Shown here: positions 1-43,345 of the stretch, piece after piece | Layout of the letters: each line of letters begins with the position of its first letter | How positions within the stretch are numbered: position 1 is the stretch's first letter | DNA from: a virus | DNA: 43,345 bases | Direction: 5' to 3' (one strand) | IMG/VR virus record: IMGVR_UViG_3300021962_000207 | Location: 1-43,345 of that record | The notes under the pieces: model-generated | What the model saw: the letters and a program-made list of their open reading frames with translations, nothing else | Databases searched by the model: none | What the model was told of the DNA's origin: nothing | Position numbers and translations under genes: made by a program

Positions 1-145
1 TGTTCTCGTCTTGTACTTTACAATCACCAAAGAACCACTCTGAACGAAGGGAATAAGGACTCCCATAGTCATCATTAAACCACTGAACAAAAGCCTCTTC
101 AGCAGTATCTTCCCATTCCCAATCGTTTGTTGGATGTTTGGTCAT
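1..145 (-). CDS. Hypothetical protein, C-terminus cut by window edge
   Basis: An open frame begins with ATG at 143-145 and runs off the left edge after 48 codons. It is rich in acidic and aromatic residues (WEWEDTAEEAF, QWFNDDYG). The start overlaps the stop of the upstream gene as ATGA, the coupling seen throughout this operon. I do not recognise a family. Function unknown. Confidence 0.6.
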   Translation of the reverse strand, partial: MTKHPTNDWEWEDTAEEAFVQWFNDDYGSPYSLRSEWFFGDCKVQDEN

Positions 146-381
146 TTGTTCTTCTCACAATACAGGAAATACTTGTACTCAGCAACTTGATGTGGTACAT
201 AGCGTACTACATCACACTCTTTGTACTTATCAACCACTTCAAAAGATGATTCCAATGGTTTGCCACCAGAAGCAAAGTGTGCTAGTACAATCAGAATAAT
301 AATGAAAACGCCGCAGGCACCAGCAAATACACCAAAACCACGGAGCAACTCTTTAAGAGCATACTTATCTTCGGGGGTCAT
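142..381 (-). CDS. Small single-pass membrane protein, unknown
   Basis: 79 residues. I chose the start MTPEDKYALKELL over an upstream in-frame start because it forms an exact ATGA overlap with the preceding stop. A hydrophobic stretch at about residues 15-36 (GVFIIILIVLAHF) is a clear transmembrane helix, with a short charged N-terminus and a C-terminal tail holding two Cys. It is probably an inner-membrane peptide. Family not recognised. Confidence 0.65.
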   Translation of the reverse strand: MTPEDKYALKELLRGFGVFAGACGVFIIILIVLAHFASGGKPLESSFEVVDKYKECDVVRYVPHQVAEYKYFLYCEKNK

Positions 382-563
382 AGATCTACTGGTTGTTGTG
401 GGTCTTGATACCAAAATTCTTTATATGTAATCCACTTTTCCACATCAGTTTCCATCTGTGCTAACCAGTGAATACCATTTACATCAATCGCATCAAGATA
501 ATGAATACCTGTCTTGGGGCAGATTACTCTGGATACTTGTGTGAATTTTACTCGTTCAGTCAC
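378..563 (-). CDS. Hypothetical protein (61 aa)
   Basis: Small soluble protein rich in Trp and Tyr towards the C-terminus (WITYKEFWYQDP). Its stop overlaps the next gene by 4 nt and its start overlaps the preceding gene by 8 nt, so it belongs to the minus-strand operon. No motif recognised. Confidence 0.6.
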   Translation of the reverse strand: MTERVKFTQVSRVICPKTGIHYLDAIDVNGIHWLAQMETDVEKWITYKEFWYQDPQQPVDL

Positions 564-768
564 TTTTCTTCCTCACGGGTTCCATAGGAAGACGACCACG
601 AAGATTGTATGGGTCAGCATCTTCAGGCACATTATTGTATTTGAGATCCATGATAGCATGAACTAGATCAAGTAAAGATGCATCCTTACCTTTGTACGAG
701 GCTGCGCAAAATACATCCTCCCACCAGTCGGCAATCACATCATAAAGTTTTTGTTCTTCTTCAGTCAT
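556..768 (-). CDS. Hypothetical acidic protein (70 aa)
   Basis: The start MTEEEQKLYDVIADWW is preferred. The alternative in-frame ATG nine bases upstream (777) would add MKR and increase the overlap with the preceding gene from 8 to 17 nt. The N-terminal half looks helical and amphipathic, and the C-terminal tail is basic. No family recognised. Confidence 0.6.
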   Translation of the reverse strand: MTEEEQKLYDVIADWWEDVFCAASYKGKDASLLDLVHAIMDLKYNNVPEDADPYNLRGRLPMEPVRKKSD

Positions 769-1165
769 TCTCTTCATCTTCCAAAACAGTTCCCATAGGG
801 CCTTTCTTCAGTCGTGCCCACTCTTCGTCACGCTCTTTCCACTCCTTGAACTTCTCATCAAGGTCTTCATCCATCGTAATCTCATACTCTTTACAGACCT
901 TGCGTTGTTCTTCTTCGTTTACATAATCATTGAAGACCAACGACATAGCACCAGAACGAATAGAACTGGGGCACATACCCACACACAGCAGGAACTTCTC
1001 AAAGAGTTTGAAATACTGAGTGGCGTTAAGATCGGATGCAGGAGCAGTGATCAGATAGTGTTCTTCAGGAATGAAGTCATCAACAACAGTAGAACCAAAC
1101 CCACTACCATATGTGGGAGTGTAGGTAGCATCAAACTTGAATTGAACAGTTGCGTCGTAGGTCAT
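761..1165 (-). CDS. Hypothetical protein with acidic C-terminus (134 aa)
   Basis: I chose the start at MTYDATVQFKFDA. The longer in-frame start (1198) would run into the stop of the preceding gene. The first ~90 residues look like a mixed alpha/beta domain. The last ~45 residues are a highly charged helix rich in Glu, Asp and Lys. Function unknown. It lies in an overlapping array of small accessory genes. Confidence 0.6.
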   Translation of the reverse strand: MTYDATVQFKFDATYTPTYGSGFGSTVVDDFIPEEHYLITAPASDLNATQYFKLFEKFLLCVGMCPSSIRSGAMSLVFNDYVNEEEQRKVCKEYEITMDEDLDEKFKEWKERDEEWARLKKGPMGTVLEDEEND

Positions 1166-1197
1166 TGATCTGTTTCGTATGTGGCTATCATACCACA

Positions 1198-1563
1198 TCA
1201 GGATTCTTCTGTCTCCCCTGGTGTGTCAGTTTCCGAAGTGTCCTCGTCAGCAAAAAGATTTTTCATTCTATCAAAGAAATCTTCATCTACAGGATATACT
1301 TTCTCTTCACCACTATCAATTTTATCACACAAATCCACCAAGTATTCTAGAAACTCTTTAGGATAAGTCTCATCAAGATTGATAGAAGTCCAGAACCATT
1401 GGTAACACTCTTGATATGGATCGTCCTCTGGCAGTAGAGCATAGTTTTCATAGTTTCCACTGATGAGATCTCTCCACATCTTAAAGTTGTTCCAGATTTC
1501 TCTCCAGCCAGTCTGGAAACAATGTCCAAAGTAATACTCAACCCAGGTTAGTTTCTTACTCAT
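1198..1563 (-). CDS. Hypothetical Trp-rich protein (121 aa)
   Basis: Starts MSKKLTWVEYYFGHCF. The N-terminal 60 residues hold many Trp and Tyr; the C-terminus is an acidic low-complexity tail (DEDTSETDTPGETEES). The ATG overlaps the stop of the oxygenase-like gene upstream as ATGA, so the two are translationally coupled. No known domain recognised. Confidence 0.6.
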   Translation of the reverse strand: MSKKLTWVEYYFGHCFQTGWREIWNNFKMWRDLISGNYENYALLPEDDPYQECYQWFWTSINLDETYPKEFLEYLVDLCDKIDSGEEKVYPVDEDFFDRMKNLFADEDTSETDTPGETEES

Positions 1564-2015
1564 AACTCTATTCCAAATGAAATTCCAGCTCTAGGGGATA
1601 TTGGTTTGGTGTCGTGATCCATCCTAGCAGGAACATATAGTAGTTCACCAGGCATTAAATTATATGTATATTCTTTATCATCCCACACCGTCCATTTTGT
1701 AATACCAATACACTGCCAAAAGAATACATGTTGATAATCATTATGTCTACCAAATGTTTCACTAACTTCTAAGAAACTAACATAGAGATGTGCGGATATA
1801 TTATTTGTTGGAAAAAGTTTTTGAAGTTCTTCTCCTACTGCACATACTTTTTTATTGTGTCTTGTTTGGTGAGTTACAAAACCAAAGTTATTCATAATTT
1901 TGTAATCTGTGTTCTCGATTACATTTTTGTTGAAGTTAAAGATAACCTCATCCCAAGTTAGAGTTGGAAAATCTATCTTTCCTAGAAAGTGATGTTTTAG
2001 AGTATTATTTAACAT
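1560..2015 (-). CDS. Cupin/JmjC-like putative Fe(II)/2OG oxygenase
   Basis: 151 residues from the start MLNNTLKHHFLG. A longer frame to 2111 exists but would overlap the upstream gene by over 100 nt. The C-terminal half looks like a double-stranded beta-helix: H91-x-D93 (GRHNDYQH), then a jelly-roll turn PGELLYVPA, a distal H134 (MDHDTKP), and a basic residue after it (R142). That is the His-X-Asp...His facial triad of Fe(II)/2-oxoglutarate oxygenases of the JmjC or cupin type. The substrate cannot be inferred. It is the last of three consecutive oxygenase-like genes. It could be a non-enzymatic cupin, but the triad spacing favours an enzyme. Confidence 0.6.
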   Translation of the reverse strand: MLNNTLKHHFLGKIDFPTLTWDEVIFNFNKNVIENTDYKIMNNFGFVTHQTRHNKKVCAVGEELQKLFPTNNISAHLYVSFLEVSETFGRHNDYQHVFFWQCIGITKWTVWDDKEYTYNLMPGELLYVPARMDHDTKPISPRAGISFGIEL

Positions 2016-2586
2016 TGATATTAAAGGATAATACTTTCCGATCTTTAGTAGATTTATTAGGTTCTGTGTAATGTAAAATAGACGCTGGGAAGAATATAAG
2101 AGATCCTTCACTTACTTGTGGATTGTAGTGTAAGGCTTCACCAGTAAGAAGATTATTGAATGGAGAGACAAACTGAGTTGCAGTATGTTCACTACTATCA
2201 TAATCAATAAAACAGACAGCACTATATCCCACAAGACCGTGAGTATGAATACCATGATAATCTCCCCGTGAGGAAGTTTCAAACCAAGACATTACTATTC
2301 TATACTCAGAAAATCCTAATTGACTACAAAAAACATTTATTTCTTCTTGGAATAATTTAGAAATCTGGATATTGTACAGTGGATTATTATTTTGAGTGTG
2401 ATAATCGGATTGAACAACTTCTCTATTGGATTTTTCCATCTTAGAGTTATTGATCATGTTCAATAAAACTGATTTTTTTTGTTCCCAGGTTCTTACCGAA
2501 ACGTGTACCATCGGTATCTTAAACATGAACTCGGTGTAATCTTTATACTCACATCCCCAATTATATTGATGGTCACTGATCGACAT
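2005..2586 (-). CDS. Putative 2OG-Fe(II) oxygenase (Oxy_5-like)
   Basis: 193 residues. The C-terminal half carries GDYHGIHTHGLVGYSAV (H114/H116), then EGSLIFFPASILH with distal H172, and R183 in DRKVLSFNI, which would bind the 2OG carboxylate. This matches the phage family usually labelled 2OG-Fe(II) oxygenase, which ends in a jelly-roll strand of the type FPSxLxHxV...R..isfN. The N-terminal 90 residues are unrecognised. A late-promoter-like CTAAATA lies about 30 nt upstream of the start. The gene overlaps the downstream oxygenase by 11 nt. Substrate unknown. Confidence 0.7.
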   Translation of the reverse strand: MSISDHQYNWGCEYKDYTEFMFKIPMVHVSVRTWEQKKSVLLNMINNSKMEKSNREVVQSDYHTQNNNPLYNIQISKLFQEEINVFCSQLGFSEYRIVMSWFETSSRGDYHGIHTHGLVGYSAVCFIDYDSSEHTATQFVSPFNNLLTGEALHYNPQVSEGSLIFFPASILHYTEPNKSTKDRKVLSFNINVK

Positions 2587-2591
2587 GGTAT

Positions 2592-3170
2592 CTACCTATA
2601 ATTTGATTGTGATGGATATTTAGATATTAGATCTTCAAAGTTTTCCGATAAACAATAAGAAAATGCAACAGACATTCTAAAATTATCCGTAATTGTATTT
2701 GGTGCTGTCCCTACATGTTGCCAATTAGATGGGATCAGAACTCCAGAATTTGGAATAAAGGGAACATAATCATATTCCTTTGTTTCTGGATTTTGACAAA
2801 TAAATTCTCCACGCCAACTAACATTCCATCCATATCCACAAAATAATACAAAAGTCCATACGTTATTCATAGGAAAATCAATGTGGAATTGAGATTCTTG
2901 ACAAGATGTTTGCCCATTAATATGGATGTTACATAACCTTATATTTCTTTTTAAATATTTTTTTATTTTTAAATTAATAATTGTAGAAATATTGAACAAA
3001 GTCGGGGTTTGTGTATCCCATTTCATTGTTGACCAAAATTTTTTTATTTCTTTATCAGAATATGGCCTGTTGATTAACGACCATGTGGAATATTTGGTTA
3101 GATCATCATTTAGTGCAATGTAATCTTTATTGTTTAATACATCTAATAATCTTATAGGATATTCACTCAT
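2592..3170 (-). CDS. Putative 2OG-Fe(II) oxygenase (prolyl-hydroxylase-like fold)
   Basis: 192 residues from MSEYPIRLLDVL; this start overlaps the upstream stop by 8 nt, while the longer frame starting at 3200 would overlap it by 38 nt. The H96-x-D98 pair (QFHIDFP), distal H152 (SNWQHVGTAPN) and R165 (FRMSVAFSY) give the complete facial triad plus 2OG-binding Arg. The sequence is not visibly similar to either neighbouring oxygenase, so the three are not recent duplicates. The region is very AT-rich compared with the gp32 or ThyX genes. Substrate unknown: protein, lipid, nucleobase or glycan are all possible. Confidence 0.65.
   Translation of the reverse strand: MSEYPIRLLDVLNNKDYIALNDDLTKYSTWSLINRPYSDKEIKKFWSTMKWDTQTPTLFNISTIINLKIKKYLKRNIRLCNIHINGQTSCQESQFHIDFPMNNVWTFVLFCGYGWNVSWRGEFICQNPETKEYDYVPFIPNSGVLIPSNWQHVGTAPNTITDNFRMSVAFSYCLSENFEDLISKYPSQSNYR
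2617..2623 (-). promoter_or_regulatory. Possible late promoter (CTAAATA)
   Basis: On the minus strand this reads CTAAATAT, matching the T4-like cyanophage late motif. It sits about 31 nt upstream of the ATG at 2586, inside the end of the upstream oxygenase gene. The spacing is similar to the other late elements in this window. Confidence 0.4.
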
Positions 3171-3429
3171 TTTCCTCAACGTCAGGATCTTCAAGTACAC
3201 CCCAGTTCCATGTACGTTCTATGATACCAACATCAAGACCAAATTTATATGCCCAGAACATAATACTCAACGTACTACCATTACCTGATTTGATTTGAAT
3301 GTAAGGCCATGCAGCATAATCATTCCAACTGATTGAACCTTGAAACAAAGCCCAACGTTTTGTATGCAAGACTTGAATGTACCAATCGTGCCCGTAATCG
3401 TAACGATGTTTAAGTGTAATGAGGTTCAT
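3163..3429 (-). CDS. Hypothetical protein (88 aa)
   Basis: Compact, aromatic-rich soluble protein (HDWYIQVLHTKRWALFQ, WNDYAAWPYIQI) with an acidic C-terminal tail. It resembles small one-domain phage proteins of unknown function. It abuts the secreted peptide gene by a 1-nt overlap and the oxygenase gene by 8 nt. Confidence 0.6.
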   Translation of the reverse strand: MNLITLKHRYDYGHDWYIQVLHTKRWALFQGSISWNDYAAWPYIQIKSGNGSTLSIMFWAYKFGLDVGIIERTWNWGVLEDPDVEENE

Positions 3430-3659
3430 TAGTAATTACTATAACATGGAACTCTGACCCAATCATACCAACTTCTTACATATCCAGGATTCCAACGATC
3501 TCCAGGAATATATTGTTCACGATAAACTCTTCTGTTGCACATTGGTCTCTCGTAAATATAGACTCTTTCTGTTCTAAAAGGTTCCCAAAACTCTCCCCAA
3601 GTAATAGCTTGTGCTGGAATTGGAAGGAAGATTAGAGATAGAAGAAGGAGTTTCTTCAT
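3429..3659 (-). CDS. Small secreted protein with one Cys pair
   Basis: 76 residues from MKKLLLLSLIFLPIPAQA, a textbook Sec signal peptide with predicted cleavage after AQA. The longer in-frame start (3719) is rejected because it buries the signal. The mature ~58 residues are rich in Arg, Tyr and Trp, with two Cys (MCNRRVY and VPCYSNY) that could form a disulfide in the periplasm. A CTAAATA late element sits 33-39 nt upstream. The function may concern the cell envelope, for example lysis or superinfection exclusion, but this is inference. Confidence 0.65.
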   Translation of the reverse strand: MKKLLLLSLIFLPIPAQAITWGEFWEPFRTERVYIYERPMCNRRVYREQYIPGDRWNPGYVRSWYDWVRVPCYSNY

Positions 3660-3691
3660 TAATTTAGGATATTTGAATAGATGATAACAAA

Positions 3692-3698
3692 TATTTAG
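3692..3698 (-). promoter_or_regulatory. Late promoter (CTAAATA)
   Basis: The minus strand reads CTAAATAT at the expected distance (about 33 nt) from the start of the signal-peptide gene at 3659. It supports both late expression and the shorter start. Confidence 0.5.
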
Positions 3699-3712
3699 TG
3701 ATTTGTCAAGAA

Positions 3713-3991
3713 TTACCACATATTAATCGGACACTGTGATGATTTGAATTTCCATTTAACTTCCATGTAACAACCACAGAGATAACATCTTTTACTTTCT
3801 TTATTAAATTTAGAACATTCTATACAAATTTTTTCTCTTTCTTGTATTTTTTCTTTGGAAACTAAGACACCATTTCCTTCAGAAGCACTTTGTCCTACAG
3901 ATTTTGCAAAAGCCTGAAATCCTTTCATCTGTTGCCAAAAATCCGGATATTGATTTTTGTCGATAAAATCTGGCAGATTATTTTTTTCCAT
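3713..3991 (-). CDS. Cys-rich zinc-ribbon-like protein
   Basis: 92 residues. The C-terminal 40 hold CIECSKF, then RCYLCGC, then QCPINMW: a C-x2-C ... C-x2-C-x-C ... CP arrangement that probably binds one or two zinc ions. This pattern (R/K-C-x2-CGC followed by CP and a final W) recurs in small proteins of many myoviruses with no assigned role. The N-terminal half is helical. It may be a nucleic-acid or protein adaptor. Function unproven. Confidence 0.6.
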   Translation of the reverse strand: MEKNNLPDFIDKNQYPDFWQQMKGFQAFAKSVGQSASEGNGVLVSKEKIQEREKICIECSKFNKESKRCYLCGCYMEVKWKFKSSQCPINMW

Positions 3992-4022
3992 AAAACTACA
4001 AGTTTAGAAAATAAAAAAGAGA

Positions 4023-4038
4023 ATGTCAATATTGACAT
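4023..4038. promoter_or_regulatory. Perfect 16-bp palindrome at -35 of a promoter
   Basis: ATGTCAATATTGACAT is an exact inverted repeat. Its right half supplies the -35 hexamer of the plus-strand promoter at 4032-4061, and its left half supplies TTGACA on the minus strand. It could be an operator, or simply two back-to-back -35 boxes. Confidence 0.5.
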
Positions 4039-4061
4039 CCCCCCATGTTTTTGACTATAAT
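4032..4061 (+). promoter_or_regulatory. Consensus sigma70 promoter (early type)
   Basis: TTGACA at 4032-4037, an 18-nt spacer, then TATAAT at 4056-4061: both hexamers match the consensus exactly. Transcription would start near 4068, run antisense through the 61-aa gene at 4075-4260, and reach the plus-strand genes at 4365 and 5118. Confidence 0.7.
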
Positions 4062-4074
4062 AACTCTGTTGCAG

Positions 4075-4260
4075 TTAAACAATGATATTAGGGCTTTGAG
4101 CGATTTGGAAAGCTTCTAAAGCTCCTTGGATTTTGATAAATTCTTCTTTTTTAGTATTAAATTCTTTTTCTAGTTCCATTAATTCTGTTTTAAGGGTTTC
4201 TGCCTTTTCAGTCAGATTCTCAATTACATCAGAGAGTTTTTGCTTTGTTTCTTCAGTCAT
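4075..4260 (-). CDS. Small coiled-coil protein (61 aa)
   Basis: The start MTEETKQKLSDVIENL is preferred over an upstream ATG because it follows the late element at 4291-4297 at normal spacing. Nearly the whole chain is a heptad-type helix rich in Leu, Lys and Glu (TEKAETLKTELMELEKEF), so it is a probable coiled coil. Its 3' end faces a strong promoter on the opposite strand. Function unknown. Confidence 0.6.
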   Translation of the reverse strand: MTEETKQKLSDVIENLTEKAETLKTELMELEKEFNTKKEEFIKIQGALEAFQIAQSPNIIV

Positions 4261-4290
4261 AAAATTCAAAAGTGAAGTACTAATCAAGTT

Positions 4291-4297
4291 TATTTAG
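4291..4297 (-). promoter_or_regulatory. Late promoter (CTAAATA)
   Basis: The minus strand reads TCTAAATA about 31 nt upstream of the ATG at 4260, the same spacing as the other late elements in the window. Confidence 0.5.
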
Positions 4298-4320
4298 AGG
4301 ATTAAATTTAGTCAAGTTTT

Positions 4321-4349
4321 TTGTGGTTCGGTAATTTCCCATATATAAT
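4321..4349 (+). promoter_or_regulatory. Possible sigma70 promoter for the DUF6445-like gene
   Basis: TTGTGG at 4321-4326, a 17-nt spacer, then a consensus TATAAT at 4344-4349. The -35 box is weak. The start site would fall only about 9 nt before the ATG at 4365, leaving a very short leader. Confidence 0.35.
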
Positions 4350-4364
4350 CTAAAGAGTCTAGTT

Positions 4365-5084
4365 ATGAACTATAATTTTATTGACACCGATTTAATTCAT
4401 ATAAATGATGAATTAGAAACTTCTATAACAACGATACCAAATACAAATCATATAGTTATTACTATTGATAATTTCTTAAAGAATCCAGAAGATCTCAGAG
4501 ATATTGCTAATAAACAATTATTTGAACTCAACCCAAGAAATAAGAGTTCTCATCCTGGATGGATATCTCAGTCCAATCTAAAATTTGATCAAATTTGTAA
4601 AACTGCCGATTACTTATCAGATAACTTTTATAATATTGTAGATAGATCTATTGTATTTCAATTTAATCTATTCCAAGGAGGATTTCCCTGCAAATACACA
4701 TCTTTACTTCCTCATGTTGACTCTGCATTTTTGGCATTTCAAATCTACTTAAATGACCCTTCAGATTGTCAAGGTGGTACTAATTTCTACAAACACATAG
4801 AGTCTGGAATTGATCATAACGTAGAATACTTTGATTCAGATTTCAAATTGACTGAAGGTTACTGGAAGTTTATGAGTCATTACAGAGAAACTACAGATAA
4901 TGACTTTAATACGATCTTAGATTCTAGACAGATTGATCCAAATATATGGAAACTTACACATTCCGTTGAGATGAAATATAATAGATTTGTGATGTATCCA
5001 TCTTATGCATTTCATACAGCATATGTCGAAAAAGAATGGTATCAAGATGAAAAAAGAATAGGCCTTGTGGGTTTCTTAAAATAA
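4365..5084 (+). CDS. DUF6445-like putative 2OG-Fe(II) oxygenase
   Basis: 239 residues. H117-x-D119 (LLPHVDSAFLAFQIYLN), the loop GGTNFY at 137-142, distal H217 (PSYAFHTAYV) and R231 (RIGLVGF) give a full 2OG-Fe(II) oxygenase triad and cosubstrate Arg. The layout resembles DUF6445 proteins, which in bacteria often sit beside flavin-dependent tryptophan halogenases. A halogenase-like gene lies 2 kb away here (7132-8349). This is one of only two plus-strand genes in the first 31 kb. The family link is from memory and the substrate is unknown. Confidence 0.65.
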   Translation: MNYNFIDTDLIHINDELETSITTIPNTNHIVITIDNFLKNPEDLRDIANKQLFELNPRNKSSHPGWISQSNLKFDQICKTADYLSDNFYNIVDRSIVFQFNLFQGGFPCKYTSLLPHVDSAFLAFQIYLNDPSDCQGGTNFYKHIESGIDHNVEYFDSDFKLTEGYWKFMSHYRETTDNDFNTILDSRQIDPNIWKLTHSVEMKYNRFVMYPSYAFHTAYVEKEWYQDEKRIGLVGFLK

Positions 5085-5085
5085 T

Positions 5086-5092
5086 CTAAATA
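5086..5092 (+). promoter_or_regulatory. Late promoter (CTAAATA)
   Basis: CTAAATAC lies 25 nt before the ATG at 5118, just after the stop of the upstream gene. It would allow the 311-aa gene to be read late and independently. Confidence 0.5.
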
Positions 5093-5117
5093 CTACAAGA
5101 CTAGATTTTTTCAAAAA

Positions 5118-6053
5118 ATGGTATTTGCAGAAAAATTTGCTAGCTTACATGATAATGGAGAGTTCCCTTATTTACTGAATGAAAGTATAGTAGAAGATAT
5201 AAAAAATGTAATGTCTAATAATAGTGCTCCTTCTGGAGTATTGATTGAAAGAAATTTTACTACAAATACCCATAAAGTTATTTTGAATCAATTTCCAGAT
5301 AATGGTCATTTTGATCCACGATTGTTACAATTAGATTATTTTAGAAATATTTGTTTAACCGATCAAAAAGTGTTTCAAGATGGAACATTGGTTGAAAAAA
5401 TATACAGTTTAAATACTCTACCCTTAGAAAATAGTTATGGTGAATCATCCGAAACAAGAGATTCAATCAAAAACGTATTTGATACTTGGAATTCTTATTA
5501 CAAAAGATTCTTAGATTCAGTTCTTAAGTGTTTTGATGGAGAAAGTGAAAACTTTTTGGGTGCATTATCTTTTAGCTGTAATGGATGGGGAGAAAATTAT
5601 AATCCAGCATTAGACGGTAAATTTAATCGTTTAATTTGTCATGAATATCCAGATGCACAATTTGATAGAGATAAAGAGATAATTGAAAAACTTTGCAATC
5701 TCTATAAAATTGTTGAAACTGATGATGATAAATTGGAGTTGGATTCTATCATAAAAAAAATTGAACCGATTTTATCGAAAGAAAATTTAAAACTAAACTA
5801 TAAATTAATTCAATCAAAACTTGAACATAAAGAATTTGAAATGATCATTTATCCAATGATTCATGATCATAGAAATGATATTTTTGTTTCTACATTAAAA
5901 TGTTTGCATGAAAATTTTGACTTTGATTTAAATGCAATCAAAGATCTTTCGGAATGGGAGAATGGAGAAAGGTTATTTGGATCTATTACTTTAAGATTGA
6001 TTAAAAAAGATAAAGTTGAATTAGAATCTATATGTTCTTATGGAACACTTTAA
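5118..6053 (+). CDS. Unrecognised 311-aa protein
   Basis: A genuine gene by length and by placement between promoter-bearing gaps, but with no motif I recognise. The composition is AT-driven (many Asn, Ile, Lys and Asp). The first 130 residues look mixed alpha/beta, and residues ~180-270 look strongly helical. The segment FSCNGWGENYNPALDGKF is Gly/Asn/Trp-rich and might be a loop or binding site. A single HDH (IHDHRND) is the only candidate metal site. Its stop codon overlaps that of the convergent Gly-rich gene by 4 nt (TTAA). Confidence 0.6.
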   Translation: MVFAEKFASLHDNGEFPYLLNESIVEDIKNVMSNNSAPSGVLIERNFTTNTHKVILNQFPDNGHFDPRLLQLDYFRNICLTDQKVFQDGTLVEKIYSLNTLPLENSYGESSETRDSIKNVFDTWNSYYKRFLDSVLKCFDGESENFLGALSFSCNGWGENYNPALDGKFNRLICHEYPDAQFDRDKEIIEKLCNLYKIVETDDDKLELDSIIKKIEPILSKENLKLNYKLIQSKLEHKEFEMIIYPMIHDHRNDIFVSTLKCLHENFDFDLNAIKDLSEWENGERLFGSITLRLIKKDKVELESICSYGTL

Positions 6054-7117
6054 GCACTTTGTATAGAGGTTGGCCCTTGTAAGACAGCTATACTTGTTAT
6101 TGAAGTAACGTAGTTATATCCAGCGATAGATCCACCAGCTCCTCCGCCAGTACCACCTCCACCTCCGCCGCTACCTCCACTTCCCCCTTGGCAGTTACCT
6201 CCTTGACCACTATTACCTGAACTGCCGCTGCCTCCGTTAGTGCCTGCGCTCCCCCAAGTTCCACCATTACCACCGTCTCCACCACGACCGCCACCGTTTC
6301 CTGGGTTGGATCCACCCGATCCATTAGCGTTAGCAACTTGAGTTAAAGTTCCGGAAGAATAACGAAATCCTCTACCTACTCCGCCACTTCCTCCACTTCC
6401 GCCACTATCTCCACCTCCACCAATTTGTTGGTCACATGATTCACAATATTGCCATCCAGCAAACCCGCAAGAATATCCTCTCTTATTTTTTCCAGCATCA
6501 CCTTCTCGACCTCCGCCACCGCCGCCACCGCCACCTCCTCCTCCACCACAGATACTAGCTCCAGTTCCTTGAATACTAGTAGTTGAAAAGAGAGATAACG
6601 CTAATCTGCCAGCAGCACCATCCCCTCCTCTACCACTAGGCCCTCCTCCATTACCACCAACACCATTAGAGGTACTTGTGCCATTTACTGTTCCTCTATG
6701 GCCAAATATTCCTCCAGAAGTTAATACTAAATTAATCGTAGATCCAGCTAAAACTGGTACAGTTAAAGCCGGATTTGAATTTTGAGAAATGATGTAACCA
6801 TCTACAATTATATTTTTTTTAAGGCCAGATTGATAATTTGCTGTTCCAAATATAGTTTGTGCATTTAAATTTTCTTCTACCCCAGTTATAGTGGCCGTAG
6901 CGGTGGTATTTGCACTATAGAAATTACTAAAAGAAATTGGCCCACTTGTGGGTATAGATGTATTTGATGGAGCATCTGGTACAAAAGAACCATTTCTATA
7001 TAATTGCAACAAAGAAACCTCTCCAAAGGTTAGATCTTTTAATTTGGTTCTGAGTTCTGTATTTGCTGATATACTTCCAGAACTTACAACTGGGTTTGTT
7101 GAGATGTTTATTGCCAT
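6050..7117 (-). CDS. Gly-rich adhesin-like tail protein (polyglycine-helix type)
   Basis: 355 residues. The N-terminal ~75 residues (ending IPTSGPISFSNFYSA) match a small anchoring domain common in marine phage virion proteins. A beta domain follows to about 150. Residues ~150-335 are almost all Gly, Ser and Asn in runs such as GGGG and GGxGG. They are broken by a non-Gly insertion holding four Cys (GYSCGFAGWQYCESCDQQ). This pattern resembles polyglycine-II helix sandwiches of gp38-type receptor adhesins such as that of Salmonella phage S16. A late promoter precedes the gene, and the fibre gene lies two genes upstream. The role as a host-recognition tip is inferred. Confidence 0.6.
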   Translation of the reverse strand: MAINISTNPVVSSGSISANTELRTKLKDLTFGEVSLLQLYRNGSFVPDAPSNTSIPTSGPISFSNFYSANTTATATITGVEENLNAQTIFGTANYQSGLKKNIIVDGYIISQNSNPALTVPVLAGSTINLVLTSGGIFGHRGTVNGTSTSNGVGGNGGGPSGRGGDGAAGRLALSLFSTTSIQGTGASICGGGGGGGGGGGGGREGDAGKNKRGYSCGFAGWQYCESCDQQIGGGGDSGGSGGSGGVGRGFRYSSGTLTQVANANGSGGSNPGNGGGRGGDGGNGGTWGSAGTNGGSGSSGNSGQGGNCQGGSGGSGGGGGGTGGGAGGSIAGYNYVTSITSIAVLQGPTSIQSA

Positions 7118-7131
7118 TTTTTACATCTTTT

Positions 7132-8349
7132 TTAAGTATTTAGATTTAAATGATCAAAATAACCAAAATCTAAGGCTAAATCAATTTCCCATAAGAAATA
7201 TGGATGTACTGCTGGAGTCACTGTCCATATATTTTCTAAAGTGACCGCACGTTCTCTAGTAAATGTTTGATCAGTCGCCAACTTCATTATCTCGGATCCT
7301 TCCAGTCGTTTCAAAGATCTTCCTTTTGCATATCTCCAAAATTCTGTATCGTAAGTGCTTCCTTTATGATAATGAAAACATATTAACTCTTCCAGTGATG
7401 ATAATAAGTTTCTATATTTTTGATTAAAACGATCTTCAGAAATATCATCAAAGATATACTCTAGGAAAAACTCACAGACATTTAAGAAAATTGGAACAGC
7501 ATATCCATGTAAAGGTTCAAATGTATAAAGTCTATTACCATTTCTGATAATTCTATTTTCAACACATTTTTTAGAGTAGTAGTGATTAAAATCTAATATT
7601 TTTGTATTTTCTCTCAAATAATCTTTATCAATATATCTTGAGATTTCATGAGTTCTCAATAACTCACTACAATTTTCTATTGCTTGTTCTTTATCCGTGA
7701 TGTCCCTGTTGAATAAGTATCCCCAGGCACTTCTACTATTAATAGGAATACCAAACATCCAACCATCCTTGTGTGCGACATGATAGGTATAATCTAAATC
7801 ACATGGTTTATCACAGACATTCAGAATTACAGAGTTGACTGATATTGAATCTGGAATCTCATAAGTATCATCTATCTCTGGAACACCTCTACAATCGAAG
7901 ATATAATCATAGGTCAAAGTTTCATCATCAAGTTTTACTTGAACTTTGTTTTGAGATTGAGAAATATCTAGAACCTTACCATGTATTTCTGAGAACTTAT
8001 GACTCCAAAATTGGTGCAATCTTTTGAATACAAAGTCTCTCAACTTAAAGGTATTCATATGAAGACCATTCACCGATAGTGGAATGTATCCATCCTTATC
8101 AGACCAACCAGAAAACATGATTCCATGTTTAACTCTGGCATCAGATTCTTCCAGATCAAAGGGAATTGAATAGTTTGTAGCTTTCCTTAGGACTTGTACA
8201 AAACTATGATTTAACGCCTCCCCAACACCGAATGTGGGAAGATCTGGGTCATAAATGCAATCAACCTTACACCACTTAGGCAAATGAGAACAAAGACTGG
8301 CAGCGGTTACAACACCACCAGTCCCTCCACCAACAATACCAACCCTCAT
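7132..8349 (-). CDS. Flavin-dependent halogenase-like protein
   Basis: 405 residues. The N-terminal Rossmann motif is GIVGGGTGG (4-12), followed by the family box FGVGEA (40-45). K74 (ARVKHGIMF) aligns with the catalytic Lys of PrnA/RebH tryptophan halogenases. The halogenase signature appears as GWMFGIP (196-202), with Phe for the second Trp of WxWxIP. The FEPL box (277-280) is followed by His281 where PrnA has the catalytic-region Glu. A related enzyme, VirX1 from cyanophage Syn10, halogenates (prefers iodide) in vitro, which makes real activity plausible. It starts 3 nt after the stop of the giant fibre gene, so it is read with a virion gene. The natural substrate is unknown. Confidence 0.75.
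   Translation of the reverse strand: MRVGIVGGGTGGVVTAASLCSHLPKWCKVDCIYDPDLPTFGVGEALNHSFVQVLRKATNYSIPFDLEESDARVKHGIMFSGWSDKDGYIPLSVNGLHMNTFKLRDFVFKRLHQFWSHKFSEIHGKVLDISQSQNKVQVKLDDETLTYDYIFDCRGVPEIDDTYEIPDSISVNSVILNVCDKPCDLDYTYHVAHKDGWMFGIPINSRSAWGYLFNRDITDKEQAIENCSELLRTHEISRYIDKDYLRENTKILDFNHYYSKKCVENRIIRNGNRLYTFEPLHGYAVPIFLNVCEFFLEYIFDDISEDRFNQKYRNLLSSLEELICFHYHKGSTYDTEFWRYAKGRSLKRLEGSEIMKLATDQTFTRERAVTLENIWTVTPAVHPYFLWEIDLALDFGYFDHLNLNT
7137..7143 (-). promoter_or_regulatory. Late promoter (CTAAATA)
   Basis: The minus strand reads CTAAATAC inside the last codons of the halogenase-like gene and about 20 nt upstream of the Gly-rich protein start at 7117. Confidence 0.5.
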
Positions 8350-8352
8350 AAA

Positions 8353-11300
8353 TTAGTAATCGTAAAGACTATCCATATATTTCTTTTCCATGTTATCTAG
8401 TCTATCGGAAAGTTCCTTGATAGCCTCGATGAGAAGTGGAACAAGTTTTTCATACTTAACTACGAGTATATCTTCACCATCAATAGACTCTTGTTTTACT
8501 GCCTCTGGGAGTATTTGTTTTACTTCTTGTGCAGAAACACCAACCTGAGAAACGTCAGAAACAAATCCAAGTTCAACTGCCTTTTCATTCCAGTTGAATG
8601 TAAATCCACTCAGAGAGAGAACTTTTTCAAGTGCATTTGGAATTATTTCTTTGTTGGTTTTTAATCTATCATCGGAAGCAGCATTAGCAAATGCAGTAAT
8701 ATCACCTCTTACAAATAGATTGTTATTGGATACAGTTCCACTTGCGTTTAAGTAGAAATTGGGGTTAACTCTCATGGTTTCCCCTGCGGTACTTGTAGAT
8801 CCAGTTGCAAATACTAGGTAGTTAGTGCCGTTAGTACTTGCTGTTGTATCAACAGTATCTGAAGATGTTGAATTTCCAGTTAATGCTCCAATAAAGGTTG
8901 TCGCAGTTACAACTCCACTAACATTAACTCCATGAGCGTTTACAACTATACCTCTATCCGAGTCAATTAAACCAGTAAAAGTAGAAACTCCACTTACTGT
9001 AAGACCATTACTTGAAATTCTTACACCGTCTCCAACCCACAATTGTCTTGCAACTCCCAAACCACCAGTTAATTGTACTGAACCAGTGGAAGAACTAGTT
9101 GATTGTGTATTGCTACTTACAACTAAAGTACCCGCAACAGAAGCATTTCCAGTCGCACCATCAACGGTAAATCTATTTGTATTAACTACAATAGATCCAG
9201 TAGCACTTATGTTTAGAGTATTTAAATTGACAGTTCCTGCACTGAAACCACCACCACTTCTAATAACAACACTAGCACCTGTAGTATCTGTTGAAGAAGT
9301 ATCTAACCCATCCAGGTAATCAGCATTTAAGTTTGTAACTTTGGTTAGAGAGCTGACTACAAATGGAGGTGTTCCGGAAACTAATGTACCAGAGGCGGTA
9401 GATGTATATTGTCTTGCGGAAACGTCTCCCGAAGTTCCACAATTAATATTCATACTTCCTGCAGTTGGATTTGTAGCTCCAGGTCCAAAAGCACTAATAA
9501 TACCAATGTTAGCGTAGATACCTTCACCAGCACCTGTTCCAGACAACCAGAGTTTACTTCCAATTCTTGCGTTTTGATAGTATAAAACACCACCATTAGC
9601 ACTTGTTCCTCCAGCACTTCCGTATAGAGTAGTAATAATACCAGTATTGACGTAAGCAGTTGGAGCACCCATCCAACCAGTGACAACAGCAGTGGTTGTG
9701 AATCCAGTGTTAACGTAGGCAGTTGGAGCACCTAACCAACCAGCAACAGGTGAAGCTGCTCCACCTAGATGAGAGTATCCTACGGTTGGGATGACTAATG
9801 TAGTTACAACTCCAATCTGTGCAAACATATTGGTTATGACGCCAACTGTGCTACTGAAGTTCGTTACAACACCTGAATTGATATGAGCTAAAGGAGTTGC
9901 AAATCTATTATTCGCTCGAATCCCATTTGAGAATGTATCCGTAATAGTAAGAGTTGTAATTGTCGCGGCAAGACCAGTAATACAAGTAATGAGACCTACT
10001 TGCGAATCAATAGTTGTAATTGTTGCTGCGGAACCTGTAATGGAGGTTATAATTCCATTAGTGATGAAAGCATCTTTATTGACAGTGATAGTATCAATAC
10101 CAACTTGAGTTCCTCTAAACTCTGTTGCTGTTATAATACCCAAATTACATAATAGATTTCCAACAGAAAGCGTTCCTGCAAATGTACTGATTCCACCAAA
10201 TACTGAGTTGATTGAATTTTCAAATCTTACAGTTGGATTTGTAAATGTTACTGCATAACCAATAAATTCTGCATTTTGAAACTCTGCGATTGAGTTTGCA
10301 TTAGTGTGCCTGATAGTATAATTTGTACCAATTCCACCAAATCTAATAACCTTATTAATATCGATCTCGTCAAAGTTTGCATTACCAATAGCCTGAGCTC
10401 CAGCAAATGTAACTGCACCACCAACATATAAGTTCTTTACTTTTACCGTTCCATTGACTTCTAAAGCATCGGTAAAGTTATAAATATCAAAACTTTGTCC
10501 AATTCCAACTTTATCTAAAGTTAAGAAGTCACTATTCTTTTCTCTAGAAATAATTCCAAATCTACGCCAATCACCATCTGCATATACATGTCCAATATGA
10601 CCGCCAGCATCAGGAGTAGAGAGGAGTGAAATGTCACCAGACTTTTTGGCATCAGTAGGAGTAGATATACCAACTGTAATAAGTTTTGGTTGAGATGCGA
10701 CACCTTTTACATATAAGTCTCTTGTTTCTAAACCATCTTCCGAGGTATTTGTAAGTTTTTGGGAGAAATTAACAGGACCATAGAATTGTGACGTTTGGTT
10801 ATTGTTTTCGCCACCTTCAACGGTGATTCTTTCTTTTACAACTAAGTCATCGAAAATACCACTATTTCTCTTAACAATTTCTGTATCGGAATCATCGCCA
10901 AAATAAGTGATAACTGGTGCTTCTAATATTTCTTCCTCTCCAGTAGCTCCATTAATCTTTGTAGCACCAGAATAAAATTCACCACGGTCATTCATTCCAG
11001 TATAAACTACAGTACCTCCATCTTGTTCTCTAGATTGAGAAATTGAAATTTCATCATTACTTAAAATTCTATTCTGTTTTAATGGCAGACCAGTTGAGTA
11101 ATTTCCAGGACCATAACCGAGATATTCAAAAGTGTGACCAGATGCACGAAGAATTGATGGTCTGCGGAGTTCTACTGGGATGATACGTATTTTTTTAATT
11201 ACGGAACCTGCTACTGATGATGTAGCTAATGTTGAGAATTGTCCTCTAATAACAGTGAAACTATCAGCAACTGGATCTGACCCCAATCTAATAATTTCGG

Positions 11301-14300
11301 ATCCAATTAAAATATAATCACCTTTGGAGAATCCTTTCGAGCTTGTAAATGTTATGTTAGTATCGGATGAAGTAATTGGTGAGGATAATGTTGTGCTAAT
11401 GCCAGCATAAAGATAATTTGATCTTCCTCCAAGATTTTCTTCTCCAGAACCAAGAGATTTGGCGTTAGCTGTTATACCACCCTTAAATATCCTTACATTA
11501 GTGAAATTGGTTGAGACGGTAGATGTTGTAATTCCAGATAAAAATGTGAAGGTATTGATTCCAATGACTTCACTAACAACAAATTTTTGTTGTGCATAAT
11601 AGGTATTTGTGGATGCAAATCCAATCAATCTGAATGAGTTGCCTGGCAATAAACCATGAGCTTGAGAACATGTTATTGTTGTAACTCCAGATTGTCTAGT
11701 TAAAACTGCTGTAGAAATTCCTATCGAAGGTCCTGCATGTTGCGCTAATGGATATCTGTAATCATTTCTTGCGAAATATGTAACTCCGATTCCATTCGGA
11801 TTTAAAATTTCTATAGATTTGGATGATGGGACATTAATAATCTTGAATATTCCATTCAGAAGTGGGTCAGCAAATCCACTAAGTTCTATGGAATCATTAA
11901 TATTTGAATTAATTTCAGTTACTTCGACAATTGCATATGAACTTGGAGATCCTGCTGGGAAAGATGATATAGTCATGGTGTTTCCAACACCATAAGCTGA
12001 ACCACTATCTACAAGCTCAATTGCGGAAATTGTGTTTCCGATAGAAATACTGGCTTTTACCGAAGCGTTTCTTCCTAAAATAGACCCATTTTCTAGTTCT
12101 GCAGAATAAAGTGTACTACTTACTCCTGCAGAGTTATTATATCCGATACCCCCATCAATTAGAGAAATACTCTTAATTGAATTTAAGTTGTGATCATTAT
12201 TAGTATATAAAGTTACCGTTGTATTTCCACTTCCCGTAATTACTGCGCCAGTAATTGCGTATCCAACTCTATTATTGTCTAAGAAGAAACTCAAACTTTC
12301 TTTTGTTAAAGATAATTTCTTATCATTTGTATTAATTTTACCTAAGGGAGATAGTTCTGCATAACTAATAGTTCCTTCTGGATCTATTACAACATTGTCC
12401 CTATCGACTTGTGGATATAGATTTCTAACATCTTGGTTGAACTTCCTTTCACTAATTCCATATCCAACATCAGGTTTTGGACTTACGCTACCAGCAATTA
12501 AAGTTAATTGATAGATACCATCTTGTCCATCTGCACCAGGAACTAATTTTTTAACTTCTTGGCTTCTATAGATGAATACACTATCTCTGTATTTTTCTCT
12601 CTGTACTAAAGGTAAAGACTCTATTTGTTGTTGAGTCGATCTTTGATTTGTCTGATTTAAAAATGTTCCAGGATCACTAGAAAGGCCTACATATTGGAAA
12701 GTTCTTGGGGATGGTGTTGAAGAAATTACGAAAGATCCATTATAAGGTAAAAGTGAACTTCCCGATGTATTATTACTACTTACTACATTGGTAATTTTAA
12801 CTGTATCTCCAGGAACTAAATTATGAGGCAACTCTGTTTTAATAGTAACTGTTCCCGCAGCATAAGTTGCATTAACAATAAGTTTTGGGTTTCTTAGTTG
12901 AGTAGAATCCGAAACTCCAGAAGTAATGAAAGATACGGAACCAATACCTACATTTTTTGTTTCTTGTAAAACAAATCCATCAGTTGGTGGTCTAGCATTA
13001 GTAAATTCTTTCGGGATAACGTAACGAACTTTATAAATTCTTTCATCCAGTCCCCTATTATCAACTTTTCTAGTTACATAAGTTGATCCAGTTTGATTTC
13101 CTAAAATAGAAGTACCAATACCCACAATACCATCATATATGGTATTAAAGAATGTTACTGGAGATCCTGTAACATACCATTGTTTTTCTGTAGTATCATA
13201 TTGTATTGGATGGCCAGGTTCTCCTGGTAGTTTGTCTGCAACGGCACTGATAATTTTTAATTTACCGCCTCCATTTGAAATTCCTGTAATTGTGTTACCT
13301 GAATTAGTATCATTTAGAGTTGAAGATAATTTAATTTGATTTGCAGCTAAACCAGTAGTATAAGCATAGTATATTTTATCTGCTAAAATGTTATTTGGAA
13401 TCTCTCCGGTGTCACTATAAATTCTTACTTTTTCTCCATTGAAAAGTTGGTGTGTTCCAGTAAAAGTGAAAATATTATTAGTAATACTATTGATTCCTAA
13501 CGATCTACCTACAGTATATGATTTTTCTGAAGAAGTGGAAATTCCACTAGGAGATTGCATCAGAATGGGACTCTTATAATTATTCTCTTGAGCTCCAATA
13601 ATAATTGAAAGGTTTAACTCCTCACCTTTCTTAGCTCCAATTTTATATGAATCGATCTGTGAAGGAGGGGGAATATCAATACTTTTATATCCAGCAATAT
13701 ATAATCTCTCCGTTTTTGCCGCAGATACTATTTTTTCTGCATCAAGAGATAGCCAAGTAACGTTTGTAGTTCTATTAAGAGGTTCTCTTGGGGGAATAAT
13801 ATGAGTTATATATCCAACGTCATCTCTATCAAAAGACTCTGGTCTAAATCCGGTAGACTCTAGAGAAATAGCACCGAAGTTGGAGTTGGAGTTTGTAATA
13901 GATTGGTCGCCACCAGATTCGGCGACAAAGTGTCTAGCGAATCCGATTGCAAATATTGAAACACACTGGATGATAGCATTATTACTACACCTCATGTGTG
14001 TAGATTCCCAACCTAACTTATAAATTGCGCGAGAATTGATATGTAGAGGTTTATCGTTTTCGGCAGCTGTTAAATTATCATTGTATATTCCCGAAATGGG
14101 ATCATATATTAAAAATGCATTATCATCTTTTTGTAGAGAAATACCAGTAAACTGAGCGGTCAACATGGATTTAAATCCAGTTGCCTTGGATCCATCAGCA
14201 TGAAGTCCATTCATACCATAAACGGATCTCAAGGTACATGAGAAAATATATGGAGATGCTGAAGAAACACTATCGGATTCTACAATAACACTAGCATTTA

Positions 14301-15399
14301 CAATATCGGAGTTGGATGGAAGTGGATTTGATGGAGTTACAGCAGAAATAAATTGGAACTCAGTTGAACTAGTGACATCACTGACTATTAAAGATCCGTT
14401 ATATGAGGTTAGATTGGTTGTAATACCGGATATTAATACTGGAGTATCTTTATAGAGTCCATGGGGTTTATTGGTTGTTACCGTAATAGTGGAAGTTGGA
14501 GTGATGCCATTACCAGCCCGAATGCTAGTAATACCAACCTCATCGGCACGAAGATCTCCTACAATTCTATACTCATCAATTGATGGTTCAAAATCAGTAC
14601 TTGCACTTGGGAAATTAGCTAATCCTCTACCTGAACTGTCTCCATAAGCATAGGTAACTTTTGCATAATACATCTCCAAATCGGTGATGTTTTTTGTCTC
14701 ACTGCCTAATATTGCAGGATTCAAGCCATCAGCATACTCAAAACAAGTTAATTTATGGTGCGAATAATTTGGTACAGTTTTTCTTCCAGTAGAGTCTTTG
14801 TATGCAGCTCTTTGTAGATCTGCGTCAAAAACAGTAAAAGCTGTGAAATAACAAGTACCAGTAACTCTAAAAATCGCAGTAGGATCTACCAGATCATTCT
14901 GTGGATCTGGTACATACATTGGACGAATTTTTGTTTTCCTAAGGTCTAAACCAACAATGGAAGTACCTCTAGGTAGAATTGTTCCACCATAAACCGAGTT
15001 GAATTTATATAAATCATTATTTTCATCAAAAATATCAAAATTACTACTTTCATTAAACTCCGTAATGGTTGCACCGGAAGTAGTCCAAGAAAAATTTAAA
15101 TATTTTTTAAATACTGCAGTTCCCGAAGAATTTTCAATAGAGTATCCTGGTCTATTATCAATATAGTGAGTTCCTGGATATACTAAAATAGTTGTATTAT
15201 CAATTTTATCGTTATTTCTTCCAGATTGATATGAGAATCTTGCAGCCTCTAGTAATGCCCTCTGAATTGTTCTGAAGGGTCTTGTTAAGGAGTTACCTCT
15301 GTTTTCAAAACTATCGGTGGCATCAAAATCCGAAGGATTTACATATAAGATATTACCTTCAGCATTTTTTAGGAAATTCTCTAATCTACTTAGGGGCAT
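8353..15399 (-). CDS. Giant tail-fibre/structural protein with S74 chaperone domain
   Basis: 2348 residues, the largest gene here. The N-terminus (LYVNPSDFDATDSF ... PFRTIQRALLEA) resembles the start of cyanophage virion fibre proteins and pectate-lyase-like beta-helices. The middle is beta-rich, Ser/Thr/Gly-rich and repetitive, with a duplicated GAPTAYVNTG unit (9650-9735) and GxGY-type modules near 11,930-12,180. The C-terminus has SDDRLKTNKEI, the cleavage start of the Peptidase_S74 intramolecular chaperone (Ser ~2242), ending in a trimeric coiled coil. Self-cleavage would release ~107 residues after trimer folding. A late promoter sits at 15435-15441. Role: host attachment fibre. Confidence 0.85.
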   Translation of the reverse strand: MPLSRLENFLKNAEGNILYVNPSDFDATDSFENRGNSLTRPFRTIQRALLEAARFSYQSGRNNDKIDNTTILVYPGTHYIDNRPGYSIENSSGTAVFKKYLNFSWTTSGATITEFNESSNFDIFDENNDLYKFNSVYGGTILPRGTSIVGLDLRKTKIRPMYVPDPQNDLVDPTAIFRVTGTCYFTAFTVFDADLQRAAYKDSTGRKTVPNYSHHKLTCFEYADGLNPAILGSETKNITDLEMYYAKVTYAYGDSSGRGLANFPSASTDFEPSIDEYRIVGDLRADEVGITSIRAGNGITPTSTITVTTNKPHGLYKDTPVLISGITTNLTSYNGSLIVSDVTSSTEFQFISAVTPSNPLPSNSDIVNASVIVESDSVSSASPYIFSCTLRSVYGMNGLHADGSKATGFKSMLTAQFTGISLQKDDNAFLIYDPISGIYNDNLTAAENDKPLHINSRAIYKLGWESTHMRCSNNAIIQCVSIFAIGFARHFVAESGGDQSITNSNSNFGAISLESTGFRPESFDRDDVGYITHIIPPREPLNRTTNVTWLSLDAEKIVSAAKTERLYIAGYKSIDIPPPSQIDSYKIGAKKGEELNLSIIIGAQENNYKSPILMQSPSGISTSSEKSYTVGRSLGINSITNNIFTFTGTHQLFNGEKVRIYSDTGEIPNNILADKIYYAYTTGLAANQIKLSSTLNDTNSGNTITGISNGGGKLKIISAVADKLPGEPGHPIQYDTTEKQWYVTGSPVTFFNTIYDGIVGIGTSILGNQTGSTYVTRKVDNRGLDERIYKVRYVIPKEFTNARPPTDGFVLQETKNVGIGSVSFITSGVSDSTQLRNPKLIVNATYAAGTVTIKTELPHNLVPGDTVKITNVVSSNNTSGSSLLPYNGSFVISSTPSPRTFQYVGLSSDPGTFLNQTNQRSTQQQIESLPLVQREKYRDSVFIYRSQEVKKLVPGADGQDGIYQLTLIAGSVSPKPDVGYGISERKFNQDVRNLYPQVDRDNVVIDPEGTISYAELSPLGKINTNDKKLSLTKESLSFFLDNNRVGYAITGAVITGSGNTTVTLYTNNDHNLNSIKSISLIDGGIGYNNSAGVSSTLYSAELENGSILGRNASVKASISIGNTISAIELVDSGSAYGVGNTMTISSFPAGSPSSYAIVEVTEINSNINDSIELSGFADPLLNGIFKIINVPSSKSIEILNPNGIGVTYFARNDYRYPLAQHAGPSIGISTAVLTRQSGVTTITCSQAHGLLPGNSFRLIGFASTNTYYAQQKFVVSEVIGINTFTFLSGITTSTVSTNFTNVRIFKGGITANAKSLGSGEENLGGRSNYLYAGISTTLSSPITSSDTNITFTSSKGFSKGDYILIGSEIIRLGSDPVADSFTVIRGQFSTLATSSVAGSVIKKIRIIPVELRRPSILRASGHTFEYLGYGPGNYSTGLPLKQNRILSNDEISISQSREQDGGTVVYTGMNDRGEFYSGATKINGATGEEEILEAPVITYFGDDSDTEIVKRNSGIFDDLVVKERITVEGGENNNQTSQFYGPVNFSQKLTNTSEDGLETRDLYVKGVASQPKLITVGISTPTDAKKSGDISLLSTPDAGGHIGHVYADGDWRRFGIISREKNSDFLTLDKVGIGQSFDIYNFTDALEVNGTVKVKNLYVGGAVTFAGAQAIGNANFDEIDINKVIRFGGIGTNYTIRHTNANSIAEFQNAEFIGYAVTFTNPTVRFENSINSVFGGISTFAGTLSVGNLLCNLGIITATEFRGTQVGIDTITVNKDAFITNGIITSITGSAATITTIDSQVGLITCITGLAATITTLTITDTFSNGIRANNRFATPLAHINSGVVTNFSSTVGVITNMFAQIGVVTTLVIPTVGYSHLGGAASPVAGWLGAPTAYVNTGFTTTAVVTGWMGAPTAYVNTGIITTLYGSAGGTSANGGVLYYQNARIGSKLWLSGTGAGEGIYANIGIISAFGPGATNPTAGSMNINCGTSGDVSARQYTSTASGTLVSGTPPFVVSSLTKVTNLNADYLDGLDTSSTDTTGASVVIRSGGGFSAGTVNLNTLNISATGSIVVNTNRFTVDGATGNASVAGTLVVSSNTQSTSSSTGSVQLTGGLGVARQLWVGDGVRISSNGLTVSGVSTFTGLIDSDRGIVVNAHGVNVSGVVTATTFIGALTGNSTSSDTVDTTASTNGTNYLVFATGSTSTAGETMRVNPNFYLNASGTVSNNNLFVRGDITAFANAASDDRLKTNKEIIPNALEKVLSLSGFTFNWNEKAVELGFVSDVSQVGVSAQEVKQILPEAVKQESIDGEDILVVKYEKLVPLLIEAIKELSDRLDNMEKKYMDSLYDY
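9650..9735 (-). repeat. Internal duplicated unit in fibre gene
   Basis: Two near-identical copies encode GAPTAYVNTG about 66 bp apart, each preceded by GWLGAP or GWMGAP. This is a tandem duplication in the fibre shaft and a likely site of length variation. Confidence 0.6.
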
Positions 15400-15434
15400 C
15401 TTGTTTTCCTACAGTGACAAATCTATTCTTTTAG

Positions 15435-15441
15435 TATTTAG
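15435..15441 (-). promoter_or_regulatory. Late promoter of the giant fibre gene (CTAAATA)
   Basis: The minus strand reads CTAAATAC, with 36 nt between it and the ATG at 15399. It lies just downstream of the terminator hairpin at 15449-15475, so the fibre operon is insulated from the Mom/tRNA operon. Confidence 0.6.
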
Positions 15442-15448
15442 ACACAAC

Positions 15449-15475
15449 AAAACCTCCTAGATTATAGGAGGTTTT
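15449..15475 (-). terminator. Terminator hairpin, possibly bidirectional
   Basis: An 11-bp stem (AAAACCTCCTA with TAGGAGGTTTT) with a 5-nt loop. The A/T flanks give a T-run on either strand. It ends the operon that finishes with the Mom-like gene. A weaker 6-bp hairpin (CTGGTG/CACCAG) follows at 15499-15519. The remaining 50 bp up to the gene end hold nothing recognisable. Confidence 0.7.
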
Positions 15476-15527
15476 GAGCACACGGAAGGGCGTTGTCGCT
15501 GGTGTCTTAGTATCACCAGTTATTATA

Positions 15528-16139
15528 TTACCACTTAACTTCTTTCCAGGCAAGCCTTTCTCTCAATTCCTTTTGAAAAACCATAAGATAACGATGTTTA
15601 CGAGAGCGATCACGCCACTCACCGTCAATGCCGCTAACGCTACCCCTAGAATGTTTGGTTCCATCTGCGTAATAAAAGTCTTTTTTAGGGTCAGTTAGAC
15701 CGTAGTATTGAAAATTACAAGCTCTGTATATAGTTCCAGTGTGGTGATCAGCGTCAGCATAACTAAGAATAGCACGAACTGCGGCATCTTTTCTAAACCT
15801 CCTAATACATTTACTCACAAACCATGAAGTAATATTATATTCTTCTTTCTGTACTTCTGGATCTACACATAAACGAGAGAGTTCAAACAAACCCTCTTGT
15901 TCATCTCTTTGTAGACCAAATGCACCTACGGCTATTTCTGGAACAGGGAGACCAGTAAAAACGCAAGTAGCAAGACACTTCCCAATTCTAAGAGGGCATT
16001 CCCACTCAGTATGTCTGAAAAGTCCATAGTTATACCCAGATTTAAAGTCTTTTGACGCATCTTTTAGATAATGATGAGTATAAAGAAGATCTTTGATTTC
16101 TTCCTTACTAACTCTATCTATATAAAAATCACTCTTCAC
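15528..16139 (-). CDS. Mom-like DNA adenine modification protein (GNAT fold)
   Basis: 203 residues, GTG start. FELSRLCVDPEVQ (85-97) and LSYADADHHTGTIYRACNF (125-143) match the signature of the Mom family: phage GNAT-fold enzymes related to Mu Mom, which makes N6-(methyl)carbamoyl adenine and protects phage DNA from restriction. Mom-family proteins have an ELSRL strand, then SYADP..GH.GTIYqAanw; His-rich ADHHTG replaces the usual loop here. The basic C-terminus fits DNA contact. It lies last in the tRNA/CpeT operon. It could be a general acetyltransferase, but the GTIY motif favours Mom. Confidence 0.65.
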   Translation of the reverse strand: MKSDFYIDRVSKEEIKDLLYTHHYLKDASKDFKSGYNYGLFRHTEWECPLRIGKCLATCVFTGLPVPEIAVGAFGLQRDEQEGLFELSRLCVDPEVQKEEYNITSWFVSKCIRRFRKDAAVRAILSYADADHHTGTIYRACNFQYYGLTDPKKDFYYADGTKHSRGSVSGIDGEWRDRSRKHRYLMVFQKELRERLAWKEVKW

Positions 16140-16149
16140 TTAGGTATAA

Positions 16150-16317
16150 TTACTTATTTTGTTTGTGTTTCACGATATATTCTACAGTATTTGCAACATC
16201 ATGCATAGCGGTTCTTAGATCACTCTGATTTCCCGTATGTTGATCCATCGTTTGTGGATCAGTCAGAGACCATCTCCACTGATTCATTTGTTCGTTATGC
16301 CAGAGATTAATGATCAT
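16150..16317 (-). CDS. Small hypothetical protein (55 aa)
   Basis: ATG at 16315-16317, stop TAA at 16150-16152. It begins MIINLWHNEQMNQWRWSLTD and ends in a basic helix. It fills the gap between tRNA-Thr and the Mom-like gene. The His/Gln/Asn-rich composition resembles no family known to me. Confidence 0.5.
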   Translation of the reverse strand: MIINLWHNEQMNQWRWSLTDPQTMDQHTGNQSDLRTAMHDVANTVEYIVKHKQNK

Positions 16318-16335
16318 TTTAGAACTTTAACTCAA

Positions 16336-16409
16336 AGCCCACGGTCGGACTTGAACCGACGACCTACGGTTTACAAAACCGTTGCTCTATCCAGCTGAGC
16401 TACGGAGGC
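16336..16409 (-). tRNA. tRNA-Thr (UGU)
   Basis: The minus strand folds as a cloverleaf. The 5-bp anticodon stem is ACGGT/ACCGT around loop TTTGTAA, giving anticodon TGT, which reads ACA. The T-arm is GTCGG-TTCAAGT-CCGAC. The acceptor stem GCCTCCG/CGTGGGC has one mismatch and one G-U pair. No CCA is encoded. Confidence 0.85.
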
Positions 16410-16422
16410 AGAAAAGATCGGA

Positions 16423-16905
16423 TTATTTCCGATTAAATTGGAATACTCCATGATAAGAACCCCAAACTTGTTCGTTTGTTTCCGGGTCAAATCCTTTATC
16501 GACTACATTATAATAGTCATTTCCAAGAAAAGCTTCTGTTGCAAGATATGTGTTCTTTCCATTCTTTTCAACAAAACATTCATTGCAGATGTTTTGTCCA
16601 TGAAACTCATCTTTTTCTTCATCATAAGTAAACTCAACGTCACATCCTGTTAGATAAGTTTGGGTTTCTCCATCTTCTTTATAGGATTTTAGAATGATTT
16701 TTCCATCTTTTTGAGTTACTTCAATAATAGCTTGACGATAGGGCTCTTTGTCAATAATGTACTTTTGTGTTACTTTAAACTTGTTTGACGATATTTTAAC
16801 ATGGGTTAATTCAATCATAGCAAATTCTCTAGGCATGTAAAAAGCCTGAGCTTGATTATTAAAGTATCCCTCAAAATAAGAAATAAATTTTGATTTGATA
16901 GTCAT
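16423..16905 (-). CDS. cpeT: CpeT-family phycobiliprotein lyase
   Basis: 160 residues. Family hallmarks run in order: YFEGYFNNQAQA (10-21), a central EPYRQAIIEV strand, LTGCDVEF, FHGQNICNECF, TYLATEAFL, DKGFDPETNEQVWGS and the C-terminal YHGVFQFNRK. Host CpeT/CpcT attach phycoerythrobilin or phycocyanobilin to light-harvesting phycobiliproteins. Phage copies are widespread in cyanomyoviruses, but structural work on the Prochlorococcus phage P-HM1 CpeT found bilin binding without clear lyase activity. A perfect TATAAATA late element lies 20-27 nt upstream. Catalytic competence cannot be judged from sequence alone. Confidence 0.85.
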   Translation of the reverse strand: MTIKSKFISYFEGYFNNQAQAFYMPREFAMIELTHVKISSNKFKVTQKYIIDKEPYRQAIIEVTQKDGKIILKSYKEDGETQTYLTGCDVEFTYDEEKDEFHGQNICNECFVEKNGKNTYLATEAFLGNDYYNVVDKGFDPETNEQVWGSYHGVFQFNRK

Positions 16906-16924
16906 TTTCAGAAATATTTTGATT

Positions 16925-16932
16925 TATTTATA
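16925..16932 (-). promoter_or_regulatory. T4-type late promoter (TATAAATA)
   Basis: The minus strand reads TATAAATA exactly, 20 nt upstream of the CpeT start and immediately after the 3' end of tRNA-Leu. This is the best match to the T4 late consensus in an intergenic position in the window. Confidence 0.65.
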
Positions 16933-16935
16933 AGG

Positions 16936-17019
16936 TAGGGCGAGGGAGACTTGAACTCCCACGGGCATAAGCCCAACAGATTTTAAGTCTGGTGTGTCTA
17001 CCGATTCCACCACCGCCCC
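16936..17019 (-). tRNA. tRNA-Leu (UAA)
   Basis: Cloverleaf with acceptor GGGGCGG/TCGCCCT, anticodon loop CTTAAAA giving anticodon TAA, a long class II variable arm (TGGGCTTATGCCCG) and T-arm GGGAG-TTCAAGT-CTCCC. The extra arm and D-loop are typical of tRNA-Leu. The 3' end encodes ACC but not a full CCA. Confidence 0.9.
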
Positions 17020-17030
17020 ATATTTTTAGG

Positions 17031-17102
17031 TAGGACTGCTGAGACTTGAACTCAGTTCACACCGTTATAAGCAGTGGGCCTTAACCCATAGGCGACAGTC
17101 CC
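17031..17102 (-). tRNA. tRNA-Ile (UAU)
   Basis: Fully paired acceptor GGGACTG/CAGTCCT, D-stem GCC/GGC, anticodon stem CACTG/CGGTG around CTTATAA (anticodon TAT, reading AUA), and T-arm CTGAG-TTCAAGT-CTCAG. It reads the AUA isoleucine codon directly with U34, rather than through a lysidine-modified CAU tRNA as in most bacteria. Confidence 0.85.
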
Positions 17103-17110
17103 ATAAAAAC

Positions 17111-17320
17111 TTATTCTTGAGTATAAGTTTTGGGGTGATATTTGAGATACTCAAAGAATGTGAGTTTCATCTCTTTTTTAGTCATGCCACAATGTTTTGC
17201 AGCAGCGGGTAGAGTCATCGTACAGTTGAATAAACCTTCATTAGCCTCTTGAACATTTTGTGGGGTGGTTTTAATCGCTGGTTCTTTTAAAGAACTAAAA
17301 TCTATGTTAAGTAGACCCAT
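17111..17320 (-). CDS. Small HTH-like protein (69 aa)
   Basis: The C-terminal 35 residues (TLPAAAKHCGMTKKEMK, then LTFFEYLKYHP) look like a helix-turn-helix: a helix, a turn around CGM, then a basic helix. The N-terminus (MGLLNIDFSSLKEPAIK) is a short extended arm. It may be a small DNA-binding regulator, placed in the early operon just before the tRNAs. Its ATG begins 1 nt after the preceding stop. Confidence 0.55.
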   Translation of the reverse strand: MGLLNIDFSSLKEPAIKTTPQNVQEANEGLFNCTMTLPAAAKHCGMTKKEMKLTFFEYLKYHPKTYTQE

Positions 17321-17321
17321 A

Positions 17322-17471
17322 TCAAAGTGGTACGATTTCTAGGTTTTGTACATTGAGTTCGGTCTTAACGTAAGACTCCCACCTCATTGCGTCTTCTATA
17401 TTGTAGAACACGACTTCGTGTTTGGCAAGACCCTTTTTCTTTGGTTTAAGGTACTGGACTTTGTATTTCAT
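17322..17471 (-). CDS. Small basic protein (49 aa)
   Basis: ATG at 17469-17471 overlaps the SGNH gene stop (ATGA); stop TGA at 17322-17324. Begins MKYKVQYLKPKKKGLAK. The fold is probably beta-alpha-beta, with the helix around IEDAMRWESYV. No family assigned. Conserved spacing with both neighbours supports a real gene. Confidence 0.6.
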   Translation of the reverse strand: MKYKVQYLKPKKKGLAKHEVVFYNIEDAMRWESYVKTELNVQNLEIVPL

Positions 17472-18244
17472 AAAACAAATCCAGATTCTTCAAGAGTTTT
17501 GGATATAGTATAATACTTTTCCGGTTTCTCAAAGGTTTTGTGTATGTCAAAGTTCTTAGTTTCAAATGATTCTAAAAGATATTTGGCAAATTCTTGGTTT
17601 TGAATTTTGGTGAGATGATTAAATCTTTTTTTATGTTCTTTATCATTTGCAAAAATCCATGTTTTTGAAAATTGCATCATATCTCTAAGTTCTATTCTAT
17701 ACATTCCTGGAATCACTTTTGATGTGATTTTATTTTTATCCATCTTAAAAAAGTCAAAACACTCTATATTTACAGACTCTGGACGTTTTAGTTTAACACT
17801 ATCTCTCATTGCAATAATATTTAATAAGTTTTTATTTGGATATTTTTCTGAATATTGATTTTCATCTTTAATCCAAGATAGGAGTAGTTTGTCTGTATTA
17901 AGTTCTTTTATGTCATTAAAATATATTCCAGCCGCATTTATTTTTTGTTCACTATTGCCAACTGAAGACATTGTTTCAGTGGAAGGAATGAAACATAGAT
18001 GGTGTTGTAGAATAGTTTTATTTTTTTTATTGGAAATTAGATAATTTCTATTATGTGATGTCCATAAAAAATATATTAGATCATATTGTTCATGAGTTTC
18101 TAAAAATTTAAGATATGAAAATCCTACCGAGGTAGATGGACAACCAAAAGTTGTTACTTCACATCTCATCAATTCTCCAAAATATTTTGGCCAACCTTCA
18201 TAATCGGCTGCAAAACTGTCTCCGTATATTGCTATTTTAGTCAA
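17468..18244 (-). CDS. SGNH/GDSL-type hydrolase-like protein
   Basis: 258 residues, with a TTG start overlapping the preceding TGA (TTGA). Block I IAIYGDSFAAD (nucleophile S10), block II around GCPSTSVGFSYL, an Asn block LWTSHNRN, and a late FNHLT that may supply the catalytic His. The order I-II-III-V is that of SGNH hydrolases: lipases, esterases and carbohydrate deacetylases. There is no signal peptide, so it acts inside the cell. It is notably AT-rich and may be a recent acquisition. Substrate unknown: acetylated glycans of the host envelope or a small ester. Confidence 0.6.
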   Translation of the reverse strand: MTKIAIYGDSFAADYEGWPKYFGELMRCEVTTFGCPSTSVGFSYLKFLETHEQYDLIYFLWTSHNRNYLISNKKNKTILQHHLCFIPSTETMSSVGNSEQKINAAGIYFNDIKELNTDKLLLSWIKDENQYSEKYPNKNLLNIIAMRDSVKLKRPESVNIECFDFFKMDKNKITSKVIPGMYRIELRDMMQFSKTWIFANDKEHKKRFNHLTKIQNQEFAKYLLESFETKNFDIHKTFEKPEKYYTISKTLEESGFVL

Positions 18245-18411
18245 TCTGCGACTACCTCACCACGCAGTTCTGCGAGTTTTGCAGTTGCAAGACTCTCAAC
18301 ACAAGTCCAGTAGAGTTCCCCACTCATGGGGAAGTTTTCACGACAAAAATACTCTGCGGTGTCTTCTTGTAGACCCTGAAGAGACTTCAGGGTATCACGA
18401 TCAATTTGCAT
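18241..18411 (-). CDS. Small hypothetical protein (56 aa), first gene of operon
   Basis: ATG at 18409-18411, stop TGA at 18241-18243. Begins MQIDRDTLKSLQGLQEDTAE, helical and acidic, with two Cys. It follows a sigma70-like promoter by about 17 nt, and its stop overlaps the TTG start of the SGNH gene. Function unknown. Confidence 0.6.
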   Translation of the reverse strand: MQIDRDTLKSLQGLQEDTAEYFCRENFPMSGELYWTCVESLATAKLAELRGEVVAD

Positions 18412-18434
18412 GGTGTGTCTTTGATTACATGGCT

Positions 18435-18464
18435 ATAATACCAAAGACCCACTGGACTAGTCAA
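18435..18464 (-). promoter_or_regulatory. Sigma70-like early promoter
   Basis: The minus strand shows TTGACT (18459-18464), an 18-nt spacer and TATTAT (18435-18440). It drives the operon from the 56-aa gene through the SGNH protein, the tRNAs, and perhaps CpeT and the Mom-like gene. The -35 box lies in the loop of the hairpin at 18445-18471. Confidence 0.6.
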
Positions 18465-18471
18465 TGGGTCT
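18445..18471 (-). terminator. Possible terminator hairpin overlapping a promoter
   Basis: AGACCCA/TGGGTCT, a 7-bp stem with a 13-nt loop, is followed on the minus strand by TTTGG. It comes after the end of the 570-aa virion gene and contains the -35 box of the next promoter. A second 6-bp hairpin (TGACAC/GTGTCA) lies just upstream. Confidence 0.4.
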
Positions 18472-18489
18472 GTGACACTTCTTTATGTG

Positions 18490-20202
18490 TCATTCAAATT
18501 CATCTAGATCTAGATCTTCCAATATGTTCACATCCAATTCCAATTGTTTTAATTCATTATTTATAGCTCCCCTACCCCTTCTATAACCCCATGCTTTACT
18601 TTGTTTACTATCTCTTATAGTTCTCAAAGTTGCAGATTTTGAAATATAATCATTTAGTATAACTAAATTGGCAGTTTTTGTGGTCTCTAGTTGAGACTCT
18701 GTTGTAGTAATATCGGAATTAGCGGAAGAACATGTACCTCCACTTGGAGCAAGGGCACTGGTGGATGTATATGCAATGCCGGCGGATGGTGTGGTTGATC
18801 CAACTCCTACTAATGTAGTTAGAGTTTGACCCTCCGTTGCGTAACTAAAAGTGTATCCAATAACACTCCCACCACTTAAAATAGGAGTATTTACTCCTGG
18901 CCATAATTCATTTCCTATGTAATAAGATGCAAACCCTGCCCCAACAGAAGGTTCTGGATCAACATCTTCAGTGTAAGTTTTAGTTACATCTGGATTGCCA
19001 TTATTAATCAAACTAATTAGATGTCCATATCCAGTCTTATTATCATCTTTAATCAGTCCTACCTCTACAGGATTTTCTCCATTTGTTGTTGGATCAAAAG
19101 ATTCTGCACTTCCCGTCTGTCTAAGAACAAAGAAGTTATCATCTGAAGTTCCACTAGCAGAAGTTTCACTAATAAAAATTGTTGGATATGATGTGTAAAT
19201 TCCAACATTAAAAATTGATTGAGATGTAGAAGCAATTGCAGGTTTACTTAGAATTATAGATGTCGTATCAATTGAGAAACTTGTAGTTACTCCAGCAGTA
19301 TCAATTCCAGTTATACTAATAGTAGTGGTTCCAAATCCTACAACAACACTATCTGTTGAAGTTATTCCTGTTCTCCATATAGGATCTCCAGTACTTATAC
19401 CAGATGTAGTATTAACACCAGAATATGCAAGAATCGTTGATCCAAATGAAATACTTGCTCCAAATGTTGTACTTATTCCTAGTAAAGAAGTTGATCCAAA
19501 TCCAACAACTTCTGGCAAATTTCCAAGTGTAAAAATCGTTGGAGATTCAATAGAGTCTGTTATAGTATCATTTGTTTGAATTCCTGATAAAATTGTGAAT
19601 CCATTTGCATCTGTTGTTGTATCATAAACAATCATGTAAGTACTTCCTATACCTACAGAAGCACTAGGAATTTCTTTTACTGCGCTTGATCCATAGTCAC
19701 GATCTTTCGGTCTTTTATAATACTTTGCGCCATAATAATTGATTGTTCTATAATCAGCTGCAATCTTTTCTACTTTATATGTATTATATGTCTTACTGAA
19801 TGGCACTCCAAGAGTGTTTATTCCACTAACAGTACTGGTAGATTGCAAAACCCAATGCAAATCATTCTTACACCCAATACTAACTCTATTTCTATATGCG
19901 TCTTGAACTGCAGTAATTTTGGTATTGATTTCTTGAATTGGTGTAGGGATTTTTTTGTCGATATTGACGATTAAATCGTCATACATATCCAGATCAATGT
20001 CAAGTAGTAATAATAAATCATTAATTTGTTCATATTGTTGTCTCTTTGACTCTATTTCACTTTTCATAGAGTCTATAATTTTCGTAGACTTTTTGGATGA
20101 AGTAGAAGTACTTAGACCTAAGGCTTTTTGAATTAAGATGGATGCATCAGAAACCCCACTAGTTGATGATAAAGATGCTGTAGTTCCTATTCCTGTAGAC
20201 AT
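18490..20202 (-). CDS. Virion structural protein with terminal coiled coils
   Basis: 570 residues. Residues ~45-110 and the last ~70 look like long helices or coiled coils (SEIESKRQQYEQINDLLLLL; NNELKQLELDVNILEDL). The ~350 residues between are beta-rich, Gly/Ser/Thr/Ile repeats of the type GIGST or GFGST, as in fibrous phage tail proteins. It is the last gene of the baseplate operon, reached by a TAATG overlap. It may be a fibre or a spike-attached arm. Exact T4 equivalent not recognised. Confidence 0.6.
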   Translation of the reverse strand: MSTGIGTTASLSSTSGVSDASILIQKALGLSTSTSSKKSTKIIDSMKSEIESKRQQYEQINDLLLLLDIDLDMYDDLIVNIDKKIPTPIQEINTKITAVQDAYRNRVSIGCKNDLHWVLQSTSTVSGINTLGVPFSKTYNTYKVEKIAADYRTINYYGAKYYKRPKDRDYGSSAVKEIPSASVGIGSTYMIVYDTTTDANGFTILSGIQTNDTITDSIESPTIFTLGNLPEVVGFGSTSLLGISTTFGASISFGSTILAYSGVNTTSGISTGDPIWRTGITSTDSVVVGFGTTTISITGIDTAGVTTSFSIDTTSIILSKPAIASTSQSIFNVGIYTSYPTIFISETSASGTSDDNFFVLRQTGSAESFDPTTNGENPVEVGLIKDDNKTGYGHLISLINNGNPDVTKTYTEDVDPEPSVGAGFASYYIGNELWPGVNTPILSGGSVIGYTFSYATEGQTLTTLVGVGSTTPSAGIAYTSTSALAPSGGTCSSANSDITTTESQLETTKTANLVILNDYISKSATLRTIRDSKQSKAWGYRRGRGAINNELKQLELDVNILEDLDLDEFE

Positions 20203-21062
20203 TATCTATTCACTCCTATAAAGTCTTGTCCTGGATAATCTTTTGGAGATTCTCCTTCATATTCTATTATTAATTTATCCAAATCATTTCTTTCTGCATG
20301 AATAATATAATAACAATTGATTGCACTACCTTCCCTATTTTTAATGACTACTTTTCTTCCCCATTCAATCTTCTCGACAAATAATTCTTGATATGATCCA
20401 AAGGGGGTTAGTTGGACAGTAATAGTTTCTGGATCAATTAATCCATTCCAATATTCTGGTAAATCAATAACACTATTATTTTCTAGTTTGCCTCGATAGT
20501 AAACACCAATTTCTGGGCCTTCTAATGATACATGACGTAAACGATATCCCTCTTTATTTGGATGTTTAATGTCAAAAGGTTTAGCTGGTAATGCTTTTGC
20601 TAACGTAATTTCCGCAACAGTTTGTGGATTAATACCAATTGTTGTAGAGATATCTCCTATAAACCTTGCGGCAGTACAGGTTTTATCAACTATTACTGTA
20701 TTAAATACGTTAATAGAGGAACCACTATTTAAGGATGATTTGACATTTATTCCAGATGTAGCGCTTAGTGCAGCTCTGATTGTGGCTCCACTTTTTGTAA
20801 CTAATCCAATAGAATTGGTAATCGCCGATCTATTGAGAATACCAATAATATTTGTTATACCTTTAACTTCTAGAGAGATTGGATTTAATAATCCAGGCCC
20901 TATCATGCAATTAGCGGTAGGGATTGGTGTTCCCGTGCCTATCCATACAGGTCCATTTAATATTGATGATCCAGGGATTGCCGGAACTGCCGGTAAAAAT
21001 GAATAATCTAGTGGGCCAACGCAAAGTTTATCCCCAACATATTGTACTGGTGTTGCTGGCAT
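20202..21062 (-). CDS. Baseplate/tail-fibre-associated protein with EGPE domain
   Basis: 286 residues. The N-terminal 130 are Gly/Pro/Ile-rich and extended. The C-terminal domain (~160-275) contains KHPNKEGYRLRH, SLEGPEIGVYYRGKL, DLPEYWNGL, then QLTPFGSYQEL. It is a recurring module of phage tail proteins that often follows a fibre and may bind carbohydrate or shield the fibre tip. It sits directly after the spike-like gene in the operon. Function inferred from the module and position. Confidence 0.6.
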   Translation of the reverse strand: MPATPVQYVGDKLCVGPLDYSFLPAVPAIPGSSILNGPVWIGTGTPIPTANCMIGPGLLNPISLEVKGITNIIGILNRSAITNSIGLVTKSGATIRAALSATSGINVKSSLNSGSSINVFNTVIVDKTCTAARFIGDISTTIGINPQTVAEITLAKALPAKPFDIKHPNKEGYRLRHVSLEGPEIGVYYRGKLENNSVIDLPEYWNGLIDPETITVQLTPFGSYQELFVEKIEWGRKVVIKNREGSAINCYYIIHAERNDLDKLIIEYEGESPKDYPGQDFIGVNR

Positions 21063-21074
21063 TGGTCACTTACC

Positions 21075-21623
21075 TCACTCAAAAAATGATTTAAATTTTT
21101 TAACAACTCCTAATAATTGACTCAGAATACCTGATTGTTGTTCTTCCGTTCCAGTATTAGATGTATTTTGCATAAGTCCAGTCGAATCTATAGTCAATGC
21201 TCCAAAAGATATTCCATTAGACATCACAGTATTCATATTAGTTCCTTTAAAACTCTGTATTGGTGCTTGAATAGAGACTTGTTTATTTGAATTTATTGTT
21301 ATTTCTCCACTTCCATCAACAGCAACGATTCTAATGTTTCTTGCCTTTAAAATTATATCTCCACCCAGAGCTTCAATTACTATATTTCCACTTTTTGCTT
21401 TTATAACCTTTGCAGGTTCATTTTCAGCTGTTTCTTCACCACAAATTTCATAAGATGTTTTTTTACATGCATCAAGTTTATTTCCTTCTTCTGTGTACTG
21501 AAAACCTTGACCCATATCCGTGATCACGGAATAATCAATATATTTACCCGCAACATCTTTTACTCCGGATTTAATTACAAAACCGGGTTTCTTTTCATAA
21601 TACTCTTTTGGTTGGTCTGTCAT
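21075..21623 (-). CDS. Spike-like beta-helix protein (gp5 C-terminal-type)
   Basis: 182 residues. Residues ~70-125 have alternating hydrophobic strands (SGNIVIEALGGDIILKAR, then ITINSNKQVSIQAP) like the repeating octapeptides of the T4 gp5 C-terminal triple-stranded beta-helix. T4 carries this as the C-terminus of gp5; here it is a separate gene coupled to the gp5 OB-fold gene by an ATGA overlap. The C-terminal ~30 residues are an amphipathic helix ending in KKFKSFFE. It probably forms the membrane-piercing spike. Confidence 0.55.
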   Translation of the reverse strand: MTDQPKEYYEKKPGFVIKSGVKDVAGKYIDYSVITDMGQGFQYTEEGNKLDACKKTSYEICGEETAENEPAKVIKAKSGNIVIEALGGDIILKARNIRIVAVDGSGEITINSNKQVSIQAPIQSFKGTNMNTVMSNGISFGALTIDSTGLMQNTSNTGTEEQQSGILSQLLGVVKKFKSFFE

Positions 21624-23845
21624 ACACAGTCTACTACGTTTATGAATGTACTTATTCCGGCTGATAGAGCTGGATTATTCGTAATGTATCTTGGTACATA
21701 TTCGACGACCGGATAGAGTATAGCCCCCTGTCCTGTCTTAGTATTTATGGTGATAGTTGGATAGGTATTAAATTCTTGTTTGCATGACTTTGGAGATGTT
21801 ACTCCAATTATAGACCCATTAGAAGTTAAAATAGGTTCATATACACAACTTCCTGCTACAATTGTATCTCCAGATGTATACCCTATTCCAGGACCTTCGA
21901 CTACAATTGAAGTTATTATACCGACAGCAATGGTAGAAATTCCTACAGTTACACTTCCAATTCCGGTTGCAATTGTCCCAACTCCAGTGGCCGTTGTCCC
22001 AACTCCAGTGGTAGTTGTTCCAATTCCTGATAGATTTGTAGGGCAGTATCCTTCACCAGGTTCTACTAGATAAATTGATTCAATACTACCAGTATCAGTT
22101 ATTGTTGCTTTTGCAGACGCACCTTTACCATAGTTGGACTTATCAACAATAGTAACTGTTGGCGGTTGAGTGTATCCTTTTCCTGGATTTAAAACTTTAA
22201 TAGATATTAAAGATCCATTTGATGAAGATACTACCGGTATTGCTGATGCATCTATTCCATCACCATTGATAATAACTTCTGGTGGAATGCATGTATAATA
22301 TTGTATTCCTATTGGTAAAGATGGGCATTCATCTTGATTTGTTGGATTAATTGCAGTCTCTCTACACTCTTCAAAAGGTGTATCGCCAGATCCATACATT
22401 GATAAAAATCCTATTGCCTCATCAATGTCATCTCCCAATCCACCCAGAATGTCTATATTGTTTAAAGTATTCGACCAATTATCTGTAGATGGCAGTTTTA
22501 TTCCACCAAAAGGATCCCAGGTAGAAACACTCTTACAAGCCAAAGAGTCACAATCCAAGAAACTCAAAAGTTGTTGAAGAATATTTACTGCATTTGTTAT
22601 TTGTCCTGTTATAGAACTTATTCCTCCGGCTAACCAATCCAATCCCGAAAGAAGAGTAGCCAGAGCACCATCAATCATATCTGCCAACTTAGAAATCAAG
22701 GCAGCTACTGTTTCTTCTGCTGCACATCTAGGAATACTTGGTGTTTGTCCAATTAACCCGTCCAATAGATTTTCAATGAAATCCATTATTGGCCCAAATA
22801 ACTTTTCAAATAGACAGAAAATTATATTCAATATATTTTTAGCTGCTTCAGATATTGGAAGTTGAGCTACAGAAGGTAGAGTTATTCCTAACGCTTTAAA
22901 TAATTTTCCAACCAATCTAAAAATATTGTCTCTCATCGCATTGATGACTGCCTTCATTAAAGATGCAATTAATCTTGCAACTTTAGATATAGATTGTCGA
23001 ATATTTACTACTACATTTCTAATAGGATCTATAAAACCTAGAGCAGTTTGTTGAAGACCATTTACGAATTTTATAAAACTCTGTAAAGCTGCAGTAATGT
23101 CAGCAAGAATATTATTCCCACAACCATTTTCCCCAGTTACTTCATCAAATCTTGAGGCAAAGGCTAATTCGGCAGCGTCATCATAAAACAAAGTATCTTG
23201 TGGAACATATGGTTGTCCAAATATTGATCCAGAAAAAGCATCTGAATTTTTAGTACCCAAACTGAAGTTTGGTGGTGCGTCTAGACTTCCTGTAGAATCA
23301 GTACCAAATTGCGGATTACTGAAAATGCTTATTGCAGGGCCACTTTCTTTAGTAGTTTTTGGTACTTCCTTTAATTTTCCATCTTTTTGTCTTTTGACTC
23401 TTGTCGCACCTTTTGAGAGTTTTCCTTTTGAACCAGTAAATGGTTGAAAAGGATTTGGATTATCTACGTTTACTACCATTGGACTTCGGTAGAAACACGA
23501 CATCACTACTGGTTGTTGTGCTTCTTCTCCATCTAAGAAAAATCCAAAGACAGACTCTCCCCCAACTAACATTGGCAGTTTTCCAAATCCACCTTGGGCT
23601 GGAGCTCCATCAGCGGCACTAGTTAGAATATGTGCCCAAGGCAAATCTTCATCTTTAAGTTCATTTCTATCAAAACTATGATATCCAATAATCCTTACTT
23701 TACACCTATAACCCCAAGATTTTTCACCTTCATCTATTCTTGTTTTTTCATTACGCCAAACAGATGGATCGGCAACTTGACCGATCCACCATACGAATCC
23801 ATCTTTGCCAATAAAATTAGATTTCAGTAAGGATTCTTCTATCAT
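21620..23845 (-). CDS. 5: Baseplate hub gp5-like protein lacking lysozyme
   Basis: 741 residues. The N-terminal ~130 residues are the gp5 OB-fold: DGFVWWIGQVADPSVWR, CKVRIIGYHSFDRNE, LPWAHILTSA, GESVFGFFLDGEEAQQPVV. There is no lysozyme domain. Instead, a long helical and amphipathic region (~250-440) is followed by beta modules of GxGYTxPPTVTI type and a tandem GVGTTAT array (~595-635). T4 gp5 is 575 residues with internal lysozyme and a C-terminal beta-helix; here those functions appear to be in separate genes. It begins in a TAATG overlap with CP12. It forms the central hub below gp27. Confidence 0.8.
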   Translation of the reverse strand: MIEESLLKSNFIGKDGFVWWIGQVADPSVWRNEKTRIDEGEKSWGYRCKVRIIGYHSFDRNELKDEDLPWAHILTSAADGAPAQGGFGKLPMLVGGESVFGFFLDGEEAQQPVVMSCFYRSPMVVNVDNPNPFQPFTGSKGKLSKGATRVKRQKDGKLKEVPKTTKESGPAISIFSNPQFGTDSTGSLDAPPNFSLGTKNSDAFSGSIFGQPYVPQDTLFYDDAAELAFASRFDEVTGENGCGNNILADITAALQSFIKFVNGLQQTALGFIDPIRNVVVNIRQSISKVARLIASLMKAVINAMRDNIFRLVGKLFKALGITLPSVAQLPISEAAKNILNIIFCLFEKLFGPIMDFIENLLDGLIGQTPSIPRCAAEETVAALISKLADMIDGALATLLSGLDWLAGGISSITGQITNAVNILQQLLSFLDCDSLACKSVSTWDPFGGIKLPSTDNWSNTLNNIDILGGLGDDIDEAIGFLSMYGSGDTPFEECRETAINPTNQDECPSLPIGIQYYTCIPPEVIINGDGIDASAIPVVSSSNGSLISIKVLNPGKGYTQPPTVTIVDKSNYGKGASAKATITDTGSIESIYLVEPGEGYCPTNLSGIGTTTTGVGTTATGVGTIATGIGSVTVGISTIAVGIITSIVVEGPGIGYTSGDTIVAGSCVYEPILTSNGSIIGVTSPKSCKQEFNTYPTITINTKTGQGAILYPVVEYVPRYITNNPALSAGISTFINVVDCV
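21905..22030 (-). repeat. 21-bp tandem repeats in the gp5-like gene
   Basis: At least five 21-bp units encode G-(V/I)-G-T-x-A-T heptads. The central copies share the 19-mer GTTGTCCCAACTCCAGTGG on the plus strand. Slippage would change the length of the hub C-terminus in steps of seven residues. Confidence 0.7.
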
Positions 23846-24057
23846 TAGTCTTCGTAAATTCTACATTCTGAAGCATCAGGATGAGTATCACAGTACAACT
23901 CAAGAGGAGTTGGATCATGATTGTCTTCTGGATGATTTGCCTTATAAGCTTCTAAAGCTTCTAATTCTTCTTGAGTATGTCTTCTCGCTTGCGGAGAAGT
24001 AACTGGGTTGTCTAGGATTTCTTTATCCTTTGCAATGTGTTCGTCGATGTTTTTCAT
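23845..24057 (-). CDS. cp12: CP12-like Calvin-cycle inhibitor
   Basis: 70 residues. The start MKNIDEHIAKDKEIL and the end LELYCDTHPDASECRIYED match cyanobacterial CP12, an intrinsically disordered protein whose C-terminal Cys pair and tail bind GAPDH and help hold phosphoribulokinase inactive. The C-terminal pair is intact. The N-terminal Cys pair and the AWDxVEEL core are absent, replaced by RRHTQEELEALEAY. Phage CP12 is thought to shut down carbon fixation and channel flux to the pentose phosphate pathway. Here it is embedded between gp27 and gp5 with 4- and 1-nt overlaps, so it should be made with the baseplate. Confidence 0.8.
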   Translation of the reverse strand: MKNIDEHIAKDKEILDNPVTSPQARRHTQEELEALEAYKANHPEDNHDPTPLELYCDTHPDASECRIYED

Positions 24058-25352
24058 TGGTTTGCACCGTATAATCCGTAAGAATCTCTAACTAGTTTTA
24101 GAGATGTGACCATTTGTCCGCCTTCAAAATGGTGTCTTAACTCTTTAATAAGATAATTTCCACTTTGTTCTTCATCTACTTCACCAGATTTAGACGCATC
24201 AATTTTTTGGAATTGAGCGTATATAATGCCACCGGCTTTAAGATTGACGTTTAATGGTACTACCATATTTAGTGACTGCGTGAACAATAAATTATATCTT
24301 GCAAATGCTTTTGCCATATCAGTATTATCTCTTCCACTATCTGATGTAGATCCGGAAGAATCAACAATTCCTGTATCACTAGTTCTAAATAAAACCCTAG
24401 ATGGTTTTGTACCAAAGTCTTTCGGATAACCTAGTTTTCCTTGACCACCTAATTTAGATTTAACTTCCTCACTTATATTATAAGTAATTCCTTCTACTTT
24501 ATTTTCATAAAGGTCATAAAAATATGTGATATTCGAATACATTCCTACACGGAGAGATTTCATTAAGTCTATATTTTTTTCAAAATTGTAATTCAAAATA
24601 TTAAAATTGTTTTCAGTTGCTCCTTGTTCTATTGCTTGGGTGTAAGTATATTTGGGAATATATTCTTTAGAAGTGCTTCCAGATTGAGTTTTTGTAGAAG
24701 ATACTAATGTGTCTATACTTCTAAAATTAAATCCATCTTTATTTTCATAAAATAAAAATCCCGATACTCCTTTGGCTTTTGTACCGTTTTTACCGGAAGA
24801 TGAGGTAGATGGAATTCCTTTTGGACCTAACCATGTTAATATATGAAATGGTTTTTTTACGGTTCCAATAAAACTATAAGAATTTGAAGTTTTTTCTATA
24901 TTTTCCGACTTAAACTTCTTAGTTAAAAGAACATCTTTTAGTATTGATTCTACATGTTCATTAATAGGTTTTTTACTGTACTTTTTTTGAACTCTTGCGG
25001 TTTCATTGGTTAAAGCTTCTCTTGAGACTAAATGTAATGTGAAAAATTCTTTACTTGAATCGGTAACAATAGAACTCACTTTATAAACATAGAGACCATA
25101 ATCATCATCTAATAAGAAATTTCCACTTACAGTATCAATATCTATTAATACTTTTTCTCCGCCACGAATTGGCAATCCATTGTAAATGGAATATTGGGAT
25201 GCAATTTGCATATTCATTGTTATGCATGGAGATAAAATATCTTCAAAGTAATCACAAAAGACAAGAGAATTGCTTAAATCTATTCTTTTACTTCCATCTA
25301 AAGAAATAATTTCAATTTTTTTAATTTTTAATCCAGATATGGCTTCTGACAT
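24054..25352 (-). CDS. 27: Baseplate hub subunit gp27-like
   Basis: 432 residues; T4 gp27 is 391. The position directly before the gp5-like gene, the beta-rich composition and segments such as FTLHLVSREALTNETARV, ILKDVL, FHILTWLGPKG and GNYLIKELRHHFEGGQMVTS match the gp27/VgrG/GpD hub fold that forms the trimeric torus around the spike. The final LIKELRHHF...MVTSLKLVRD strand is typical of hub domain 4. Confidence rests on fold-like pattern and gene order. Confidence 0.75.
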   Translation of the reverse strand: MSEAISGLKIKKIEIISLDGSKRIDLSNSLVFCDYFEDILSPCITMNMQIASQYSIYNGLPIRGGEKVLIDIDTVSGNFLLDDDYGLYVYKVSSIVTDSSKEFFTLHLVSREALTNETARVQKKYSKKPINEHVESILKDVLLTKKFKSENIEKTSNSYSFIGTVKKPFHILTWLGPKGIPSTSSSGKNGTKAKGVSGFLFYENKDGFNFRSIDTLVSSTKTQSGSTSKEYIPKYTYTQAIEQGATENNFNILNYNFEKNIDLMKSLRVGMYSNITYFYDLYENKVEGITYNISEEVKSKLGGQGKLGYPKDFGTKPSRVLFRTSDTGIVDSSGSTSDSGRDNTDMAKAFARYNLLFTQSLNMVVPLNVNLKAGGIIYAQFQKIDASKSGEVDEEQSGNYLIKELRHHFEGGQMVTSLKLVRDSYGLYGANQ

Positions 25353-25353
25353 A

Positions 25354-27519
25354 CTACATTGCCGATAAGTTTGTTAATAACATTGTCTTGAATAAGCTAT
25401 TTAACAACACACCTTGAGGTGGTGGAGGCATAATCACAGTTCCCCCACCTCCACCACCAGAAGAAACTACCATTGGTCTTTGAGAACTTTCTCCAGAAGA
25501 CATTATCATAGGCATAATTAATACAGACGACTGGCCACCAACATTATAATCTGGATACATTTCGTACTGCATTGGGTAATTTAATTGTGCAGATGGAGTG
25601 GGGCCTGCCATTACATTTTGCATTGGTACAGTATTCGCCACGTTCATTTGTTGGGATTGTGATTGACCAAAAGAAGTTTTTGAAACTACACCACCAGATT
25701 GTGATTGTGATGAAGGGGTTGGCATTGCAACCATACCACTGGACTGTCCTTGCTGTTGAGGTTTTATGACATTTGCAGTTGCAGTTATATCTGAAGAATT
25801 AGGCCCAGATTTTTGAACTTGAACTCCCCCTCCAGGCATTCTATAAAACTTTCCTTTCACTCCACCATATTCCGCATAGTAATCAGCCGGAGTTCCTTCC
25901 CAAGAAAATTTTGCACCACTACTTGAGTTTGATAATATATTTCCATTAGCAAGAACTATTCCAATGTGAATTTGTGGTGGTGATCCCCTATCATAAGAAA
26001 TATAGATATCTCCAGCTTGTCTTTGATTTTCTGGAACTTGTTGCCAACCAGCTTTTATCATTGCTTTTTCGGCATCCGGTGCATATTCTGAAGTTCCCCA
26101 AGGAGGTCTTATTCCCGCAGCGGCAAATACTCTATTTACTGCCCAAACACAAGCTTCTCTACCTCCTCTAGGACCGGATCTACTGGAAAATCCTTTCATT
26201 TTTGCAGCAACGGTCGCAAGATTTGCGCCAGAACCACTAGGAGTTCCAGTAGGAGCTTTAGGCAATCCTCCTATAAATTGTAAAACAGCGGTTCCTCTAG
26301 CTCCAACTACTCTCTTACCAGGAACAGGTCCACCTCCAGCAATTCTTATAGCATTACTATCTCCTATAAATTCTGCGTCATTATATTTTCCTCTAATTCT
26401 AGAAGCCTCATTCGGTTCTAAGTGTAAAGGATCTTTTACCTCATATTTTGCAGATTCAATTGAAGCTCCTCCAGATTGAGCGCCTCTTACTGAAGCCTCA
26501 TAAGCATCTCTGTATGCGACTGGGTTTGGTGGCACAACTACAACATTATACCCTTTATTCTTTGCAGTCTTTACCATCAATTCGGTATTTTTTTCAACTA
26601 CTTGAGGGCTTCCATAATCATTAGTTCCATATGCTATGACTACAGTTTTACCTGACCCAGGTGATGCTCCACTTCCAGGATCTACTGGAGGTTCTGTACC
26701 TGGTGGAGCAACTTCCTCCGCTTGGGCTACCTGAACTGTTTGAGATCCAGAAGCATAATTTTCAAATCTAGCAACAACAGAATCAAATTTATTCAAAACT
26801 TCTGTCATTGATAAAGTAGACCCCGCAGCCGCTGCTTGCGCTTTTTGTTGTGCCTCTTGTTGTTTTAATTTTTCTTTCGCTTTTTCTTTAACAGAAGGTT
26901 CATTTCCAGAAAGTCCTCTTGCTGCTTCATATCCTCTATCCGCAAGATAACCTCCTAAGAAATTACCTGCCATACTTCCAACAACGAAACCTAAACCAGG
27001 AACGGGAATTAGTGCCTGTCCAATAGCACCTCCCAACATACTTCCTGCAAGAGCACCGCCTGCACCAGCTGCAGCCTTACCAGCGGATTCCCCTTCAGCA
27101 AGACCCGTAGCAAAATCCAATCCAGCAAAAATTGCATTTGCAATTCCCAATGCTTTCAGTCCACCTAATTTGACCATCGGGCCTTTTGTTGGAACTACTT
27201 TTGGTGGTTTTGCACTTTTAGATCCTCTTCCCCCGCCAAACATATTTCCAACTAAGCCTGCTGCATCAAGAGCACCACTCGCAACAGCAGATAATAAATT
27301 TCCAGGTCTGCCGAAAGTTGAAGCTACATTAATATTTGATATTTCTTTTAATTTTCTTTTTGATGGTAGTTTGATACCTTGAAGATTAGTAACTTCAACA
27401 TCCATAAATCTCAAAAATCCTTGAAAGGATGATTGAGTACCTCTCATTGTAGACGCACTTCGTCTAATTGGAACAATATTATTTAAGGCAGAAAAGAATG
27501 GTGATGAATTAATAGCCAT
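25354..27519 (-). CDS. Hub protein with permuted SGNH and CHAP/NlpC-like peptidase domains
   Basis: 721 residues. The N-terminus is followed by a hydrophobic Gly/Ala-rich region (~115-195) that may insert in a membrane or line the tube, then a Lys/Gln/Ala helix. Residues 291-420 hold SGNH blocks in permuted order: YGTND (block III, 297-301), DPLHLE (block V, 363-368), then IGDSN (block I, 385-389) and VVGARGTAVLQFI. Residues ~435-562 are a papain-like peptidase: C457 (GREACVWAVNRV), H518 (QIHIGIVLANG), with GDIYISYD between. The tail is Gln/Ser/Met-rich and disordered. It probably cuts peptidoglycan or modifies the envelope during DNA injection. Confidence 0.65.
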   Translation of the reverse strand: MAINSSPFFSALNNIVPIRRSASTMRGTQSSFQGFLRFMDVEVTNLQGIKLPSKRKLKEISNINVASTFGRPGNLLSAVASGALDAAGLVGNMFGGGRGSKSAKPPKVVPTKGPMVKLGGLKALGIANAIFAGLDFATGLAEGESAGKAAAGAGGALAGSMLGGAIGQALIPVPGLGFVVGSMAGNFLGGYLADRGYEAARGLSGNEPSVKEKAKEKLKQQEAQQKAQAAAAGSTLSMTEVLNKFDSVVARFENYASGSQTVQVAQAEEVAPPGTEPPVDPGSGASPGSGKTVVIAYGTNDYGSPQVVEKNTELMVKTAKNKGYNVVVVPPNPVAYRDAYEASVRGAQSGGASIESAKYEVKDPLHLEPNEASRIRGKYNDAEFIGDSNAIRIAGGGPVPGKRVVGARGTAVLQFIGGLPKAPTGTPSGSGANLATVAAKMKGFSSRSGPRGGREACVWAVNRVFAAAGIRPPWGTSEYAPDAEKAMIKAGWQQVPENQRQAGDIYISYDRGSPPQIHIGIVLANGNILSNSSSGAKFSWEGTPADYYAEYGGVKGKFYRMPGGGVQVQKSGPNSSDITATANVIKPQQQGQSSGMVAMPTPSSQSQSGGVVSKTSFGQSQSQQMNVANTVPMQNVMAGPTPSAQLNYPMQYEMYPDYNVGGQSSVLIMPMIMSSGESSQRPMVVSSGGGGGGTVIMPPPPQGVLLNSLFKTMLLTNLSAM

Positions 27520-27521
27520 TT

Positions 27522-29273
27522 TTAATCAACCAAGTTATAAACTACTTTTGAATATAATGTGAGAAAATTGTCATGATTTGTTGATGTGAGAAACGGAGTC
27601 GAAGCTCCACCCTTACTCAGAATAGGAGGTGCGGCTACTTGAGACCCAACTGGAGTTGATTGTGATTGCGGAGAACTCATGTTCATTGGAACCACATTAA
27701 CCTGTGGTTTTGATTGTGTTGCTGCTGGTTGAGAAACTGACCGTGCAAGTTGTTGTTGAGTTGTTGATTGTGTTGCCGCAGGAGTTACTACTGGAGGAGT
27801 TGTAGTAGTTGCAGCCCGTGTTGATGGTGATGCTCCTTGTGCTTTCAATCTTTCTGCATATACCTTTTGAAGTCCCTGTAATTTTTTAACTGGTTGTCCA
27901 TAATAACTTGCACCGGTAGCTGTTGGGAATGAAGCCCATTCTGGAGATAATGCAGCAGCTACTCTTGGACTTAACCCTTCTTTTTGTAGGAGTGATTCCA
28001 ATTCAGTTTCATCTTTAACTTTTATTCCAGCTTGATTTAGTCTTTTTATCGTCAATCTAACCGCACCCGCATCTTGTCTCTCTGGAGTCATTGCTCCACC
28101 ACCAACACTAGCCCAGGTTCCAGGCATGAATTGGTAACGACCAAATGCAGCACTAGCGTATCCCCCACTTCTGATAACTTTGTCGGGATGTTTACTTAAA
28201 TCTGCAGTTTGACTTCCTCCAAAATGTGTGTTATATCCTTGATTTGCGTATTTTGAAGTTCCTTCTGCGTATGCGATTGTATCCAATAATGATCTTGTAG
28301 CAGTACCAGCAGGCCCTTGTGCTCCAGGACCTGTTGCGGATGGACTAGGGGCTCCTGGACCTGATGGTGTAGGGGTTGGTTCTGGTTGGGTTACTTGTGA
28401 CTTTCCAGGTTTCGCTGGTGAAGTTCCTCCTCCTCTACTCGCTAAATTTTGAATAGCTTTATCAAATCTATCTAATATTGCATTGAATCTTTCTAACAGA
28501 GGTCCGGTCAACCCCTCCCCAGTCTCAGTTTGTACAGGAGCTACTTGACTACCATCACCAGCATCCAACATTCCACTTACAATTCTTGATCCCAACATTC
28601 CAGCACCACCAACAGCACCAGCCATGCCAATCATTTTTAACATTCCTGACCTACTGGGCATACTTCTTCTTAATGGTCCACCAGGAACTTTGACATCAAC
28701 ATCTATTCCGGAACCACCTGGAGATGCTTTTGGTAAATTTGATAGTTGTTCAACAATTCTTACGATTGTTTGTCTAATTGTTCTTGCAACTTGAAAGGTC
28801 TCACTAAAGACTTCTTGAAGAGCTTTTAAATTATCACCTAATTTTTTTACATTCCTACGATCTCCCAGAAATTGAATATATCCTATTGCTTGATTATATA
28901 ATTTTAAGAAGTTTTCAAGAATTTTATTAGGCATATCACTATCAATGCCTTGTAATTTTTGTTTGTATTCTTCTTGTTGACTCTGAAATTTATTTGTAAT
29001 GAATTGTTGAACGTTTTGATTTATACCTTGTACCTTACTTTCTACATTATTAAGGATATTTGTAGAAAGAGTTTTAATTATTGATCCGAGATCGGGGACT
29101 TTTGGTGCAACCGCTGCAGCACCACGTTGGAACCCTACAATTTTATTTGCAGCTGAAGAAACAATAGAAGTTCCTAGTGGAGAACCACCAGAAATAAAGT
29201 TCATTGCACCACCAATTGATGCAGGTCTTTCTGCAACTCCTACACTTGGATTAATTGCTGGTTTAATTGCCAC
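27522..29273 (-). CDS. Hub/tape-measure-like protein with GH104-like lysozyme domain
   Basis: 583 residues, GTG start. The N-terminal half is helical, with coiled-coil stretches and a Gly-rich hydrophobic patch (~212-236). A Pro/Gly linker (~285-325) leads to a muramidase domain (~327-475): LLDTIAYAEGT (E337 the catalytic candidate), AAFGRYQFMPGTW, ERQDAGAVRL. This resembles lambda-type lytic transglycosylases (GH104). The C-terminal Gln/Thr/Pro tail resembles that of the next gene. It supplies the cell-wall-cutting function that T4 places in gp5. The position 26-51-X suggests it replaces gp29 or gp28-type hub genes. Confidence 0.7.
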   Translation of the reverse strand: MAIKPAINPSVGVAERPASIGGAMNFISGGSPLGTSIVSSAANKIVGFQRGAAAVAPKVPDLGSIIKTLSTNILNNVESKVQGINQNVQQFITNKFQSQQEEYKQKLQGIDSDMPNKILENFLKLYNQAIGYIQFLGDRRNVKKLGDNLKALQEVFSETFQVARTIRQTIVRIVEQLSNLPKASPGGSGIDVDVKVPGGPLRRSMPSRSGMLKMIGMAGAVGGAGMLGSRIVSGMLDAGDGSQVAPVQTETGEGLTGPLLERFNAILDRFDKAIQNLASRGGGTSPAKPGKSQVTQPEPTPTPSGPGAPSPSATGPGAQGPAGTATRSLLDTIAYAEGTSKYANQGYNTHFGGSQTADLSKHPDKVIRSGGYASAAFGRYQFMPGTWASVGGGAMTPERQDAGAVRLTIKRLNQAGIKVKDETELESLLQKEGLSPRVAAALSPEWASFPTATGASYYGQPVKKLQGLQKVYAERLKAQGASPSTRAATTTTPPVVTPAATQSTTQQQLARSVSQPAATQSKPQVNVVPMNMSSPQSQSTPVGSQVAAPPILSKGGASTPFLTSTNHDNFLTLYSKVVYNLVD

Positions 29274-29448
29274 GATTTGCTGCCTGTTGTGCCTTTAAGT
29301 TTTCTTCTTCAATATGTTGTTTCAACAGAGTAAGATAGATATCTCTCTCCCAAGGCATTAAATTTTCAATCTCAGTCAAAGAATATTTATGGAACTGCAT
29401 GAGAGCAAAATTAATTCGAAAATATGACTCAAGATCAATATGAGCCAT
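29263..29448 (-). CDS. gp51-like baseplate hub assembly peptide
   Basis: 61 residues with HKYSLTEIENLMPWERDIYLTLLKQ, a motif of small phage tail or hub assembly chaperones. T4 gene order is 26-51, and this gene directly follows gp26, so a gp51-type hub assembly factor is likely, although it is much shorter than T4 gp51. It overlaps the next GTG start by 11 nt. Confidence 0.45.
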   Translation of the reverse strand: MAHIDLESYFRINFALMQFHKYSLTEIENLMPWERDIYLTLLKQHIEEENLKAQQAANRGN

Positions 29449-29450
29449 AA

Positions 29451-30179
29451 TTAACCGAAAAAACTTGTTAGTCCCTCCAGAGTCACTATATTTTCAACTT
29501 TTGTTTTGGGATTGATTACTTTAAATGTATGTGAAAGTTTTGGCATAGTTTCAAAGAATTGTTCAATTTTTTTGAACTGGTCGGCATTCATACTTTCAAT
29601 AAATTCAATCAATTCTTTTTTAGTGCAATCGGAAGCTGCCCACGCTTCTTCGGAAGTAAAAATAGTTTCAATACAAGATGAAATAATGTCAAATGACCTT
29701 TCAATAGTTGAAACAGATTCTTGAGTTGTAAAATCAAAATTATTTTTAATGAACTGATCTAAAGATGGATACCGCATCTTAATAACGATTTGATCGTCAA
29801 GTCTTATTTCTGGTGTATGTTCTGGATCTTTTTGGACTTGGACTTCATCCACATATACCTTTACTGGAACTTCAGTCTGATTATCATCGGAACATGTTAC
29901 AACTAGATCAATAGCTTCACCAACAGATTTTCCACGAACATTCAAGAAAATATACTCAATATCAAAAGAAGGTAAATCCTCTACTTTAATTCCCTTAGTT
30001 AAAATACAATCTTTTAGAACAGATTTAATTGCTAAAGTAATTTGTTTTGTATCTTGACTTTCTAGAGCCAAGATTAAAACTTTTTCTTCTTTAACTAAAA
30101 ATGGTCTGTATTTAATCGTTTTTCCTGTAGATGGCAACTCAAGTTCATAAGTTGGAGTCGCAATTTTTGGTAATGGCAT
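29451..30179 (-). CDS. 26: Baseplate hub subunit gp26
   Basis: 242 residues; T4 gp26 is 208. The N-terminus LPSTGKTIKYRPFLVKEEK followed by LILALESQDTKQI is the family signature. The middle is a beta-rich segment, and the C-terminus is helical with a final TLEGLTSFFG. In T4 it lies under the hub. A CTAAATA late element lies 26 nt upstream, starting the hub operon that runs to 18490. Confidence 0.85.
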   Translation of the reverse strand: MPLPKIATPTYELELPSTGKTIKYRPFLVKEEKVLILALESQDTKQITLAIKSVLKDCILTKGIKVEDLPSFDIEYIFLNVRGKSVGEAIDLVVTCSDDNQTEVPVKVYVDEVQVQKDPEHTPEIRLDDQIVIKMRYPSLDQFIKNNFDFTTQESVSTIERSFDIISSCIETIFTSEEAWAASDCTKKELIEFIESMNADQFKKIEQFFETMPKLSHTFKVINPKTKVENIVTLEGLTSFFG

Positions 30180-30204
30180 TGAATATTACAAAATCAGATA
30201 AAAT

Positions 30205-30211
30205 TATTTAG
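30205..30211 (-). promoter_or_regulatory. Late promoter of the hub operon (CTAAATA)
   Basis: The minus strand reads CTAAATAA in the 37-bp gap between the gp54-like and gp26 genes, at standard spacing to the ATG at 30179. Confidence 0.55.
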
Positions 30212-30216
30212 AACGT

Positions 30217-31158
30217 TTAAAAAAGAAGGTCTGAGGTATCACCCCAACTATAACTGGGAGTTGCGAATAACGAAGGTTCACTATTACTCTGTGCCCAATC
30301 TGGAAGAGTAGCAGAATTGTTTGTTGGTTGGGGTTGTTTGAATTCTGCAGAACCTGTTCCCTGATGATTCAAAATAACATATCTGTCATAGTTAAAAGTA
30401 ACTGTTGTTTTCGTGATAGTACTTCCTTCATAAGTAACTGGAAGTGCTGTTAATTGTGTTGGAAAAGCGTTAACAAAATAATATGTTAACATTGAAGGAG
30501 TTCTTACTACGTCCTTCATTGGGCTCATATGTGTGTCTCTTTCAAACTTTGTTACTGCTAAAGGTCTTTTATAAGTATTTGGATATCTAAATCTGAAGAA
30601 TTCCCAATCATTAAACCTTTCAACTCCTCCTCTCGAAGTTCCTTTAGTAGCTCTTCCGTATTGATTATAAAGTGGATTAATGAAGTTTAACCATTCTTCA
30701 AATAAACGAATAATCCCATATTCCGCATCAACATAAAATGTCATTGATATTTCTGGAAATTCTCTTCTATTTGGGAATTTTTCTACCATTCCTTGTCTAC
30801 TCCCAGTTTCTTCAAACATGCTAAATGAAGAACCGGGAAGACTGGTTTCATTGCACATAAACTCATAACGAAGGGAGTTTAAATTGGCATTATTTCCATT
30901 GAATAAATTTGAACCCAAAACTCCACAAGAAACTAACCACGCATTAATATCTGAATCTGATTTAGCTGTTGGATATGTATCACCCAAATATAAAGTAACC
31001 TTGAATTGACTGGTTACTGATAACTCGCCAAAAAGATCTTGTACACTAGGCAATCCAAATCGGTTGTCATTACTATCTCTAGGCAGAGTCATCCTTGCAT
31101 AGATTGGATCAACTCTGTATGGATTAATTGGATAATCGTCTCTGAATGCCTCAGGCAT
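30217..31158 (-). CDS. 54: Baseplate tail-tube initiator gp54 (gp19/tube fold)
   Basis: 313 residues from MPEAFRDDYPINPYR; T4 gp54 is 320. The longer frame (31254) would overlap gp4 on the other strand. Features include FMCNETSLPGSSFSM, FPEISMTFYVDAEYGIIRLFEEWLNFINP and TYYFVNAFPTQLTALPV. These are the conserved parts of tail-tube-like proteins: a belt loop, an FY.D....ffeeWl.fi helix, and the strand after 'yyf.naFP'. The length favours gp54 over the shorter tube gp19. It is divergent from gp4 with a 35-bp gap. Confidence 0.7.
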   Translation of the reverse strand: MPEAFRDDYPINPYRVDPIYARMTLPRDSNDNRFGLPSVQDLFGELSVTSQFKVTLYLGDTYPTAKSDSDINAWLVSCGVLGSNLFNGNNANLNSLRYEFMCNETSLPGSSFSMFEETGSRQGMVEKFPNRREFPEISMTFYVDAEYGIIRLFEEWLNFINPLYNQYGRATKGTSRGGVERFNDWEFFRFRYPNTYKRPLAVTKFERDTHMSPMKDVVRTPSMLTYYFVNAFPTQLTALPVTYEGSTITKTTVTFNYDRYVILNHQGTGSAEFKQPQPTNNSATLPDWAQSNSEPSLFATPSYSWGDTSDLLF

Positions 31159-31160
31159 TT

Positions 31161-31168
31161 GATAAATA
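31161..31168 (+). promoter_or_regulatory. Late promoter of gp4 operon (GATAAATA)
   Basis: GATAAATA in the divergent 35-bp gap, 25 nt before the gp4 ATG at 31194, fits the NATAAATA cyanophage late motif. It would drive gp4, the gp2-like gene, gp48, gp53, the ABM gene and the radical SAM gene. Confidence 0.6.
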
Positions 31169-31193
31169 TTTTTTAAGGATCTATAGTATGTAT

Positions 31194-31631
31194 ATGAGTT
31201 ATAAGGGAAAGTTCCGTCCAGAAAACCCAAAAAAGTATAAAGGAGATCCCACAAACATCGTCTATCGTTCTTTGTGGGAACGCAAATTCATGAGATATTG
31301 TGATTTGAATGAGAATGTAAACCAATGGCAGTCTGAAGAGTTCTGGATTCCTTATCGTTCACCTCTTGATGGTAAAGTTCACAGATACTTTCCGGACTTC
31401 TTTGTAAGATATAAAGATAAAAACGGAAATACACGAACAGTAGTTATAGAAATAAAACCAAAAAAGGAAGTAGAGATGCCAGAACAGAATCCTAAAAGAA
31501 GGACTAAAGCTTGGGCATATAAAGTTCAAATGTGGGTGAAAAATCAAGCAAAGTGGGAAGCAGCAAGAGAATACTGTGCTGATCGTAACTATGAGTTCCG
31601 AATCATGACTGAGGAGGATCTGGGGATATGA
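31194..31631 (+). CDS. 4: Head completion protein gp4
   Basis: 145 residues; T4 gp4 is 150. MSYKGKFRPENPKKYKGDP, then IVYRSLWERKFMRYCD, then YFPDFFV and IEIKPKKE line up clearly with T4 gp4. It has a PD-(D/E)XK-like core (PD...EIKPK) but is known as a head-closure/completion factor. The start was chosen at the internal ATG that aligns with T4 and follows the late element. It overlaps the next gene as ATGA. Confidence 0.9.
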   Translation: MSYKGKFRPENPKKYKGDPTNIVYRSLWERKFMRYCDLNENVNQWQSEEFWIPYRSPLDGKVHRYFPDFFVRYKDKNGNTRTVVIEIKPKKEVEMPEQNPKRRTKAWAYKVQMWVKNQAKWEAAREYCADRNYEFRIMTEEDLGI

Positions 31632-32155
31632 GTTTTGATGGAATATTCCAACCTGGAAAGGGGTTTGGATACGATTTAATCAAACAGACTAAAGGAAAGA
31701 ATGTAAAGAGTGACTGGTATACTGGTCAACTCAGACAATATCTCGGTGAACTTGATCAATTTAATATTAATGAGATTGATACGGGTGGAATAGAAGTTGG
31801 TAGACTATATTTCTTTATCTATGGAGCATCTAGTCCTGGACTTCAATTTTATGATACTCAACCTCTAGCGTATATTACTGAAGTAAATTATAACTTAGGA
31901 TACTTTATAGGAACAAATTTGCATTATTTAAATAGAAAGTATCGTGAAGGAGTAGCAAAAGGCCTAATAAATAATGGCAGTACCATAGGTATACCTCGAA
32001 ATACTATTCATCGTTATTCTTTTTCCGGAGTTAGTGGAGGATTCTTAAGAGTTCCAGAAAAAGATTGGCCCTCCGTCGCATTATTGCCTACTGAAAAATT
32101 TGTTGATAATAGAGGACAACCTTTTCCGAATCATAAAGCCTGGAGCAAACCTTAA
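31628..32155 (+). CDS. gp2-like virion protein (possible DNA-end protector)
   Basis: 175 residues. GRLYFFIYGAS, YDTQPLAYI, GYFIGTNLHYLNRKYR, HRYSFSGV and PEKDWPSVALLPTEKF follow the pattern of a phage family often labelled DNA-end protector gp2: YD.fPL ... GF.G.NLHYL ... W..a..LP.E.F. In T4, gene 2 also lies close to gene 4. It is shorter than T4 gp2 (274). The call is tentative, but a head-to-tail or DNA-end role fits the position between gp4 and gp48. Confidence 0.5.
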   Translation: MSFDGIFQPGKGFGYDLIKQTKGKNVKSDWYTGQLRQYLGELDQFNINEIDTGGIEVGRLYFFIYGASSPGLQFYDTQPLAYITEVNYNLGYFIGTNLHYLNRKYREGVAKGLINNGSTIGIPRNTIHRYSFSGVSGGFLRVPEKDWPSVALLPTEKFVDNRGQPFPNHKAWSKP

Positions 32156-33613
32156 GTGGCATATTCCAACGTTACTCAGTCATTTATAACTAAGAACGGA
32201 GTCAATTACGATCTCCAGTATGAACCTTCTAGTGGAAAAGTCCAAATTATTCAACAGAACGCCCCTACAGGAACAACTCCAATATATCAAGATGGTAATT
32301 GGAATGCATCTGCAACACAAATAGGTTTAACTACTCAAGATAAACAATCATTCCATAACAGTGTTCAAGAATTAATAAGAAATGCCCATGCAAAATCTGG
32401 TGGAAATGCAAAAGGATCCGTTCTTCCACAATTTGCACAATTACAGAATCAAGGAAAACCACCAGGACAAACATCAATTACACCAGCAAATGGAACTGCG
32501 GTTACAAACAATGGAAGTGGTGGAGGATTGGGTAACGTATTGAATGCAGTTATAAATCCTGAAGAAGCGTTTAAAAATTTTTCTGTTAATGGAGATAAAT
32601 TTGGAGTTGGAAATGAAAGTGATTTATTTGACGGAAAAAAGGTTTCTCTCATGTATCCAATCGACATGCGTAGAGAAACTCAAGATAATTTTGTAATATC
32701 TCAATTTAGATATAAACCATCAAAAGCTGATGCTATTTTTGGTGGTACTGATGTTGCAAAACAAATTTTAGGAGGTGGATTGCAACAAAGTTCGAATTAT
32801 AATTTAGAACAACTTATTGGTACTGTATATTTGCCGATGCCTAATGGTGTTCGTGATTCGAATGCGGTGAATTGGGGGGAGGATGCAATGAATAACCTTG
32901 CTGCGGCATCTGCAGCAAATACAACTCAAAATATGGTCGGTGCAGGCGCAGCAGCAGCTGCAGGAAGTTTACTTGGAGTAGGAGCAGATAAAGCTTTGGC
33001 TGCAAAAAATTTCATGGATCTAATGTCAAATCAAGCAGTTAGTCAAGAATTATCCCTTATGCTTGGATCTGGGGCAGCATCCAAACTGTTAAAATTGCAA
33101 GGATTTGGAGTTGAAACTGAGTCTTTACTTGCAAGAGGTGCAGGAATTGTACCTAATTCAAACCTAGAATTACTTTTTAATTCTCCGACTCTCAGACAAT
33201 TTAATTTTACTTATAGATTATCTCCAAGAAGTCATAAAGAATCGGAAACCATAAGGAGAATCATAAGATTTTTTAAACAAGGTATGGCTGCTAAGAAAGT
33301 AAAAGGAAAAGCAGGTCAAGCCTCTTTTTTCTTAGGCACTCCGAATGTTTTTAGGTTAGAATACAGAACAGGAAAAAATTCTTTAATTGATGGTGTAAAT
33401 AAATTCAAAACCTGTGCTTTAACAGGATTCCAATGTGATTACACTCCAGACGGTTTTTGGGCAGCATATGATGCAGGCCAACCATTATCTGTCACAATGA
33501 CGATGATGTTCTACGAGTTAGAACCAATATATGATACAGATTATCAAAATAACAATATTTTCGATGGTCGAGTGGATCTATTCTCAGTTAGCGATAATGC
33601 AGTAGGATACTAA
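32156..33613 (+). CDS. 48: Baseplate tail-tube cap gp48
   Basis: 485 residues, GTG start (TAAGTG junction). The C-terminal half has NSNLELLFNSPTLRQFNF, then YRLSPRSHKESETIRRIIRFFK, then NVFRLEYRTGKN and the final DGFWAAYDAGQP with SVTMTMMFYELEPI. These are hallmarks of gp48, which caps the hub and nucleates the tail tube. The N-terminal ~200 residues are extra relative to T4 (364 residues), with a Gly/Asn-rich linker and an Ala-rich helix at ~265-290. Directly upstream of gp53. Confidence 0.8.
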   Translation: MAYSNVTQSFITKNGVNYDLQYEPSSGKVQIIQQNAPTGTTPIYQDGNWNASATQIGLTTQDKQSFHNSVQELIRNAHAKSGGNAKGSVLPQFAQLQNQGKPPGQTSITPANGTAVTNNGSGGGLGNVLNAVINPEEAFKNFSVNGDKFGVGNESDLFDGKKVSLMYPIDMRRETQDNFVISQFRYKPSKADAIFGGTDVAKQILGGGLQQSSNYNLEQLIGTVYLPMPNGVRDSNAVNWGEDAMNNLAAASAANTTQNMVGAGAAAAAGSLLGVGADKALAAKNFMDLMSNQAVSQELSLMLGSGAASKLLKLQGFGVETESLLARGAGIVPNSNLELLFNSPTLRQFNFTYRLSPRSHKESETIRRIIRFFKQGMAAKKVKGKAGQASFFLGTPNVFRLEYRTGKNSLIDGVNKFKTCALTGFQCDYTPDGFWAAYDAGQPLSVTMTMMFYELEPIYDTDYQNNNIFDGRVDLFSVSDNAVGY

Positions 33614-33614
33614 A

Positions 33615-35948
33615 ATGGGATACTTCAGAGAACTACCAAATTTACAAGTTCTGAATAGAACAAAAAATAATGTTTCTAATGATGAAGTTGTAATAATTAA
33701 AAATATATTTAAAAAACCAAAAATTCGTGAAGATTTTTTGTCAATATTTTCTGCATTTGAATATTACTCAATTACTGATAATGAAAGACCTGAACAAATT
33801 GCGGAAAAAGTATATGGTGACCCCGAATTGGATTGGGTAATCTTAATTACTAATAATATTACAAACGTTCAAGAACAATGGCCTTTGGATCTGGATTCAT
33901 TTAACAGATATATGTTAGATAAGTATGGATCCGAAGAAGCATTTTCAAATATTAAACACTATGAAACTTTAGCGGTTAAAGACGCTTTCAACAGAGAAGT
34001 ATTCCCTGCAGGTTTAATCGTAGATGAAGCTTTTTATAATGCACCAGAGTTCGAAAGTTTAGAAGAATTGCCTCCTGGAATAACATTTCCTCCAATTTAT
34101 ATTCCGGGAACTCAAGCTTCAGCTACGGCTTCAATTGGTGCAGGTCAATCGATTGCTAATATCAATATAACTAATAGTGGAGCTGGATATCAACAAACGC
34201 CCAGAGTGTTTATTTCATCACCTCCATTTACTGCAAATGCTTCTGCAAGTTGTTTTATCAATAATTTTAATGTTTCATCTATAGTCAATCTTGATGGTGG
34301 TCAAGGATACAATTCCGCACCTAATGTTTCAATATCAACTGCGCCACAATCAGTCCAAGCTACTGCTTCTTGTGGACTTGGTACAGGTATTTTCTATGAT
34401 AAAGTAATTTCTATCTTAGACATACAAGGTGGATCTGGATATGGACTGACTGCTCCAACTGTTACTTTTACTCCTCCTCCAAATATTATTCAAGGATCTT
34501 ACTTAAATCAATCTTCTGGATCTGCTGGAAATCAAATAGAAGGATTTTATCTTCGACAAGATGGAGTAAAATTATATACGGCTAGTATATTTGGAGCAAA
34601 TCAAATTAAAGAATATAGTTTTCTTGATCCATGGAATGTTACGACAGTTATATTTGAAAAAGAAATCGACGTAAGTGTAGAGTTTAGTTATTGCACTGGA
34701 ATTGAGTTTAGTCCAGATGGTTCTAAAATGTATATTACTGGAGGTCAGGGTGGATCTTATAAACTGATATCTTATCAACTTTCTACACCATGGGACATAT
34801 ACACTGCAGCAAAATGGCATGAAGTTTCTACAACAAATCCTGGGGGGATTAGATTTAAACCAGATGGAACAATGTATTATTTCCTTGAGGCTGAAAATCC
34901 TGACGTAATTAAACAATATTCTTTATCAAGTCCTTGGAATTTAACTACAAGATCTGGATCTCCAGTAGGTACATATAACATAACTACGGTTTCTGGAGAA
35001 AATAGAATGTTAGGAATATCATTCTTAACTGATGGAACCAAAATGTTTGCTACGGGTGAAGATAATTCTAGTATATTTGAATTTACTTTTGATACTCCTT
35101 GGGATATTACAACTCTTAATTACTCTCTTTCATTTTATGTTGGAGATAAAATAACAAATCCCGTAGATGTTTTTATACGATCTGACAAAGAAAAATTCAT
35201 TGTTGGTGGTGGAGTTGGAGATAAAATGTATGAGTACACTATTGTATCTTTGGCAAAAGGATTTTCTACAGTACTAAATGGTTCTGTAAATTCAATTCAA
35301 ATTACTCAGTCTGGAGTAGGTTATACTGTCGCTCCAACTATCACTCTTAGCTCACCATATCCAGCAGTAAATGCTACAGCAGTTGCAAACGTATCTGGAG
35401 GAATTGTTACCAGTATTTCAATTACTAACGCTGGTTTTGGATATACTATTGCACCATCACTTACCATAGATCCCGCTCCAGTTTCTAGACAAGCATCTGC
35501 AATAGCTTCTATATCAAATTCTGGAATTTCATCCATTCGTATTCTTGATGGAGGATTAAATTATGTCAATGCAATTTCTATAACTATTGATCCACCTGAA
35601 GATATTTTAAATGTGGTGGAAGGTCAAATTTATAGTCAAAATCAAAAAATGTGGAAGTGGTTTGGTACAGAGTGGAAAGAACAAGTAACAGACGAATTCA
35701 AATATTTGGATCCAACTATCAATACTCTTGTTAAAATTCCTGGGAATGCAATGTCAAAACCAGTTACAAACTATGAATATGAAGTTAATATTAATGAGAA
35801 AAAAAGACAGATTTTAATTTTAAAACCACAATATTTGTCAACATTAATTCAAGACCTAAGAAATATGATGAAATATGATCCAGAAATGAAAGATTATATC
35901 TCGGATAATTTGAAGTCTACATATAATGAGAAACTATTTGGAGTTTAA
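33615..35948 (+). CDS. 53: Baseplate wedge gp53 with inserted beta-propeller
   Basis: 777 residues; T4 gp53 is 196. Residues 1-~160 (MGYFRELPNLQVLN, AFEYYSITDNERPEQIAEKVYGDP, DWVILITNN) and ~665-777 (MWKWFGTEWKE, PVTNYEYEVNINEKKRQILILKP) are the gp53 wedge. Between them sit three GxGYxxxP beta modules (~186-286), a propeller-like domain (~303-545) and three more GxGY modules (~566-660). The propeller repeats xxDGxKMYxxG ... IxxYxLSTPWDI about five times. The insertion could bind host glycans or proteins at the baseplate rim. Core gp53 identity is firm; the propeller is inferred. Confidence 0.8.
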   Translation: MGYFRELPNLQVLNRTKNNVSNDEVVIIKNIFKKPKIREDFLSIFSAFEYYSITDNERPEQIAEKVYGDPELDWVILITNNITNVQEQWPLDLDSFNRYMLDKYGSEEAFSNIKHYETLAVKDAFNREVFPAGLIVDEAFYNAPEFESLEELPPGITFPPIYIPGTQASATASIGAGQSIANINITNSGAGYQQTPRVFISSPPFTANASASCFINNFNVSSIVNLDGGQGYNSAPNVSISTAPQSVQATASCGLGTGIFYDKVISILDIQGGSGYGLTAPTVTFTPPPNIIQGSYLNQSSGSAGNQIEGFYLRQDGVKLYTASIFGANQIKEYSFLDPWNVTTVIFEKEIDVSVEFSYCTGIEFSPDGSKMYITGGQGGSYKLISYQLSTPWDIYTAAKWHEVSTTNPGGIRFKPDGTMYYFLEAENPDVIKQYSLSSPWNLTTRSGSPVGTYNITTVSGENRMLGISFLTDGTKMFATGEDNSSIFEFTFDTPWDITTLNYSLSFYVGDKITNPVDVFIRSDKEKFIVGGGVGDKMYEYTIVSLAKGFSTVLNGSVNSIQITQSGVGYTVAPTITLSSPYPAVNATAVANVSGGIVTSISITNAGFGYTIAPSLTIDPAPVSRQASAIASISNSGISSIRILDGGLNYVNAISITIDPPEDILNVVEGQIYSQNQKMWKWFGTEWKEQVTDEFKYLDPTINTLVKIPGNAMSKPVTNYEYEVNINEKKRQILILKPQYLSTLIQDLRNMMKYDPEMKDYISDNLKSTYNEKLFGV

Positions 35949-35951
35949 TAA

Positions 35952-36233
35952 ATGAGTCATGTGAAAGTTTTGTTCATTGCCAAGATAAAAAATTTGAATA
36001 AAGAATATGAAGAATATAATGAGAGTTTATTTAGTAGTGCTAAACATTTACCAGGGTTTTTGGGGATATCTAGTGAACAACTTGACGATATTGAAATTAC
36101 CACTAGTATGTGGAAAAGTAAAGAAGACGTAATAAATTGGGCGAAAGATCCTGAGCATATCGAAGCCAAAAAAAGAGTCCATGAGTGGTATCATTGGGTA
36201 AAAGGAATTCATTTGGAATGTGTAGATGATTGA
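35952..36233 (+). CDS. ABM-type (antibiotic biosynthesis monooxygenase-like) protein
   Basis: 93 residues forming a ferredoxin-like alpha/beta barrel half: VKVLFIAKI, a long helix EYEEYNESLFSSAKHLPGFLG, then ITTSMWKSKEDVINWAKDPEHIEAKKRVHEWYHWVKG. PGFLG, the W-K/x-S-x-E strand, the H in DPEHIEA and the WY box are the ABM/heme-monooxygenase signature. Family members oxidise quinones or heme, or act as binding proteins. It starts 3 nt after gp53 and overlaps the radical SAM gene by 8 nt, which suggests they work together. Substrate unknown. Confidence 0.65.
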   Translation: MSHVKVLFIAKIKNLNKEYEEYNESLFSSAKHLPGFLGISSEQLDDIEITTSMWKSKEDVINWAKDPEHIEAKKRVHEWYHWVKGIHLECVDD

Positions 36234-37494
36234 TACAAACAAAATTGATGGAAATAAAAAAGTTTTTTGTGTTGCACCATGGTTAAGTTTAAATATTAAT
36301 CAAAATGGAAATATTCAACCATGTTGTAATAATGATACTGTTTTTGGTAATATTTTAAAATCCAATCTAGAAGAAGTTTGGAATGGTGACTCCATAAAAA
36401 ACTTTAGAAAATATATGATTGAACAGGTTCCACAAAAATCGTGTCAATCTTGTTATGAAAAAGAATTATCTGGACAAAAATCTCTTAGGGAAATTTTAAA
36501 TGAAAATCTTTTAGATGATGGATTCGAATTTATTTCAGATACCAACGACGATTATTCAGTAAATGAATTTGGATTTATTCACTGGGATGTAAAACTAGGC
36601 AATAAATGCAACTTTAAATGTAGGACATGTTGCCCTGGTTCTAGCTCAAGTATTGAATTTGAGACTTATGGAAAACTATCTGGACTTTTTGATGCATCTA
36701 CTATAAGTTTTGATAGGATTAAACCACATTTAAATAAAGTAAATCACTTATATTTTTCTGGTGGAGAACCGTTATTAATAGAAGAACATTATCAAATTCT
36801 TTTTTTATTGATTAAACTTGGAAAAAATAAACAATCAAATTTCTATCTTACATACAACACTAATTTTAGTACTTTAACATATAAAAAATTTCATATTTTT
36901 GATCTTTGGAATTTGTTTAAGTATGTTCAGATACACATTAGTGTAGATGGTGTAGGTGAAAGGGGAGAATTAATACGAAATGGATTTAAATGGGATAAAT
37001 TTATTTCCAACGTAAATGAATTTAATGAAAAATTTAAGGATAAATTCAATACGCATCAACTTTATTTTGATTGCACTGTACAGGCCTTGAATATTTTTGA
37101 TGTTGTTACTTTACACCAAACTCTTTTTAATGATGGATTGTTAAAAGATATAGACAACTTTCATTTAAATTATTTGCATGGGCCTAGAAATCTTTCTGTT
37201 TGGTTGTTAGATAAAGAGACAAAAGAAGAAGCAAAGAAAAATATAAAAAATCATATTGAAACTTTCTTAATTCCAAATAACGCAAAAGATACTGTACGTT
37301 CATTTGAGGGTTTAATTAAATTTATTGACCTATATCAAGATCAACAATTGATATCCGATTTCGTAAGTACTATGACAAATCTAGACAGGAAAAGAGGAGA
37401 GGATATATTTAAGACTTTTCCAGAATTGAAAAAAACTTGGATTTTATATTTAAAGACAAAAAAAAAATCTCTCATCGAAATGAGAGATTTATGA
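36226..37494 (+). CDS. Radical SAM protein with N-terminal twitch-like cluster domain
   Basis: 422 residues. The radical SAM cluster is C128-x3-C132-x2-C135 (NKCNFKCRTC), followed by YFSGGEPLL (the SAM-binding GGE motif) and HISVDGVGERGELIR. Before it, residues 1-80 carry C15 (VFCVAPWLSL), C33/C34 (IQPCCNND), VWNG and C73/C76 (SCQSC): the auxiliary [4Fe-4S] twitch/SPASM motif placed at the N-terminus instead of the usual C-terminus. Relatives modify peptides or small molecules. It is strongly AT-rich next to GC-richer gp32. Its last codons overlap the gp32 terminator stem. Confidence 0.8.
   Translation: MIDTNKIDGNKKVFCVAPWLSLNINQNGNIQPCCNNDTVFGNILKSNLEEVWNGDSIKNFRKYMIEQVPQKSCQSCYEKELSGQKSLREILNENLLDDGFEFISDTNDDYSVNEFGFIHWDVKLGNKCNFKCRTCCPGSSSSIEFETYGKLSGLFDASTISFDRIKPHLNKVNHLYFSGGEPLLIEEHYQILFLLIKLGKNKQSNFYLTYNTNFSTLTYKKFHIFDLWNLFKYVQIHISVDGVGERGELIRNGFKWDKFISNVNEFNEKFKDKFNTHQLYFDCTVQALNIFDVVTLHQTLFNDGLLKDIDNFHLNYLHGPRNLSVWLLDKETKEEAKKNIKNHIETFLIPNNAKDTVRSFEGLIKFIDLYQDQQLISDFVSTMTNLDRKRGEDIFKTFPELKKTWILYLKTKKKSLIEMRDL
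37458..37490 (-). terminator. Rho-independent terminator of gp32
   Basis: A perfect 11-bp stem AAATCTCTCAT/ATGAGAGATTT with a CGAA tetraloop (37465-37490). On the minus strand it is followed by ten Ts (37467-37458). It ends the gp32 transcript and lies entirely within the last codons of the convergent radical SAM gene. Confidence 0.85.
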
Positions 37495-37501
37495 TCAGAG
37501 A

Positions 37502-38434
37502 TCAGGACTCAGCGAGTCGTTGGAAGTAACTCAGTGCATCATCTGCATCCTCATCTTCTTCCTCATCACGAGCAACGGGTTTGGAGATCTCAAAGGAAGG
37601 AGTAGAACGTTTCGCAGAGAAATCACCACGACGTTCAGCTTCCCACTGTTCATCTTCTTCAACCGTCTCAGGATCTTGACGTTGGGGAGCGGGTTTTGCA
37701 CCCAGAACGTAGTCAAGACGCTTCTTCAGTTCATCATAAGTCTTGAAGTTAGATGTAGCACTGAACTCATTCAGATCGTTCAGATTCTTGTAGATACGTT
37801 CCAGTTTGTCATCATCATCCAGAAGGGCATTAGGACGATCAAACTCGGACTTATCATAGTTCCAGTAACCTTCAACCTTGCGAATCTTCAGTTTGAAGTT
37901 AGCACCAGTCCAGAAGTCAAAAGGATTGATAGCTTCTTCATCTGCAAACTGAGGTTGCATTGCTTCGGTGATCTTGTCATAGATCTTCTTACCGAACTTG
38001 TACAGGAACACACGACCCTCGTTCTCGGGGTGTGCGGGATCACTCACCACATAGATGTTAGCGTAATAGGAGAGTTTGCGTTTCTGTTTCCGAGCAATCT
38101 CCTTGTCACGATCAGAACCACTGTTCCACAGAACACGATTGTGTTCAGAGACAGGATCCTTCTGACCGAGAGTAGTCAGGGAGTTCTCAATATACCAACC
38201 ACCAGGGCCTTGGAACGCATGGCTCCAGACTTGTGCCCAGGGAAGTTCACATCCTTCAGGCGCAGGAAGGAATCGGATCACTGCATAACCGTTACCAGCC
38301 TTGTCAACTTCAGGCTTCCAGAAACGTTCATCAGCTCCACCACCTTCACCACTATTCAGTTTTTCTACTTTCTTGATCAGTTTTTCAGTCAACGAACCAG
38401 CACGGGACTGTTTCTTGAGATCAGCAAAAGACAT
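37502..38434 (-). CDS. 32: Single-stranded DNA-binding protein gp32
   Basis: 310 residues; T4 gp32 is 301. N-terminal basic arm (ADLKKQSRAGSLTEKL), core segments ERFWKPEVDKAGNGYAVIRF, LPWAQVWSHAFQGPGGWYIE, SLTTLGQKDPVSE, FGKKIYDKI and FDFWTGANFKLKIRKVEGYWN are those of T4-type gp32. The C-terminus is very acidic (RDEEEDEDADD), the partner-binding tail. It coordinates gp59, gp33-linked late functions and the recombination enzymes. It has its own consensus sigma70 promoter and a strong terminator. Confidence 0.95.
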   Translation of the reverse strand: MSFADLKKQSRAGSLTEKLIKKVEKLNSGEGGGADERFWKPEVDKAGNGYAVIRFLPAPEGCELPWAQVWSHAFQGPGGWYIENSLTTLGQKDPVSEHNRVLWNSGSDRDKEIARKQKRKLSYYANIYVVSDPAHPENEGRVFLYKFGKKIYDKITEAMQPQFADEEAINPFDFWTGANFKLKIRKVEGYWNYDKSEFDRPNALLDDDDKLERIYKNLNDLNEFSATSNFKTYDELKKRLDYVLGAKPAPQRQDPETVEEDEQWEAERRGDFSAKRSTPSFEISKPVARDEEEDEDADDALSYFQRLAES

Positions 38435-38479
38435 TTGTATTTCTCCGTATTGAGTGTATTTGGCCTTTGGGACGACTTT

Positions 38480-38508
38480 ATCATACAGGACGCATGAATG
38501 GTTGTCAA
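38480..38508 (-). promoter_or_regulatory. Consensus sigma70 promoter of gp32
   Basis: On the minus strand: TTGACA (38503-38508), a 17-nt spacer, TATGAT (38480-38485). Expected start near 38473, leaving a leader of about 40 nt before the ATG at 38434. It makes gp32 a host-polymerase (early) gene, separate from the upstream operon. Confidence 0.8.
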
Positions 38509-38520
38509 GCCACAGGTTAT

Positions 38521-38790
38521 TCAGTCTTTGGGGAGTTCCTCGGGGTTCTCCAGTGCCACTTCAAAGAGAAGTGGGTGACACATTTCATCAATCAAATAAT
38601 TTGACCAACGATACATGTCTTCGGAAGTGTAACTATAATGATCCTCAGCTTCCATTTGTATGTATGGATCCTGTTGCATTATTAATGGAATGTCATCAAA
38701 GGTAAATGGTATTCCATTAATGAAATACATATCTACAATCTCACCATTATGGTAACAATAAGCTGAGGTGATCTTGTAGTTGTACGACAT
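38521..38790 (-). CDS. Hypothetical protein (89 aa)
   Basis: Acidic, aromatic-rich protein with SYNYKITSAYCYHNGEIV at the start, FNGIPF-like strands and a helical C-terminus (YRWSNYLIDEMCHPLLFEV). It lies between gp32 and the DUF1825 gene, 1 nt after the latter. No known family recognised. A replication-linked role would be guilt by association only. Confidence 0.6.
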   Translation of the reverse strand: MSYNYKITSAYCYHNGEIVDMYFINGIPFTFDDIPLIMQQDPYIQMEAEDHYSYTSEDMYRWSNYLIDEMCHPLLFEVALENPEELPKD

Positions 38791-38791
38791 C

Positions 38792-39121
38792 TTACATATC
38801 TGCGATTTTATCTAGACGATCCAGAGTATTTTCCATCTCTGAAAACAGTTCATTAACATTATTTCCGTCAAATCCCAAGAATTTTGCTGCATCTTGAATT
38901 CTTTCTTTCATTTCAAGTGCTTCTGGGTCATCAGATAAAGAGAGACGGAAGTAAAGATTCTTCTGTTTCTCTAGAAAAGTTCTCATCAATTCAACATGTT
39001 CTCTCTTTTGTTCCCTATTCATGATAGGGGCTTTGAAAGTATCTTCAATAATTTTTTGTTGAAGTTCTTCCATCTCTTTGATGGCTTCTCTTACGATCTC
39101 GGATTGAAAAAATCCACTCAC
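38792..39121 (-). CDS. DUF1825 family protein
   Basis: 109 residues, GTG start overlapping the gp59 stop (GTGA). FFQSEIVREAIKEMEELQQKI at the start, then MNREQKREHVELMRTFLEKQKNLYFR and a C-terminal NVNELFSEMENTLDRLDKI match the cyanobacterial DUF1825 proteins (FFxSEIVQ.E...L...Q). These all-helical proteins are near universal in cyanobacteria and of unknown function. It was probably captured from a host. It is read with gp59 and gp33. Confidence 0.75.
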   Translation of the reverse strand: MSGFFQSEIVREAIKEMEELQQKIIEDTFKAPIMNREQKREHVELMRTFLEKQKNLYFRLSLSDDPEALEMKERIQDAAKFLGFDGNNVNELFSEMENTLDRLDKIADM

Positions 39122-39708
39122 AATACAATCTCCTTTAGTGTCTGAGTATACTTTTCCTTATCAATATTTAGGAAAGATTTGTATTTTTTGATGCGTAAAC
39201 TGACGGATTCCCACACTGGATCTAAGAGTTGTTTATCAAAGTTTTTAGAAAATTTAAGGATCATATCCATTATAACAAAAGTTTCTATAGATATGCCTTT
39301 TTGCAAGTATTTCTTAAGAATCTCTGGGTGTGATGAACCTTTGATAGCAAAAAGATCTTCAAAGGTATCCTTATGTAAGAATACCTCAGACTCTGTTTTG
39401 AAGAGATAGAAGAGACTTTGAGATCTTTTCAACCAGTTAGCATAATTCTTTTCACCTGACTCAATAATTTCACCGATCCACAGTTTAGAGGGATCATCAC
39501 ATTCTACAAAATTTGCCAGAAAGTATTGTTTGATCTCGTCATCAGATTTCTGACGAGACATTCGTTCAAAGAAGTAACGATCTTTCCTCTTGTTGAACGA
39601 TTCTTTTGAAGCTCTAGACTTCCCGCAATATTGAAAGTAGTCGTAGTTTGGTTTAGTGAAATGATTCTTGAATGCCAGGTACGTTTTGTATACCTCTATT
39701 GGCGTCAT
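39118..39708 (-). CDS. 59: Helicase loader gp59
   Basis: 196 residues; T4 gp59 is 217. SKESFNKRKDRYFFERMSRQ, GEIIESGEKNYANWLKRSQS, YLQKGISIETFVIMDMILKF and SLRIKKYKSFLNIDKEK align clearly with T4 gp59. The all-helical protein loads the gp41 helicase onto gp32-coated DNA. Order 33-59-...-32 is that of T4, with the DUF1825 and 89-aa genes inserted. Confidence 0.9.
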   Translation of the reverse strand: MTPIEVYKTYLAFKNHFTKPNYDYFQYCGKSRASKESFNKRKDRYFFERMSRQKSDDEIKQYFLANFVECDDPSKLWIGEIIESGEKNYANWLKRSQSLFYLFKTESEVFLHKDTFEDLFAIKGSSHPEILKKYLQKGISIETFVIMDMILKFSKNFDKQLLDPVWESVSLRIKKYKSFLNIDKEKYTQTLKEIVL

Positions 39709-39971
39709 TAGAATACTAGTTTAGCACGACTTGTTTTTTTAAGAAAATTCAGTTGAGTTGCCTCACATTTAATCTTTTCTTTCAATGGTTTTGAAATCAG
39801 TTTAGATACTGATTCAAACTCAATACCATTTTCCTCACAATATGTGACGATAGCTTCAATGTAATTAATTTTTGAAGTAGAAACTAGATATTCAATGTCC
39901 TGGGCAAACTTGGACTGACAGAGAAACTTTTCTTTTATTAAATTGTTTACATCTTCAGTGTTGTTCTGCAT
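39708..39971 (-). CDS. 33: Late transcription co-activator gp33
   Basis: 87 residues from MQNNTEDVNNLIKEKF. This start (39971) leaves a 17-nt overlap with the exonuclease gene; the longer frame (40070) would overlap by 116. YLVSTSKINYIEAIVTYCEENGIEFESVSKL and KIKCEATQLNFLKK match cyanophage gp33, which bridges the host RNA polymerase flap and the sliding clamp through its hydrophobic C-terminus (here AKLVF). Position upstream of gp59 is as in T4. The late promoters in this window would depend on it. Confidence 0.8.
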   Translation of the reverse strand: MQNNTEDVNNLIKEKFLCQSKFAQDIEYLVSTSKINYIEAIVTYCEENGIEFESVSKLISKPLKEKIKCEATQLNFLKKTSRAKLVF

Positions 39972-40641
39972 AGGTTTTTGTGTGATGAGCGACGAACTCT
40001 CGGATGTACTTGGTAAGAAGTTTAATATAGTAATCTTTGTTGCGTTTTTCATAGACAAAACATTCTCCATTATCAGCTACCATTATGGTAATCAACTTTT
40101 TAACTGGGATACCAGTCATTTCATAATACATGCAAGCGTAAGCTACTTCCTGAACGAAGTAGTTTTCAATCCATTCTTCAGGTTTAATTTTCTTAGAAGT
40201 CTTGAAGTCAATAATTGCGAGTTCCCCGTCATATTCGGCGATACAATCTACACGACCCGCAAGTCCCAGATAATCACTATAGAGTGACTTCTCTAAAGCA
40301 TGTATGTTATTTATACGATCAAGATATGGTTTAGCCGAGAGAAACAGAAACTTTGTGGTGGGAAGTGGATTGAAGTCATCCACATTCTGATTCAACAAAT
40401 ACTTTTCAACAATATCATGGAACTTGGTTCCACGATCTGTAGCAACCTTAGTGATCTTATTGGCTTCTTCATCACCAACTTTTTTGCGCCACTCAATAAA
40501 CTTTTCTCTACCATAAAAACTGGTAACAGAAGTGATAGAAGGATACAACTTACCAGAAGGGACACGATAAAAACGTGTCCCTTCAATACTCTGGGCTTCT
40601 AAGTCAACTTCTTCTTTTAAATAATCTAAATGAACAAACAT
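39955..40641 (-). CDS. PD-(D/E)XK exonuclease (Cas4/RecB/MGME1-like)
   Basis: 228 residues. H75 (RGTKFHDIVEKY), the GRVD motif (129-132), D145-F-K147 (IIDFKTSKK), then QEVAYACMYYE (164-174) form the RecB/Cas4-type nuclease core. There are no Fe-S cysteines, so it is closer to mitochondrial MGME1-type exonucleases than to Cas4. It probably trims or recombines DNA. It sits between PhoH and gp33, overlapping the PhoH stop as TAATG. Confidence 0.85.
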   Translation of the reverse strand: MFVHLDYLKEEVDLEAQSIEGTRFYRVPSGKLYPSITSVTSFYGREKFIEWRKKVGDEEANKITKVATDRGTKFHDIVEKYLLNQNVDDFNPLPTTKFLFLSAKPYLDRINNIHALEKSLYSDYLGLAGRVDCIAEYDGELAIIDFKTSKKIKPEEWIENYFVQEVAYACMYYEMTGIPVKKLITIMVADNGECFVYEKRNKDYYIKLLTKYIREFVAHHTKTYAEQH

Positions 40642-41399
40642 TACATACCTAAGGCCAACTTTGTAACAATATAGTTTTTGACAAGTCCAGAACGAACAAT
40701 ATCATCAACACCAAACTCTACAGTGGAAAAATCATATTCCATTGCACGAATAATTTTCATAAAATCAAGAATCCCATTTTTCTCATGGGTTTTAACAAGA
40801 TCGGATTGAGTAGCATCACCACAGAACATGATCTTACTATTTTCACCAATACGAGTAATTATACTATCTAATTCATGAAAGTTCAAGTTTTGCATCTCGT
40901 CAACAAGAACGATTGCATTATCAAGAGTTGTACCACGAATAAAACTTGTAGACCAGAATGAAATAGTTTCTTGAGCCTTAAGGTTTCCGTAAAGCATTTC
41001 AAAGTCGGAGTCCGATGGAAGTTCAAACATGTACTTACACATGTTCTTGTAGGGAATCTGATAGAGTGCCGCTTTATCCTCATGGTCACCAGGAAGGAAA
41101 CCAATCTCACGAGTAGAGACAAGAGAACGAACAATGTAAACCTTTTCATAAGGAGTTCTTTCATCCAGAACATCCTTGAGTGCAAGATAGAGTCCTACAA
41201 AAGTTTTACCTGTACCAGCAGCACCATAGGCAAAAATGTTTTTACCTTTTTTATATTCATCAAAGAACTTCTGTTGATTATCGGTAAGTGGAGAAATATC
41301 CACCATCAGATCAGAATTAATTGGTTTTTTACGGCGCATTTGTTTTGCGCTCATACCAATTCCAATGTTGCTATTAGAAGTTTTTCTTGATCTTGCCAT
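40641..41399 (-). CDS. phoH: PhoH-like ATPase
   Basis: 252 residues. Walker A GAAGTGKT (59-66), Walker B VLVDEMQN (164-171), and sensor FCGDATQSD (192-200) are those of PhoH2-type P-loop ATPases. PhoH is very widespread in marine phages and was linked to phosphate starvation by name. Its biochemical role is unsettled, with RNA-related ATPase or helicase activity proposed. It starts directly at the stop of the preceding 82-aa gene. Confidence 0.9.
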   Translation of the reverse strand: MARSRKTSNSNIGIGMSAKQMRRKKPINSDLMVDISPLTDNQQKFFDEYKKGKNIFAYGAAGTGKTFVGLYLALKDVLDERTPYEKVYIVRSLVSTREIGFLPGDHEDKAALYQIPYKNMCKYMFELPSDSDFEMLYGNLKAQETISFWSTSFIRGTTLDNAIVLVDEMQNLNFHELDSIITRIGENSKIMFCGDATQSDLVKTHEKNGILDFMKIIRAMEYDFSTVEFGVDDIVRSGLVKNYIVTKLALGM

Positions 41400-41648
41400 T
41401 TAGATTTTCTTTACTCGTGAACCAGGTGCTTTGGAGGCTTTAGTGAGAACATCATTCCAGCCTGGATTTCTGGTAATGAGTTTGTCTTTCCACTCGCCTA
41501 CTTCTCCAGAACCAGGACAGGTAGATGGATCACTCCAATCCCTGTCCCAGTCTGGGTTGTCAATCTTCCACTGAGACCATTCGTGAACGCTCATCGTCAC
41601 TTCTTTTTGTTCTCCAGTGGATTTGTTAATAACAGGATAAGTCGCCAT
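41400..41648 (-). CDS. Small protein upstream of PhoH, FmdB-like layout
   Basis: 82 residues. STGEQKEVTMSVHEWSQW then a Gly/Pro-rich middle and a basic C-terminus (LITRNPGWNDVLTKASKAPG). The spacing (TGE..E..MS..E) recalls the FmdB regulatory zinc-ribbon family of cyanophages, but the zinc Cys are missing (one Cys only). It follows a late AATAAATA element by about 26 nt and is coupled to PhoH. Confidence 0.55.
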   Translation of the reverse strand: MATYPVINKSTGEQKEVTMSVHEWSQWKIDNPDWDRDWSDPSTCPGSGEVGEWKDKLITRNPGWNDVLTKASKAPGSRVKKI

Positions 41649-41674
41649 TTAAGTAATGAAGTTCAATATGATTT

Positions 41675-41682
41675 ATTTATTG
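41675..41682 (-). promoter_or_regulatory. Late promoter (AATAAATA)
   Basis: The minus strand reads AATAAATA, overlapping the stop of the upstream 59-aa gene and about 26 nt before the ATG at 41648. It would drive the 82-aa gene, PhoH, the exonuclease, gp33 and gp59. Confidence 0.55.
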
Positions 41683-41856
41683 ACTAATGTCAAGTTCAGA
41701 ATAGTCTAGTCTTTGTAGTTCTTCTGGAGAAATTTCTTTGGTCTTTACTTCTCCATTATCTGTATATTCAACGATATATGTTTCTGGTTTGGCTTCTAAA
41801 ATCGTACATGTAGTTGGAGCATGATCTTTTGATAGTGCCTTACTTTGGTAGTACAT
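41677..41856 (-). CDS. Small hypothetical protein (59 aa)
   Basis: ATG at 41854-41856, stop TAA at 41677-41679. An exact AAGGAGG Shine-Dalgarno lies 10 nt upstream, unusually strong for this genome. MYYQSKALSKDHAPTT, then ILEAKPETYIVEYTDNGE (beta hairpin) and an acidic helix ISPEELQRLDYSEL. It sits between ThyX and the PhoH operon. Family not recognised. Confidence 0.65.
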   Translation of the reverse strand: MYYQSKALSKDHAPTTCTILEAKPETYIVEYTDNGEVKTKEISPEELQRLDYSELDISQ

Positions 41857-41889
41857 GTTACTGTTTCCTCCTTAAGGACAAATTATATA

Positions 41890-42522
41890 TCACCATTCTA
41901 AAGCTTCTGCAACTGAAGGGAATTGTTCGGTAAACACTCGTTTACAATCAAGAGCAATATCCATATGTTCTTTCTGAGTTCCATTTGCGGAACGGAGATT
42001 GATATAATGAATCCAAGAACGACAAGAACCGGTCATGTAAATACGAGTCGGAGTTGCAAGAGGCAACACGAAACGAGCGCACTCCTTTGCAATATCTGCA
42101 TCAAGAAGTTCTTTGTAGAGTTTCATCCCTGCTTCAAAGTGATCATTGATTTTCAACCACAGATCTTCTTTCAATTCCTGAGGAAGATCATCGGTAGAAT
42201 TCTGACGATTCTTGGTATCCTGACGACGAAGTTCGGGGACAGGAATACTTTCTCCAAGAAGAGAACTATCTGCATAACGTTGCGAGAACTCCTGAAAGGT
42301 GAATGAGCGGTGACGCAAAATCTGGGCTGCGATACCACGAGTTGTTTCAATTTCCAGTGTCATCGTAGCTTGTTCAAACACACTCCAGTGGTTGTGTTTG
42401 ATGCAGTAAGCAAGAAGACGAGCATAGTTCTCGTTCTCTTGATTAGCGGGGTTAGAGACCCTGGCAATGTACGCCATGGTCTTTTCTGCGTCAGGGGTGA
42501 TAGAAATAAGTCGTGCAGTCAT
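41890..42522 (-). CDS. thyX: Flavin-dependent thymidylate synthase ThyX
   Basis: 210 residues. The ThyX motif RHR-x7-S is R70-H-R72-SFTFQEF-S80, with R82-Y following (SQRY). The N-terminus SITPDAEKTMAYIARVSNP and NHWSVFEQATMTLEIET are typical. It methylates dUMP to dTMP using methylene-THF and FADH2, supplying thymidine for phage DNA. The ~33-bp gap to the next gene contains only that gene's ribosome-binding site. Confidence 0.95.
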   Translation of the reverse strand: MTARLISITPDAEKTMAYIARVSNPANQENENYARLLAYCIKHNHWSVFEQATMTLEIETTRGIAAQILRHRSFTFQEFSQRYADSSLLGESIPVPELRRQDTKNRQNSTDDLPQELKEDLWLKINDHFEAGMKLYKELLDADIAKECARFVLPLATPTRIYMTGSCRSWIHYINLRSANGTQKEHMDIALDCKRVFTEQFPSVAEALEW

Positions 42523-42529
42523 TTAATTC

Positions 42530-42685
42530 TCAGTCAGGGTAGCCGTCGTCATCTTCAAAAATTTCATCGTAATCATGTAGAGATGGATCCAAATATCTCT
42601 GAGTATCAGAGTACACTTCAGATTCCAAAACTTCTACAAGAGATTTGAGATTTTTTACAATAAGTTTGAGTTTTTCTTTGTCCAT
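42530..42685 (-). CDS. Small acidic protein (51 aa) upstream of ThyX
   Basis: ATG at 42683-42685, stop TGA at 42530-42532. Helical start MDKEKLKLIVKNLKSLVEVL, then a very acidic end (DYDEIFEDDDGYPD). Seven nt separate it from ThyX. No family recognised. Confidence 0.6.
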   Translation of the reverse strand: MDKEKLKLIVKNLKSLVEVLESEVYSDTQRYLDPSLHDYDEIFEDDDGYPD

Positions 42686-42716
42686 ACTTATGTGTATTCT
42701 CTGTTCATTTTAACAC

Positions 42717-42743
42717 AAAAAAAGGAGGGGATCAACCCCTCCT
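42717..42743 (-). terminator. Rho-independent terminator with stop codon in the loop
   Basis: 8-bp stem AGGAGGGG/CCCCTCCT with loop ATCAA (42723-42743 on the plus strand), and T7 following on the minus strand (42723-42717). The TGA stop of the 56-aa gene lies in the loop (42732-42734). It separates the microgene operon from the ThyX operon. Confidence 0.85.
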
Positions 42744-42902
42744 GTTAAAAATTGGTTCAAAAGTTATCATCTTTTCAAACCAATCACGCAAGTGTATACG
42801 ATAACAAGACCAATACTTGCATCCCCTATATGTTAGTTGATAACAAGCAGGTGGTCTGTTATCTTTATCCATATCATCGTGGTGATATGTGTAGTCTTCC
42901 AT
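42732..42902 (-). CDS. Small protein with DUF4278-like YRG motif (56 aa)
   Basis: ATG at 42900-42902. MEDYTYHHDDMDKDNRPP, then YQLTYRGCKYWSCY. The LTYRGxxY motif recalls DUF4278, a small beta domain common in cyanobacteria. Its last codons form one arm of the terminator, and translation ends within the loop. Function unknown. Confidence 0.55.
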   Translation of the reverse strand: MEDYTYHHDDMDKDNRPPACYQLTYRGCKYWSCYRIHLRDWFEKMITFEPIFNRRG

Positions 42903-42989
42903 TTACTTACTCAGTAATAGAACTTCTGCATAAATTAGAAGAATAAAAGCGGTTGAACCGAAAACGATTCCACCGATTAGAGTAATCAC
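42903..42989 (-). CDS. Mini membrane peptide (28 aa)
   Basis: GTG at 42987-42989 overlapping the previous TGA (GTGA). Sequence ITLIGGIVFGSTAF then ILLIYAEVLLLSK: essentially one transmembrane helix. It shares a frame with a 72-codon ORF whose upstream part overlaps another coding frame. The short version is supported by the stop/start overlap. It may act as a lysis- or membrane-associated peptide. Confidence 0.45.
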   Translation of the reverse strand: MITLIGGIVFGSTAFILLIYAEVLLLSK

Positions 42990-43087
42990 TTTGATGCTCC
43001 AACTAATTGAGCTAGTTGTGCATTGTGACGGCGATCTTCTTTTTGCTTCTTCTCTTTGATGAGTTGAAGAAAATTGAGTTTCTGCAT
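42986..43087 (-). CDS. Mini basic peptide (33 aa)
   Basis: ATG at 43085-43087 overlapping the TGA of the preceding gene (TGATG), with an AAGGAGG site 8 nt ahead of it. MQKLNFLQLIKEKKQKEDRR then HNAQLAQLVGASK: a basic amphipathic helix. Too short for a family assignment; supported by the ribosome-binding site and the overlaps at both ends. Confidence 0.5.
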   Translation of the reverse strand: MQKLNFLQLIKEKKQKEDRRHNAQLAQLVGASK

Positions 43088-43224
43088 CACTTATGACCCT
43101 CCTTGGTAAACTTAACACCACGATATGTTTCGTTAAACTGTTGAGGCTGTTGCATCATTTGTTGTTGATATGCGATACGCTTTTCGGTATCGTACTCAGC
43201 ACCGCGATAAACGACTTTGGACAT
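43087..43224 (-). CDS. DUF4278-like small protein (45 aa)
   Basis: ATG at 43222-43224 after TTTAGGAGAAAA (good ribosome site), stop at 43087-43089. VVYRGAEYDTEKRIAYQQQM ... NETYRGVKFTKEGHK: two copies of YRG-x-x-Y/F at either end, the hallmark of DUF4278 (YRGxxY ... YRGxxY). Known in cyanobacteria and cyanophages; function unknown. Confidence 0.65.
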   Translation of the reverse strand: MSKVVYRGAEYDTEKRIAYQQQMMQQPQQFNETYRGVKFTKEGHK

Positions 43225-43267
43225 TGGTTTTCTCCTAAAGAAATGAGAGGTTTTAATTCCCGTTCCT

Positions 43268-43345
43268 TCAGTCGGCTTTTGCGTCTAGGTTACAACTTTT
43301 TTTGGAGATCTTTTTGACTTCAAAGATAATTTCAGATTTTAAATG
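43268..43345 (-). CDS. C-terminal end of a gene cut by window edge
   Basis: The minus strand is open from the right edge to TGA at 43268-43270 (26 codons). It reads FEVKKISKKSCNLDAKAD at the end. It is a plausible upstream gene of the microgene operon. Too little remains to identify it, and it could be chance. Confidence 0.35.
   Translation of the reverse strand, partial: HLKSEIIFEVKKISKKSCNLDAKAD

Follow-up and report, generated by a model that had tools for sequence, protein, structure and literature searches.

Can an SGNH hydrolase whose blocks stand in the wrong order be a complete enzyme, and if so, what would it do on a phage tail? The question is raised by a 721-residue protein encoded in the window, the 43,345-nucleotide stretch of viral DNA analysed here, whose CP12, gp51-like, gp26-like and gp5-like genes (Table 1) mark it as that of a T4-like cyanophage with a host that is probably Synechococcus-like. 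Within this protein, KTVVIAYGTND (residues 291-301) is followed by DPLHLE (363-368), IGDSN (385-389) and VVGARGTAVLQFI (404-416), giving the block order III-V-I-II (N-H-S-G) and including N300, D301, D363, H366 and S388. An initial annotation had given these motif positions, residue numbers and the swapped order, and all proved exact when checked against the 721-residue sequence; the span it quoted (26220-26660) takes in the whole domain of about residues 289-427. The GDS, GTN and DxxH features of the superfamily are present and its collinear I-II-III-V order is absent. Each block occurs in a single copy: reading the 721-residue sequence yielded neither a second GDS-like block upstream of GTND nor a second GTND downstream of block II, and an ordinary SGNH domain accompanied by a stray motif was therefore rejected.

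Table 1 Coordinates of the tail-lysin gene of the window, its domains and its neighbours, and of related tail proteins elsewhere
Feature	Position	Strand	Basis or remark
gp5-like hub gene	21620-23845		Related to Synechococcus phage counterparts
CP12 homologue, 70 aa	23845-24057		60% identical to ACG-2014e CP12
Tail-lysin protein, 721 aa, permuted SGNH and NlpC/P60-type domain	25354..27519	-	ORF
NlpC/P60-type (Amidase_5/CHAP-like) domain, residues 445-531; candidate Cys457, His518	25927..26187	-	Pfam PF05382
Circularly permuted SGNH domain, residues about 289-427	26239..26655	-	Profile alignment, rotation scan, family conservation, model
Block II glycine Gly406 (VVGARG)	26302..26304	-	Not strictly conserved; low-confidence model loop
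Block I GDS, residues 386-388; Ser388, predicted nucleophile	26356..26364	-	GDSNA invariant in 8/8, and model helix start
Block V DPLH, residues 363-366; Asp363 and His366, predicted triad members	26422..26433	-	His in 8/8, Asp in 7/8
Block III GTND, residues 298-301; Asn300, predicted oxyanion-hole residue	26617..26628	-	Asn in 8/8 permuted members
gp51-like protein	29263-29448		
gp26-like baseplate hub protein	29451-30179		
S-SSM4, ACG-2014d tail proteins annotated endolysin	L061:3116-5545, L062:4119-6941		

A profile built from 13 phage relatives with canonical block order scored the window domain at 4.7 bits in its native order and at 14.2 bits once the sequence was rotated to start between blocks V and I. 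The maximum of the rotation scan fell on the predicted junction, and the best of 296 shuffled control sequences, scored over the rotations tried, reached 6.7 bits. When a profile of eight permuted sequences was aligned with the canonical one, its columns 3-94 matched columns 46-138 (E = 3.2e-6) while its columns 97-131 matched columns 5-39 (E = 5.7e-5), and rotating the canonical columns fused these crossed pieces into a continuous profile-profile match that spans 121 columns (probability 96%, E = 2e-9). An alignment that is first crossed and then fused is the signature of a circular permutation, which argues that the permutation is real. When PDB sequences were searched, SGNH/GDSL-type chains numbered nine with the rotated permuted profile, against a single GDSL-type chain (yxiM, E = 0.22) with the native one; the individual E-values are weak, and it is the composition of the list that shifts. 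The Pfam model Lipase_GDSL_2 (PF13472) gave 17.3 bits for the window domain, 22.4 bits after rotation and 31.0 bits for its relative L048, all below the cut-off of 32.9, and touched five of the eight permuted members (best E = 1.5e-7). At the level of sequence, these comparisons establish both the circular permutation and the homology to SGNH hydrolases. The initial proposal of a permuted SGNH domain is strongly supported by the crossed profiles, the permuted homologues, the retention of Ser388, His366 and Asn300 and a confident structural model.

The same permutation, which the initial annotation had suggested seeking in other phages, is present in diverse metagenomic phages. Scans of viral sequences recovered the permuted domain in L043/L046, L044/L045, L047, L048/L050, L049 and L051 (37-48% identity), with matches that cover the permuted length in full or for the most part, together with a close relative at 92% identity (L001) and a truncated one (L002); scans of genome contigs returned zero relatives. 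All eight permuted sequences retain Ser, His and Asn, as well as GDSNA and GTN, and the catalytic Asp is kept in seven, the exception being L047, which reads KYVH. At the lowest identity to the window found within its clade (34%), GDSNA, GTN and His are still invariant. The D that follows GTN varies among the permuted members, L043 and L044 reading GTNT, and D301 does not hold up as the conserved site residue that it had been taken for. Nei-Gojobori dN/dS is approximately 0.13 between the window and L001 and approximately 0.10 between L043 and L044. From the conservation of these residues, the domain would be expected to have Ser-His-Asp esterase activity. In a tree with all domains set to one order, a branch supported in 100/100 splits the permuted from the canonical forms, a topology that, with small sampling and several long branches, is compatible with one permutation event.

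The surroundings of the domain point to a role in the virion. It had been described as lying inside a hub protein; the 721-residue protein is not the gp5-like hub itself but a lysin-bearing protein encoded beside the genes of the baseplate hub. The papain-like CHAP/NlpC peptidase noted downstream was recovered by the Pfam Amidase_5 model (22.1 bits, cut-off 21, E = 1.5e-4), and the CHAP/NlpC region is 55-56% identical to Synechococcus phage tail proteins annotated as endolysins. The S-SCSM2R homologue has the same flanking scaffold and the NlpC/P60-type domain without SGNH, so that the SGNH domain appears as a cassette with clean borders between low-complexity linkers. At the same place, other close homologues carry an ordinary M23 peptidase (L008, L009-L012) or an M23 peptidase together with permuted SGNH (L043-L046), and the lysin partner on the same chain is of the NlpC/P60 type in the window and L001. 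The permuted domain lies beside transglycosylase/endolysin-family regions in L047 and L049, within an OB-fold gp5-like protein in L048 (Phage_base_V, E = 7.9e-8) and also in a large virion-like protein on a smaller contig. Nearly all permuted members share their chain with a cell-wall-lysin region, and the partners of the canonical relatives are M15, phage lysozyme and M23.

Further observations concern the tail genes of these contigs. In L048/L050, of which L050 belongs to a 226-kb contig, the permuted SGNH domain resides in a 363-residue OB-fold gp5-like protein, which is an unusual location for an esterase. The lysozyme/transglycosylase-like neighbour at 27522-29273 of the window and its counterpart at L001:2333-4096 keep their N- and C-terminal parts and differ in the central enzyme region, as if cassettes had been exchanged. 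A conserved tail (...LNSLFKTMLLTNLS..), encoded at 25354-25500 in the window and found at the C-termini of L001, L008, L009, L044 and L046, follows very different lysin cassettes and is possibly a virion attachment signal. The homologue at L007:4983-6644, 77% identical in its N-terminal part, has M23-like motifs that are apparently swapped, with GSTGRSTGPHFHIG before GGIDIAAPYGT and GFVAH, and S-CAM3 gp009 (L021) resembles it in motif arrangement; for L007, rotation gained nothing (16.1 native versus 16.5), and we do not claim that its M23 peptidase is permuted.

We propose that the window domain is a complete SGNH hydrolase in which the chain of the usual fold has been opened between blocks II and III. 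At the junction IRGKYNDAEFIGDS, the old C-terminal helix would continue straight into the old first strand, and the resulting order would be strand3-III, strand4, V, strand1-I, strand2-II. Ser388 would be activated by His366 and Asp363, with an oxyanion hole formed by Asn300, the Ser388 amide and probably Gly406. Within a tail lysin, flanked by the N-terminal scaffold on one side and the NlpC/P60-type domain on the other, the domain would constitute an exchangeable, virion-borne cassette. Its most likely task would be to strip O-acetyl groups, probably those of peptidoglycan, as the adjacent enzyme cleaves the wall at genome entry. Presence in the virion and the nature of the substrate are suggested by gene context and domain partnership. 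That the domain works as a peptidoglycan O-acetylesterase, acting before the NlpC/P60-type domain does, is a guess, proposed mainly because of the lysin-domain partnership; no report of O-acetylated peptidoglycan in Synechococcus was found in the open literature. Taken as a whole, we regard a permuted SGNH domain that serves as a virion O-acetylesterase cassette of a tail lysin as the likely reading of this locus.

The same permuted enzyme might instead act on another substrate, namely acyl groups on the outside of the cell, borne by O-antigen, capsule or lipid. SGNH esterases are common in phage tail fibres and spikes, and several phage tail-fibre papers mention SGNH. However, the gene sits among baseplate hub genes, and lysin domains occupy the same chain in most members, permuted and canonical alike, which makes an outer-surface substrate unlikely, though worth keeping in view.

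Whether the domain is catalytic at all is brought into question by a sister branch. A homologous permuted domain occurs in the isolated phages S-SSM4/S-SSM6b and in 48 ACG-2014d records (HMM E = 4.2e-18 for S-SSM4). In S-SSM4 and one ACG-2014d copy, read by alignment, none of Asn, His and Ser is retained; the replaced motifs in the S-SSM4 and ACG-2014d copies read GTDQ/GSKD and GDK/GDQ, with DxxH absent, and these domain copies are probably inactive. Compared with phrog_1200, the SGNH region of the L061/L062 proteins resembles an insertion. The initial annotation had made its case depend on conservation of Ser388 and His366 among homologues: the two residues are lost in the sister branch (S-SSM4, ACG-2014d) and kept in the clade of the window. 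Sister copies that lack a catalytic site indicate that the fold can persist without catalysis, and the window domain might likewise be an SGNH-fold module for binding or spacing, in line with the retention of the fold region in S-SSM4 and ACG-2014d after the loss of Ser, His and Asn. Against this, GDSNA, GTN and His are invariant in the window's clade, which is under purifying selection, and a non-catalytic role there appears improbable.

A structure model offers a separate view of the permuted domain. AlphaFold2 was given an alignment of permuted sequences only, the canonical half-domain fragments being left out as misaligned rows, and returned a mean pLDDT of 84.6 and a pTM of 0.84; an alignment of three near-identical rows gave a pLDDT of 38. 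The elements of the model (E7-11, H20-36, E40-43, H52-65, H84-93, E98-101, H103-109 and H124-133, in model numbering) follow the order strand3-helix3-strand4-helix4-[V]-helix5-strand1-helix1-[II]-helix2, which, as modelled, is that expected for an SGNH fold whose chain is opened between blocks II and III. In SGNH enzymes the nucleophile opens the helix after its strand, and in the model residue 103 (Ser388) starts the helix after strand 98-101. Asn300 comes after strand 7-11, Asp363 and His366 stand before helix 84-93, and the block II loop has a pLDDT near 50. The predicted triad would converge in one pocket. In the viral structure library BFVD, the best match is the ACG-2014d homologue (E = 2.2e-7, TM 0.67). 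The lists that Foldseek and VIA-align returned for the model have no SGNH enzyme near the top and hold generic Rossmann-like folds instead; both methods align in chain order and would not be expected to cope with a permuted chain.

The model also bears on two further alternatives. Tail hub proteins of T4-like baseplates are often oligomeric, a habit that would suit an active site completed between protomers by domain swapping, but the single-chain model is a confident one with a single compact domain and the connection from block V to block I is short and well conserved, so that such an arrangement is very improbable. That there is no permutation, and that the motifs resemble those of SGNH enzymes by chance in an unrelated Rossmann-like domain, is hardly credible: structure searches do list HAD and Rossmann folds (Z up to 7.7), but the alignment fuses after rotation at E = 2e-9, the shuffle control stays under the rotated score and every catalytic motif is conserved across a family.

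The permuted SGNH domain described here has unpermuted relatives in phage tail proteins, including those of the IMG/VR contig L015/L022 (with a CHAP-like domain 62% identical to that of the window), Synechococcus phage S-H38 gp166 (L019), L029 and a Helicobacter pametensis prophage (L020). They have in common with the window the Ser, Asn and His of blocks I, III and V, alternating alpha/beta elements and the role of a tail-lysin module, whereas their order is I-II-III-V and that of the window domain III-V-I-II. The CHAP/NlpC lysins of S-SCSM2R, ACG-2014e and S-CAM7 have an NlpC/P60-type domain 48-56% identical to that of the window, without an SGNH cassette at this place; the scaffold of S-SCSM2R is common to the window. 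The open-access literature searched yielded no description of a phage SGNH domain with permuted blocks. Our observations suggest that some phage tail lysins carry an esterase that escapes profile libraries owing to its swapped block order. Since this small natural permutant has unpermuted counterparts in like proteins, it also allows a direct test of how the cut influences folding, activity and virion placement.

Natural permutation of enzymes is uncommon, and permuted SGNH proteins as such are already known. AlgJ/AlgX and BcPatB1 are SGNH-like O-acetyltransferases with permuted block order, additional strands or caps, and motifs that include GTSYS and DxH (PMC4148444, PMC9487903); in AlgJ/AlgX the order is H-S-G-N and Tyr replaces the block III Asn (PMC9487903, PMC4148444). 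The window domain is, like these, a permuted SGNH core, but its N-H-S-G order corresponds to a different cut, the reported cases (AlgJ/AlgX, PatB1) being cut elsewhere. On balance, we lean towards a single ancient SGNH permutation, with a cut unlike that of AlgX/PatB1, having produced a compact cassette that moved among unrelated tail proteins, in some of which it would have lost catalysis and yet been kept. Unlike AlgJ/AlgX/PatB1, the window domain has ordinary GDS, GTN and DxxH motifs and no cap, within about 135 residues.
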